Below are positions 1-44,816 of a DNA stretch of 44,816 nucleotides, piece by piece. The position numbers and the translations under genes were made by a program. Under the pieces are notes generated by a model, which searched no databases, was not told the DNA's origin, and saw nothing but the letters and a program-made list of their open reading frames with translations. Source of the DNA: Arenibacter certesii DSM 19833. GTDB taxonomy: Bacteria > Bacteroidota > Bacteroidia > Flavobacteriales > Flavobacteriaceae. The stretch covers positions 1-44,816 of the forward strand of contig NZ_AUCB01000038.1 of NCBI RefSeq assembly GCF_000429545.1, given 5' to 3'. The stretch's first letter is position 1. Each line of letters begins with the position of its first letter.

Positions 1-211
1 TGCCCTTGGCGCAGAAGATGCACCTTGGGCCCTTTTTGGCTTCCTTCAGACCAAGGGCCGCTACCAGTTCGTCCCAAGGGATGGCGATATAGATCTTGCC
101 AAGATCGCTTTCGAGAAACCGGGCGTAAAACGCATCGAACTCTTCGGTCTGGGAGGAAAATGTAAAACTGTGCTGGAAATCGTGGATTCTTCGTATCTTG
201 GACATAGACAT
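1..211 (-). CDS. Transposase, N-terminal fragment (cut by window edge)
   Basis: The minus strand encodes about 70 residues from ATG at 211 (a second ATG is at 205), open to the window edge. The peptide begins MSMSKIRRIHDF and includes DLGKIYIAIPWDELV and a KKGPRCIF stretch. I recognise this as the conserved N-terminus of a DDE transposase common in Bacteroidota (IS5/IS1182-like); the exact IS family is uncertain. The first 180 bases are about 52% G+C by hand count, clearly richer than the neighbouring genes, which fits a mobile gene. The catalytic domain lies outside the window. The hairpin at 218-260 sits just upstream of the start. Confidence 0.7.
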   Translation of the reverse strand, partial: MSMSKIRRIHDFQHSFTFSSQTEEFDAFYARFLESDLGKIYIAIPWDELVAALGLKEAKKGPRCIFCAKG

Positions 212-217
212 TAAGAT

Positions 218-260
218 AAAAACCCCGTTTTTTGAGCTAGAGACTCGTTTTCGGGGTTTT
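218..260. repeat. Inverted repeat upstream of the transposase
   Basis: AAAAACCCCG at 218-227 faces CGGGGTTTT at 252-260, with a partly pairing interior. It lies 6 bases upstream of the transposase start. It could be a bidirectional terminator that shields the transposase from read-through, or part of the IS end. The other IS end is not in the window, so the two cannot be told apart. Confidence 0.55.
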
Positions 261-374
261 ATTATATCTAAATATACGAATTAAATACCTGATAAACAAG
301 CAGTTGCGTCAATTCTGAATGCGCCTAAATGAGTTGTTGATGTTGGGAAAGTAAACTAGGCGTTAACAATTAAG

Positions 375-409
375 AAAGGTCTGGGTTATCGTGCGGCAGA
401 CCTTTTTTT
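375..409 (+). terminator. Rho-independent terminator
   Basis: AAAGGTCTG (375-383) pairs with CAGACCTTT (397-405) and is followed by a T run to 409. It would stop plus-strand transcription. No open plus-strand gene lies directly upstream (212-375 has stops in every frame), so its parent gene may have been lost or displaced by the IS, or the transcript may be non-coding. Confidence 0.6.
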
Positions 410-447
410 ATTCCCTTATGTGAGTATCCCGAAAAAGATCCAGAAAT

Positions 448-642
448 CTAAGCGACTTTCACCATCAAATCAAAACAAGGACAGCGTTTACAACGTTTGG
501 ACGCCGATTTTAGATACTTCTCACAACATTTGGTCTTACAACCAGGAGGAGCGAGGGCTTTAAGAAGCTTTTGCTGCTCCTTTTTCTCAGCCTTCATTAG
601 CTTCTTATCCTTTTTCTTTTCCTCTTTTTTCTTTTTGCCCAC
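448..642 (-). CDS. Small basic cysteine-rich protein, unknown function
   Basis: This is a short protein with no recognised function. The N-terminal half is a run of lysine and glutamate (VGKKKKEEKKKDKK), probably a charged helix. The C-terminal half holds cysteine clusters (CKTKCC, then KRCKRCPCFDL) that look like a small metal-binding knuckle. The longest frame opens at TTG 675, but that codon lies inside a TACTTTTG promoter-like box (673-680). I therefore prefer GTG at 642, giving 64 residues. Similar Lys-rich proteins ending in CKRCPCFDL occur, as I recall, in other Flavobacteriaceae. It stands alone, downstream of tex. Confidence 0.6.
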   Translation of the reverse strand: MGKKKKEEKKKDKKLMKAEKKEQQKLLKALAPPGCKTKCCEKYLKSASKRCKRCPCFDLMVKVA

Positions 643-672
643 AGTAGAGTAGATAGATACGTATTGACTGAG

Positions 673-680
673 CAAAAGTA
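673..680 (-). promoter_or_regulatory. -7 box for the small Cys-rich gene
   Basis: Minus-strand TACTTTTG matches the Bacteroidota -7 consensus TAnnTTTG. The same 10-mer AGCAAAAGTA recurs at 772-781, giving a second possible box 101 bp upstream. No clear -33 TTG was found for either. Confidence 0.4.
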
Positions 681-853
681 TTTATTTTTAATGAATCTAA
701 ATAAGATATAATGTTAAAGTTAATTCCCTTGTATTTTTACTCGGTATATACACTAATTTATTGATCGCCAAAGCAAAAGTACTATGGTGAATCCTTCACT
801 GGACACGCTAATATACGCGCTAATAATTGTCTGGGATTGGTAGTATTATGCTT

Positions 854-2980
854 CTACTGTTTATGCAAGGATAATTGAATACGTTTTCTGGGGATGTCTA
901 CCTCTAGAACTTTAACAATAATCTGTTGGTGAAGGTGAACATGTTCATTTACATCTTTTACAAAACTATCCGATAAATTAGAGATATGGATTAGACCGCT
1001 TTCTTTGATACCTATATCTACAAAACAGCCAAAATTGGTAATATTGTTTACAATTCCGGGTAGTAACTGCCCTTCTTTAAGATCAGAGATACTGCGTATA
1101 TTTTGATTGAAGGTAAATACTTTCGCCTTTTCACGAACGTCCAACCCAGGTTTTTCCAACTCCTTTACAATATCTTCCAAAGTAGGTATACCCACAGTAT
1201 CCGTACAATATTGTTGCAGGTTTATTTTTTTGATGACCTCTTTATTGCCAATGATTTCTGAAAGAGCAATACCTTGGTCTTTTACCATTTGCTTTACTAT
1301 GGAATAACTTTCTGGGTGCACAGCAGAATCATCCAAGGGATTTTTTGCCTTTTTTATCCGTAAAAAGGCAGCCCCTTGTTCAAAGGCTTTTGGTCCTAAA
1401 CGAGGGACTTTTTTTATTTCTGCTCGACTTGTAAATGCACCATTTTCATTTCTATAGGCCACAATATTTTCCGCTAATTTAGGCCCAATCCCCGAAACGT
1501 AACTCAATAGGGGAACACTAGCTGTATTAATGTTTACCCCAACAGTGTTTACACAACTTTCTACGACAGTATCTAAGGAATTTTTTAAAAGTGTTTGGTC
1601 CACATCGTGTTGGTACTGCCCTACACCTATAGATTTTGCGTCTATTTTCACCAATTCTGCCAATGGATCAGCCAAGCGTCTACCGATTGAAACAGCCCCA
1701 CGAACAGTAACATCATAATTAGGAAATTCATCACGTGCTATTTTAGAAGCGGAATATATGGAAGCTCCTGCTTCGCTAACTACAAAAACCTCTATATTAT
1801 TTTTAAACTGAATACGTTTTATAAGTTGTTCGGTTTCTCGGGAGGCGGTCCCATTACCAATGGCAATGGCCTCTATTTTATAAGCGTCTGCTAGCGAGCT
1901 TATTTTTTTAATTGCTCCTGTACTATCATTTTGGGGAGCATGTGGATAAATGGTCTCATTATGTTGCAATTCTCCTTGTGCACTAAGGCAAACCACTTTA
2001 CATCCAGTCCTAAAACCAGGGTCTATAGCTAAGATTCTTTTTTCTCCCAAAGGAGACCCTAAAAGTAATTGCTTTAAGTTTTTAGAGAATACTGTTATAG
2101 CCGATTCATCTGCTTTTACTTTTGCCGCTTTTAAAGCCTCATTGGAAAGGGAAGGGAATAACAATCTTTTGTATGCGTCTTCTATTGCCAGTTGCAAATG
2201 TGGTGTGCAAGAATTGTTCGCTTTTATAATTCGGTAGGCTAAATTGGAAATGGCCTTATCATCATCTATAGCTATTTTCACACGAACATAACCCTCGTTT
2301 TCCGCACGGAGAATAGCTAATAATCTATGAGAAGGACATCGATTTAACGATTCGCTCCAATCAAAATAATCTCGATATTTCTGCGCTTTCTCATCATCTT
2401 TCTTAGCGGTGATGACCTTAGTAGTAACCTGCGCAAACTTTTCTAGTTGTAGCCTCAACTGATTTCTGATATCGGTACGTTCGTTAATCCATTCAGAAAT
2501 AATATGGCGTGCCCCCTCTAAGGCATCATCTTCATTTGCTACATTTTCTGAAAGGTATTTAGACGCCTCAAACGCTATATCATTGGATTTCTGTGTCAGA
2601 ATGATTTTTGCTAGGGGCTCCAATCCATTTTTTATGGCCGTTTCTGCTTTAGTCTTTCGCTTTTTCTTAAACGGTAAGTAAAGGTCTTCTAAAGTGGTAA
2701 GGTCTTCGGCTTTGGTTATCTTTTGTTCCAATTCCGGAGTTAGGGAATCTTGTTCCTCAATTGATTTTAGAATGGCCGCTTTTCGTTTTTCCAATGCATC
2801 ATATTGCGCTTTATATTGCACAATATTACCTATTTGTACTTCATCCAAATTCCCTGTTCTTTCTTTCCGGTATCTGGAAATAAAAGGCACTGTACAATCT
2901 TCATTTAATAATTCAACTGTATTTTCTACACTTTTTATGGGTAATTGAGTGTATTTGGTAATGTAGGAAATCAGATTCAT
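854..2980 (-). CDS. tex: Tex family RNA-binding transcription accessory protein
   Basis: 708 residues, close to the usual length of bacterial Tex. Domains in order: helical Tex N-terminus with SRYRKERTGNLDE; a YqgF/RNase H-like domain (KRILAIDPGFRTGCK, about residue 325); tandem helix-hairpin-helix motifs (SGIGPKLAENIVAYR, then VPRLGPKAFEQ, about 495-560); and a C-terminal S1 domain (GIVNNITNFGCFVDIG, about 640-705). The family binds nucleic acid and affects transcription and stress tolerance; its precise role in Bacteroidota is not established. It starts at ATG 2980. It is transcribed alone, with 138 bp and a palindromic repeat between it and metG. Confidence 0.95.
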   Translation of the reverse strand: MNLISYITKYTQLPIKSVENTVELLNEDCTVPFISRYRKERTGNLDEVQIGNIVQYKAQYDALEKRKAAILKSIEEQDSLTPELEQKITKAEDLTTLEDLYLPFKKKRKTKAETAIKNGLEPLAKIILTQKSNDIAFEASKYLSENVANEDDALEGARHIISEWINERTDIRNQLRLQLEKFAQVTTKVITAKKDDEKAQKYRDYFDWSESLNRCPSHRLLAILRAENEGYVRVKIAIDDDKAISNLAYRIIKANNSCTPHLQLAIEDAYKRLLFPSLSNEALKAAKVKADESAITVFSKNLKQLLLGSPLGEKRILAIDPGFRTGCKVVCLSAQGELQHNETIYPHAPQNDSTGAIKKISSLADAYKIEAIAIGNGTASRETEQLIKRIQFKNNIEVFVVSEAGASIYSASKIARDEFPNYDVTVRGAVSIGRRLADPLAELVKIDAKSIGVGQYQHDVDQTLLKNSLDTVVESCVNTVGVNINTASVPLLSYVSGIGPKLAENIVAYRNENGAFTSRAEIKKVPRLGPKAFEQGAAFLRIKKAKNPLDDSAVHPESYSIVKQMVKDQGIALSEIIGNKEVIKKINLQQYCTDTVGIPTLEDIVKELEKPGLDVREKAKVFTFNQNIRSISDLKEGQLLPGIVNNITNFGCFVDIGIKESGLIHISNLSDSFVKDVNEHVHLHQQIIVKVLEVDIPRKRIQLSLHKQ

Positions 2981-3076
2981 TGGTAATTGCAGTTTTTATG
3001 GTTAACGGTGGAAACTTTGTATTGGTTTATTTAATTAATTCAAGCTTTATGTCGGATGATACAGTCGAGGTTTGTT

Positions 3077-3098
3077 AGGTCGAGCGCAGTCGAGACCT
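3077..3098. repeat. Palindromic intergenic repeat (GTCGAGCGCAGTCGAG type)
   Basis: A 22-bp imperfect hairpin between metG and tex: AGGTCGA, a GCGCAG loop, then TCGAGACCT. A partial copy of the GTCGAG motif sits just upstream (3064-3069). This motif resembles short palindromes I recall as widespread in flavobacterial spacers. It lies downstream of metG and may act as a weak terminator or mRNA end. Confidence 0.5.
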
Positions 3099-3118
3099 CC
3101 ACCCCTTATCTTATACAC

Positions 3119-5197
3119 TTAATTAATAGTTTCCCCGTTGCCTACACCCTCTACGTCTGGGTTTATAAATACTAATTTGCCATCCCCATTTTCGGTCATT
3201 AAAATCATTCCTTCACTTTCAACGCCACGCAAAGCTCTAGGTGCCAAATTCACTAAAACGGTAACTTTTTTGCCAACGATTTCTTCTGGCTTAAAGTGCT
3301 CTGCAATTCCGGAAACAATGGTTCTTACATCTAGTCCTGTATCCACTTTTAAAACCAATAGCTTTTTGGCTTTTGGCATTTTTTCAGCTTCTATAATGGT
3401 ACCTACCCTCATATCTAATTTAGAAAAATCCTCGAAAGTGATTAACTCCTTTTGAAGGGTAACTTCTTTGTTCATATTTTCATTTGCTTTTTTAGTAGCT
3501 TCCAATTTCTTTAATTGCTCTTCTATGGTCTTGTCCTCTATTTTGCTAAATAACAGTTCAGCCGGATTTATCTGATGTCCAGTAGGTAACAATATGGTGT
3601 TCTGTGAAACGACATCCCAGGTTAGCCCTGACTCCAGTTTCTGGGTGCCCAACATTGTATTTAGTTTTTCAGAGGTAAAGGGTAAGAAAGGTTCACTTAA
3701 AACTGCTAAGGCCGAAGAAATTTGTAATGCGACAAACATGATGGTCTTTACCCGATCCTCATCTTGCTTTATTACTTTCCATGGCTCTTCATCAGCTAGG
3801 TATTTATTACCTAAGCGTGCCAAATTCATAACTTCTTGACCAGCTTCACGGAATCGATATCTTTCTATGGAACTTGCTATGATCGCTGGATACTTCTTTA
3901 GCTCTTCCAAAGTGTTCAAATCCACCTCACTAAATTCTCCTGGGCTTGGAACAATACCGTTGTAGTATTTATTGGTAAGTACAACTACGCGGTTGATGAA
4001 ATTTCCAAAAATGGCCACCAGTTCGTTGTTGTTCCTAGCTTGGAAATCTTTCCAAGTAAAATCATTATCCTTAGTTTCTGGGGCGTTTGCCGTTAAGCTG
4101 TATCTAAGAACATCTTGCATATTGGGGAAATCTTCCAAGTATTCATGAAGCCAAACTGCCCAGTTCTTGGAAGTGGATAACTTGTGACCTTCCAAATTGA
4201 GGAATTCATTTGCTGGCACGTTTTCAGGTAGTATAAAATCGCCATGCGCTTTTAACATGCTGGGGAATATAATACAGTGAAATACAATATTGTCCTTCCC
4301 TATAAAATGTACCATTTTCGTATCCTTGTCTTTCCAATACGGTTCCCAGTCTTTTCCTTCCCTTGCGGCCCATTCTTTGGTAGAGGAGATATATCCTATT
4401 GGCGCATCAAACCATACGTAAAGTACTTTACCTTCTCCGCCGGCAGCTGGAACAGGTATTCCCCAATCTAAATCCCTAGTAACTGCCCTTGGTTTAAGAC
4501 CTTCATCTATCCATGACTTACACTGCCCATAAACATTAGGTTTCCAATCGTTTTTATGTCCTTTTAGGATCCATTCCCTTAGAAATTCTTCATACCTATC
4601 TAAAGGTAAGAACCAGTGTTTTGTTTTCCTGAGGGTAGGAACGGCACCGGAAATGGTGGATTTAGGGTTTATTAAATCGGTTGCATTTAAGGAAGATCCA
4701 CAGTTTTCGCATTGGTCACCATAAGCTTCCTCATGTCCACATTTTGGGCAGGTACCCGTTACAAATCGGTCGGCCAAAAATTGTTTCGCCTCTTCATCGT
4801 ATAATTGATCGGTAGCTTCTTCTATAAAATCACCTTTTTCATAGAGCTTTATGAAGAAGTCGGAGGCCGTTTCATGGTGTATTTTTGCCGATGTTCTTGA
4901 ATAGTTGTCAAATGTAATTCCGAAATCGATGAAGGACTGTTTTATAATACCGTGGTATTTATCGATGATATTTTGCGGTGTTACCCCTTCTTTTTTTGCC
5001 TTCATGGAAATAGCTACTCCATGTTCATCACTACCACATACAAAAGCCACATCGTTTCCTGTGGATCTTAGGTATCTGGTATAGATGTCGGCAGGTACAT
5101 AAACCCCAGCCAAATGCCCTATATGTATTGGACCATTCGTGTAGGGGAGTGCAGCGGTAATCGTATATCTTGCTGGCTTTTGTTGGTTTCGTGACAT
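3119..5197 (-). CDS. metG: Methionyl-tRNA synthetase
   Basis: Charges tRNA-Met and initiator tRNA with methionine. Class I signatures are visible: HIGH in [12 protein letters not shown] near the N-terminus and the KMSKS equivalent KLSTSKNW near residue 340. A zinc knuckle lies between them ([18 protein letters not shown]). The last ~110 residues are a fused tRNA-binding domain of EMAP-II/Trbp111 type ([20 protein letters not shown]). The open frame extends to TTG 5218, but that codon overlaps a TATTTTTG -7 box (5216-5223). I therefore take ATG 5197 ([11 protein letters not shown]), giving 692 residues. No T-box leader is present, as expected for Bacteroidota. Confidence 0.96.
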
Positions 5198-5215
5198 TAC
5201 TGTAGAATTAGGGTG

Positions 5216-5223
5216 CAAAAATA
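5216..5223 (-). promoter_or_regulatory. -7 box for metG
   Basis: Minus-strand TATTTTTG fits TAnnTTTG and lies 19-26 bp upstream of ATG 5197. No convincing -33 TTG was found at 17-23 bp. Confidence 0.4.
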
Positions 5224-5438
5224 AAGATTTTTGCGGGGAGGTAGGTCATTCTTCAGAAAAATAAGCCTCTGTTTATGCAAAGGAATTGAGGACAAGGGAG
5301 GTCAATGTTTTATTTCTCATTATTTCAACATGATAGACTTACTCACTAAGTGAGATTTGAATATCACAACACTTACCTGAGTTCTAAATGGGTAATTCGA
5401 TAAGATGCGCACTATTTTTTAAGTATCTTTAGAATGGG

Positions 5439-5798
5439 ATGGGAAAACACAACGAATTTGGGAAACAGGGAGAGAAATTGGCGGAGGCTTACCTTATAAA
5501 GAAGGGGTATCGAATTGTCCATAAAAATTACCGTTATCTAAAAGCGGAAATTGATATTATTGCACGAAAGAACGATATTTTGGCGGTGGTAGAAGTAAAG
5601 TCTAGAAGTTCTGATTATTGGCAGGACATCGCCGATAGTATTACCGAAAAAAAAATAAAATTATTGGTAAATGCAGCTAATCAATATGTGGTGAGTAGGG
5701 ATTTGGACATTGAAGTTAGGTTTGATATCGTTACTGTTCTTAAAGACGGCACTAAATTTAAGATAGAACACTGGGAAAATGCATTTTATCATTTCTAA
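5439..5798 (+). CDS. YraN/UPF0102 family nuclease-fold protein
   Basis: 119 residues, typical for the YraN family. The restriction-endonuclease-like core is visible as GKQGEKLAEAYLIKKGY, then AEIDIIARKNDILAVVEVKSRSS. The E-x-D and E-x-K residues match a PD-(D/E)xK nuclease site. The cellular role of the family is not settled; a DNA repair or uptake role is often suggested. The frame starts at ATG 5439; ATG at 5434 is out of frame. A weak -7 box (TATCTTTA, 5424-5431) lies close upstream. The ACT-domain gene follows 51 bp downstream on the same strand. Confidence 0.9.
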   Translation: MGKHNEFGKQGEKLAEAYLIKKGYRIVHKNYRYLKAEIDIIARKNDILAVVEVKSRSSDYWQDIADSITEKKIKLLVNAANQYVVSRDLDIEVRFDIVTVLKDGTKFKIEHWENAFYHF

Positions 5799-5849
5799 AT
5801 ATTTGTTTTATTTATAACAAATTGTTATTTTTACCAAAACTTTAAAATA

Positions 5850-6509
5850 ATGAGAACTATTTCAGCGGTTGTAGAAGACTATATTAAGAAGAAGCCGTTT
5901 TTGCAAAGTGCACTAGCTCAAGGGATTATTAATCTTACATCCTTGTCTAGGATTGTAAAGCCCGAGATAGAAATGGAGTTGGGAAAGGACATAAGAAATG
6001 GTGCAATAGTAATGGCATTAAAGCGTCTTTCAGATGATTTGGAATTTCGTGCTACCCATAAGATTATTAAGGTTTTAAAAAATATTGGAGAGATAACCGT
6101 TCGCTCTTCCCTGACCGATTTTACCTTTTTAGTTTCCGATACCATATTGGAGAATCAGACTATTTTATTGAAAGAAATCAATAAGAACAAAGATGTTTTC
6201 TATACTTCTTCAAGAGGGGTAAACGAAATGAATATAGTGGTGAGCAACAGCCTGGATACAGCAGTGGAAGAGTTGTTTAAAAATGAAAAGTGTACTCAAA
6301 AAGCCGAACATCTTTCCTCCATTACAGTAAAGTTGCCTGCCGAAAATGTTTCCGTTCCCGGAATTTATTATTTCATTTTTCAGCGTTTGGCTTGGGAAGG
6401 TATTGTACTGTATGAAGTAATCTCTACCACTAATGAATTTACGATTATTGTGAATGATGAGCAGGTAGATATTGCCTTTAGAACAATTAAGGATTTAAAG
6501 ACACTGTAA
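5850..6509 (+). CDS. ACT-domain protein, aspartokinase-like regulatory family
   Basis: 219 residues. The N-terminal ~90 residues are helical, with VEDYIKKKPFLQSALAQGIINLTSLSR looking like a helix-turn-helix or winged-helix segment. The C-terminal part (about 140-219) has the beta-alpha-beta pattern of an ACT small-molecule-binding domain (ITVKLPAENVSVPGIYYF, then EFTIIVNDEQVDIAFRTI). It lacks an amino-acid kinase domain and so is not an aspartate kinase, although relatives are sometimes named that way. The true aspartate kinase is at 36693-37943. The ligand is unknown. It is probably co-transcribed with the yraN-like gene. Confidence 0.7.
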   Translation: MRTISAVVEDYIKKKPFLQSALAQGIINLTSLSRIVKPEIEMELGKDIRNGAIVMALKRLSDDLEFRATHKIIKVLKNIGEITVRSSLTDFTFLVSDTILENQTILLKEINKNKDVFYTSSRGVNEMNIVVSNSLDTAVEELFKNEKCTQKAEHLSSITVKLPAENVSVPGIYYFIFQRLAWEGIVLYEVISTTNEFTIIVNDEQVDIAFRTIKDLKTL

Positions 6510-6608
6510 AACAGCAATTTGGGACTGAGATATTGCACCAATGCGTTAACTAGGTATTTTAATTTCTAGATGCTGGGCTTAATTTATTAGATTTCTGACA
6601 GTCATGAA

Positions 6609-7940
6609 TTATTGCTTTCCATTTAAGAACGCTACAACCTCTTCGTAACTGTCTGGTTTGGCAACAAATCGTTTTTCCGAATCCAAAACAAAATAGGTTG
6701 GTGTATGTGTTACATGGTATGTTATTACGTAGGGGCTATTCCATTTCCCCAAAGAAATACCATGAATAAAGTTGGGTAATTTGGCAGCTTCCTTTTTCCA
6801 ATTTTCCTTATCATCCTCTAGTCCTATAGCTACTACCTTGGTATTGGCAAATGCCTCTGTCGCTAGCTGAAGTTTTGGGAGTTGGTTTAGACAATGGGAA
6901 CATTCACTGCTCCAAAATACCAATACATAATATTGATGTCCCGCAAAGTCACTTAGCTTTTGGGTAGTTCCTTCTGTTTCCCATGTTACTTCTGGGGCAA
7001 CAGCTCCTATTTTCAATCGGTTGTGGGTATCTATTTTATGGATTAAATCGGTATTATTGGTGCTTAGAGCCAAATTGCGGAGATAATTTTCATAGATGAA
7101 AGTAGCTGTGCTGTGAAGGTTGCTTTTTATAGCCGCGTTCCATAAATCTTCCATTATGCGTGTTTTATACACGGCATTTAGAGGTTCATAGATTTCCGAA
7201 ACAAATTTTATGTTTTCAATTAATTCCAAATCCACCATATCTCCAGCTAGTGATTTGGCAGGGAAGGAGTTAAATACAAAATTAATTATTTTCTTTGAAA
7301 GAAATCCGGACTCTTGTAAAATGGGGTCTTTGAAATCTACAGCATCAAAAAAGTGCTTCTTATGGTTAATCTGGTAGTTTTCAACATTCTCTTTGCTAGT
7401 AGGGATATATGACCTGCTTGCTTTAATGAAACGTTCGCTTATGAGGTCTTTGGCCTGTGACTCAAAGGATTTTTGCACTTCACTAAGTTGTTTGAATAGC
7501 TCGTTAATTATTTTAACGTCGGGGCTGTTGTTGGCGTATTGTTGTCTAATTTCCTGCTCTATTTCTTCTGTCTGCTTAAAGTAATTATGGTAAATTATAT
7601 TTTCTTTCGAACTATGAATTTGCAACCCTTCTTCCATATCAAAGGAAAGCACTATATTTTCCTTCCCATTGTAAATAACATCAAAATAAAATTCCTCTTG
7701 GGGAATGGCATAAACTATGCGATACATTCCGGTAGGAGCGCTATTAGGGATTGTTAATTTAAAAGCCCCGTTTTTAATGGCGGCATCCGCAATGTAACTT
7801 TGATCGGTTGAGTTTAGTTTATACGCAATTAGCCATTTCAGGTCTTCTGCTGGTGTCATATTCCCTGAAATGCTGTGTTGGGCATTAAGGCTATGGACCA
7901 AAATTATTCCTATTAAGAGGAGTAAATTTTTAAGCGTCAT
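6609..7940 (-). CDS. TlpA/thioredoxin-fold exported protein
   Basis: 443 residues from ATG 7940 (MTLKNLLLLIGIILVHSLNAQ), which gives a clean signal peptide. The frame opens upstream at 7979, but that would overlap mfd. The N-terminal part resembles the DUF4369-like beta domain of Bacteroidota TlpA proteins. The middle is helical. The last ~130 residues are a thioredoxin-like domain with redox motif C347-S-H-C350 (SSECSHCLNQLPKL) and cis-proline HTPTYFV. It probably acts in the periplasm as a thiol-disulfide reductase, possibly for cytochrome c or outer-membrane protein maturation; the substrate is unknown. It starts 16 nt after the mfd stop and is probably co-transcribed. Confidence 0.82.
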   Translation of the reverse strand: MTLKNLLLLIGIILVHSLNAQHSISGNMTPAEDLKWLIAYKLNSTDQSYIADAAIKNGAFKLTIPNSAPTGMYRIVYAIPQEEFYFDVIYNGKENIVLSFDMEEGLQIHSSKENIIYHNYFKQTEEIEQEIRQQYANNSPDVKIINELFKQLSEVQKSFESQAKDLISERFIKASRSYIPTSKENVENYQINHKKHFFDAVDFKDPILQESGFLSKKIINFVFNSFPAKSLAGDMVDLELIENIKFVSEIYEPLNAVYKTRIMEDLWNAAIKSNLHSTATFIYENYLRNLALSTNNTDLIHKIDTHNRLKIGAVAPEVTWETEGTTQKLSDFAGHQYYVLVFWSSECSHCLNQLPKLQLATEAFANTKVVAIGLEDDKENWKKEAAKLPNFIHGISLGKWNSPYVITYHVTHTPTYFVLDSEKRFVAKPDSYEEVVAFLNGKQ

Positions 7941-7956
7941 AATAAATCTGCTATAT

Positions 7957-10900
7957 TTAGGTAGATTCAATTTTAGCATTTAATAGCTCCGGACTAAGGT
8001 GTTGCATGGCTTTATAGGCCTTATCCAATGATTTAACATTGTCGAATACCAATAACAGTCGAAGTCCTTTTCGGGTTTCTTTCTCTTTCAGTTTTGCCAA
8101 TTTAGGGTTGCTTTGGATAAATCGTAGAACAGTTGTGAACTGATTGCTTTGATAGAAATCTGACTGTTGATCGGCAATAAAATACCCTATCATTTTGCCT
8201 TTTTTCATCACTATTTTCTCTAAGCCGATACTATTGGCAATCCATTTAATACGAACAGAGTTTAAGAGATCTTCTGCTTGGGTAGGTAGTTCTCCAAACC
8301 GGTCTATTAATTGTGACTCGTATTTTTGCAAGGCTTCCTCGTCCTTTATTTGGTTAAGTTCGGTATACTGATTTAGGCGTTCCGTTATATTATTAATATA
8401 ATCATCAGGGAATAGCAATTCAAAATCAGAATCAATTTGGGTTTCTTTTACATAAACTTTGGGTTTACCATCTGCCTCTTGATAGAGATCTTTAAATTCA
8501 TTCTCTTTAAGTTCCTCAATAGCCTCGGATAATATCTTTTGGTAAGTATCAAATCCAATGTCATTGATAAATCCGCTCTGTTCTCCTCCTAAGAGGTCGC
8601 CAGCACCGCGTATTTCCAAATCTTTCATAGCGATATTAAAGCCACTTCCCAAATCTGTAAATTGCTCTAGGGCCTCAATTCTCTTTCGTGCGTCGTTGGT
8701 CATTACTTCATAAGGAGGGGTTATAAAGTAACAAAACGCTTTTTTATTGCTGCGTCCTACACGTCCTCGCATTTGATGCAAATCGCTCAACCCAAAATTA
8801 TTGGCATTGTTTATAAAAATAGTATTGGCATTGGTTACGTCCAGGCCGCTTTCTACTATAGTGGTGGAAACAAGCACATCAAACTCCCCATTCATAAATG
8901 CCAACATAAGGGTTTCTAATTTTTTGCCATCCATTTGGCCATGGCCAATGCCTATTTTGGCGTCTGGAACCAATCGTTGGATCATTCCGGCTACCTCTTT
9001 TATGTTCTCCACTCTATTGTGGATAAAATAAATTTGTCCCCCTCGTTGTATCTCATAGGAAACGGCATCCCTTATAGTCTCCTCGTTAAAACGGATTACC
9101 TCGCTTTGGATGGGGTATCTATTTGGCGGTGCAGTATTGATAACAGAAAGATCTCTTGCCGCCATCAGGCTAAATTGAAGGGTCCTTGGAATAGGGGTTG
9201 CAGTTAGGGTGAGGACGTCTACATTCTCTTTGATGGATTTTAGTTTGTCCTTTACCGATACTCCAAATTTTTGCTCCTCATCTACAATCAACAGCCCTAA
9301 ATCCTTAAACTTTACATTTTTGTTTACCAATTGATGGGTGCCAATGATAATATCAACCTTGCCGGCTTCCAAGTCTGCAAGGGTTTCCTTTTTTTCCTTT
9401 GCAGTCCTAAAACGGTTGAGATAGTTTATGGTTACTGGCATATCTTTCAATCGTTCAGTAAAAGTGCGGTGATGCTGGAATGCCAGTATAGTGGTGGGTA
9501 CTAATACAGCCACTTGTTTGCCATTGTCCACTGCTTTGAAAGCAGCACGTATAGCCACCTCTGTTTTTCCAAAGCCCACATCCCCACAAACAAGTCGGTC
9601 CATAGGACGCTCACTCTCCATATCTTTTTTTATGTCTTCGGTAGATGTACTTTGGTCCGGAGTATCCTCATAGATAAAGGAAGCTTCCAGTTCGTGTTGT
9701 AGGTAGCTGTCCGGGCCGTATTGAAATCCTTTTTGAGATCGGCGTTTTGCATAGAGTTGTATAAGGTCAAAAGCAATTTTCTTTACTCGCGACTTGGCTT
9801 TGTCCTTAATTTTTTTCCATGCTCCTGAACCTAACTTGTATATTTTTGGAGGAGTGCCGTCCTTACCATTAAATTTGGATATTTTATGGAGGGAATGGAT
9901 GCTTACATAGAGAATATCGCGTTCGCCATACATTAGTTTAATCGCCTCCTGCTTTTTACCTTCAACATCTATTTTCTGGAGTCCCCCAAATTTTCCTATG
10001 CCGTGGTCTATATGGGTGACATAATCCCCAATTTCCAGTTTGTTAAGATCCTTTATGGTAATCGCCTGTTTTTTGGCGTATCCGTTCTTTAGGTGGAACT
10101 TTAGATATCGATCAAAAATTTGATGATCGGTATAACAGGCAATTTTTAGATCGTTATCTACAAACCCCTGATAGATAGGGTAAACGATAGTTTTGTAATG
10201 TACTTGCTTGTCTACTTCTTCAAAAATATCATGAAATCGCTGGGCCTGTTGGTCCGTAGCGCAGAAAATATAATTTACATATCCCTTCTTGTGGTTATGG
10301 TTGAGGTTGTCTATTAAAAGATCAAACTTCTTATTAAATGAAGGCTGTGGTTGGGTATTAAAAAGGATGGTTTCGCCAGCGTTGGATTTTTGGTTTCCAT
10401 CTATTTCCAATACCAAAAAATCCTCGAGCTGTGATTTAATTATCTCAGAATTGGCAAAAAGCTCTAAAGGTTGGGCGCGTTTTATTTCGTTAGATAGCTT
10501 ACTAAATGCTTCTTCGGCCTTTTTAAAAAAATCATCTAGCCGATTATATAGATGATCCAAGTTCTTGCTAAACACAATGGTGTTAGGAGAAATATATTTG
10601 AAAATACTTTCCCTATTTTCATCAAGAAATTTATGCTCCACATTGGGGATAATGGTAATCTTTTTAATCTTTTGGTTGGAAAGTTGCGTTTCCACATCAA
10701 AGGTTCTGATACTGTCTACCTCGTCACCAAAAAACTCGATTCGATATGGTTCATCATTCGAAAATGAAAATACATCCATTATTCCCCCCCGAACGGAAAA
10801 TTCCCCGGGTTCAGTAACAAAATCGACCCGTTTAAACTTGTATTCGAACAGCACCTCATTTAAAAAATCGAGAGAAAGAGTGTCTTCCAATTTGATTTTT

Positions 10901-11352
10901 AAAGTGTTTTTTTCCAATTCCCTCCTTGTGACAACTTTTTCAAATAGGGCATCCGGATAAGTCACAATAACGGCCGGTTTCTTCCTAGAGTTAATGCGGT
11001 TAAGGACTTCGGCACGTAAAAGTACATTGGCGTTGTCTGTTTCCTCAATTTGATAAGGCCTCCTATAACTTCCAGGATAAAATAGAACATCCTTGTCACC
11101 TATGAGTTGCTCTAGGTCGTTTAAATAATAGGCCGCTTCTTCTTTATCGGATAGTACAAAGAGAAAGGGCGCCGATGCCTTACTGAAAGCTTCAGAGATA
11201 ACAAAGGACAAAGAGGACCCAGTTAGTCCTTTTATATTTGTTATAGATAATGCTTCTGAAGTAGAATTATTTTGATAATCGGCAATGATTGCCTGCAGTT
11301 TTCGCAGTTGCGGAGACTGTGCAAACAGTTGTGGCAAGATAGATTTTGTCAA
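7957..11352 (-). CDS. mfd: Transcription-repair coupling factor Mfd
   Basis: 1131 residues, near full length for Mfd. It dislodges RNA polymerase stalled at DNA lesions and recruits UvrA. Visible parts: N-terminal UvrB-like region; RNA-polymerase-interacting CarD-like domain (LEIGDYVTHIDHGIGKFGG, about 440-490); helicase motif I GDVGFGKT (about 590-597); DEEQ box (about 691-694); helicase motif VI region QMRGRVGRSNKKAFCYF; and a C-terminal TRCF domain. The start is TTG at 11352: no in-frame ATG lies nearby, and a strong promoter at 11368-11399 places the transcript start about 10 nt upstream. The 3' end is followed 16 nt later by the thioredoxin-fold gene. Confidence 0.95.
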   Translation of the reverse strand: MTKSILPQLFAQSPQLRKLQAIIADYQNNSTSEALSITNIKGLTGSSLSFVISEAFSKASAPFLFVLSDKEEAAYYLNDLEQLIGDKDVLFYPGSYRRPYQIEETDNANVLLRAEVLNRINSRKKPAVIVTYPDALFEKVVTRRELEKNTLKIKLEDTLSLDFLNEVLFEYKFKRVDFVTEPGEFSVRGGIMDVFSFSNDEPYRIEFFGDEVDSIRTFDVETQLSNQKIKKITIIPNVEHKFLDENRESIFKYISPNTIVFSKNLDHLYNRLDDFFKKAEEAFSKLSNEIKRAQPLELFANSEIIKSQLEDFLVLEIDGNQKSNAGETILFNTQPQPSFNKKFDLLIDNLNHNHKKGYVNYIFCATDQQAQRFHDIFEEVDKQVHYKTIVYPIYQGFVDNDLKIACYTDHQIFDRYLKFHLKNGYAKKQAITIKDLNKLEIGDYVTHIDHGIGKFGGLQKIDVEGKKQEAIKLMYGERDILYVSIHSLHKISKFNGKDGTPPKIYKLGSGAWKKIKDKAKSRVKKIAFDLIQLYAKRRSQKGFQYGPDSYLQHELEASFIYEDTPDQSTSTEDIKKDMESERPMDRLVCGDVGFGKTEVAIRAAFKAVDNGKQVAVLVPTTILAFQHHRTFTERLKDMPVTINYLNRFRTAKEKKETLADLEAGKVDIIIGTHQLVNKNVKFKDLGLLIVDEEQKFGVSVKDKLKSIKENVDVLTLTATPIPRTLQFSLMAARDLSVINTAPPNRYPIQSEVIRFNEETIRDAVSYEIQRGGQIYFIHNRVENIKEVAGMIQRLVPDAKIGIGHGQMDGKKLETLMLAFMNGEFDVLVSTTIVESGLDVTNANTIFINNANNFGLSDLHQMRGRVGRSNKKAFCYFITPPYEVMTNDARKRIEALEQFTDLGSGFNIAMKDLEIRGAGDLLGGEQSGFINDIGFDTYQKILSEAIEELKENEFKDLYQEADGKPKVYVKETQIDSDFELLFPDDYINNITERLNQYTELNQIKDEEALQKYESQLIDRFGELPTQAEDLLNSVRIKWIANSIGLEKIVMKKGKMIGYFIADQQSDFYQSNQFTTVLRFIQSNPKLAKLKEKETRKGLRLLLVFDNVKSLDKAYKAMQHLSPELLNAKIEST

Positions 11353-11367
11353 CTGAATTTTTTTTTA

Positions 11368-11399
11368 CAAATATAACCCCAGATTTGGCTTTCCCCAAA
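11368..11399 (-). promoter_or_regulatory. mfd promoter
   Basis: Minus-strand TTTG (11399-11396), a 20-bp spacer, then TATATTTG (11375-11368). This fits the Bacteroidota consensus TTG-N17-23-TAnnTTTG exactly. The expected transcript start is near 11360, supporting the TTG start codon at 11352. Confidence 0.75.
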
Positions 11400-11529
11400 A
11401 GATGAGGAAAGTTTTAATAAAGAGGCCCATTTTGAGATCTTTATGCTAAGCCTTTAGTAAATAGCGCATTACTGGTTTTTTATATAATATAGATGTCGAA
11501 GGCTGGGTTGTAAGTCAACGTATATGCGA

Positions 11530-12234
11530 TTATTGTACCAACTCCAATAGTTTGGCAATAGTTTCTTTGTTATTGACGCCTAGACCTTCCTGTTGATGTG
11601 CTAGTTCGCCTCCTTGGTCAAAAACACTTATGATATTGCTATGGGAAAAATCTAATGGAGATATTTTTTTGTAGTTTACGGCTAGCACAGCTGCAAATTC
11701 TCGTGTATTTGCTTCGGAGCCTCTTAGCAATACCCATTTATCAGATTCCATTTTATTCTCTTTAGCAAAAGCGGTCAGGCGCTCAGGGGTATCTGTTTCA
11801 GGGTCGATGCTTACAAGGACTAGGGTTACGTTATCCTTTTTGTCTGCAGGAATCTGCTTTTCAATATTTCGCATGTCGGCGGCCAGTCTAGGACATGCCG
11901 ATTGGCAAGAAGTGTATATCATCACCATAACCACAACGTCTCCATGTAATTCCTTTAGTTCTATTTCCTCATTGTTTTGAGTCGTCCACACGGAGGGTAA
12001 GTTGTAGATGGAAAGATCGGAGATTTCACCATTTAATTTTTCTTTTTCTGCCATTGTGGTTAATTCCATTTTACATACTGCGCAAGTTCCTGGTTTGTCA
12101 TAGGTCTTTTCTCCTTCACAATGCATAGGACATTCATAAATAGCAGTAGCTATCTTATCCTTCTTAGTGAAATCACAGCTAGTAAGTGTGCCAATTAATA
12201 TAAGGAGTAAGCTAATTTTAAAGGTGTTTTTCAT
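11530..12234 (-). CDS. SCO family copper chaperone with extra metal-binding domain
   Basis: 234 residues, a lipoprotein (lipobox LIGTLTSC, C20). Residues ~33-58 form a heavy-metal-binding module (C35-P-M-H-C39, then PGTC51-x2-C54-K-M-E-L) of the type found on copper and zinc efflux proteins. The rest is a SCO1/SenC thioredoxin-fold domain with copper-binding C110-x3-C114 (TSCQSACP) and H198 (DFSHSN). SCO proteins deliver copper or reduce thiols at copper sites, classically CuA of cytochrome oxidase. Here it is the third gene of the nirK operon, one base after the FGE-fold gene, so copper delivery to NirK is the likely job (inference). The N-terminal fusion is uncommon. Confidence 0.9.
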   Translation of the reverse strand: MKNTFKISLLLILIGTLTSCDFTKKDKIATAIYECPMHCEGEKTYDKPGTCAVCKMELTTMAEKEKLNGEISDLSIYNLPSVWTTQNNEEIELKELHGDVVVMVMIYTSCQSACPRLAADMRNIEKQIPADKKDNVTLVLVSIDPETDTPERLTAFAKENKMESDKWVLLRGSEANTREFAAVLAVNYKKISPLDFSHSNIISVFDQGGELAHQQEGLGVNNKETIAKLLELVQ

Positions 12235-12235
12235 C

Positions 12236-13033
12236 TTATCGACTTAGGTGTTTATTATTTTTATTAAGAGGTTCTACACATCTGAATCCTAGATTTCTCA
12301 TAGAATAATTAGCTTTTAAACTACCTCTTAAAGCGTAGCGCATAAATGCAGCATAGTTCATTAGGTCTGTGGCTCCTACAGCGGCACTACCACAAAATAG
12401 ATTACTGTCCTTATCTACATCCTTACGTGATTCGCCAGATATTAAAACAGAATTAAAATCTAAGGTCCATTCCCAGACCAAACCGTGAAGGTCATATATC
12501 CCCCAGTAATTTTTAAAGGTTGAACCAATCTCCTTTTTAAAAGTTTTTGGAGACTCATACCAATCCAGAATCTTCTGGTTATAGCTTTCTTTTCTTCGGG
12601 CGTCTGCCGTGGTTTCATCGGCCATGGCGGCGTATTCCCACTCATCCACAGTGGGCAAGCGTTTACCTTGGCATTCGCAATAATTTTTGGCGGCAAACCA
12701 AGAGATATTTGTTATTGGGGCATTTGGCTGTATGAGATCTCCAAATGAGGTGTCTCCTTCCCAGTTCGCAAGATAACTGCCGTCCGAAAACAAGCGTTTT
12801 ATATTGCTGCGTTGCCATTGAGGGTGTTTTATGACGAAGTTGAGAAATTCTTTATTGGTTACCGGAAATACGTCCATTTTAAAGGAGGTAACGGTGACTG
12901 TAGAAGAATCAATTCCGTAAAGTGGAATATAAGTCCCTCCTTTTACTCCGGCCATTGCATTCTGTTGTGCAGAAGTAGTAAACACAATTATGTTAGATAA
13001 AAGGAAAAATGCCATTTTTAAAGAGGGACACAT
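12236..13033 (-). CDS. nirV: NirV-like FGE-fold protein lacking catalytic cysteines
   Basis: 265 residues with an N-terminal signal peptide (AFFLLSNIIVFTTSAQ). The formylglycine-generating-enzyme (SUMF1) fold is clear: GGTYIPLYG, VFPVTNKEFLNFV, APITNISWFAAKNYCECQGKRLPT, WEYAAMA, GLVWEWTLDF and the C-terminal RNLGFRC. Aligned by eye to human FGE, the two catalytic cysteines (SYCYRYRC) are replaced (NYAAFMRY, residues 226-233), so it should not oxidise sulfatase cysteines. FGE-fold proteins next to nirK are known as NirV and have no settled function. It lies 17 nt after nirK and one base before the SCO gene, clearly one operon. The symbol is by context and family. Confidence 0.82.
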   Translation of the reverse strand: MCPSLKMAFFLLSNIIVFTTSAQQNAMAGVKGGTYIPLYGIDSSTVTVTSFKMDVFPVTNKEFLNFVIKHPQWQRSNIKRLFSDGSYLANWEGDTSFGDLIQPNAPITNISWFAAKNYCECQGKRLPTVDEWEYAAMADETTADARRKESYNQKILDWYESPKTFKKEIGSTFKNYWGIYDLHGLVWEWTLDFNSVLISGESRKDVDKDSNLFCGSAAVGATDLMNYAAFMRYALRGSLKANYSMRNLGFRCVEPLNKNNKHLSR

Positions 13034-13050
13034 ATTATTAATTGGTTAAA

Positions 13051-14520
13051 TTATTTAATTGATTCATTTCTTCTGCTTTTCACCATAGCTGGAGTAACTT
13101 CCTTTTTAGAATTTCCCCAACTATTATAAACGTAGGTCAAAACATTGGCAACCTCTTCATCAGATAGGGTTTGAGCGGTCATTACACTGTTGTAATTCTT
13201 TCCATTCACGGTTATTTCCCCCGTTAACCCGTATAATACGATATCTATGGCGCGGTCAACATCGTCATTTAAATAATCCGAATTTGCTAGAGGAGGGAAT
13301 GCCTCGGCAATACCTTGTCCTTCTCCTAAGTGACAGGCAAAACAGGTCTGCATATAAGTGGCTTTCCCGAATTCCATTTTCTCTGCCATTGATTTGGCTG
13401 GGATTTCGGACTCCGCTACTTCAGTTGTGCTTGGCATGGTTTGGATTCCTGGCCCTTCAGGCAAATAGATGCCTTCTCTTATTTCCCCGGAATAGATCTT
13501 TTTATTTTCTTCTCCTTCTACTTTTAACATTCCAAGAGCTCCTTTGTTAAAAGCCCTGAAAATAGAGTGATCCACAAGAATTAGCGTACCGGGGACATCA
13601 ACTTTAAATTCTACTATGGCAGCCCCACCTGCTGGGATTAGGGTGGTTTGGATATTTTTATTGATCAGGTCGCCGCCTTCTACATATACCTTATCAAAAA
13701 TCTCACCGATTACATGGAATGAAGAAACTAGATTTGGACCACCGTTACCTACGAATAAGCGTACGGTTTCGCCAACATTTGCAGTTATGGCTTTGTCTCC
13801 TGTAAGGGCTCCTACACTTCCATTGAATACCACATAATCTGCGTGTTCGTCTACCGCTTTTTGCATATCAAACGGTTGTAACCCACGCTGTCCATTGGCT
13901 CCTTTGGTATAGAAATCGCCCTGCATAATGTAATACTCTTTATCTACCTTAGGTAAGCCACCTTCTGGCTCCACTAATATAAGGCCGTACATTCCGTTGG
14001 CAATATGCATACCTACGGGTGCTGTAGCGCAATGGTATACGTACAAGCCAGGATTTAAGGTTTTAAAGGAAAACACCTTTTCCCGGCCAGGAGCCACAAA
14101 AGAGGACTCTGCACCTCCACCGGGTCCGGTAACTGCATGTAAATCTATATTATGTGGTAATTTATTATCTGGGTGATTTTTTAAACGGAATTCTACCTCA
14201 TCACCAACCCGAGTTCTAATAAAACTACCAGGAACTGTTCCTCCAAAAGTCCAATATATATAGCGGACACCATTGGTTATTTCACCTTCTTGTTCTAAAA
14301 TCTCCATATCTACGATCAGCTTTTTTGCTTTTCTTTTTCCTACTGGTGTGGGAACATATGGAGGAGAAGTTAATTCCGCGGTCATTTCCTGTATAGCAGG
14401 GATTTCGGATGTATTGGAATATGCTTTTTTATCCTTTTCTGCACAAGAAAAAAGGAGGGTGGCCATGCTGCTAAAAAGCACTGTTCTAAGTACTGCGGTA
14501 TAGGTGATTTTTAACATCAT
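13051..14520 (-). CDS. nirK: Copper nitrite reductase NirK fused to cytochrome c
   Basis: 489 residues. Reduces nitrite to nitric oxide. It is a lipoprotein (ATLLFSC, C26), so anchored outside the cytoplasm. Two cupredoxin domains carry all expected ligands: H123, C164, H172 and M177 for type 1 copper; H128, H163 and H318 for type 2; catalytic D126 and H269. A C-terminal cytochrome c domain follows, with C393-F-A-C-H397 and probable axial M447, likely accepting electrons directly. ATG at 14520 or 14517 both fit. It heads the operon with the FGE-fold and SCO genes. A Crp/Fnr-type palindrome lies upstream (14613-14630). No other denitrification reductase is in the window. Confidence 0.96.
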
Positions 14521-14958
14521 AAGATATAGTTTTAAGGTTGTTTTATATTGGTGGTAATTGAATGCTACGCGTCATAATTCGAGGTAAAAGTAGTTGAGCA
14601 AGGTGTTTTAAAATATGAGCGTTATCATATATCGCGTTTTTTTAAAACAGGGATAAGTGGAAGTTGTTAATTATGAAGATTTGTAATTTTTAAATGAAAT
14701 AGTATGCCGTTTTAATAGGGTAGATGCATAATGGAAGGTAGGATTTTGGTCGGTTTTGTATGCAAATTATTATTTTCCTGATAATTGTGCTTAAAACAAA
14801 GTGCGGGGTAAAGCGGTGATACTTTACTGTTCTATTTCTAGGTTTTAGGCCAGCGGTACTGTAACAACTATTGGCTTTTTTTTTGTTGAATTTATTACCT
14901 GCTCCTTTGAGGAATTAACATTAGAGGTTACGAAGTATCAAATTGGGTATCTAGCCAT
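14521..14958. other. Intergenic region between porin-like gene and nirK
   Basis: 438 bp without a credible gene. The nirK-proximal part holds the operator and -7 box (14585-14630). From 14631 to 14958 I see AT-rich sequence with no open frame of note. A weak stem (GCCA...TGGC before a T9 run, about 14850-14887) could be a poor terminator on the plus strand. No clear terminator for the porin-like gene was found. Confidence 0.5.
14585..14630 (-). promoter_or_regulatory. nirK promoter with CRP/FNR-type operator
   Basis: The palindrome ATATGA-N6-TCATAT (14613-14630, perfect 6-bp arms) matches the layout of CRP/FNR-family sites (TGTGA-N6-TCACA). A near-consensus -7 box, TACTTTTA (14592-14585, minus strand), has its centre 33 bp away. 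That places the operator near -41 of the expected start, the class II activation position. No TTG occurs at -33, as expected for an activator-dependent promoter. Confidence 0.6.
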
Positions 14959-16221
14959 TTATTCTTTAGTGGTGAATAAGGTCGGATTGATAGTAAGCAT
15001 TACCCACCCCCAATTATTGGTGTTGCCATCGTAATTTCCTTTTAATGCTTCCATTCCTTCAGAAGGGAATAAATGGGAATAACCGGCGTCCAAGGTAACA
15101 TATTCCTGAATTTTATAGCTATATGTCAAGTCTAGCTCGTTTCCTAATCGTTTTCTGTTCGTGCCGGAAACAGGGGCTTCTGCGGAGAAACTATGTATTG
15201 CAATGCTGAGGTTGTCATTTGCGCCAAGCGCTAATTTTGATTTTAGGTAGATGTCTACCAAGCCGACATTGTTGATGTGGTTGCCCACATAAAAGTAATC
15301 CATATGGCCGTTAAATTTATGGTTGGTACCATAAAGGGGGGTAAAGGCCTTGTTTTTTCCATTCGCCCGAAGACCATTTTTGTTTCCGCTCAGTACTTCG
15401 CCACCAAGACCTACCTGCCACTTATTGGTTATATAATAATTGCCTTCTAAGGCGATAAGAAATGCGTTTAAGTTATTATTGGTGTTATCCTTCCCCATTT
15501 GGTAGAAAAGATTGGAGCTAACACTCCATCCTTCCTCTTGAAATTTTAGGTGGGTGCCCACGGTCTGACTATATCGTGTTTCATTGTTGTTGCTATTTAT
15601 TGGGTCTATAAATTGCTCTCCGTTGTTCGAAAATAAAAGGCTGGCAGAAAACTGTTTCCACGTTTTATTTCCCCAGAGAAACTGTAGGCTCTTATAAGTG
15701 CCGGGGGTTGTTAAGGTGGTCCCGTTAAGGTTTTCTGAATCTTGATTGTATGCGAAGCCCAGATTCATTTTAAAGCCGGTGTTTTGGTATTTTAAAAGTA
15801 ATGCATCGTGACTACGAGCTTGTTGTGCCCATCCTACATTTCCAAATATCCTATGGTCATCATAGCTAATTTCCTGTCTACCTACCCTAAAAGAAATTGC
15901 GTTATTCAAAGATACTTCTCCCCAAGCCTGGTGGATGCCAATTCCGTTTTTATCGGAAATGTTAAGTTGAGGGACATCTCCCCAAACCCTAACATCCTGC
16001 AGGCTTAGGTATAATGTTAAGCCCTCCATTTTATAATCTGCATTTAACCTAGTCCGTTGAGATACAAATAAGGCAGCATCTGCATTATCAGGGAAAAGTG
16101 TTTTAAACCCATGTCTATACTCGGTCCGCGGGCGCAACTGCGTGTCTAAGGTGAATTGTGCATGCCCATTAGAAAATATAAAAAAACACAGGAAGACTTT
16201 AATAAAATGGTGCGGTTTCAT
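14959..16221 (-). CDS. Alginate-export family outer-membrane beta-barrel (porin-like)
   Basis: 420 residues from ATG 16221 (MKPHHFIKVFLCFFIFSNGHAQ), chosen for its signal peptide; the frame stays open to 16311 but adds nothing signal-like. The mature part is rich in alternating aromatic/polar strands, starts with LDTQLRPRTEYRHGF, and has the VGRQEISYDDHRIFGNVGW stretch typical of the alginate_exp (PF13372-like) barrel family. Here the family name need not mean alginate transport. It is co-oriented with nirK, and its upstream palindrome has the same geometry as that of nirK. A role in nitrite or nitrate passage across the outer membrane is possible (inference). Confidence 0.78.
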   Translation of the reverse strand: MKPHHFIKVFLCFFIFSNGHAQFTLDTQLRPRTEYRHGFKTLFPDNADAALFVSQRTRLNADYKMEGLTLYLSLQDVRVWGDVPQLNISDKNGIGIHQAWGEVSLNNAISFRVGRQEISYDDHRIFGNVGWAQQARSHDALLLKYQNTGFKMNLGFAYNQDSENLNGTTLTTPGTYKSLQFLWGNKTWKQFSASLLFSNNGEQFIDPINSNNNETRYSQTVGTHLKFQEEGWSVSSNLFYQMGKDNTNNNLNAFLIALEGNYYITNKWQVGLGGEVLSGNKNGLRANGKNKAFTPLYGTNHKFNGHMDYFYVGNHINNVGLVDIYLKSKLALGANDNLSIAIHSFSAEAPVSGTNRKRLGNELDLTYSYKIQEYVTLDAGYSHLFPSEGMEALKGNYDGNTNNWGWVMLTINPTLFTTKE

Positions 16222-16308
16222 AATCGATACGTAATTAATTGGGTTAAGTTGAGCTAAAAAGCAACCTTTATCTAGCGCTATTTTTGATACGTGACTTGAT
16301 TTGAAATG

Positions 16309-16351
16309 CAAAAATTTAACTTTTTAGATGATAAAACTATGACAATTGTCA
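16309..16351 (-). promoter_or_regulatory. Porin-like gene promoter with FNR/NnrR-like operator
   Basis: A perfect palindrome TGACAATTGTCA (16340-16351) is flanked so that TATGA-N6-TCA is also readable on the plus strand. A -7-like box, AATTTTTG (16316-16309, minus), is centred 33 bp from the palindrome, the same distance as at nirK. No -33 TTG is correctly placed. The similarity suggests the same CRP/FNR-superfamily activator controls both. Confidence 0.55.
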
Positions 16352-16438
16352 GGTAGGTGGTTTGGGATGCAAAGCTATTTCATGTATAAAAATGTAAATA
16401 GTTAACTCCTTTTTTAATGGGAAAGTGTGTTTAAAATG

Positions 16439-16473
16439 AAAACCCTGAAAATCAGATGATTTTCAGGGTTTTT
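16439..16473. terminator. Bidirectional terminator downstream of tRNA-Leu
   Basis: A perfect 16-bp inverted repeat (AAAACCCTGAAAATCA at 16439-16454, its complement at 16457-16472) with a 2-base gap and T-rich flanks on both strands. It ends the tRNA-Leu transcript on the minus strand. Confidence 0.8.
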
Positions 16474-16477
16474 CTAG

Positions 16478-16558
16478 TACTCGAGGTGGGAATCGAACCC
16501 ACACTCCAAAGGAACTGGATTTTGAATCCAGCGCGTCTACCAATTCCGCCACTCGAGC
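16478..16558 (-). tRNA. tRNA-Leu (CAA)
   Basis: 81 nt on the minus strand. Acceptor stem GCTCGAG/CTCGAGT (first pair G-U), discriminator A. D-loop region GTGGCGGAATTGGTAGACGC. Anticodon stem CTGGA/TCCAG enclosing TTCAAAA, giving anticodon CAA that reads UUG. A longer class II variable arm and the T-arm GTGGGTTCGATTCCCAC follow. CCA is not encoded. The gene has its own promoter at 16627-16660 and a strong terminator. Confidence 0.95.
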
Positions 16559-16626
16559 GTACTATTTATTAGGATTGTCAAGTGCTTTTTACGACTTCTG
16601 ATCAATACTAATTTCAATTGCGACTG

Positions 16627-16660
16627 CAAAAGTAGAAAATATTTTCTTTAATACCACAAA
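16627..16660 (-). promoter_or_regulatory. Promoter for tRNA-Leu
   Basis: Minus-strand TTTG (16660-16657), spacer 22 bp, TACTTTTG (16634-16627). It matches TTG-N17-23-TAnnTTTG and leaves a leader of about 60 nt before the tRNA 5' end. Confidence 0.65.
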
Positions 16661-16701
16661 AAAATATCAACATTTATACTTTAGCAACCCAAATAAATTT
16701 C

Positions 16702-16709
16702 TAAATTTG
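16702..16709 (+). promoter_or_regulatory. -7 box for prs
   Basis: TAAATTTG matches TAnnTTTG. Transcription would start near 16716, giving a ~45-nt leader to ATG 16761 and excluding the upstream TTG at 16707 as a start codon. No good -33 was found. Confidence 0.5.
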
Positions 16710-16760
16710 CACCTGCTTACAGAGATGTACTCCAATAATCTAAAAAACAATACGTTAACA

Positions 16761-17702
16761 ATGCCATACCAAGTGCCGGATCCAAAAATTTTCACTTGTA
16801 CTCAAAGTACAGAACTGTCCGAAAAAATAGCTAGATTTTTTGGAACAGAATTGGGGATTGTTGTTTTTTCCAGATATAGCGATGGAGAGTTTCAGCCTTC
16901 CTTTGAAGAGTCTGTAAGAGGAAGACGTGTCTTTATTATAGGGTCTACCAATCCGAGTTCTGAAAATTTAATGGAACTTTTGCTTATGTTAGATGCTGCC
17001 AAGCGCGCATCGGCTAGGCATATTACAGCGGTAATACCTTATTTTGGGTGGGCAAGGCAGGATAGAAAGGATAAGCCACGAGTGCCTATAGCGGCAAAAT
17101 TGGTAGCGAAAATGTTGGAGGCTGCAGGAGCAACACGTATTATAACGATGGATTTGCACGCAGATCAGATTCAAGGATTCTTCGAAAAACCAGTAGATCA
17201 TTTATTTGCCTCGACTTTATTTTTGCCCTACTTGGAAAGCCTAAAGCTACCCAACCTTACAATTGCATCCCCGGATATGGGGGGGTCTAAAAGAGCCTAT
17301 GCATATTCAAAAGCATTGGATTGTGACGTGGTTATTTGTTACAAGCAAAGGGGAGGGGCCAACACTATCTCTCACATGGAGCTTATTGGCGATGTAAAAG
17401 GCAAGAACGTTGTTTTGGCAGATGACATGGTGGATACCGCAGGAACTTTGACCACAGCGGCTGATCTCATGATGGAAAGAGGAGCAGCAAGTGTAAGGGC
17501 TATAACAACCCATGCATTGCTATCTGGCAATGCCTATGAAAGAATAGAAAAATCCAAGTTGTCTGAGCTAATCGTGACAGATTCTATTCCTTTGCAAAAA
17601 GAAAGTAAAAAAATTAGAGTGATCAGTTGTGCAGAACTATTTGCAGATGTTATGCATAGAGTGCACCATAATACATCCATTAGTTCTAAGTTTTTAATGT
17701 AG
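16761..17702 (+). CDS. prs: Ribose-phosphate pyrophosphokinase (PRPP synthase)
   Basis: 313 residues from ATG 16761 (MPYQVPDPKIFTCTQS). Makes PRPP from ribose 5-phosphate and ATP for purine, pyrimidine, histidine and NAD synthesis. Motifs: FSRYSDGEFQPSFEESVRG, the ATP-binding ARQDRKDKPR loop, DLHADQIQGFF and the PRPP loop VVLADDMVDTAGTL. The frame continues upstream to TTG 16707 with in-frame ATG at 16725. The -7 box at 16702-16709 rules out 16707, and family N-termini match 16761 best. The next gene, rplY, follows after 46 bp and probably shares the transcript. Confidence 0.95.
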   Translation: MPYQVPDPKIFTCTQSTELSEKIARFFGTELGIVVFSRYSDGEFQPSFEESVRGRRVFIIGSTNPSSENLMELLLMLDAAKRASARHITAVIPYFGWARQDRKDKPRVPIAAKLVAKMLEAAGATRIITMDLHADQIQGFFEKPVDHLFASTLFLPYLESLKLPNLTIASPDMGGSKRAYAYSKALDCDVVICYKQRGGANTISHMELIGDVKGKNVVLADDMVDTAGTLTTAADLMMERGAASVRAITTHALLSGNAYERIEKSKLSELIVTDSIPLQKESKKIRVISCAELFADVMHRVHHNTSISSKFLM

Positions 17703-17748
17703 GTATCTATAAAAAATAGAAAGTAAATTAATTAATATTTAATATATA

Positions 17749-18375
17749 ATGAAGTCAATTACAATTAAAGGATCAGAAAGAGAAAGCGTGGGCAAAAAAG
17801 CAACAAAAGCCTTGCGTAATGCTGGAAAGGTACCTTGCGTTATTTACGGAGGGGAAAAACCATTACACTTTTCAGCAGATGAACTATCGTTCAAAGATTT
17901 AGTGTACACTCCTAACGCACATACTGTTGTGATTGATTTGGGGAATGGAAAGAAATTTGATGCGATTAAACAAGACATCCAATTTCACCCTGTAACCGAC
18001 AGTATTCTTCATGTCGATTTTTACCAATTGTTCGCAGACAAAGAAGTTTCTATGGATATTCCAGTGAAATTAGTAGGAAATTCTCCTGGTGTGCGTAACG
18101 GTGGTAGATTGTTATTTAGAAAGAGAAAACTTAGTATTAAGGCGCTTCCAGGTGACTTGCCAGATTTCTTCGAAGTAGATATCTCTAAACTGAAGATAGG
18201 ACAGCATATTTCTGTGGATTCTCTTAAAAAGGATGAATTTACTATTCTTCACCCAGATGCTACTGCAGTTGTACAGGTTATGTCTGCACGTAACGTAGTT
18301 ATTGCGGATGAAGAAGATGAAGAAGGAGTAGAAGGAGAAGCTACTGAGGAAGGGGCTGAAGAGGCTGCTAACTAA
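17749..18375 (+). CDS. rplY: 50S ribosomal protein L25 (CTC family)
   Basis: 208 residues, the long two-domain CTC form. N-terminal 5S-rRNA-binding L25 domain ([24 protein letters not shown], then [19 protein letters not shown]), then the TL5-like beta domain ([31 protein letters not shown]). It ends in an acidic Glu/Ala tail typical of Bacteroidota homologues. The pairing with prs upstream and pth downstream is a conserved arrangement. A terminator follows at 18397-18424. Confidence 0.95.
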
Positions 18376-18396
18376 AAGAGCTTATTGAATTATTAT

Positions 18397-18430
18397 AAAA
18401 GCATCTGCGAAAGTAGATGCTTTTGTATTT
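18397..18430 (+). terminator. Terminator after rplY
   Basis: AAAAGCATCT (18397-18406) pairs with AGATGCTTTT (18415-18424), followed by GTATTTTT. It closes the prs-rplY transcript. It also argues against starting pth at the upstream TTG 18385, which would run through this hairpin. Confidence 0.8.
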
Positions 18431-18453
18431 TTATGAATTCCATACATAAGTCT

Positions 18454-19083
18454 ATGTTCCACTATTTAAGAACGCTTTTTAAGGTGAACGGACTACAACT
18501 TGATGAAACTGACGCAATGAAAAAATTTTTAATAGTTGGTCTTGGTAATATTGGTGACGAATATGCAGCAACCAGACATAATATAGGTTTTAAAATATTA
18601 GATGCTTTGGCGGAAAAGGAGGATTTCTCCTTTGAAACCAAAAAATTAGGAGATGTTGGTGTATTTAAAGTAAAGGGGAGGAGTATCATCTGCTTAAAAC
18701 CGTCTACCTATATGAACCGTAGCGGTAAGTCAGTAAAATATTGGATGGAGAAAGAAAATATCCCCTTGGAGAATGTGCTTGTATTGACCGATGATATTCA
18801 TCTTTCCTTTGGTACATTAAGGTTGAAGACAAAAGGCAGTGATGGTGGTCATAATGGACTAAAAGATATCCAGACTTATTTAAACACGACCAATTATAAT
18901 AGGATGAGATTTGGAGTTGGGGCTAATTTTGGTCAAGGTAGTCAAGTGAATTATGTGCTTGGAGAATGGAGCGAAGAGGAAAAAGAAGCACTCAAAGAGC
19001 GGTATGTGAGAACTACAGAATTAGTGCGTTCCTTTGTTCTTGCCGGGGTAAACAGGACTATGAACCTGTTTAATAATACCTAA
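18454..19083 (+). CDS. pth: Peptidyl-tRNA hydrolase
   Basis: Releases tRNA from peptidyl-tRNA that drops off ribosomes. Family motifs: FLIVGLGNIGDEYAATRHNIGF (with the catalytic His), KPSTYMNRSGKSV, DDIHLSFGTLRLKTKGSDGGHNGLK. With ATG 18454 it has 209 residues and a short extension (MFHYLRTLFKVNG) like those I recall on other flavobacterial Pth. The canonical domain starts at ATG 18517 (MKKFLIVGLG), which is the alternative start. The frame stays open to 18385 across the rplY terminator, which I reject as coding. Confidence 0.93.
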   Translation: MFHYLRTLFKVNGLQLDETDAMKKFLIVGLGNIGDEYAATRHNIGFKILDALAEKEDFSFETKKLGDVGVFKVKGRSIICLKPSTYMNRSGKSVKYWMEKENIPLENVLVLTDDIHLSFGTLRLKTKGSDGGHNGLKDIQTYLNTTNYNRMRFGVGANFGQGSQVNYVLGEWSEEEKEALKERYVRTTELVRSFVLAGVNRTMNLFNNT

Positions 19084-19092
19084 TTCTGCCTG

Positions 19093-19776
19093 CTAGCGAA
19101 CTTTAAATTCTGAAATTGCATTGGCTGCACTATTGCCTTCCAAGTCAAATGTGACAACGCGCCAGTAGTACGTATTGTTAGTGATTACGGTTACCTTTAA
19201 ATCCGTTTGACCTGCAGATAATGTTCCAATTAGGGTGGTAGGCGGATTGGTCGTAGAAAAGTACACTTCATAACCGGCCAAATCATTGTCTAGGTCTGCA
19301 CTTTCCCAATTCAATAGCACTTCGTTATTGATATCCTTTGATACGGTACTTCCCATTCTTGGTGCAATTAACCCTGCAGGAAATGGTGCGTAAGAGGTTT
19401 GCGAACCCGAATTGTAAAAGAACCAAGTCTCGCTTTTTGTCGTTTCCACAACTTTATTGTTTTTAGAGATAACAACCCATGAGTAGGGGCTTCCTTTTTC
19501 TAAGGGTAATTTCGCCGAAGTGCCTTTTACCTCTACGGATTGAGTAGTATTGGTATTTAAATTGGTGGTTCTTAGTTGATACGATTCGGTATCATTAGAA
19601 GCAATCCAATTAAATTCTACTATTGAGGTGTTGGTGCCATTTACATTCTGGCCTGTAGTGCATTCAGAGTTTTTTTCTGGGAATGCCAATTGCGCGGAAC
19701 CAGGTGCTTTTGGGGAATCTTTTCCTCCGCATGCCATGAGGGTTAAAAAAAATAAAAGTAGTGAAAGGGGTCTCAT
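19093..19776 (-). CDS. Fibronectin-type-III-like lipoprotein
   Basis: 227 residues. Signal peptide with lipobox LTLMAC (C16), followed by GGKDSP, so a lipoprotein probably exposed on the outer membrane. The mature part looks like two fibronectin-III-like beta domains: residues ~28-120 (IVEFNWIASNDTESYQLRT, SPYSWVVISKNNK) and ~133-227 (VLLNWESADLDNDLAGYEVYF, TYYWRVVTFDLEGN). No enzymatic motif is seen. The start codon comes 4 nt after the stop of the metalloprotease, so the two are co-transcribed and may work together at the surface. Function unknown. Confidence 0.75.
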   Translation of the reverse strand: MRPLSLLLFFLTLMACGGKDSPKAPGSAQLAFPEKNSECTTGQNVNGTNTSIVEFNWIASNDTESYQLRTTNLNTNTTQSVEVKGTSAKLPLEKGSPYSWVVISKNNKVVETTKSETWFFYNSGSQTSYAPFPAGLIAPRMGSTVSKDINNEVLLNWESADLDNDLAGYEVYFSTTNPPTTLIGTLSAGQTDLKVTVITNNTYYWRVVTFDLEGNSAANAISEFKVR

Positions 19777-19780
19777 GGGG

Positions 19781-22700
19781 TTATTTTTTTATTACTCGAA
19801 TTGTAGTATTTATATTTTCACCCTTTAATTTTAAAATATAAGTTCCGGAGGGTAAACCAGAAAAACTGACGGTAAGCTTATCACTATTGGGGCGGTACGT
19901 TTTTTCAACAATAAACTGCCCTGTAAAAGCATATATCGCCACGTTTACGGATTCCACTATCTCATCTAGATTTATATGTACTTCTTCCCAAAATGGGTTG
20001 GGAAACGCCTGTGGTTCATCTAACCACAAATATTGCTCCTCATATACTCCTTGGCAAGGGGTTTGGGTCAGTACCTTTAGATGGTTAATTCCTTTATTTA
20101 GTGCTAGTAATACTTCTGGCGAGATAGTTGTAGTTAAGATCCCGTTTAGCTCAATGATATATTCCTCGGCGCCTTCAAGAGACAATAAAACCTGATTTCT
20201 ATCAGCGGTCAGCTTAGTACTCACATTTAAGGGGTGGGGCTCATTTACTATAGCTTCAAAGCAATATTCCTCGTAGGTTTTGTCGCCGTCCGTGCCCAAA
20301 ATACATATTTCATAAGTGCCCGCAAGTAGGTCCTGTAAAAGATAAGAGTTGGTGAAATCTGTATTGATATTAACCTCTGGGCCAGTAATATTGATCTGGT
20401 AAGCTAAGTTCATGGCAGCATTGATGGCAATAGAGCCATTATTTTTTCCACGGCAAGACGAACTGTTTATTTCTACTTCAAAGTTGTCTGTTGGGAATAG
20501 ATAGACTGGACAGCCCTTTAAATCCACTAAAGTGCCTGGGGGAGTGCCCAAGCAGAGGTCATCCCCATCATCAAAGACGCCGTCATTGTCGTTATCTATC
20601 CGTAGGGTACCCTCTACACAGAAGTTAATGGAGAATGCATTTAAAGAGCCGCCATCAGAGGGAGCTATATCTTTTATTTCCAACGTCCAATCCCCAAAGC
20701 TAGATTCTCCGTTAAACGCACTAAGAGAGCCCAATGGTTTCACGGATCCTTGTATTGCAGGAATCGTTCCGCAGATAAATCGTTCTGCATTGTCATCAAA
20801 GGTAGCTTGGATATTCTGACTTCCACCACAAGAATTGGAAAGCAGGGTAACTCTAGTGCCAGATGGGGAGATAAGATTAATTTCCAAATCGGCGAGGAAC
20901 GTATGTGTGAGATTTATATTCACGTTCATATCTGCAATGGTAAGGTCATTTTGAATTGTGATTGTAGATGTTGTGGTAGAAGATCTGGATGGTGGTATTG
21001 TTATAGGTAGTCCTGTAGCATTCTTGTTGCCGCAATCCAAATCAATTGTGGAAAAGCTAAAAGGAGCGCTAAAACTACCTTCTCCACAATTGTTTTTAGG
21101 TTTTACACGCCAAAAATAGGTTTTCCCTTCGGTTAGATTGTCGGTGAGGTAGGAGTTGAAAATAGTACTGTCGGTTTTAATTATAGTGCTAAATCCTGGG
21201 TCTTCGGCAATTTGAAGGTCATAAGAGGTGTGCATCGGATCAGCTGCCCATTCTAGCTTTGCTCCTATACTGGTATTTGTAGCACCATTAACCGGTAGTT
21301 GGAGTGCAACATCTGAAAAATTAGTATCTAGAATCTTTAAATCTATCTCAATGGACTTCGTAAGACTGGGGGTCGTGGCCAAAATAGTGATAGGGTAGAT
21401 GCCTGGACTTACTGTTTCGGTGTTAGAAAATGTCACGCTAACTGGCGTATCGTTCATAGCAGTGGACACAGGGGAAAACTCGACGCCTAATCCCGTTGGT
21501 ATTCCAGTGGCCGAAAAAGTAGCTTCCTCAGAAAATCCCTCAAAAGTACTATAGGTAAATGAGGTGATTAGGTCGTTTTCTTGGCATACCTCATATTGCA
21601 ATTTCGGGAAATCCAAAACTATTTCAGAAGAGGTAATATTAAAGTCGGAGTTGTTTACCGCTAAAAATATGTTATCGTGAGCACGTACCATTATTCTAGC
21701 GGTAGAAGTGGCAAATCCAGGGATTAGTATATCATGCTTGCCATTATTTGGTACGCCGTCCGCTAACTTTAGTGGGAAGGAAACACCTCCGTTGGCGGAG
21801 AAATAAATATCCACCTTTTGTGCATTTACGGGGAGTTGATCGGTATTGGCCACATCCCAAGTGATCTCTTGTCTAGTGCCAGCATTATAGGTTTCATTGG
21901 AGGCTTGTGAGGTGATAATAAATGGGCCAGCCTTCTCGGTGACCTGTACTGTTATTATATCGGAGTCCAATTGTCCCCCACCTAGGGCATTGTCCCTTAC
22001 GGTTAGTGCAAAATGAAGATCTCGCTCTACGTCGGATATGGTTTCCCAAGTACTATTAGTGTTCGGGTTGGTCTGGGTGAGGTTGCCACTTACAATACTG
22101 CTTAGGCGTGGGAAGTATCTGGAGGAGGTTACCGTGGGCTTTATAGATCTAAAATTGGCTCCGCTAATATTGGTCGGTCCAAAGCTCTTATAGGTGACAA
22201 TACCATCATTAATTTGTTCCCAATTATAGGTGAGAATATCGGTGGTGTCCATATCCATAGCATTTCCTGTTAAGATAAAGGGTGTGGATTTTGGAATGGT
22301 ATAATCGCCAGAAGGTGTAATTTGAGGCGGATTATTAAGAATAGGTATAACTTGTCCACAACTGGCAGACTTTACGTAATCCATTATTTGTAGGATGCTA
22401 AGATAGTGGAAGTAATCATCTCCGTTTAGCGCCACATTGTTTAAGCCCGAAATGCCTGCGTATCCCATAATAGTACTTCCACTGCCTGGTTCGGCCTGCA
22501 CCATGGTCCCTTCAGATTCATAGGACCAAGTGTGATTTGCTCCAAACTGATGCCCCAATTCGTGGGCAACAAAATCCAAGTCAAAAACATCCCCTTGAGG
22601 AGTGATGGCCGATGAATAGGCACTTCCTTTTTGTGAATCTATGCAGGCGGATCCTATAAATCCGGCATTGCCCCCATTATAATCTTTATGGAAAAGATGA

Positions 22701-23554
22701 CCTACATCGTAATTCTCTGGATTTACTTCTGTATTTAACGTATTCTGCACTTCGGAATTTAAATTAATACCATAAGGGTCGGTATCCTTATTCGTATAGA
22801 TTACCTGCTCCGATTCCGCTACCACTTCTAGGGTAATTCCCAGATCGCGCTCAAAGACTTCGTTAATGCGTGTGACCGTAGCATTTATTGCCGCTAAGGC
22901 ATCCGCTACTGTTCCCCCATGAAAGGCGGTGTATTCCCCCGTAGCAGAAATGGCGAGTCTATATTTCCGCAGTACTTGTTCGTCTACCAATTTATAGATA
23001 GGCATCCCTTTTTGCGTATCTATAGCTGATTTGGTTTCGCAGATAAAATTGGTGTTCATTCTATATGCATCCTCCCGATTGTACACCATATACTCATTAT
23101 TGGAACGAGGCGTTTTTTGCATAAAAGTAGGGCTCTGGCCATTGGCATGAACTATCATGCTTTGAATGCCGTTATGGGATACGCTAAAGCGGATTCGGTC
23201 TCCCGACCCGTTAATGCTTCGGCCTACGTATGATTTTATGTTAGGGTATTTTTGTGAAAGTGTAGGGGAAAGTACGGTAGCCTCTTTTATTTCAAAAGAG
23301 GTAAGCTTGCCCTCCGAATCAGGGAAAACTAAGGTTCTTCTACCTTTATTAGATACGCTGCTCCTCAATTCATTATTAAAAATGCTCGGTTCCAATGTAA
23401 ATACCTTGGCATTTTTTATTTCTAATTGAGATAAATGTTGTTGGGTGCTAAGGCCATAAGAGTCCCTCTTTTTCCAGTAGGAAGATTGTGCCGCTCCGTA
23501 AAAGCTTAGAAAAAATATGGATATTGTTAAAACAAGGCGTAATTTTACAACCAT
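19781..23554 (-). CDS. Secreted reprolysin-type metalloprotease with P domain and T9SS tail
   Basis: 1257 residues from ATG 23554. Signal peptide (VLTISIFFLSFYGAAQ), a prodomain (~25-195), then a metzincin protease domain with H331-E-L-G-H335-x5-H341 (zinc ligands and catalytic Glu) and Met-turn M363 (STIMGY). Beta-sandwich domains follow. A proprotein-convertase P domain lies at ~830-960 (LEINLISPSGTRVTLLSN, FGDWTLEIKDIAPSDGGSLN), then a DNDNDGVFDDGDD calcium-binding-like segment and a C-terminal type A sorting domain (PNPFWEEVHINL ... GTYILKLKG) for the type IX secretion system. An extracellular protease, perhaps for nutrient acquisition. It is followed by its lipoprotein neighbour. Confidence 0.9.
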   Translation of the reverse strand: MVVKLRLVLTISIFFLSFYGAAQSSYWKKRDSYGLSTQQHLSQLEIKNAKVFTLEPSIFNNELRSSVSNKGRRTLVFPDSEGKLTSFEIKEATVLSPTLSQKYPNIKSYVGRSINGSGDRIRFSVSHNGIQSMIVHANGQSPTFMQKTPRSNNEYMVYNREDAYRMNTNFICETKSAIDTQKGMPIYKLVDEQVLRKYRLAISATGEYTAFHGGTVADALAAINATVTRINEVFERDLGITLEVVAESEQVIYTNKDTDPYGINLNSEVQNTLNTEVNPENYDVGHLFHKDYNGGNAGFIGSACIDSQKGSAYSSAITPQGDVFDLDFVAHELGHQFGANHTWSYESEGTMVQAEPGSGSTIMGYAGISGLNNVALNGDDYFHYLSILQIMDYVKSASCGQVIPILNNPPQITPSGDYTIPKSTPFILTGNAMDMDTTDILTYNWEQINDGIVTYKSFGPTNISGANFRSIKPTVTSSRYFPRLSSIVSGNLTQTNPNTNSTWETISDVERDLHFALTVRDNALGGGQLDSDIITVQVTEKAGPFIITSQASNETYNAGTRQEITWDVANTDQLPVNAQKVDIYFSANGGVSFPLKLADGVPNNGKHDILIPGFATSTARIMVRAHDNIFLAVNNSDFNITSSEIVLDFPKLQYEVCQENDLITSFTYSTFEGFSEEATFSATGIPTGLGVEFSPVSTAMNDTPVSVTFSNTETVSPGIYPITILATTPSLTKSIEIDLKILDTNFSDVALQLPVNGATNTSIGAKLEWAADPMHTSYDLQIAEDPGFSTIIKTDSTIFNSYLTDNLTEGKTYFWRVKPKNNCGEGSFSAPFSFSTIDLDCGNKNATGLPITIPPSRSSTTTSTITIQNDLTIADMNVNINLTHTFLADLEINLISPSGTRVTLLSNSCGGSQNIQATFDDNAERFICGTIPAIQGSVKPLGSLSAFNGESSFGDWTLEIKDIAPSDGGSLNAFSINFCVEGTLRIDNDNDGVFDDGDDLCLGTPPGTLVDLKGCPVYLFPTDNFEVEINSSSCRGKNNGSIAINAAMNLAYQINITGPEVNINTDFTNSYLLQDLLAGTYEICILGTDGDKTYEEYCFEAIVNEPHPLNVSTKLTADRNQVLLSLEGAEEYIIELNGILTTTISPEVLLALNKGINHLKVLTQTPCQGVYEEQYLWLDEPQAFPNPFWEEVHINLDEIVESVNVAIYAFTGQFIVEKTYRPNSDKLTVSFSGLPSGTYILKLKGENINTTIRVIKK

Positions 23555-23576
23555 CAGCAAGATATTAGTGCATTCT

Positions 23577-23603
23577 CAAAGATAAGTTTTTTTATTATTT
23601 CAA
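23577..23603 (-). promoter_or_regulatory. Promoter for the metalloprotease operon
   Basis: Minus-strand TTG (23603-23601), spacer 16 bp, TATCTTTG (23584-23577). The spacer is one base short of the usual 17-23. It overlaps the start region of the divergent ribF (GTG 23607). Confidence 0.5.
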
Positions 23604-23606
23604 TTT

Positions 23607-24530
23607 GTGATAACAGTTCAAAGCATCTCTAGATACGATAAAGTTCATTCCACGGCCATTACTATTGGTACTTTTGATGGTATTCATGTTGGTCATCGAA
23701 AAATCTTGGAGCGATTAATTAATAATGCCAAAGTTTTAGGGTTAAAATCCACTGTCCTTACTTTCTTTCCGCATCCAAGAATGGTTTTGCAACAAGATGT
23801 GTCTATACAGCTTTTAAATACCATTGAGGAAAAGGTTCAAATAATGAAATCTTTAGGATTGGACTACCTCATAATTCACCCCTTCACAAAAGATTTTTCC
23901 CGACTGTCCGCCACGGAATTTGTTAGGGATATTTTAGTGAATGAATTAAAGGTTAAGAAAATAATCATCGGATATGACCATCGCTTTGGGAGAAATAGGA
24001 ATGCTGATATTAATGATTTAATTGCTTTTGGAAGTACCTTGGATTTTCAGGTAGAGGAAATATCTGCCCAAGAGATTAATGAGGTTTCCGTTAGTTCTAC
24101 CAAAATAAGAAAAGCTTTGGAAAAAGGAGATGTCCGCAAGGCCAATAAATACTTGGGATATCGTTATATGCTTACCGGTGCAGTGGTAAAAGGGAAAGGC
24201 CTAGGGCGAAAGCTAGATTTCCCTACCGCAAATCTGTCGATAGTGGAAGATTATAAGTTGATTCCAAAAAACGGCGTGTATGTGGTGAGTAGTAATATAG
24301 ATGGAAATACAGTGTATGGAATGATGAATATTGGAATGAATCCTACCGTAGCAGGAACAAAGCAGACCATAGAAATAAATTTCTTCGATTTTAACCAAGA
24401 TCTTTACGGGAAGAAACTTCAAATAGATATCATAGATCGTATTAGGGACGAATACAAATTTGATTCCTTGGAGGCCCTTAAGGAACAGTTGGGAAAGGAT
24501 AGGGAGACCTCCCTCTCGCTAATTCCTTAA
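23607..24530 (+). CDS. ribF: Bifunctional riboflavin kinase/FAD synthetase
   Basis: 307 residues. Converts riboflavin to FMN and FMN to FAD. The N-terminal nucleotidyltransferase domain has TIGTFDGIHVGHRKIL and SSTKIRKALEKGDVRKANKYLG. The C-terminal riboflavin kinase domain has GKGLGRKLDFPTANL and GMMNIGMNPTVAG. The start is GTG 23607, since no in-frame ATG lies nearby upstream of the conserved domain. The gap to the divergent protease gene is only 52 bp, so the leader must be very short and no FMN riboswitch is present. The HTTM gene begins 2 nt after its stop. Confidence 0.95.
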   Translation: MITVQSISRYDKVHSTAITIGTFDGIHVGHRKILERLINNAKVLGLKSTVLTFFPHPRMVLQQDVSIQLLNTIEEKVQIMKSLGLDYLIIHPFTKDFSRLSATEFVRDILVNELKVKKIIIGYDHRFGRNRNADINDLIAFGSTLDFQVEEISAQEINEVSVSSTKIRKALEKGDVRKANKYLGYRYMLTGAVVKGKGLGRKLDFPTANLSIVEDYKLIPKNGVYVVSSNIDGNTVYGMMNIGMNPTVAGTKQTIEINFFDFNQDLYGKKLQIDIIDRIRDEYKFDSLEALKEQLGKDRETSLSLIP

Positions 24531-24532
24531 TA

Positions 24533-25867
24533 ATGCTAGATCGATTTCTTTTTACGAAGATCGATAATAGTGCGCTGCTGGTTTTTCGCATGTTTTTTGG
24601 AGTGCTCATTAGCCTCGAATGCTATGGGGCAATCCTCACTGGATGGGTAAAGCGCAATTTAATAAATCCACAGTTTACCTTTTCTTTTATTGGTTTTGAA
24701 TGGTTGCAGCCCTTGCCAGGAGCGGGTATGTATTACTATTTTTTCCTTATGGGTACCTTAGGTGTCTGTATTGCGCTAGGGTATAAATACAGATTTAGCA
24801 TGCTTGCTTTTACTGTCCTGTGGGCGGGCGTGTATCTAATGCAAAAAACGGCCTATAACAACCATTACTATCTGTTGCTGTTATTGTCTGGGATGATGTT
24901 CTTCTTACCAGCGAACAAAAATTACGCCATAGATGCAAGGCTAGATCCCCGTATTAGAGAGAATACTATGTTCGCTTATGTAAAGTGGGTAATTGTACTG
25001 CAACTACTAATTGTGTATACCTACGCAGCTATAGCAAAAATGTATGGGGACTGGTTAGATTTTAGTTTTTTAAAGATTCTCTTTCAAGGAAAGGCCCATT
25101 ACCCCTTGGTAGGCGATCTTTTGCAGTATACTACCTTACACAAGTTTATTGGATTGTCGGGTATTTTGTTCGATTTACTGATAGTACCCGCCCTACTTTG
25201 GAAGCCTACTAGGAAGTGGGCGTTTCTAGCATCAATCTTTTTTCATCTTTTTAATTCTATTGTTTTTCAAATTGGAATCTTCCCATATCTAGCTTTAGCA
25301 TTTACCATATTTTTCTATCCGCCAGAATTGATACGGAGGATATTTCTAAAGAATAAATCGACATTCATAGAAGTCGACTTTCAATCCCCGTCCAATAAAA
25401 AGTGGATTATTGGGCTTATAACGCTCTATTTTTCCGTACAATTAGTGCTTCCTATCAGGCATTATTTTATTGAAGATGATGTGCTATGGACTGAAGAAGG
25501 ACATAGGATGAGCTGGAGAATGATGTTGCGCAGTAGGCAGGGAATAGCAACCTATAAGGTGGTAAGTAAAACCACGGGAGATGTTTATATGGTAGATCTA
25601 GACTCCTATATGACGAAAGCTCAACAGAGGAAAGCGGCGTGTTATCCGGATTTTATTTGGCAATTTGCCCAGCATTTAAAGCGAGAATATAAAGCAAACG
25701 GGGAAGAAGTGTCCGTCTTTGTAGATTCTAGAGTAGGGGTCAATGGAAAACCCTTCCGACCTTTTATAGATCCAAATGTAGATCTAGCCAATGAACGATG
25801 GAATTATTTTTGGCACAACCCATGGATATTGCCTTCTAAAATGAAAGATTTTCCCCTTGAAAAATAG
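24533..25867 (+). CDS. HTTM-domain membrane protein (vitamin K gamma-carboxylase-like)
   Basis: 444 residues with roughly eight membrane segments in the first ~310, including LLVFRMFFGVLISLECYGAI, YYYFFLMGTLGVCIALG and LAFTIFFYPPELI. The layout and the NNHYYLLLLLSGMMFFLP and YTYAAIAKMYGDWL motifs match the HTTM family, related to the membrane domain of vitamin K-dependent gamma-glutamyl carboxylase. The soluble C-terminal part (about 325-444: EGHRMSWRMMLRSRQG, YPDFIWQFAQ, FVDSRVGVNGKP) matches the VKGC-like lumenal domain. Its bacterial substrate is unknown. Almost fused to ribF (2 nt apart), so co-transcribed. Confidence 0.85.
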   Translation: MLDRFLFTKIDNSALLVFRMFFGVLISLECYGAILTGWVKRNLINPQFTFSFIGFEWLQPLPGAGMYYYFFLMGTLGVCIALGYKYRFSMLAFTVLWAGVYLMQKTAYNNHYYLLLLLSGMMFFLPANKNYAIDARLDPRIRENTMFAYVKWVIVLQLLIVYTYAAIAKMYGDWLDFSFLKILFQGKAHYPLVGDLLQYTTLHKFIGLSGILFDLLIVPALLWKPTRKWAFLASIFFHLFNSIVFQIGIFPYLALAFTIFFYPPELIRRIFLKNKSTFIEVDFQSPSNKKWIIGLITLYFSVQLVLPIRHYFIEDDVLWTEEGHRMSWRMMLRSRQGIATYKVVSKTTGDVYMVDLDSYMTKAQQRKAACYPDFIWQFAQHLKREYKANGEEVSVFVDSRVGVNGKPFRPFIDPNVDLANERWNYFWHNPWILPSKMKDFPLEK

Positions 25868-25940
25868 GAGAGCGCAGAGCTCATTTTAGGCTGATTTTTG
25901 TGTTGGGTGTGGGGAAGTGGAAATTGTTCCAGTAATAAAA

Positions 25941-25971
25941 TTGATTCCTTCTCCAATTAACCTTAAATTTG
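25941..25971 (+). promoter_or_regulatory. serS promoter
   Basis: TTG (25941-25943), spacer 20 bp, TAAATTTG (25964-25971), an exact fit to TTG-N17-23-TAnnTTTG. The transcript should start near 25978, about 15 nt before ATG 25993. The upstream in-frame TTG at 25969 lies within the -7 box and is not the start. Confidence 0.75.
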
Positions 25972-25992
25972 ACCTCCAAAAAAATAGAATAC

Positions 25993-27264
25993 ATGCTACA
26001 GTTACAGGCGATACGTGAAGATAAAGAACAGGTGATAGCGGCGCTGGCAAAGCGAAATATAGACGCGCTTCCACTTTTGGATAAGGTGCTTCAGTTAGAT
26101 GAAGAAAGAAGGGCAACACAAGCCCGTCTAGATAGCACCTTAGCAGAGTCTAATAAATTATCCAAAGAGATTGGAATTCTTTATAAAAGTGGTAAAGCCC
26201 AAGAGGCTAATGCCTTAAAGGAGCGTACCGGAAATTTAAAGGAAGAGTCCAAGACCTTGCAGGAAGCCCTAACGGCTACAGCCCAAGAATTACAGAACAT
26301 CCTGTACCAAATTCCCAATGTACCCCATTTTTCCGTGCCAGCGGGCAGTAGCGAGGAGGATAATGAGGAGATATTTAAAGAGGGAGAAGTTCCTGATCTG
26401 GTGGAGAATGCACTTCCTCACTGGGAACTTGCAAAAAAATACGACATTATAGATTTTGAGCTGGGCGTTAAAATTGCCGGAGCAGGCTTCCCAGTTTATA
26501 AAGGTAAGGGCGCTAAGCTTCAAAGAGCATTGATCTCTTACTTTTTAGATAAAAATACCGAAGCGGGTTATTCAGAAATTCAGGTTCCACACTTAGTAAA
26601 CGAATCTTCAGGTTTCGGAACCGGTCAATTGCCAGACAAGGAAGGTCAAATGTATCACATAGGGGCAGATGATCTTTATTTGATCCCTACAGCAGAAGTT
26701 CCTGTAACTAATATCTTCCGAGATGAGATTGTATCGGAATCCGATCTGCCATATCGCTTTACTGCATATACCCCTTGTTTTAGGAGGGAGGCAGGTAGTT
26801 ACGGTGCCCATGTTAGGGGATTAAACAGATTGCATCAATTTGATAAGGTAGAATTGGTACGTGTAGAGCACCCAGACAAATCTTATGAAGCTTTGGATGG
26901 AATGGTAGAGCACGTAAAAGGTATTCTTAGAGAGCTGAAACTTCCCTATAGAATATTACGACTTTGTGGAGGAGACCTCGGTTTTACTTCTGCATTGACT
27001 TATGATTTTGAAGTGTTCTCCACAGCACAGGATCGCTGGTTGGAAATTAGTTCGGTATCCAATTTTGAAACCTTCCAGTCTAATCGTTTAAAACTTCGAT
27101 TTAGGGACGAAAGTGGTAAAATGCAATTGGCCCATACGCTTAATGGTAGTTCTTTGGCCCTGCCAAGAGTTTTAGCTGGGATTTTAGAAAATTATCAGAC
27201 GGAAAACGGCATAGAGATTCCAGAAGTGCTAAGACCTTATACTGGTTTCGATAGAATAGATTAA
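25993..27264 (+). CDS. serS: Seryl-tRNA synthetase
   Basis: 423 residues. Charges tRNA-Ser and tRNA-Sec. The N-terminal long antiparallel coiled-coil arm that binds the tRNA covers about residues 30-105. The class II core has motif 2 (PCFRREAGSYGAHVRGLNRLHQF) and motif 3 (LNGSSLALPRVLAGILENYQ). Start ATG 25993 (MLQLQAIREDKEQV) is fixed by the promoter 22 bp upstream and by family N-termini. It is transcribed separately from the ribF-HTTM pair. Confidence 0.96.
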   Translation: MLQLQAIREDKEQVIAALAKRNIDALPLLDKVLQLDEERRATQARLDSTLAESNKLSKEIGILYKSGKAQEANALKERTGNLKEESKTLQEALTATAQELQNILYQIPNVPHFSVPAGSSEEDNEEIFKEGEVPDLVENALPHWELAKKYDIIDFELGVKIAGAGFPVYKGKGAKLQRALISYFLDKNTEAGYSEIQVPHLVNESSGFGTGQLPDKEGQMYHIGADDLYLIPTAEVPVTNIFRDEIVSESDLPYRFTAYTPCFRREAGSYGAHVRGLNRLHQFDKVELVRVEHPDKSYEALDGMVEHVKGILRELKLPYRILRLCGGDLGFTSALTYDFEVFSTAQDRWLEISSVSNFETFQSNRLKLRFRDESGKMQLAHTLNGSSLALPRVLAGILENYQTENGIEIPEVLRPYTGFDRID

Positions 27265-27393
27265 TTTTCATTCTGCATAAAAGCCTTTGTATTGCAGTCT
27301 TTTTAAAAAGTTGTAATTGTAAATCCTTTCCTTAGGGGAAGGTTGTTGAGGTAGGTCTTTATAGCTAGACCCTCAACTAGAAGCTGATAATCT

Positions 27394-27430
27394 TTATATC
27401 TCCCCCGAATTTAATTCGAGGGAGATATAA
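27394..27430. repeat. Long palindrome (17-bp arms, 3-base loop)
   Basis: TTATATCTCCCCCGAAT (27394-27410) faces ATTCGAGGGAGATATAA (27414-27430) with one C-A mismatch. There is no T run on the plus side. It may be a transcript-ending hairpin for serS or a REP/MITE-like element. Confidence 0.65.
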
Positions 27431-27561
27431 GCTTCATTTCTCACTGGATTTTAGCTACATCCGAACAGATTTTTTAAAGGCTTCATCTTGGCTTAGACTA
27501 TTAATTGGGGATTGTGTTAAAAATGCACACAATAGCAGCTACGCACTCTAATGATTCTACG

Positions 27562-27569
27562 TATCTTTG
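27562..27569 (+). promoter_or_regulatory. -7 box for the TPR gene
   Basis: TATCTTTG fits TAnnTTTG and lies 14 bp before the TTG start at 27584. No -33 TTG was found. The ATTGTGT/ACACAAT inverted repeat (27511-27533) is centred about 44 bp upstream and could bind a regulator. Confidence 0.4.
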
Positions 27570-27583
27570 ATTAAAAAGTAATT

Positions 27584-29368
27584 TTGAGACTCATTTTCCT
27601 CATTTTTCTCTGTTTTAGCTCCCAATTAGTGCTTTCCCAAGAAGACTTCCTGGCAAAGCAATATTTTGAGGATGGGGAATTTGAAAAAGCAAAGGTGTTT
27701 TTAGAAAAACTGGTCGACAAGAATCCTAGGCGGACAGATTTTACTGAGCGACTTATAGCATGTTACCAGGAGTTAGAGCAATATGATAAAGCAGAAGAGT
27801 TATTGCACAAAATCATGGGTCAGGGAATTGTCTATCCTACCGGCTATATAGAACTCGGACGTAATTACGCACTCCAGGGAATGGAGGATAAGGCGATAGA
27901 GAATTATAATCTTGCTATTTCGCAGATAGAGAAACACCCAAATTACGGGTATGGTGTTGGCTATAAGTTTCAACAATATGTTTTATTAGATTATGCCCTT
28001 AAAGCGTTCTCACGCGCAATGGAGTTAAACCCGGCCCAGAATTATGATTATCAAATTGCAAGAATTTATGGAGAGCAAGGCAACATAGAAGAAATGTTTG
28101 GGTCTTACCTTAAGATGATTAGTGATGGAACAGTATCTACGGCAAATGTACTTCGTAATATCAATGATTTTATTACTTCTGATGCGTCAAATCCCAACAA
28201 TTTAAAGTTTAAACGTATCCTTTTGCAAAAGGCACAAAAAACCCCGGACGTTATTTGGAACGAATTATTGAGTTGGCTGTTTGTGCAACAAGAGGAATAT
28301 ACTAGTGCATTTGGCCAGGAAAGGGCAATTTACAGAAGGAGCGAGGAGCGATCCCTACAGAGGTTGCAAGGCTTAGGGAAACTTGCACTGGATAAACGAG
28401 AAGCAAAGGTGGCATCGGATATTTATAATTTTATTGTAGAGAACAGCAGTTACAAAAGGGAAGTGTTAGACGCACAGCTAAACCTTATAGGGATAAGTTT
28501 ATTGGATGCAGGAGATAAGGAGCTATTATCCGTTGAAAAAACATTTTCGGAATTAATACAGGAATATGGTTTTCAAATGGAAACCCTACAATTGCAGATC
28601 GCCTATGCCAAATTTCTAACTTTTAATAGAAATAATCCTGGGCCGGCTATAGAGATAATGGAGAAATGTTTAGAATTGCCCTTAAATAACTATGGAGCTG
28701 CCTATATTAAAAACACCTTAGGTGATATTTTAGTATTCGATCAAAAGTTTAATCGCGCATTAATCTATTATTCCCAAATTCAAAAAAATTTAAAAAATGA
28801 TGTTTTAGGTCAAGAAGCGCGATTTAAAGTGGCACAGACCAGCTTTTATAAAGGGGATTTTGATTGGGCTTTAACACAGCTAAAGGTATTGCGTTCTGCA
28901 ACATCCCAACTAATCGCCAATGATGCCATGCAGTTAAGCTTGTTAATTTCGGATAATTCATTGGAAGACTCCACTCAAGTTGCATTAAAAAAATATGCCC
29001 GAGCAAGCTTTCTGAACTATCAAAATAATAAGGCCCAGGCGGTAGCTTTATTAAATGATATTTTAGATAATCATAAAGGTGAGAAAATTGAGGATGAGGC
29101 TTTGCTAAAACAAGGGCAAATATTAACTGAACTAAAACAATATGGGCAAGCAGAATTTAATTATCTTAAAATAGTGGAATTCCATGGTCAGGATATTCTG
29201 GCAGATGATGCCCATTTTGCCTTAGCAGAGTTGTATAACACTGTTTTAAAAAATCCAGAAAAGGCCAAATTCCACTACGAGCAGATTGTTTTTAACCATC
29301 AGGATAGTTATTATTTTCCACAGGCTAGGAAAAGATATAGGGCGTTGAGAGGAGATAGTATTAAGTAA
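27584..29368 (+). CDS. Exported tetratricopeptide-repeat protein
   Basis: 594 residues from a TTG start (27584); the upstream frame is closed by TAA at 27572 and there is no earlier ATG. Signal peptide LRLIFLIFLCFSSQLVLSQ. The rest is helical repeats of TPR type, e.g. AKQYFEDGEFEKAKVFLEKLVDKNP, AEELLHKIMGQG, AFSRAMELNP, NRALIYYSQIQKNL and AEFNYLKIVEFHG. It lacks an enzyme domain and probably serves as a periplasmic or outer-membrane-associated scaffold; partner unknown. It leads into DUF4286, rsmA and mgtE, all on the same strand with short gaps. Confidence 0.82.
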   Translation: MRLIFLIFLCFSSQLVLSQEDFLAKQYFEDGEFEKAKVFLEKLVDKNPRRTDFTERLIACYQELEQYDKAEELLHKIMGQGIVYPTGYIELGRNYALQGMEDKAIENYNLAISQIEKHPNYGYGVGYKFQQYVLLDYALKAFSRAMELNPAQNYDYQIARIYGEQGNIEEMFGSYLKMISDGTVSTANVLRNINDFITSDASNPNNLKFKRILLQKAQKTPDVIWNELLSWLFVQQEEYTSAFGQERAIYRRSEERSLQRLQGLGKLALDKREAKVASDIYNFIVENSSYKREVLDAQLNLIGISLLDAGDKELLSVEKTFSELIQEYGFQMETLQLQIAYAKFLTFNRNNPGPAIEIMEKCLELPLNNYGAAYIKNTLGDILVFDQKFNRALIYYSQIQKNLKNDVLGQEARFKVAQTSFYKGDFDWALTQLKVLRSATSQLIANDAMQLSLLISDNSLEDSTQVALKKYARASFLNYQNNKAQAVALLNDILDNHKGEKIEDEALLKQGQILTELKQYGQAEFNYLKIVEFHGQDILADDAHFALAELYNTVLKNPEKAKFHYEQIVFNHQDSYYFPQARKRYRALRGDSIK

Positions 29369-29440
29369 TACCTAAAGAAAGGACACGCTCATTTTAAAAA
29401 CGAATAATAATACGCTTTTAAAGAAGCACAAAACAGTATT

Positions 29441-29752
29441 ATGTACATATATAACGTTACCATAAATATTGAAGAATCTTTTGAGCAAGACTGGTTGGAG
29501 TGGATGAAGAATACCCATATTCCGGAGATGCTGGCAACGGGAAAATTTTCTAAAGCTCTAATGACCAAGGTGATGGTGGAGGAAGAAATGGGCGGACTTA
29601 CATTTTCTGTTCAGTATACAACGGACTCCAAAGAAACATTAAAAAAGTATTACGAAGAAGATGCGGAAAGGCTACGCGGCCAACAATCTTCGCTTTTTGC
29701 GGGGAAATTTGTTGCTTTTAGGACAGAATTGGCCATCGTAGGTGAACATTAA
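29441..29752 (+). CDS. DUF4286 family protein
   Basis: 103 residues. It begins [21 protein letters not shown] and contains [15 protein letters not shown] and FSVQYTT, the pattern of the DUF4286 family of Bacteroidota. The fold is probably a dimeric alpha-beta (ferredoxin-like) barrel. No function is known. ATG 29441 lies 72 bp after the TPR gene, and rsmA follows 20 bp downstream, a neighbourhood I recall as common in flavobacteria. Confidence 0.85.
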
Positions 29753-29772
29753 ATAAATCCATCAAATACTAC

Positions 29773-30645
29773 ATGAGCAAGAAGGAGAAAAAATCATATC
29801 GATCCTACCAAGGCAAACCATTTAAATCCCCAAAAGATCATGGTCCCGTAAAGGCAAAGAAATTTTTGGGTCAGCACTTTCTAAAAGATGAGGGAATTGC
29901 ACAAAAAATTGGAGAGACGCTTAGTTTGGAAGGGTATAGGAACGTAATTGAAATTGGTCCTGGAACCGGAGTGCTCACAAAATACCTGATTGAGAAGGAT
30001 ATACACTTGGTAGCTATGGATTTGGATTCGGAATCCATTGATTATCTAAACGAAAGCTTTTCTTTGGAGCACCAAAAATCTAAGCACCCTAAAGGTAGCT
30101 TTAAGGTATTGGAAGCCGATTTTCTAAAATATGATCTTAAAGACCTATTTGGGGAGGAGCAATTCGCCATTATTGGAAATTTTCCCTATAATATCTCTAC
30201 TCAGATCGTTTTTAAAATGTTGGAATACAAGGAGTATATCCCGGAATTTTCGGGGATGTTCCAAAAAGAGGTGGCAGAAAGGATCTGTGAGAGCAATGGA
30301 AGCAAGGCTTATGGGATACTTTCAGTTTTGGTGCAGGCATTTTATGATGCGGAATATTTGTTTACCGTGCCACCACATGTATTTAATCCCCCGCCTAAAG
30401 TAGAATCGGGTGTTTTGCGGCTGACCAGAAAATTTGACCTAGATTTAGGAGTAGAGGAAAAGCTATTTAAAAAAGTGGTTAAAGCTGCTTTTAACCATCG
30501 TAGAAAAACACTTTGGAACAGTCTAAAGATCTTTAATCTCTCCGATGTTCTTAAAGAAGATGTTATATTTGGACTCCGACCCGAACAATTGACCGTTTCA
30601 GACTTCATTACGTTGACACAGAAAATACAGAATGACACCGTTTAA
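29773..30645 (+). CDS. rsmA: 16S rRNA A1518/A1519 dimethyltransferase
   Basis: 290 residues. Adds two methyl groups to each of two adenines in helix 45 of 16S rRNA during small-subunit maturation (KsgA). The signature [11 protein letters not shown] is followed by the SAM-binding motif [16 protein letters not shown] and the catalytic [16 protein letters not shown] (NxPY-type motif). A Lys-rich N-terminal extension of ~28 residues precedes the core, as in other Bacteroidota. Its last 14 bases overlap mgtE, indicating translational coupling. Confidence 0.96.
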
Positions 30646-31990
30646 ACTCACCGAAGAATTTATAGCTGAAATAGAACAGCTAATAGACAACCGACAAGAC
30701 GCCTCCATAACCTCCATGTTGGCAGAGGTGCATTATGCGGATGTGGCAGAATTGATGAATGATCTGGATGAGGATCATGCTACCTACCTTATTAAATTAC
30801 TGGATACCGAAAAAACTTCGGAAACTCTTACTGAGTTGGATGAGGATGTACGGGAAGCCATATTAGGGAACCTTTCTGCCAAGGAAATCGCCGGAGAGTT
30901 AAATGAATTGGATACGGATGATGCCGCCGATATCATTGGAGAACTTCCAAAAGGAATGGTGCAGGAGGTGATTTCCGAATTGGAGGATAGGGAGCACGCA
31001 AAGGATATTGTAGACCTACTGCGCTATGATGAGAATTCTGCAGGGGGGTTAATGGCTAAGGAGCTGGTTAAGGTAAATGAGAATTGGAACGTGCTTACCT
31101 GTGTTAAAGAAATGCGGGCCCAGGCAGAAAATGTTACCCGTGTACATTCTATCTACGTGGTAGATGATGAGGGGAAACTTAAAGGAAGGCTCTCGTTAAA
31201 AGACTTGCTGACTACTTCTACCAAGGCCAATATTAAGGATGTGTACATCCCTAAGGTAGATTATGTAAATGTAAATGAAAGACCAGATGAGGTAGCGCGA
31301 ATCATGACCAAATATGATTTGGAAGCTATTCCGGTAATAGATGAAATAGGTAGATTGGTAGGTAGGATAACCATTGATGATATTGTAGATGTAATAAGGG
31401 AGGAAGCAGAGAAAGACTACCAATTAGCGGCAGGTATCTCACAAGATGTAGAAGCAGATGATAGTATCTGGCAGCTTACGCGTGCCCGTCTGCCATGGCT
31501 GTTTATCGGAATGATGGGTGGTATAGGGGCTGCAAGTATCATAAATGTATACGAAGGCGCATTCGTAAAATTTCCCATCCTTTTGGCATTTATTCCCCTT
31601 ATGCAGGCAACTGCGGGGAATGTGGGCGTACAATCCTCCGCAATTGTGGTGCAAGGATTAGCTAATGATACTATAAAAAAAGGAGAAATTCTGGGGCGTC
31701 TAGGTAAAGAGCTTCTTTTGGGTTTGGTGAATGGAGTGGCATTGGCCGCAATATTTATTTTAATCAGTCACTTTGGGTTCAATACCACCTATATGGTATC
31801 GTTTACCATTGGGATCGCCCTAGTTACTGTAGTTGTAAATGCGGCTGTGATAGGTACTTTTATCCCTATATTTTTGCACAAAAGAGGGATAGATCCAGCT
31901 ATTGCCACGGGTCCGTTTATTACCACGAGTAATGACGTGTTGGGAATATTGATCTATTTTACTATTGCCAAGCATATTTTAAATTTTTAG
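30632..31990 (+). CDS. mgtE: Magnesium transporter MgtE
   Basis: 452 residues. Cytoplasmic N-domain of helical repeats ([14 protein letters not shown], 1-130), a pair of CBS domains (about 135-260; [42 protein letters not shown]) and five membrane helices from ~285. The pore motif [16 protein letters not shown] and the Asp in [10 protein letters not shown] match the Mg2+-selective site of the family. It imports Mg2+ and closes when cytosolic Mg2+ is high. It is coupled to rsmA by a 14-nt overlap; no magnesium riboswitch is visible. Confidence 0.95.
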
Positions 31991-31997
31991 GGCACTC

Positions 31998-32040
31998 CAC
32001 CGCCTAAAGCGGTGTCGGGCTTTCCGCGCTACACGGTAGC
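31998..32040. repeat. Bacteroidota-type intergenic palindrome
   Basis: Two adjacent stems after mgtE: CACCGC-CTAAA-GCGGTG (31998-32014) and GCTAC-ACG-GTAGC (32028-32040), joined by TCGGGCTTTCC. This block, followed by TTGCTGCAATCCCTA, resembles an interspersed repeat I recall from many Bacteroidota genomes. It may act as the 3' end of the mgtE transcript. Confidence 0.55.
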
Positions 32041-32175
32041 TTGCTGCAATCCCTAGTGCAAAAAAGATATATTTATACCAAGTTTAACCCTTTAATAGAT
32101 TGGGAAAAAGCAATTTAACCCGGATAAGGGCAGTAGCCTACAAAAACTAAAAAAACCAATAATCATATACAAATT

Positions 32176-33114
32176 ATGAAAATACTTCACCTAGATGTTA
32201 ACCACCCATTGGTAATAGAGCAATTTGCCGCCCAAGGCTTTCAAAATGATGAAGATTATACCTCCACTAAAGAAGAAGTGGAGAATAACATTGCCACTTA
32301 TGACGGAATTATTATCAGGAGTAGGTTTACGCTAGACCAAAAGTTTTTGGAACGTGCCACTAATTTAAAATTTATTGGCCGTTTAGGAGCTGGACTAGAA
32401 AATATAGATACCCAATTTGCAAAAGATAGAGGTATATTTTTAGCCGCTGCCCCAGAAGGAAACCGTAATGCGGTAGGAGAACATACCCTAGGAATGATTT
32501 TGTCTCTCTTTAATAAATTAAACAAAGCAGATAGAGAAGTTCGGGAAGGAAAATGGGACCGAGAAGGCAATAGGGGGCTGGAATTAGACGGAAAGACAGT
32601 CGGTATTATCGGATATGGTAATATGGGAAAGGCATTCGCCAAAAAATTAAGAGGTTTTGATGTAGATGTTATATGTTACGATATAGACGGTGGTGTGGGG
32701 GATGCTAATGCAAGACAAGTGGGCATAATGGAGTTTAAACAACGATCCCAGATTGTTAGTTTGCACGTGCCGCAGACACAATCCACAGTAAATATGGTGG
32801 ATGCCGATTTTCTAAATGGTTTTAAGCACCCTATATGGCTTTTTAATACGGCTAGGGGGAAATGTGTGGTTACCGAGGATCTGGTGGCCGCAATGGAAGA
32901 AGGTAAGGTTTTGGGAGCAGGATTGGATGTGTTGGAGTATGAAAAAAAATCTTTCGAGAATATGTTCGACGAGCGCCAACTACCATCGGCATTTAATTAT
33001 CTAATACAATCAGAAAACATACTACTATCACCTCATGTGGCAGGTTGGACGGTAGAGAGTAAGATAAAATTGGCGCAGACCGTAGTAGATAAGATTTTAA
33101 AGAGATTTTGCTAA
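32176..33114 (+). CDS. D-2-hydroxyacid dehydrogenase (phosphoglycerate dehydrogenase-like)
   Basis: 312 residues. The NAD-binding Rossmann motif is GKTVGIIGYGNMGKAF (about 139-154). Catalytic residues lie in LFNTARGKCV (Arg), the Glu region of AGLDVLEYE, and SPHVAGWTVES (His). The short form lacks a C-terminal ACT domain. The family oxidises or reduces D-2-hydroxyacids; 3-phosphoglycerate is one candidate but the substrate cannot be read from the sequence. The 185-bp leader region holds the repeat at 31998-32040; no clear promoter box was found. Confidence 0.88.
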   Translation: MKILHLDVNHPLVIEQFAAQGFQNDEDYTSTKEEVENNIATYDGIIIRSRFTLDQKFLERATNLKFIGRLGAGLENIDTQFAKDRGIFLAAAPEGNRNAVGEHTLGMILSLFNKLNKADREVREGKWDREGNRGLELDGKTVGIIGYGNMGKAFAKKLRGFDVDVICYDIDGGVGDANARQVGIMEFKQRSQIVSLHVPQTQSTVNMVDADFLNGFKHPIWLFNTARGKCVVTEDLVAAMEEGKVLGAGLDVLEYEKKSFENMFDERQLPSAFNYLIQSENILLSPHVAGWTVESKIKLAQTVVDKILKRFC

Positions 33115-33142
33115 TTCTATAAGACTACTTTAATAACTAAAC

Positions 33143-33604
33143 GTGGAGGCTAAAGCAGATTCTCCAGCAGGATATTTAGAGCAGCCTCCCGAAGAACGCA
33201 AACTAGTGGTTGAAAAATTAAGGGAGATAATTCTAAAAAATCTCCCGGTCGGATTCCAAGAACAGATAATTATGGGTTGTTAGGCTACGTGGTTCCCCAT
33301 TCCTTTTATCCAAATGGGTATCATTGCAATCCCAAGCTGCCGCTTCCCTTTATCAATCTTGCATCTCAAAAGAATTTCGTGGCCATTTATCATGCAGGTA
33401 TTTATGCAAGAAAGGAGTTGTTAGATTGGTTGGTTGGTGAATATGCAAAACACATGTCCACAAAATTGGATATGGGGTAGAGCTGTATCAGATTCAAAAA
33501 AAATGGAAACTATCCCCTATAATCTTATTGGTGAACTTTGCTCAAAAGTGACGGTGGAGGAGTGGATTACACGGTATGAGCGTAACATAGTGTATAAAAA
33601 ATAA
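33143..33604 (+). pseudogene. DUF1801 family protein, broken by three lesions
   Basis: Read across frames, this stretch is a full DUF1801 protein: VEAKADSPAGYLEQPPEER, then LGYVVPHSFYPNGYHCNPKLPLPF, QKNFVAIYHAGIYARKELLDW, and SCIRFKKMETIPYNLIGEL to VYKK. Three lesions interrupt it. About 7 nt (TATGGAA expected) are missing after 33277, leading to TAG at 33281. An in-frame TAG at 33478-33480 replaces an expected Lys codon. An A8 run (33496-33503) has one extra base. The start is GTG 33143. The gene is dead unless some lesions are sequencing errors; the clean 67-codon open part (33277-33480) is only a fragment. Confidence 0.85.
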
Positions 33605-33729
33605 GCGCCCCAAAATGGTGTTTTCCTAAGAAACCCAACAATTTACTGGTGCAGTTGTTGCAGAATTGTTTAACTTCCCTTAGCCCGTAATCGCTGCTAA
33701 CCGTCAGTAGTGATTGTTACAACTAATTT

Positions 33730-34116
33730 ATGAAAAAAAGAGTGACCGGTCTCGGTGGATTTTTCTTTAAAACAAAGGAACCAGATAAAGTGAAATCTTG
33801 GTATAACAAACATCTTGGTTTAAATACCGATCAATACGGGTGTACCTTCTGGTGGAAGGATAAGGAAGGTAATGATTGTAGTACGCAGTGGAGTCCTATG
33901 CATGAGGATACGGCTTATTTTAACCCAAGTAAGTCTACCTTTATGATGAATTTTAGGGTGGAAAATTTAGAGGAACTCTTGCAGGTTTTAAAGGAGGAAG
34001 GCGTTACTGTAGTAGGAAAGATGGAAACCTACGATTATGGTAAATTTGGGTGGATATTAGATCCGGATGGGAATAAACTGGAGCTTTGGGAGCCAATAGA
34101 CAAAGCATTTCTTTGA
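33730..34116 (+). CDS. VOC-superfamily (glyoxalase/dioxygenase-like) protein
   Basis: 128 residues. Two beta-alpha-beta-beta-beta modules: GLGGFFFKTKEPDKVKSWYNKHLGL and MMNFRVENLEELLQVLKEEGV, ending with the typical WILDPDGNKLELWEP. This is the vicinal-oxygen-chelate fold, with a likely metal ligand at the final Glu (KLELWE). The family includes glyoxalases and resistance proteins; the substrate is unknown. ATG 33730 follows the pseudogene by 125 bp. Confidence 0.88.
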   Translation: MKKRVTGLGGFFFKTKEPDKVKSWYNKHLGLNTDQYGCTFWWKDKEGNDCSTQWSPMHEDTAYFNPSKSTFMMNFRVENLEELLQVLKEEGVTVVGKMETYDYGKFGWILDPDGNKLELWEPIDKAFL

Positions 34117-34176
34117 TTCCAAAATAATTGCTAAATTTAGAAGAAATAATAAATAAACTAAACCACAACCACAATT

Positions 34177-34611
34177 ATGAGTGAAGACAACAAAGATCTT
34201 GGAGATAAAGCCGAAAATGCTTTTGACAAAGCAAAAGAATCGGCAAATGAGTTTGCAGAGGACAGTAAGAAATCTGCGAACGATTTTGGAGGTGAAGCCA
34301 AAAAAACTGCGAATGAGTTTAAAGAAGGGCTAGCCAGCGCAGGAGGAGAAAATAAAAAAGTATTAGTAGGTATCCTAGCCATTGTTTTTGGACAATTGGG
34401 AGTACATAAATTTATGCTTGGTTATCAAAAAGAAGGTATTATTCTTTTAGTGAGTACCATAATAGGTTACGTTACCATGTGTTTTATAATTGGGAGCTTT
34501 ATTGTTATGGCAACTGCTATTATTGGTATTATAGAAGGAATTATCTATCTTACTAAGACGGATGAAGAGTTTTATGCCACTTACCAAGCAGGTAAGAAAC
34601 CTTGGTTCTAA
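34177..34611 (+). CDS. TM2-domain protein with 11-residue N-terminal repeats
   Basis: 144 residues. The N-terminal ~55 residues are highly charged and contain three 11-residue repeats (ESANEFAEDSK, KSANDFGGEAK, KTANEFKEGLA) preceded by an imperfect one, predicting an amphipathic helix of LEA or apolipoprotein type. The C-terminal part is a TM2 domain: KKVLVGILAIVFGQLGVHKFMLG, then a second helix region and EGIIYLTKTDEEF. It probably sits in the inner membrane with the helix facing the cytoplasm. Function unknown. A likely promoter (TTG 34113-34115; TAAATTTA 34132-34139; spacer 16) precedes it and a terminator follows. Confidence 0.85.
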   Translation: MSEDNKDLGDKAENAFDKAKESANEFAEDSKKSANDFGGEAKKTANEFKEGLASAGGENKKVLVGILAIVFGQLGVHKFMLGYQKEGIILLVSTIIGYVTMCFIIGSFIVMATAIIGIIEGIIYLTKTDEEFYATYQAGKKPWF

Positions 34612-34630
34612 TCTAAATTAACTTTAATTA

Positions 34631-34667
34631 AAAAAAGCCAGTATTTATTATAATACTGGCTTTTTTT
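34631..34667. terminator. Bidirectional terminator
   Basis: GCCAGTATT (34637-34645) pairs with AATACTGGC (34652-34660), with an A run before and a T7 run after. It terminates the TM2 gene (plus) and can also stop the convergent acyltransferase gene (minus). Confidence 0.85.
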
Positions 34668-34774
34668 ATGATGCTATTGTCTGTAATTCTACTAATTTAG
34701 GTAGGAGCGCAGCCGTGTATTACATTTAATTTTAAATTCTGCACACAGCACAGGCTGCACTACCAATAGTGTAG

Positions 34775-36607
34775 TTACAGAGATTTAGAGTATCCCTCAT
34801 CTTCTTCTTGACTCTCTGCTAACTTACGTTCCAGTTCGGCTTGGAATTCTTCCATCACAGGCTTTACTGTTCCTTCTGGTAAATCTGCTATCTTAATGTA
34901 CATTAATCCATCTACCGAGTTATTAAAAAGGGGATCCACGTTAAAAGCCACTACTTTGGCATTTTGCTTAATGTATTTCTTTATGAGTACCGGTAGTCGA
35001 AGGCTTCCTGGTTCTACTTCCTCAATCAATTTGTCAAATTTGTTTAGATCCGCCTCGGTTTCATCAAATATAAAATCCTTGTCCGCATCTTTTAATTTAA
35101 CCTTAAATTCCTTTTTAGGTCTAATGTATTGGGCCACATAAGGGTCCCAATAATTGCTTTTCATAAATTCTATCATTAAGGACTTGGAGAAATTGGAGAA
35201 CTGGTTGCTGATACTAACCCCTCCAATTAAGTATTTGTGTTCTGGGAACCGTAGGGTAGTGTGTACAATGCCTTTCCATAATAGAAATAAGGGCATCGGC
35301 TTCTGCTGATACTCTTTAATAATATAGGCCCTACCCATTTCTATGGATTGTTGCATCATCCCATAAAGCTCGGGCTCAAATCGAAACAAATCTTGAAGAT
35401 AAAAACCGTCTATGCCGTGTTCCTTAAAAATTTCCGAACCCATTCCCATTCTATAGGCACCCACTATTACTTGCGCATCATCATCCCAAAGGAATAGGTG
35501 ACGGTAATAATTGTCAAATTCGTCCAGGTCAATAGATTTATTGGTGCCCTCGCCAATAGCTCTAAAGGTCACTTCTCGCTGCCGCCCAATTTCGTTTAAT
35601 ATAAAGGGCATGTCCGAGGCTTTGGCCAAGAACACTTCATAATTTTTACTTTGTAGCAGCTTACAGTCCTTCTCCCGTAATTTAGCTATTTCCTCCTGTA
35701 TAAGCTCCGTTCTAACTGCAGTGGCAATTTTCCTAGGCGCTTTAGGTATTTTTAAGCTTGTTGGAATTTGATTCAATAGACTCTCCTTTTCATAGGCGTT
35801 AGAGAGCATATAAGTCTTCCTGCGAAGCAGGTCTGTGAAGTCCGCTAATGTTTCCTGATCATTTTGGGTTTGCACAGAAATAGGTTGACCTATCCTTACT
35901 TTTATCACCCTATTCTTTTGTGTGGTAACTTCAGAAGGGAGCTTTGCAGTCCTAAACACGTCGCTTATCCTAGACAGGGTGTAAAATAGTCTACTGTTCT
36001 TTGCATGAAAGTAAATAGGTACTACCGGTACTTCTGCCCGTCTTATCAATTTTAAGGCGGCTTCCTCCCAGGGGCGGTCTACAATTAATTTTCCGTCCTT
36101 ATAGGTAGAAACTTCTCCAGCAGGGAATATTCCCAAAGGATGCCCGTCTTGCAAATGCTTCATTGCATTTTTAAACCCAGCTATACTGCTTTTGGCATCT
36201 TTATGGGTTTCAAATGGGTTTACAGGGAGAATATAGGGTGAAATAGGCTCTATCCGATTTAAAAGAAAATTAGCTATAATCTTAAAATCCGATCGTTGAT
36301 TCAATAATAATTTTAATAACAACACCCCATCTATCCCTCCCAAAGGATGATTGGAAATGGTGATATAGCTCCCTTGTTTTGGCAAGCGTTTAAAATCTTC
36401 CTCTGGAATTTCGAACTTTATTTTGTAATGGTCCAATATGGCATCTAGAAAGTCTACTCCGTCCAAATGCTTATTGCGATCATAGAAGCGATTAATGCTT
36501 GATATTTTGGTCACTCGCATTAACAACCAGCCTACAAACGTCCCAAGAAAGCCATAATTTTGAAGATGAATAGCCTTTGCTACCTCTTTTGCGGTTACTA
36601 ACCCCAT
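34775..36607 (-). CDS. Two-domain acyltransferase (PlsC-like plus GNAT/OlsB-like), OlsF-like
   Basis: 610 residues. Residues ~60-270 are a lysophospholipid-acyltransferase (PlsC) domain: H87-P-L-G-G-I-D93 and GIFPAGEVSTY (the FPEGTRS equivalent). The spacing between His and Asp is five residues rather than the textbook four. Residues ~310-500 are a GNAT-type N-acyltransferase domain similar to OlsB (YEVFLAKASDMPFILNEIGRQREVTFR, DDDAQVIVGAYRMGMG, SIEMGRAYI). This order matches OlsF, which makes ornithine or related aminolipids by N- then O-acylation. A role in aminolipid synthesis is therefore likely; which amino acid is used cannot be read. Confidence 0.8.
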   Translation of the reverse strand: MGLVTAKEVAKAIHLQNYGFLGTFVGWLLMRVTKISSINRFYDRNKHLDGVDFLDAILDHYKIKFEIPEEDFKRLPKQGSYITISNHPLGGIDGVLLLKLLLNQRSDFKIIANFLLNRIEPISPYILPVNPFETHKDAKSSIAGFKNAMKHLQDGHPLGIFPAGEVSTYKDGKLIVDRPWEEAALKLIRRAEVPVVPIYFHAKNSRLFYTLSRISDVFRTAKLPSEVTTQKNRVIKVRIGQPISVQTQNDQETLADFTDLLRRKTYMLSNAYEKESLLNQIPTSLKIPKAPRKIATAVRTELIQEEIAKLREKDCKLLQSKNYEVFLAKASDMPFILNEIGRQREVTFRAIGEGTNKSIDLDEFDNYYRHLFLWDDDAQVIVGAYRMGMGSEIFKEHGIDGFYLQDLFRFEPELYGMMQQSIEMGRAYIIKEYQQKPMPLFLLWKGIVHTTLRFPEHKYLIGGVSISNQFSNFSKSLMIEFMKSNYWDPYVAQYIRPKKEFKVKLKDADKDFIFDETEADLNKFDKLIEEVEPGSLRLPVLIKKYIKQNAKVVAFNVDPLFNNSVDGLMYIKIADLPEGTVKPVMEEFQAELERKLAESQEEDEGYSKSL

Positions 36608-36692
36608 GTATTAATGTGATTTGGTCGCCGCTAAGATAGGGAAAAACCTTTTAGCCAAACTTCTTTAATTCTTGTCACTGGTCTAATTGCCC

Positions 36693-37943
36693 TTATTTGG
36701 TTACCAATTGTATGGTTTCTTTACCTCTTTGTTCTAATAAAACCTCTCTTCCGTTCTGTAAGGAATCCAATACTTCCCCATTGAAATGCCTTACTGTGTA
36801 TAAAGAAACCCCTTCGTGGCAAGTCACTTTAAATCTACCTTCCAAGTGATTCAACAGGCTTTCTAACTTCCCGAATTTATTATCTACACAAACAGAGAAG
36901 CTAATAGCAGAACTCTGAATCAGGTCTACTTTCATCTTGTGATCATGTAGCATTTTAAATAATTCGCTAATACTATCCTCTACGATAAAGGAGAAGTCTA
37001 AGGAGGATAATTTCATTAATACCTGATTCTTTTTCACAATATAACAAGGGACCTTAGGCTCTATTCCTACACCTTTCCCTACAGTAGTACCTTTATCCAA
37101 TGGATTGATAAAGGATTTTACGTGAAGCGGTATTTTTTTGCGCTGTAATGGTTGTAAGGTTTTGGGATGTATTACAGAAGCACCGTAAAATGCAAGTTCT
37201 ATGGCTTCTCGGTAAGAAATGCTGTTCAAAAGTTGGGCGTCTTCAAAATACCTAGGATCGGCATTTAGTACTCCGGGAACATCTTTCCAAATGGTAACAT
37301 CGGTTGCATTAAGACAGTATGCTAAAATAGCTGCGGTATAATCTGATCCTTCCCTACCTAGCGTGGTGGTAAAATTATTTTCGTCACTACCTAGAAAGCC
37401 TTGGGTAATATTCAACTGTCGTTGATCTATGTTCCTATTTACATTTTCTTGGGTCTGTTCCCAATTCACTACTGCATCCCTATACTGGTCATTGGTTTTA
37501 ATAAGATTCCGTACATCTAACCAATTATTGGTAATACCTACCTCATTAAAATATGCACTTAGAATAGTAGATGATATTAACTCACCGTACCCTACTACTT
37601 GGTCATAAACGAAGCCGTGTTTTGGTGATTTATTCCAAGCCAAAAATCCTTGAACTTCATCAAAAAGAACTTTAACATCCTTGTAAACTGGATGGTTGGC
37701 ATTTGGAAAGAGGTCATTTAAAATCTTGGTGTGATAATCATATACCTCCTGCACACTAGCTTGTATCGCGTTCTTATCTGAGAAGTAAGCGTTAACAACC
37801 ACCTCCATGGCATTGGTCGTCTTTCCCATGGCAGATACCACCACAAGTGTATTTTTATGTCCTACCTGTTGCAAAACGTTTACAACGTTCTTTACTGCTT
37901 CGGCATCTTTAATAGATGCTCCTCCAAACTTAAAAACCCTCAT
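36693..37943 (-). CDS. lysC: Aspartate kinase
   Basis: 416 residues. Phosphorylates aspartate, the first step to lysine (and DAP for peptidoglycan), threonine and methionine. Kinase motifs: MRVFKFGGASIKDAEAV, VVVSAMGKTTNAM, TLGREGSDYTAAILA and WKDVPGVLNADPRYF. The C-terminal ~120 residues form the ACT regulatory region (MKLSSLDFSFIVEDSISELFKML). It is monofunctional, with no homoserine dehydrogenase. Its ATG overlaps the stop of the upstream GNAT gene (ATGA, 37940-37943), indicating coupling. Confidence 0.95.
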   Translation of the reverse strand: MRVFKFGGASIKDAEAVKNVVNVLQQVGHKNTLVVVSAMGKTTNAMEVVVNAYFSDKNAIQASVQEVYDYHTKILNDLFPNANHPVYKDVKVLFDEVQGFLAWNKSPKHGFVYDQVVGYGELISSTILSAYFNEVGITNNWLDVRNLIKTNDQYRDAVVNWEQTQENVNRNIDQRQLNITQGFLGSDENNFTTTLGREGSDYTAAILAYCLNATDVTIWKDVPGVLNADPRYFEDAQLLNSISYREAIELAFYGASVIHPKTLQPLQRKKIPLHVKSFINPLDKGTTVGKGVGIEPKVPCYIVKKNQVLMKLSSLDFSFIVEDSISELFKMLHDHKMKVDLIQSSAISFSVCVDNKFGKLESLLNHLEGRFKVTCHEGVSLYTVRHFNGEVLDSLQNGREVLLEQRGKETIQLVTK

Positions 37944-38419
37944 ATCCTTTCTAAAAATGTTTCAATTCCTTTTTCGTCTAAATGAACTACGTTCCAATCT
38001 CGCTTAACGTGGGCGCCCTTACTTTCATATAAGGCTATTGCAGGCTCGTTCCAATCTATCACCTCCCAATTAATACGTTTTACACCTAGCTTCTTTCCAT
38101 GTTCTACCACCTTTCTTAATAAGGCTGTTCCCAGACCACTACCTCTCATTTTTTCTGTAACTATTAAGTCTTCTAAATGAATGATTGGGCCTTTCCAAGT
38201 GGAATATCTTGGGAATAACAGTGCCATTCCTACAACACTGCCTTCGGATTCCGCTACATAACAATGAAATAGTTTCTTAGGGCCAAAACCATCCCGCTTT
38301 AGGTCTTCAACGGTGACTTCTACCGCATCATCTTCCTTTTCATATACCGCCAATTCCTTTATAAGCTGATGAACTTCAGCCATATCACTGGTTTGTGCGT
38401 CTCGAATACTATATTTCAT
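37940..38419 (-). CDS. GNAT family N-acetyltransferase
   Basis: 159 residues. GNAT fold: MKYSIRDAQTSDMAEVHQLIKELAVYE, then the strand-helix IIHLEDLIVTEKMRGSGLGTALLRKVV holding the acetyl-CoA loop (R-G-x-G-x-G/A type), and INWEVIDWNEPAIALYESKGA. It resembles spermidine/spermine or thialysine acetyltransferases (SSAT-like) in its EDLIV and WNEPAIALYES motifs. Substrate uncertain. It heads the GNAT-lysC transcript, with a -7 box TAACTTTG at 38446-38439. Confidence 0.88.
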   Translation of the reverse strand: MKYSIRDAQTSDMAEVHQLIKELAVYEKEDDAVEVTVEDLKRDGFGPKKLFHCYVAESEGSVVGMALLFPRYSTWKGPIIHLEDLIVTEKMRGSGLGTALLRKVVEHGKKLGVKRINWEVIDWNEPAIALYESKGAHVKRDWNVVHLDEKGIETFLERI

Positions 38420-38438
38420 AATTGTTACAAATAAAACA

Positions 38439-38446
38439 CAAAGTTA
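38439..38446 (-). promoter_or_regulatory. -7 box for GNAT-lysC
   Basis: Minus-strand TAACTTTG matches TAnnTTTG, 20 bp before ATG 38419. The nearest TTG upstream gives a 14-bp spacer, shorter than usual. Confidence 0.4.
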
Positions 38447-38478
38447 TAAATATAAAAAAACAATATTTAACGAAAACG

Positions 38479-38507
38479 TTGTAGTGTCACAAATTAACCG
38501 ATATTTG
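38479..38507 (+). promoter_or_regulatory. fbp promoter
   Basis: TTG (38479-38481), spacer 18 bp, GATATTTG (38500-38507), one mismatch to TAnnTTTG. It lies 24 bp upstream of the fbp ATG. Confidence 0.5.
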
Positions 38508-38530
38508 TGCTTAAATAAACAACCTTACCC

Positions 38531-39535
38531 ATGTTTCATAAAAACACTACGCTTGGAGAGTTTATTATCGAAAACCAATCGTCATTCCCATACTCTTCGG
38601 GAGAACTTTCCAAACTAATAAACGCTATTCGATTAGCTGCAAAAGTAGTAAACCATGAGGTGAATAAGGCCGGACTCGTAGATATTATTGGTAATGCAGG
38701 AGATATTAATATTCAAGGGGAAGACCAACAGAAGTTAGATGTTCTGGCAAATGAAAAATTTATTCAAACCTTAAAAAATCGAGAAATTGTCTGTGGTATT
38801 GCTTCAGAAGAGGAAGACCATTTTATTAGTGTCAATAGCAGTGATAATAAACACCAAAATAAATATATCGTATTGATCGACCCCTTGGACGGGTCTTCTA
38901 ATATTGATGTTAATGTTTCTGTGGGTACTATCTTTTCTATTTATAGAAGGGTTACCCCTCTTGGAACTCCGGTCACCATGGAAGATTTCTTACAGCCTGG
39001 GCGAGACCAGATTGCTGCTGGTTATATCGTTTATGGTACTTCTACCATGTTGGTCTATACCACTGGGGATGGAGTAAATGGCTTTACACTAAATCCAGCA
39101 TTGGGGACTTTTTATCTTTCGCATCCGAATATGGAATTTCCGGAGACCGGGAAAATCTATTCGGTAAATGAGGGTAATTATGTGCATTTTCCACAGGGAG
39201 TAAAGGATTATATTAAGTATTGCCAAAAAGAGGAGGGAGATAGGCCTTACACTTCCAGATATATTGGTTCTTTGGTTTCCGATTTTCATAGGAATATGAT
39301 AAAGGGAGGAATTTACATTTATCCTAAAAGCAGTGTTGCTACCGAGGGTAAATTACGGTTGTTGTACGAGTGTAATCCTATGGCTTTTATTGCTGAACAG
39401 GCCAAAGGGAAGGCCAGTAATGGGTTTAAAGCTATCATGGATATAGTGCCTACAGAATTGCATCAACGGGTACCGTTCTTTTGCGGAAGTAGGAGAATGG
39501 TGGAGAAGGCAGAAGAATTTATGAAGGTAAAATAA
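38531..39535 (+). CDS. fbp: Fructose-1,6-bisphosphatase, class I
   Basis: 334 residues. Hydrolyses fructose 1,6-bisphosphate in gluconeogenesis. Metal-binding and catalytic motifs: ASEEEDHF and the [19 protein letters not shown] block, then the substrate region [26 protein letters not shown] and [23 protein letters not shown]. Length and order match bacterial class I enzymes. It is transcribed alone from its own promoter and ends at a strong terminator (39541-39564). Confidence 0.96.
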
Positions 39536-39540
39536 ATGAC

Positions 39541-39570
39541 AAAAGGAGCTCTGAGGCTCCTTTTGTATTA
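39541..39570 (+). terminator. fbp terminator
   Basis: AAAAGGAGC (39541-39549) pairs with GCTCCTTTT (39556-39564), 6 nt after the fbp stop. The A-rich left flank lets it work for the convergent TerB-like gene too. Confidence 0.8.
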
Positions 39571-39587
39571 TTCGTTAAGTTGATTAT

Positions 39588-40010
39588 CTATTTTTTCAGA
39601 AGATAAACGTAGTCTTCAAATGCTATCCTTCCGCTAAATATTTCGATAGATTTTTTTATTATAACCTCGGCAGCTTCCGATTTATAACCTAAACCTATAG
39701 CGTATTTAGTAATTAAAATGCGCTCTTGATCCTCTATAAAGTGATCTGCAAATATTATCCTGAAAAGGTCATATAGTCTTTCCAAACGATCTTCCGAACC
39801 AGTAGGTGGATTAATTGGGTATTTATTTTCCGATTTCATCACCTCTTTGTATTCTTCCTCAGTGATATCTAATTTATTGGCAAAACGGTCCAATAATTCT
39901 TTTTCCTCGGGATTAACTTCCCCGTCAACAGCAGCCAAAGTTGCAATAGCCGCAAAATGAGCTAAATTTCTTCTATGGGTACCACTACTGTATAGATCTA
40001 CAAAAGACAT
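39588..40010 (-). CDS. TerB-like protein
   Basis: 140 residues. All-helical, with the acidic motif ATLAAVDGEVNPEEKELLDRFA and later ADHFIEDQERILITKYAIGLGY, as in the TerB/DjlA-type fold of putative metal-sensing proteins. Tellurite resistance is the historic name of the family and is not implied; no ter operon is present here. Single gene with a -7 box (TATCTTTG, 40043-40036) 26-33 bp upstream. Confidence 0.82.
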   Translation of the reverse strand: MSFVDLYSSGTHRRNLAHFAAIATLAAVDGEVNPEEKELLDRFANKLDITEEEYKEVMKSENKYPINPPTGSEDRLERLYDLFRIIFADHFIEDQERILITKYAIGLGYKSEAAEVIIKKSIEIFSGRIAFEDYVYLLKK

Positions 40011-40256
40011 ATTTTATGAATTTATTATTTAAAAACAAAGATATAGGTTTTAGAAAAAGTTTGCCTTAAAACCCAATAATTATTTTGTAGTGGGTCTTAA
40101 GGTAAGGACTAGCATAATCTAAAACCTATTTTTCGTTATATCGTATTTCTAATATAATTTTCTAACTAAGGGTGTCTGTGGATTTGTGACTAGGCGCACT
40201 GAAAATTGCCTATTTCTAATTCCTGGATTAACCTAATCCATCATGGGCCAAATTGT

Positions 40257-41435
40257 CTACTGAAATGCTTGCATCCCGGTAATATCGGCGCCTGTGATTA
40301 ACAGATGGATGTCGTGCGTACCCTCATAGGTGATTACACTTTCTAAATTCATCATATGTCTCATTATACTATATTCCCCAGATATTCCCATGCCGCCCAA
40401 TACTTGTCGGGCTTCTCGGGCAATTTTTAGGGCCATATCCACATTATTTCTTTTAGCCATAGAAATTTGTGCGGTAGTTGCTCTTCCTTCATTTTTTAGT
40501 TGACCCAATCGAAAGGCTAATAATTGTGCCTTGGTAATTTCGGTAATCATTTCGGCCAATTTCTTTTGCTGTAATTGAGTTGCGCCAATTGGTTTCCCAA
40601 ATTGGATACGCTCCTTGGAATATCGCAATGCAGTGTCGTAACAATCCATTGCAGCACCTATAGCTCCCCAGGCAATTCCATATCTGGCAGAATCTAGGCA
40701 GCCAAGAGGAGCGCCTAATCCATTTTTCCCGGGTAAGAGATTCTCTTTGGGTACTTTTACATTGTCAAAAATTAACTCTCCAGTTGCGGAGGCTCGTAAA
40801 GACCATTTGTTATGGGTCTCTGGCGTGGTAAAGCCGTCCATGCCTCGCTCAACTATAAGGCCATGGATTCTGCCTTCTTCATTTTTTGCCCATACTACCG
40901 CAATGTCTGCGAAAGGAGAATTGGAAATCCAAAGTTTGGCTCCGTTTAAAAGGTAATGGTCTCCCATATCCTTAAACTTGGTTTCCATACCACCGGGATT
41001 GGAACCGTGGTTAGGTTCGGTAAGACCAAAACAGCCCATTAATTCTCCGGTCGCCAATTTAGGAAGGTATTTTTTTCGTTGCTCTTCTGTTCCATAGGTG
41101 AAAATGGGATACATGACTAAAGAAGATTGAACCGAAGCTGTGGATCTTACGCCGCTATCTCCTCGTTCTATTTCTTGCATAATTAATCCATAACTTATGT
41201 GATCTAGACCAGCGCCGCCATATTCCGCGGGAATGTAAGGGCCAAAAGCCCCAATTTCTGCCAGTCCAGCAATAATTTGGGTTGGGAATTCCGCCTTTTG
41301 GGCATACTCTTCTATAATGGGAGAAATATCACGTTTCACCCAAGTCCTGGCTGCGTCACGTACCAAGATATGTTCTTCGGACAGTAGGTCGTCCATATTG
41401 TAATAATCGGGGGCTTCAAATAAGTCGGGTCGCAT
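40257..41435 (-). CDS. Acyl-CoA dehydrogenase, glutaryl-CoA dehydrogenase-like
   Basis: 392 residues. FAD-dependent acyl-CoA dehydrogenase fold: CFGLTEPNHGSNPGGMETKF and WISNSPFADIAVVWAK in the FAD-binding beta domain, then RIQFGKPIGATQLQQKKLAEM and RQVLGGMGISGEY. The catalytic base is Glu371 in TYEGTHDIH. The C-terminal ITGADITGMQAF and KWSLRASATGEL match glutaryl-CoA dehydrogenase (lysine/tryptophan degradation) better than straight-chain enzymes. The assignment rests on these motifs by eye. It is a single gene. Confidence 0.87.
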   Translation of the reverse strand: MRPDLFEAPDYYNMDDLLSEEHILVRDAARTWVKRDISPIIEEYAQKAEFPTQIIAGLAEIGAFGPYIPAEYGGAGLDHISYGLIMQEIERGDSGVRSTASVQSSLVMYPIFTYGTEEQRKKYLPKLATGELMGCFGLTEPNHGSNPGGMETKFKDMGDHYLLNGAKLWISNSPFADIAVVWAKNEEGRIHGLIVERGMDGFTTPETHNKWSLRASATGELIFDNVKVPKENLLPGKNGLGAPLGCLDSARYGIAWGAIGAAMDCYDTALRYSKERIQFGKPIGATQLQQKKLAEMITEITKAQLLAFRLGQLKNEGRATTAQISMAKRNNVDMALKIAREARQVLGGMGISGEYSIMRHMMNLESVITYEGTHDIHLLITGADITGMQAFQ

Positions 41436-41504
41436 AGGATAGTTTTTAAATCAAAATAAGATAACAATAGTATAGTAAAAATATAACAATATTACATCTC
41501 CGCG

Positions 41505-42218
41505 TTACATTTTTAAGTAAAAATCCTTAGTCAAGGTTATGTAATCTTCAGTATAGCGATGGCGTTCCACTTCTATTATGAGGCTGTCTATTGCAGTTTC
41601 TGTTTTTTTAAACTGCATTTCTATTAAGCTACGTTTTATTTGTGCATCGGGAGTACCTTGTACATGGGTGATTCTTGCAGGAAAAAGATGGTGTGGGGCG
41701 GCCAATGAAAGAAATTCCTTTTCGTCCTTATACGGGATAATGGTTGAAAATCTACCCGTATCAGATAGCAGTTTTGATACACCCTCCAAAAGCTCCGTAA
41801 ATGGCAGAGATGCCCTTTGCCGGGCCATGTCGCGTGATTCATTTCCGCTAGAAACCATTTCAGAATAGAATGGGGGATTAGAAATTAGTAAATCATATTT
41901 ATCTTCTATCTCTTTGGCAAACTCATCTAGTCCGGCATGATAACAGAATAATCGATCGGCCCATGACGAGGCTTCAAAATTATCTACACATTGTTCATAA
42001 GCATCTTCGTCTATTTCAATGGCATCTATAGTATCGGCATCGCTTCTTTGTGCTAACATTAATGCAATAATCCCTGTGCCGGCACCTATATCCAAAATGG
42101 TGGTAGGGTGGTGTTCTATAGAAGTCCATGCGCCCAAAAGGACACCATCGGTTCCGATTTTCATCGCACATTGATCTTGATGAATTTCAAATTCTTTAAA
42201 CTTAAAGGGTTTACTCAT
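41505..42218 (-). CDS. trmN6: tRNA1(Val) A37 N6-methyltransferase
   Basis: 237 residues. SAM-dependent N6-adenine methyltransferase: FEIHQDQCAMKIGTDGVLLGAW, SAM motif ILDIGAGTGIIALMLAQ, and catalytic NPPF in YDLLISNPPFYSE. This is the YfiC/TrmN6 family, which modifies A37 of tRNA-Val. A -7 box (TATATTTG, 42266-42259) lies upstream. The neighbour 73 bp upstream is the sulfatase, with no obvious functional link. Confidence 0.92.
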   Translation of the reverse strand: MSKPFKFKEFEIHQDQCAMKIGTDGVLLGAWTSIEHHPTTILDIGAGTGIIALMLAQRSDADTIDAIEIDEDAYEQCVDNFEASSWADRLFCYHAGLDEFAKEIEDKYDLLISNPPFYSEMVSSGNESRDMARQRASLPFTELLEGVSKLLSDTGRFSTIIPYKDEKEFLSLAAPHHLFPARITHVQGTPDAQIKRSLIEMQFKKTETAIDSLIIEVERHRYTEDYITLTKDFYLKM

Positions 42219-42290
42219 TCCAATTCGGGGTTTGCTCTGCTAATGCTATTTTTAAAATCAAATATAGGGATTCACTTCAGTGTTTCTTGC

Positions 42291-43718
42291 TTAATCTACT
42301 CTTCCAACCTCCCTATTTTCTGTTCCCTCCAATTCTAACAGTGAGTCGCCTAGTTTTTGACGCATATTGTTAGCTAGTATTCTTATTTTTTCTACCACCT
42401 CGGGGTATTCTTTAGCTACGTTGTGGGTTTCACTTTTGTCATTTAATACATTATACAGGGCTATCTCTTCCAAATTAATCATTTTGTACTCTCCGGGAAT
42501 TCCGTCTTTTCCTAGTGTTTGACCCTCCATTGTTCTATAGGTGTGTGGGAAGTACATTTTCCACTTCCCATAGCGCACCCCATGTAGCTCATTTACTCTA
42601 TAGTAAAAGAAATAGGCTTCTTGAGGGCTCTCCGTGCTTTCGCCGATAAGTATTGGCCAAACACTTTTTCCGTCTATCGGTAATTTTGGCAACGGGGCTC
42701 CAGTAATTTCCGCTATGGTCGGTAATATATCTATGGCCATGACCGGAGTATCCAAAGTTCTGCCAGGAGTTAGTTTTTTTGGGTACTTTATAATAAATGG
42801 TTCTCGTTGACCGCCTTCCCAAGCGGTTCCTTTTCCTTCGCTAAATGGCAATGCGCTTCCTGCGTGATTGCCATAAGCCAACCATGGGCCGTTGTCTGAG
42901 GTGAATATAACTACGGTGTTATCTTCTAGTCCGTTCTTTTTTAAGGTTGCTAAAATCTGCCCTACAGACCAGTCAATTTCCATAATTACATCGCCATAGT
43001 GTCCGCGTTCCGATTTTCCCTTAAACTTATCGGATACAAATAATGGGACATGGGGTTGCGGATGTGCCACATATAAAAAGAAGGGTTGTTCTTTGTTACT
43101 TTCAATAAAAGCTACACTCCTCTCGGTAATCTGGGTTGTAAGGTCCGATTGGTCTGTTAAGGTATCCAGTATTTTTTCATTTTCGTAAAGAGGTAACGGG
43201 CCAAAATTGAAAACGGAGCCTTGTTGTGGGTGTAAAGGCCACATATCATTGGAGTAGGGGATTCCAAAATAATCATCAAATCCATGATTGTTGGGCATAA
43301 ACTTTTTATCGTCGCCTAAATGCCATTTTCCATACATTGCGGTGCGGTATCCAATGGATTTTAGCATTTTAGCGATGGTAGTTTCCTTGGTATTCAATCC
43401 TGTTTTGGCGTTGGGCATATAGGCATTATGGATGCCGACCCTGTTGGGGTAGCACCCGGTTAGGATTCCGGCTCTGGAAGCCGAGCATACTGCCTGGGCA
43501 ACATAAAAACTAGTTAGTTTAACCCCGTTTAGCGCCATATTATCTAGGTGCGGAGTGGCGATATCTGGCGCTCCAAAAGTCCCCAGATCCTGATATCCTT
43601 GATCATCCGTAAAAATCAAAATTACGTTTGGTGGGGTGTCTTGGATTTTCTTTTCTTTATTTTCGCTACAAGACAATAATAGGAGTATTATGGAGGGGAA
43701 TAGTAGTATTCGGAACAT
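42291..43718 (-). CDS. Lipoprotein sulfatase (S1 family)
   Basis: 475 residues. Lipobox ILLLLSC (C17), then the sulfatase core: NVILIFTDDQGYQDLGTFG (metal site D38, D39) and the formylglycine motif C78-S-A-S-R82 followed by AGILTG, with KWHLGD and the VVIFTSDNGPW metal site. Cys at position 78 would be converted to formylglycine. It acts in the periplasm or at the surface, probably on sulfated polysaccharides, but the substrate is unknown. No sulfatase-activating FGE or radical-SAM maturase is in this window: the FGE-fold protein at 12236-13033 lacks the catalytic cysteines. There is no polysaccharide-utilisation cluster around it. Confidence 0.92.
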   Translation of the reverse strand: MFRILLFPSIILLLLSCSENKEKKIQDTPPNVILIFTDDQGYQDLGTFGAPDIATPHLDNMALNGVKLTSFYVAQAVCSASRAGILTGCYPNRVGIHNAYMPNAKTGLNTKETTIAKMLKSIGYRTAMYGKWHLGDDKKFMPNNHGFDDYFGIPYSNDMWPLHPQQGSVFNFGPLPLYENEKILDTLTDQSDLTTQITERSVAFIESNKEQPFFLYVAHPQPHVPLFVSDKFKGKSERGHYGDVIMEIDWSVGQILATLKKNGLEDNTVVIFTSDNGPWLAYGNHAGSALPFSEGKGTAWEGGQREPFIIKYPKKLTPGRTLDTPVMAIDILPTIAEITGAPLPKLPIDGKSVWPILIGESTESPQEAYFFYYRVNELHGVRYGKWKMYFPHTYRTMEGQTLGKDGIPGEYKMINLEEIALYNVLNDKSETHNVAKEYPEVVEKIRILANNMRQKLGDSLLELEGTENREVGRVD

Positions 43719-43824
43719 GGTGTTGGTTTTAGGATGTTAAGTTTTAGATCCTGTTTTTAGATCTTAGCTAAAATAAGGAATTGTTAGTGGAATCTTGATT
43801 TTAGTACTGATACTAGTTGTTCAG

Positions 43825-44412
43825 TTATTGTTCCCCGTAGTAGTTGTTTATAATGGAATCCATTTTTATTGTGCCTTGAGCAATGTGGCTGATTTTAGTC
43901 CAAAGAGAAGGAGATACTAAGGGTTTAAGGGGCTGTGGCAACTGTGGGATGGTTGGGAATACGTTCTGGAGCTTTTTGTCCCAAAGTTTATAATATTTTA
44001 AGAGGTCGTCCGGATAAACCACTTTTCTTTTGGTGCCTTCATCTATTCCCCTGAAGGGTGTAGGTATGTTTAGGTATCCATAATCATCGGTCAGTTGTTC
44101 GCCAATCTGGATGTCTCTTATCGCAATTTCAAAATCATAGGCTGTAGTTAGGCAATTGGAGTTAAAGCTGTGGTTTACATAACGGGCATTATCCCAGCAA
44201 AGGATATACCTGCCTTTATTATCCCTAAAAGCATAGGTATCCAATATGTTCTGATAAATGGGATCTAGGGCTTCTAATTCCTCTTTTGAGAATTCCCTGT
44301 CCAGCTTATCCAATACCCATGTGATGGTCCCAGCGGGAATAATTGAGTTGGCTACAACGCCATAGCCAATTTCCTTATTTATAAATTGTAGTTCTGTATT
44401 TGGATGGATCAT
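43825..44412 (-). CDS. SET-domain protein (putative lysine methyltransferase)
   Basis: 195 residues. SET signatures: GYGVVANSIIPAGTITW at the N-terminus, then the catalytic core ARYVNHSFNSNCLTT (NHSxxxNC) and GEQLTDDYGYL (the ELxxDYG motif). This is a compact SET domain, with no chromatin-reader domains. Bacterial members may methylate ribosomal or other proteins; the target is unknown. It is the last complete gene before the right-hand insertion sequence, with 112 bp between its start and the IS ORF. Confidence 0.85.
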   Translation of the reverse strand: MIHPNTELQFINKEIGYGVVANSIIPAGTITWVLDKLDREFSKEELEALDPIYQNILDTYAFRDNKGRYILCWDNARYVNHSFNSNCLTTAYDFEIAIRDIQIGEQLTDDYGYLNIPTPFRGIDEGTKRKVVYPDDLLKYYKLWDKKLQNVFPTIPQLPQPLKPLVSPSLWTKISHIAQGTIKMDSIINNYYGEQ

Positions 44413-44524
44413 GGAACAATCATAATAGATATAAATTAGCTAAAAAGAGAATAAGAGGGATCAAGCTCAAAAGTTGTGTGTGAATTGAAATAGGAGTTCG
44501 ATATTTGCAGTAAAACGAACAGCA

Positions 44525-44816
44525 TTGGAATTATCTATCGACCTATTAAAGCTTATACTGCCGGAACTTTTAATAACCCACTTTAATCTTGTCTCCCATA
44601 AAACAGAAGAGGGTACCCTTCATTTATATTTTGAAGAAAAAGAGGATAGCCCTAAAGAGGAAAAACACCGCATTTTAATAGGCCATGGCTTTCATAAGGA
44701 GATCGTCGTCCAGGATTTCCCATTACGGGGAAAATCAGTCTTTCTCCACATTAAGCGCCGCCGTTGGCTGGACAAGGCCACGGGGCAAGCCGTGCAAAGA
44801 GATTGGGAGCTGGTGG
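44525..44816 (+). CDS. ISAon1-type transposase N-terminal region protein (cut by window edge)
   Basis: An open frame to the window end, about 97 residues. It reads LELSIDLLKLILPELLITHF at the start and later DFPLRGKSVFLHIKRRRWLDK and GQAVQRDWELV. I recognise this as the conserved N-terminal protein of ISAon1-type elements, in which transposition functions are split over two ORFs. TTG 44525 is the likely start: the frame is closed by TGA at 44486, and there is no ATG. A promoter-like TTG (44474-44476), 23-bp spacer and GATATTTG (44500-44507) lies upstream. Confidence 0.7.
   Translation, partial: MELSIDLLKLILPELLITHFNLVSHKTEEGTLHLYFEEKEDSPKEEKHRILIGHGFHKEIVVQDFPLRGKSVFLHIKRRRWLDKATGQAVQRDWELV

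Follow-up and report, generated by a model that had tools for sequence, protein, structure and literature searches.

The DNA analysed here, called the window throughout, is a 44,816-nucleotide stretch of the Arenibacter certesii DSM 19833 genome, in which genes for a copper nitrite reductase (NirK), an FGE-fold protein (NirV) and an SCO protein lie one behind the other (Table 1). The original prediction had described a compact three-gene set with gaps of 17 nt (nirK to nirV) and 1 nt (nirV to SCO), and the ORF coordinates bear this out, placing the set at 11530-14520 on the minus strand.

Table 1. Coordinates of the window features discussed in the text
Feature	Position	Strand	Description
NirK-type SCO	11530-12234	minus	234 aa; HMBD head 33-59, CxxxCP 110-115, distal His198
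nirV	12236-13033	minus	265 aa; FGE-fold, hydrophobic N-terminus, invariant C214, FGE cysteine pair absent
nirK	13051-14520	minus	489 aa; copper nitrite reductase with C-terminal haem c domain
Alginate_exp-family barrel	14959-16311	minus	438 nt upstream of nirK
Vitamin K-dependent gamma-carboxylase homologue	24533-25867		HTTM and lumenal domain
Sulfatase-family gene	42291-43718		about 29 kb from nirK/nirV

NirK scores 355 bits on TIGR02376, whose cut-off is 296, and a profile search places a Cytochrom_C domain at residues 385-466. The copper ligands and the CxxCH site had been called intact, and all of these residues were indeed found in the sequence and alignment: T1 ligands H123, C164, H172 and M177, T2 ligands H128, H163 and H318, the catalytic pair D126 and H269, and the haem site C393-C396-H397, with the ligand and catalytic residues assigned through positions of A. 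faecalis NirK that we take to be equivalent. The closest solved structures are the haem-c-bearing NirKs 2zoo and 3ziy. By profile and residues, the window NirK is a predicted three-domain haem-c copper nitrite reductase. It also carries a lipobox-like LFSC ending at C26, a residue kept in 87% of 84 rows. In a same-genus genome (locus L049, genome G010) nirK appears in two parts that overlap close to where the haem domain begins, possibly because of a frameshift or an assembly error.

NirV, an FGE-domain protein encoded directly behind nirK, scores 113 bits against PF03781. The metal-binding head first read in the SCO was confirmed, as PF02630 and the PF19335 HMBD both lie above their curated cut-offs, and the sequence suggests that the protein is probably a lipoprotein. 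The window had also been said to lack NO and N2O reductases, and no Nor or Nos was met among the 31 window ORFs scanned, a set that leaves out, for example, 17749-18375 and 18385-19083. The genome does hold nosZ elsewhere, and three COX1-family genes, one of which lies about 13 kb from nosZ and is cbb3-like at a score below the cut-off. No second NirK was found in this genome, the other NirK matches covering the cytochrome part only.

How is the locus controlled, and what accompanies it? An FNR/CRP-like box upstream of nirK was found in 0 of 84 loci, against a mean of 0.5 in shuffled sequence, and a promoter and terminator scan came out near chance. In 26 of 84 loci a relative of the Alginate_exp-family barrel lies within 4 kb of nirK and on its strand; in one locus (L087) a barrel gene stands between NirV and SCO. 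Two of the 26 loci have a Tat-type NirK and no NirV, so the barrel may belong to nitrite use and not to maturation. The window barrel is possibly a nitrite pore, an optional partner of the module.

Spread of the gene set within and beyond the phylum

The genomes of 60 near relatives, and 395 more drawn from the phylum, were the source of 83 NirK loci besides the window; this genome sample is not independent, several genera having been sampled many times. The near relatives contributed 24 NirK loci, with NirV in 24 of 24 and SCO in 23 of 24 (one genome, G040, belongs to both sets). The 395 genomes contain 62 NirK places at E <=1e-60, and 48 of these are followed by NirV and SCO on the same strand, the other 14 having neither. 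Those 14 comprise three loci of family f44, ten NirKs with a Tat motif, and one NirK lying 484 nt from the end of its contig, where the covered neighbourhood also ends. The reverse search, with NirV at E <=1e-20, found 63 places, spread over 62 of the 395 genomes: the 48 of the NirK set and 15 in family f38, whose NirVs adjoin a divergent NirK missed at the cut-off of the initial NirK search. A genome-context search for the triad across Bacteroidota had been proposed as a check, and the triad proves recurrent, all 63 NirV places lying within 0.5 kb of a NirK, followed by an SCO; uniqueness to this genome, named beforehand as a refuting outcome, is excluded by this recurrence.

Family f38 (L202-L216) has features of its own. 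In 15 of 15 of these divergent triad NirKs, Gln replaces the T1 axial Met (M177 in the window), in a T1 loop that reads HTAMGQHG, once HTSMGQHG, with the remaining ligands kept. From these sequences f38 appears to be a natural Met-to-Gln NirK clade; our literature search for a Gln axial ligand in NirK gave no paper. A cupredoxin-like ORF, recognised by eye, follows the SCO in 14 of the 15 loci (L202:7375-7761 is one), and one copy of it gave no Pfam match at 1e-8.

Does the triad follow the haem domain? The original prediction tied the module to the haem-fused reductase, and this part has to be given up: NirV accompanies haem-fused and unfused NirKs alike, and three haem-fused, non-Tat NirKs of family f44 (L082, L084 and L086) have neither NirV nor SCO nearby. 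The f44 genomes (G143, G412 and G416) gave no match to the window SCO anywhere in the genome, G143 having one distant PF02630 protein. In the NirK tree, built from 80 of 117 rows, both helpers are missing from two of the four rows of the f44 branch, the third such locus, L082, lying outside the tree. This joint absence of NirV and SCO is the best evidence that the two would serve one common process.

The export signal of NirK was also considered as an explanation for the presence of NirV. By regular expressions, a Tat motif occurs in 10 of the 14 NirV-less NirKs and in 0 of 103 NirV-linked NirKs, 47 of the latter matching neither the Tat nor the lipobox expression. We rejected Tat versus Sec as the explanation, since the Tat NirKs (7 of the 10 are in the tree) form one clade and so count as one event; a test on independent pairs of Tat against NirV presence showed nothing. 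A related idea, that NirV acts in the compartment where NirK folds, predicted a cytosolic NirV for the Tat-exported NirKs of alphaproteobacteria, and was dropped because all six alphaproteobacterial NirVs sampled have hydrophobic N-termini.

Named genomes, of this phylum and of others, were scanned with the NirV alignment; among the best 80 loci listed, at least 15 are NirV loci, with 39-65% identity. All 15 follow a NirK, and 14 have an SCO next, Neisseria bergeri being the one without; the DNA around each of the other 65 listed loci contained no NirK or SCO above 60 bits. The 14 listed triads fall in Flavobacteriia/Flavobacteriales (six, with L123 being the same locus as L057), Ignavibacteria (two, one with a NirK nearly identical to that of L096 in family f31, and so inside the phylum as drawn here), an unassigned MAG, a Myxococcales MAG, and four gammaproteobacteria (a MAG, Lysobacter, Thermomonas and Lysobacterales). 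In Azoarcus KH32C the triad is plasmid-borne. N. gonorrhoeae has aniA and then NirV, with no SCO in the 4 kb examined.

More distant NirKs were represented by 12 sampled from the best 60 of 265 records, with an incomplete gene table for the plasmid. Six are alphaproteobacterial NirKs of a distant kind (31-36% identity), each with an FGE-family gene directly behind it and none with an SCO annotated within 3 kb. Their NirVs are 19-22% identical to the window NirV, have a cysteine and glycine aligned with C214-G in six of six, and are missing Y87 and W91. The other six (Deinococcus, Maritalea, Azospirillum, Methylophaga, Haloprofundus and Agrobacterium) have neither helper annotated within 3 kb; those of Deinococcus, Azospirillum, Methylophaga and Agrobacterium have Sec-like N-termini. 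Since the f44 NirKs and these Sec-like NirKs have no helper annotated or found nearby, neither helper would be needed for every NirK. The triad is, as far as gene neighbourhoods indicate, a widespread module and not a universal NirK need.

The NirK-linked SCO group and the NirV cysteine

Are the SCOs of the triads a group apart? A first tree of 73 SCOs combined 44 triad members, picked for spread, with 29 others taken from those genomes or from related ones. All 44 triad SCOs grouped behind a branch supported at 98/98, which left 28 of the 29 others outside. The 29th, L258, is the only SCO found in genome G038, where a nirK-nirV operon has no adjacent SCO, and it represents a NirK-type SCO relocated elsewhere in the genome. 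Profile scores separated the groups by a small margin, the lowest triad SCOs reaching 138 bits and the top SCO from a genome lacking NirV 124, and for this reason 10 of 14 matches were placed in a tree instead. This second tree, of 50 rows, included these 10 SCOs from NirV-less NirK genomes or Neisseria bergeri; the triad group (26 triad rows and L258) came back with a support of only 86/50, and all 10 fell outside it, some of the added rows and the Azoarcus row being long branches.

The relocated SCO gene of G038 (region L289:4196-5687) lies 4 nt from a gene for a ScdA_N/hemerythrin, RIC-like di-iron repair protein, and by eye its product has an HMBD-like head. As to the head in general, the complete HMBD motif was matched by regular expressions in 12 of 70 triad SCOs, with its second half alone in 11, and the HMBD profile of Pfam matched 7 of the 31 triad SCOs scanned with it. 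The head as a general feature of the module is rejected on the 12 of 70; by these counts it is a lineage extra.

The original prediction stands in part. A dedicated NirK helper set is well upheld by the recurrence of the triad, the separate SCO group and the position of every NirV found in the 395 genomes beside a NirK; the link to haem fusion and the head as a shared trait do not hold generally.

Might the SCO be something other than a copper donor? The AhpC-TSA profile also matches the window SCO, and the neighbour of the relocated gene in G038 belongs to the RIC/ScdA-like repair family, so that one could picture a thiol-disulfide reductase or an NO or redox stress protein that keeps the T1 cysteine of NirK, or C214 of NirV, reduced. 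We regard this as quite unlikely: C110, C114 and the distal histidine of the copper site, H198, are kept in 70 of 70 triad SCOs, and copper is also indicated by the HMBD head and by the CusF copper-binding domain that one triad SCO, of 31 scanned, carries. A copper-donating SCO is the reading we keep.

For NirV, the residue of interest is C214, which all 109 rows keep, 108 of them distinct, and which is the only mature cysteine in five. The FGE active-site cysteine pair, which we take to be Cys336/341 of human FGE, is absent from the aligned window NirV, nor was a pair with that spacing found in the common NirV cysteine sets. NirV might still have been a true FGE-like enzyme that modifies a NirK residue; given the cysteine sets, and the FGE target motif CxPxR in 0 of 117 NirKs, this seems highly improbable, and we infer that NirV would be a pseudo-enzyme. 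A C214-C252 disulfide was rejected as the reason for C214, because 13 of the 109 rows lack C252 and five have no second mature cysteine at all.

The predicted structure of NirV had a pLDDT of 70 in a first model, and a second was usable except at 196-219, where pLDDT falls below 50, so that the model is weak around C214. The best Foldseek match of the model is SUMF2 (1y4j), at a TM of about 0.5, and the fold list includes PorK.

Copper supply and the roles of the two helpers

Where would the copper come from? In Neisseria, AccA delivers copper to AniA, according to PMC13006917; the same source states that AccA or another PCuAC is not found in all AniA/NirK bacteria, and that perhaps no chaperone is needed there. 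The window genome gave no PCuAC (PF04314) match, and none was found in any of the 14 sampled triad genomes that belong to its family, a count that includes the window genome. More widely, PCuAC is absent from 30 of 62 NirV genomes and present in 32; among NirK genomes without NirV it is present in 9 of 13. For NirK bacteria without AccA, the NirK-type SCO is a natural candidate for the copper supplier.

The triad would, we suggest, load copper into NirK. The reading we favour, with some confidence, is a periplasmic maturation module in which the SCO gives copper and the pseudo-enzyme NirV acts on NirK. NirK of the AniA/haem-c type would cross the membrane by Sec, as the lack of a Tat motif in the 103 NirV-linked NirKs suggests, and would fold outside. 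The SCO would take up scarce copper, aided in this genus by the HMBD head, and hand it via its CxxxC and histidine to apo-NirK. NirV might hold or shape apo-NirK, for example during trimer formation, the T2 site lying between subunits, with C214 serving transiently as a contact for copper or thiol. NirV may be the NirK-facing part, since Neisseria keeps it beside aniA with no NirK-type SCO and uses the unrelated AccA.

A bolder form is possible, and we hold it only tentatively: the NirK-type SCO would be the dedicated copper chaperone where AccA is absent, a cysteine-dependent NirV would itself take the copper and fit it into apo-NirK, and the module would have spread between phyla as a unit.

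Alternatively, NirV could be a lasting partner of mature NirK, an anchor or stability subunit, with the SCO alone loading copper. NirV does follow NirK where no SCO is adjacent (Neisseria L121 and L131; alphaproteobacteria L229-L234), and FGE-fold proteins can be structural, as PorK in the fold list reminds us. We think this unlikely, as NirV and SCO are missing together in f44, and the presence of NirV beside fused and unfused NirKs makes it improbable that its role depends on the haem domain. The maturation module remains our preferred reading.

Relation to known systems

The pairing of nirK with nirV is already known, as is the suggestion that NirV serves copper insertion. In the literature, nirV is reported in about 61% of the NirK genomes surveyed, Bacteroidetes included, and NirV is described as not mandatory for maturation (PMC4770552); the copper centre may need the product of nirV to be inserted correctly (PMC8139620, a review); and the position of nirV next to nirK is noted (PMC10356946, PMC13086519). 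Gonococcal NGO1277 (NirV) is given as induced 6.6-7-fold anaerobically, and aniA 28-fold (PMC3032703). The consulted portions of PMC8756737 and PMC3475470 mention SCO/SenC with other enzymes and contain no NirK-SCO unit, and our search of the open-access literature found no description of a dedicated SCO as third member of nirK-nirV. What is new is that the triad SCOs form a group apart and that NirV keeps one cysteine throughout. Copper acquisition by NirK is known in part for Neisseria AniA; the triad adds two named candidate helpers, and the invariant C214 offers a residue-level test that makes NirV function directly testable in flavobacteria kept in the laboratory.

Neisseria is the nearest comparison. 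There too a periplasmic chaperone feeds an AniA-type NirK, and aniA is followed by the same kind of NirV, 44% identical to that of the window. AccA, however, is a PCuAC, of a family unrelated to SCO, and the one SCO match of Neisseria bergeri falls outside the NirK-type group. The alphaproteobacterial nirK-nirV pairs share with the window the FGE-family gene behind nirK and the cysteine aligned with C214; they differ in the Tat-like N-terminus of NirK, in the neighbourhood annotated without an SCO, and in a NirV of 19-22% identity without Y87 and W91, for which homology to the window NirV beyond the FGE fold is possible. With SUMF2 and FGE, NirV has the fold in common, whereas it is without the FGE cysteine pair and keeps C214 in the NirVs examined. 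The SCO1/SenC proteins of cytochrome oxidase have PF02630, CxxxCP and the distal histidine in common with the window SCO, but the triad SCOs form a separate, NirK-linked group. Finally, the solved three-domain haem-c NirKs, which presumably come from Ralstonia pickettii and Pseudoalteromonas haloplanktis, have the same domain order and the same copper and haem ligands as the window NirK, which differs from them in carrying a lipobox-like signal and in sitting in a triad.
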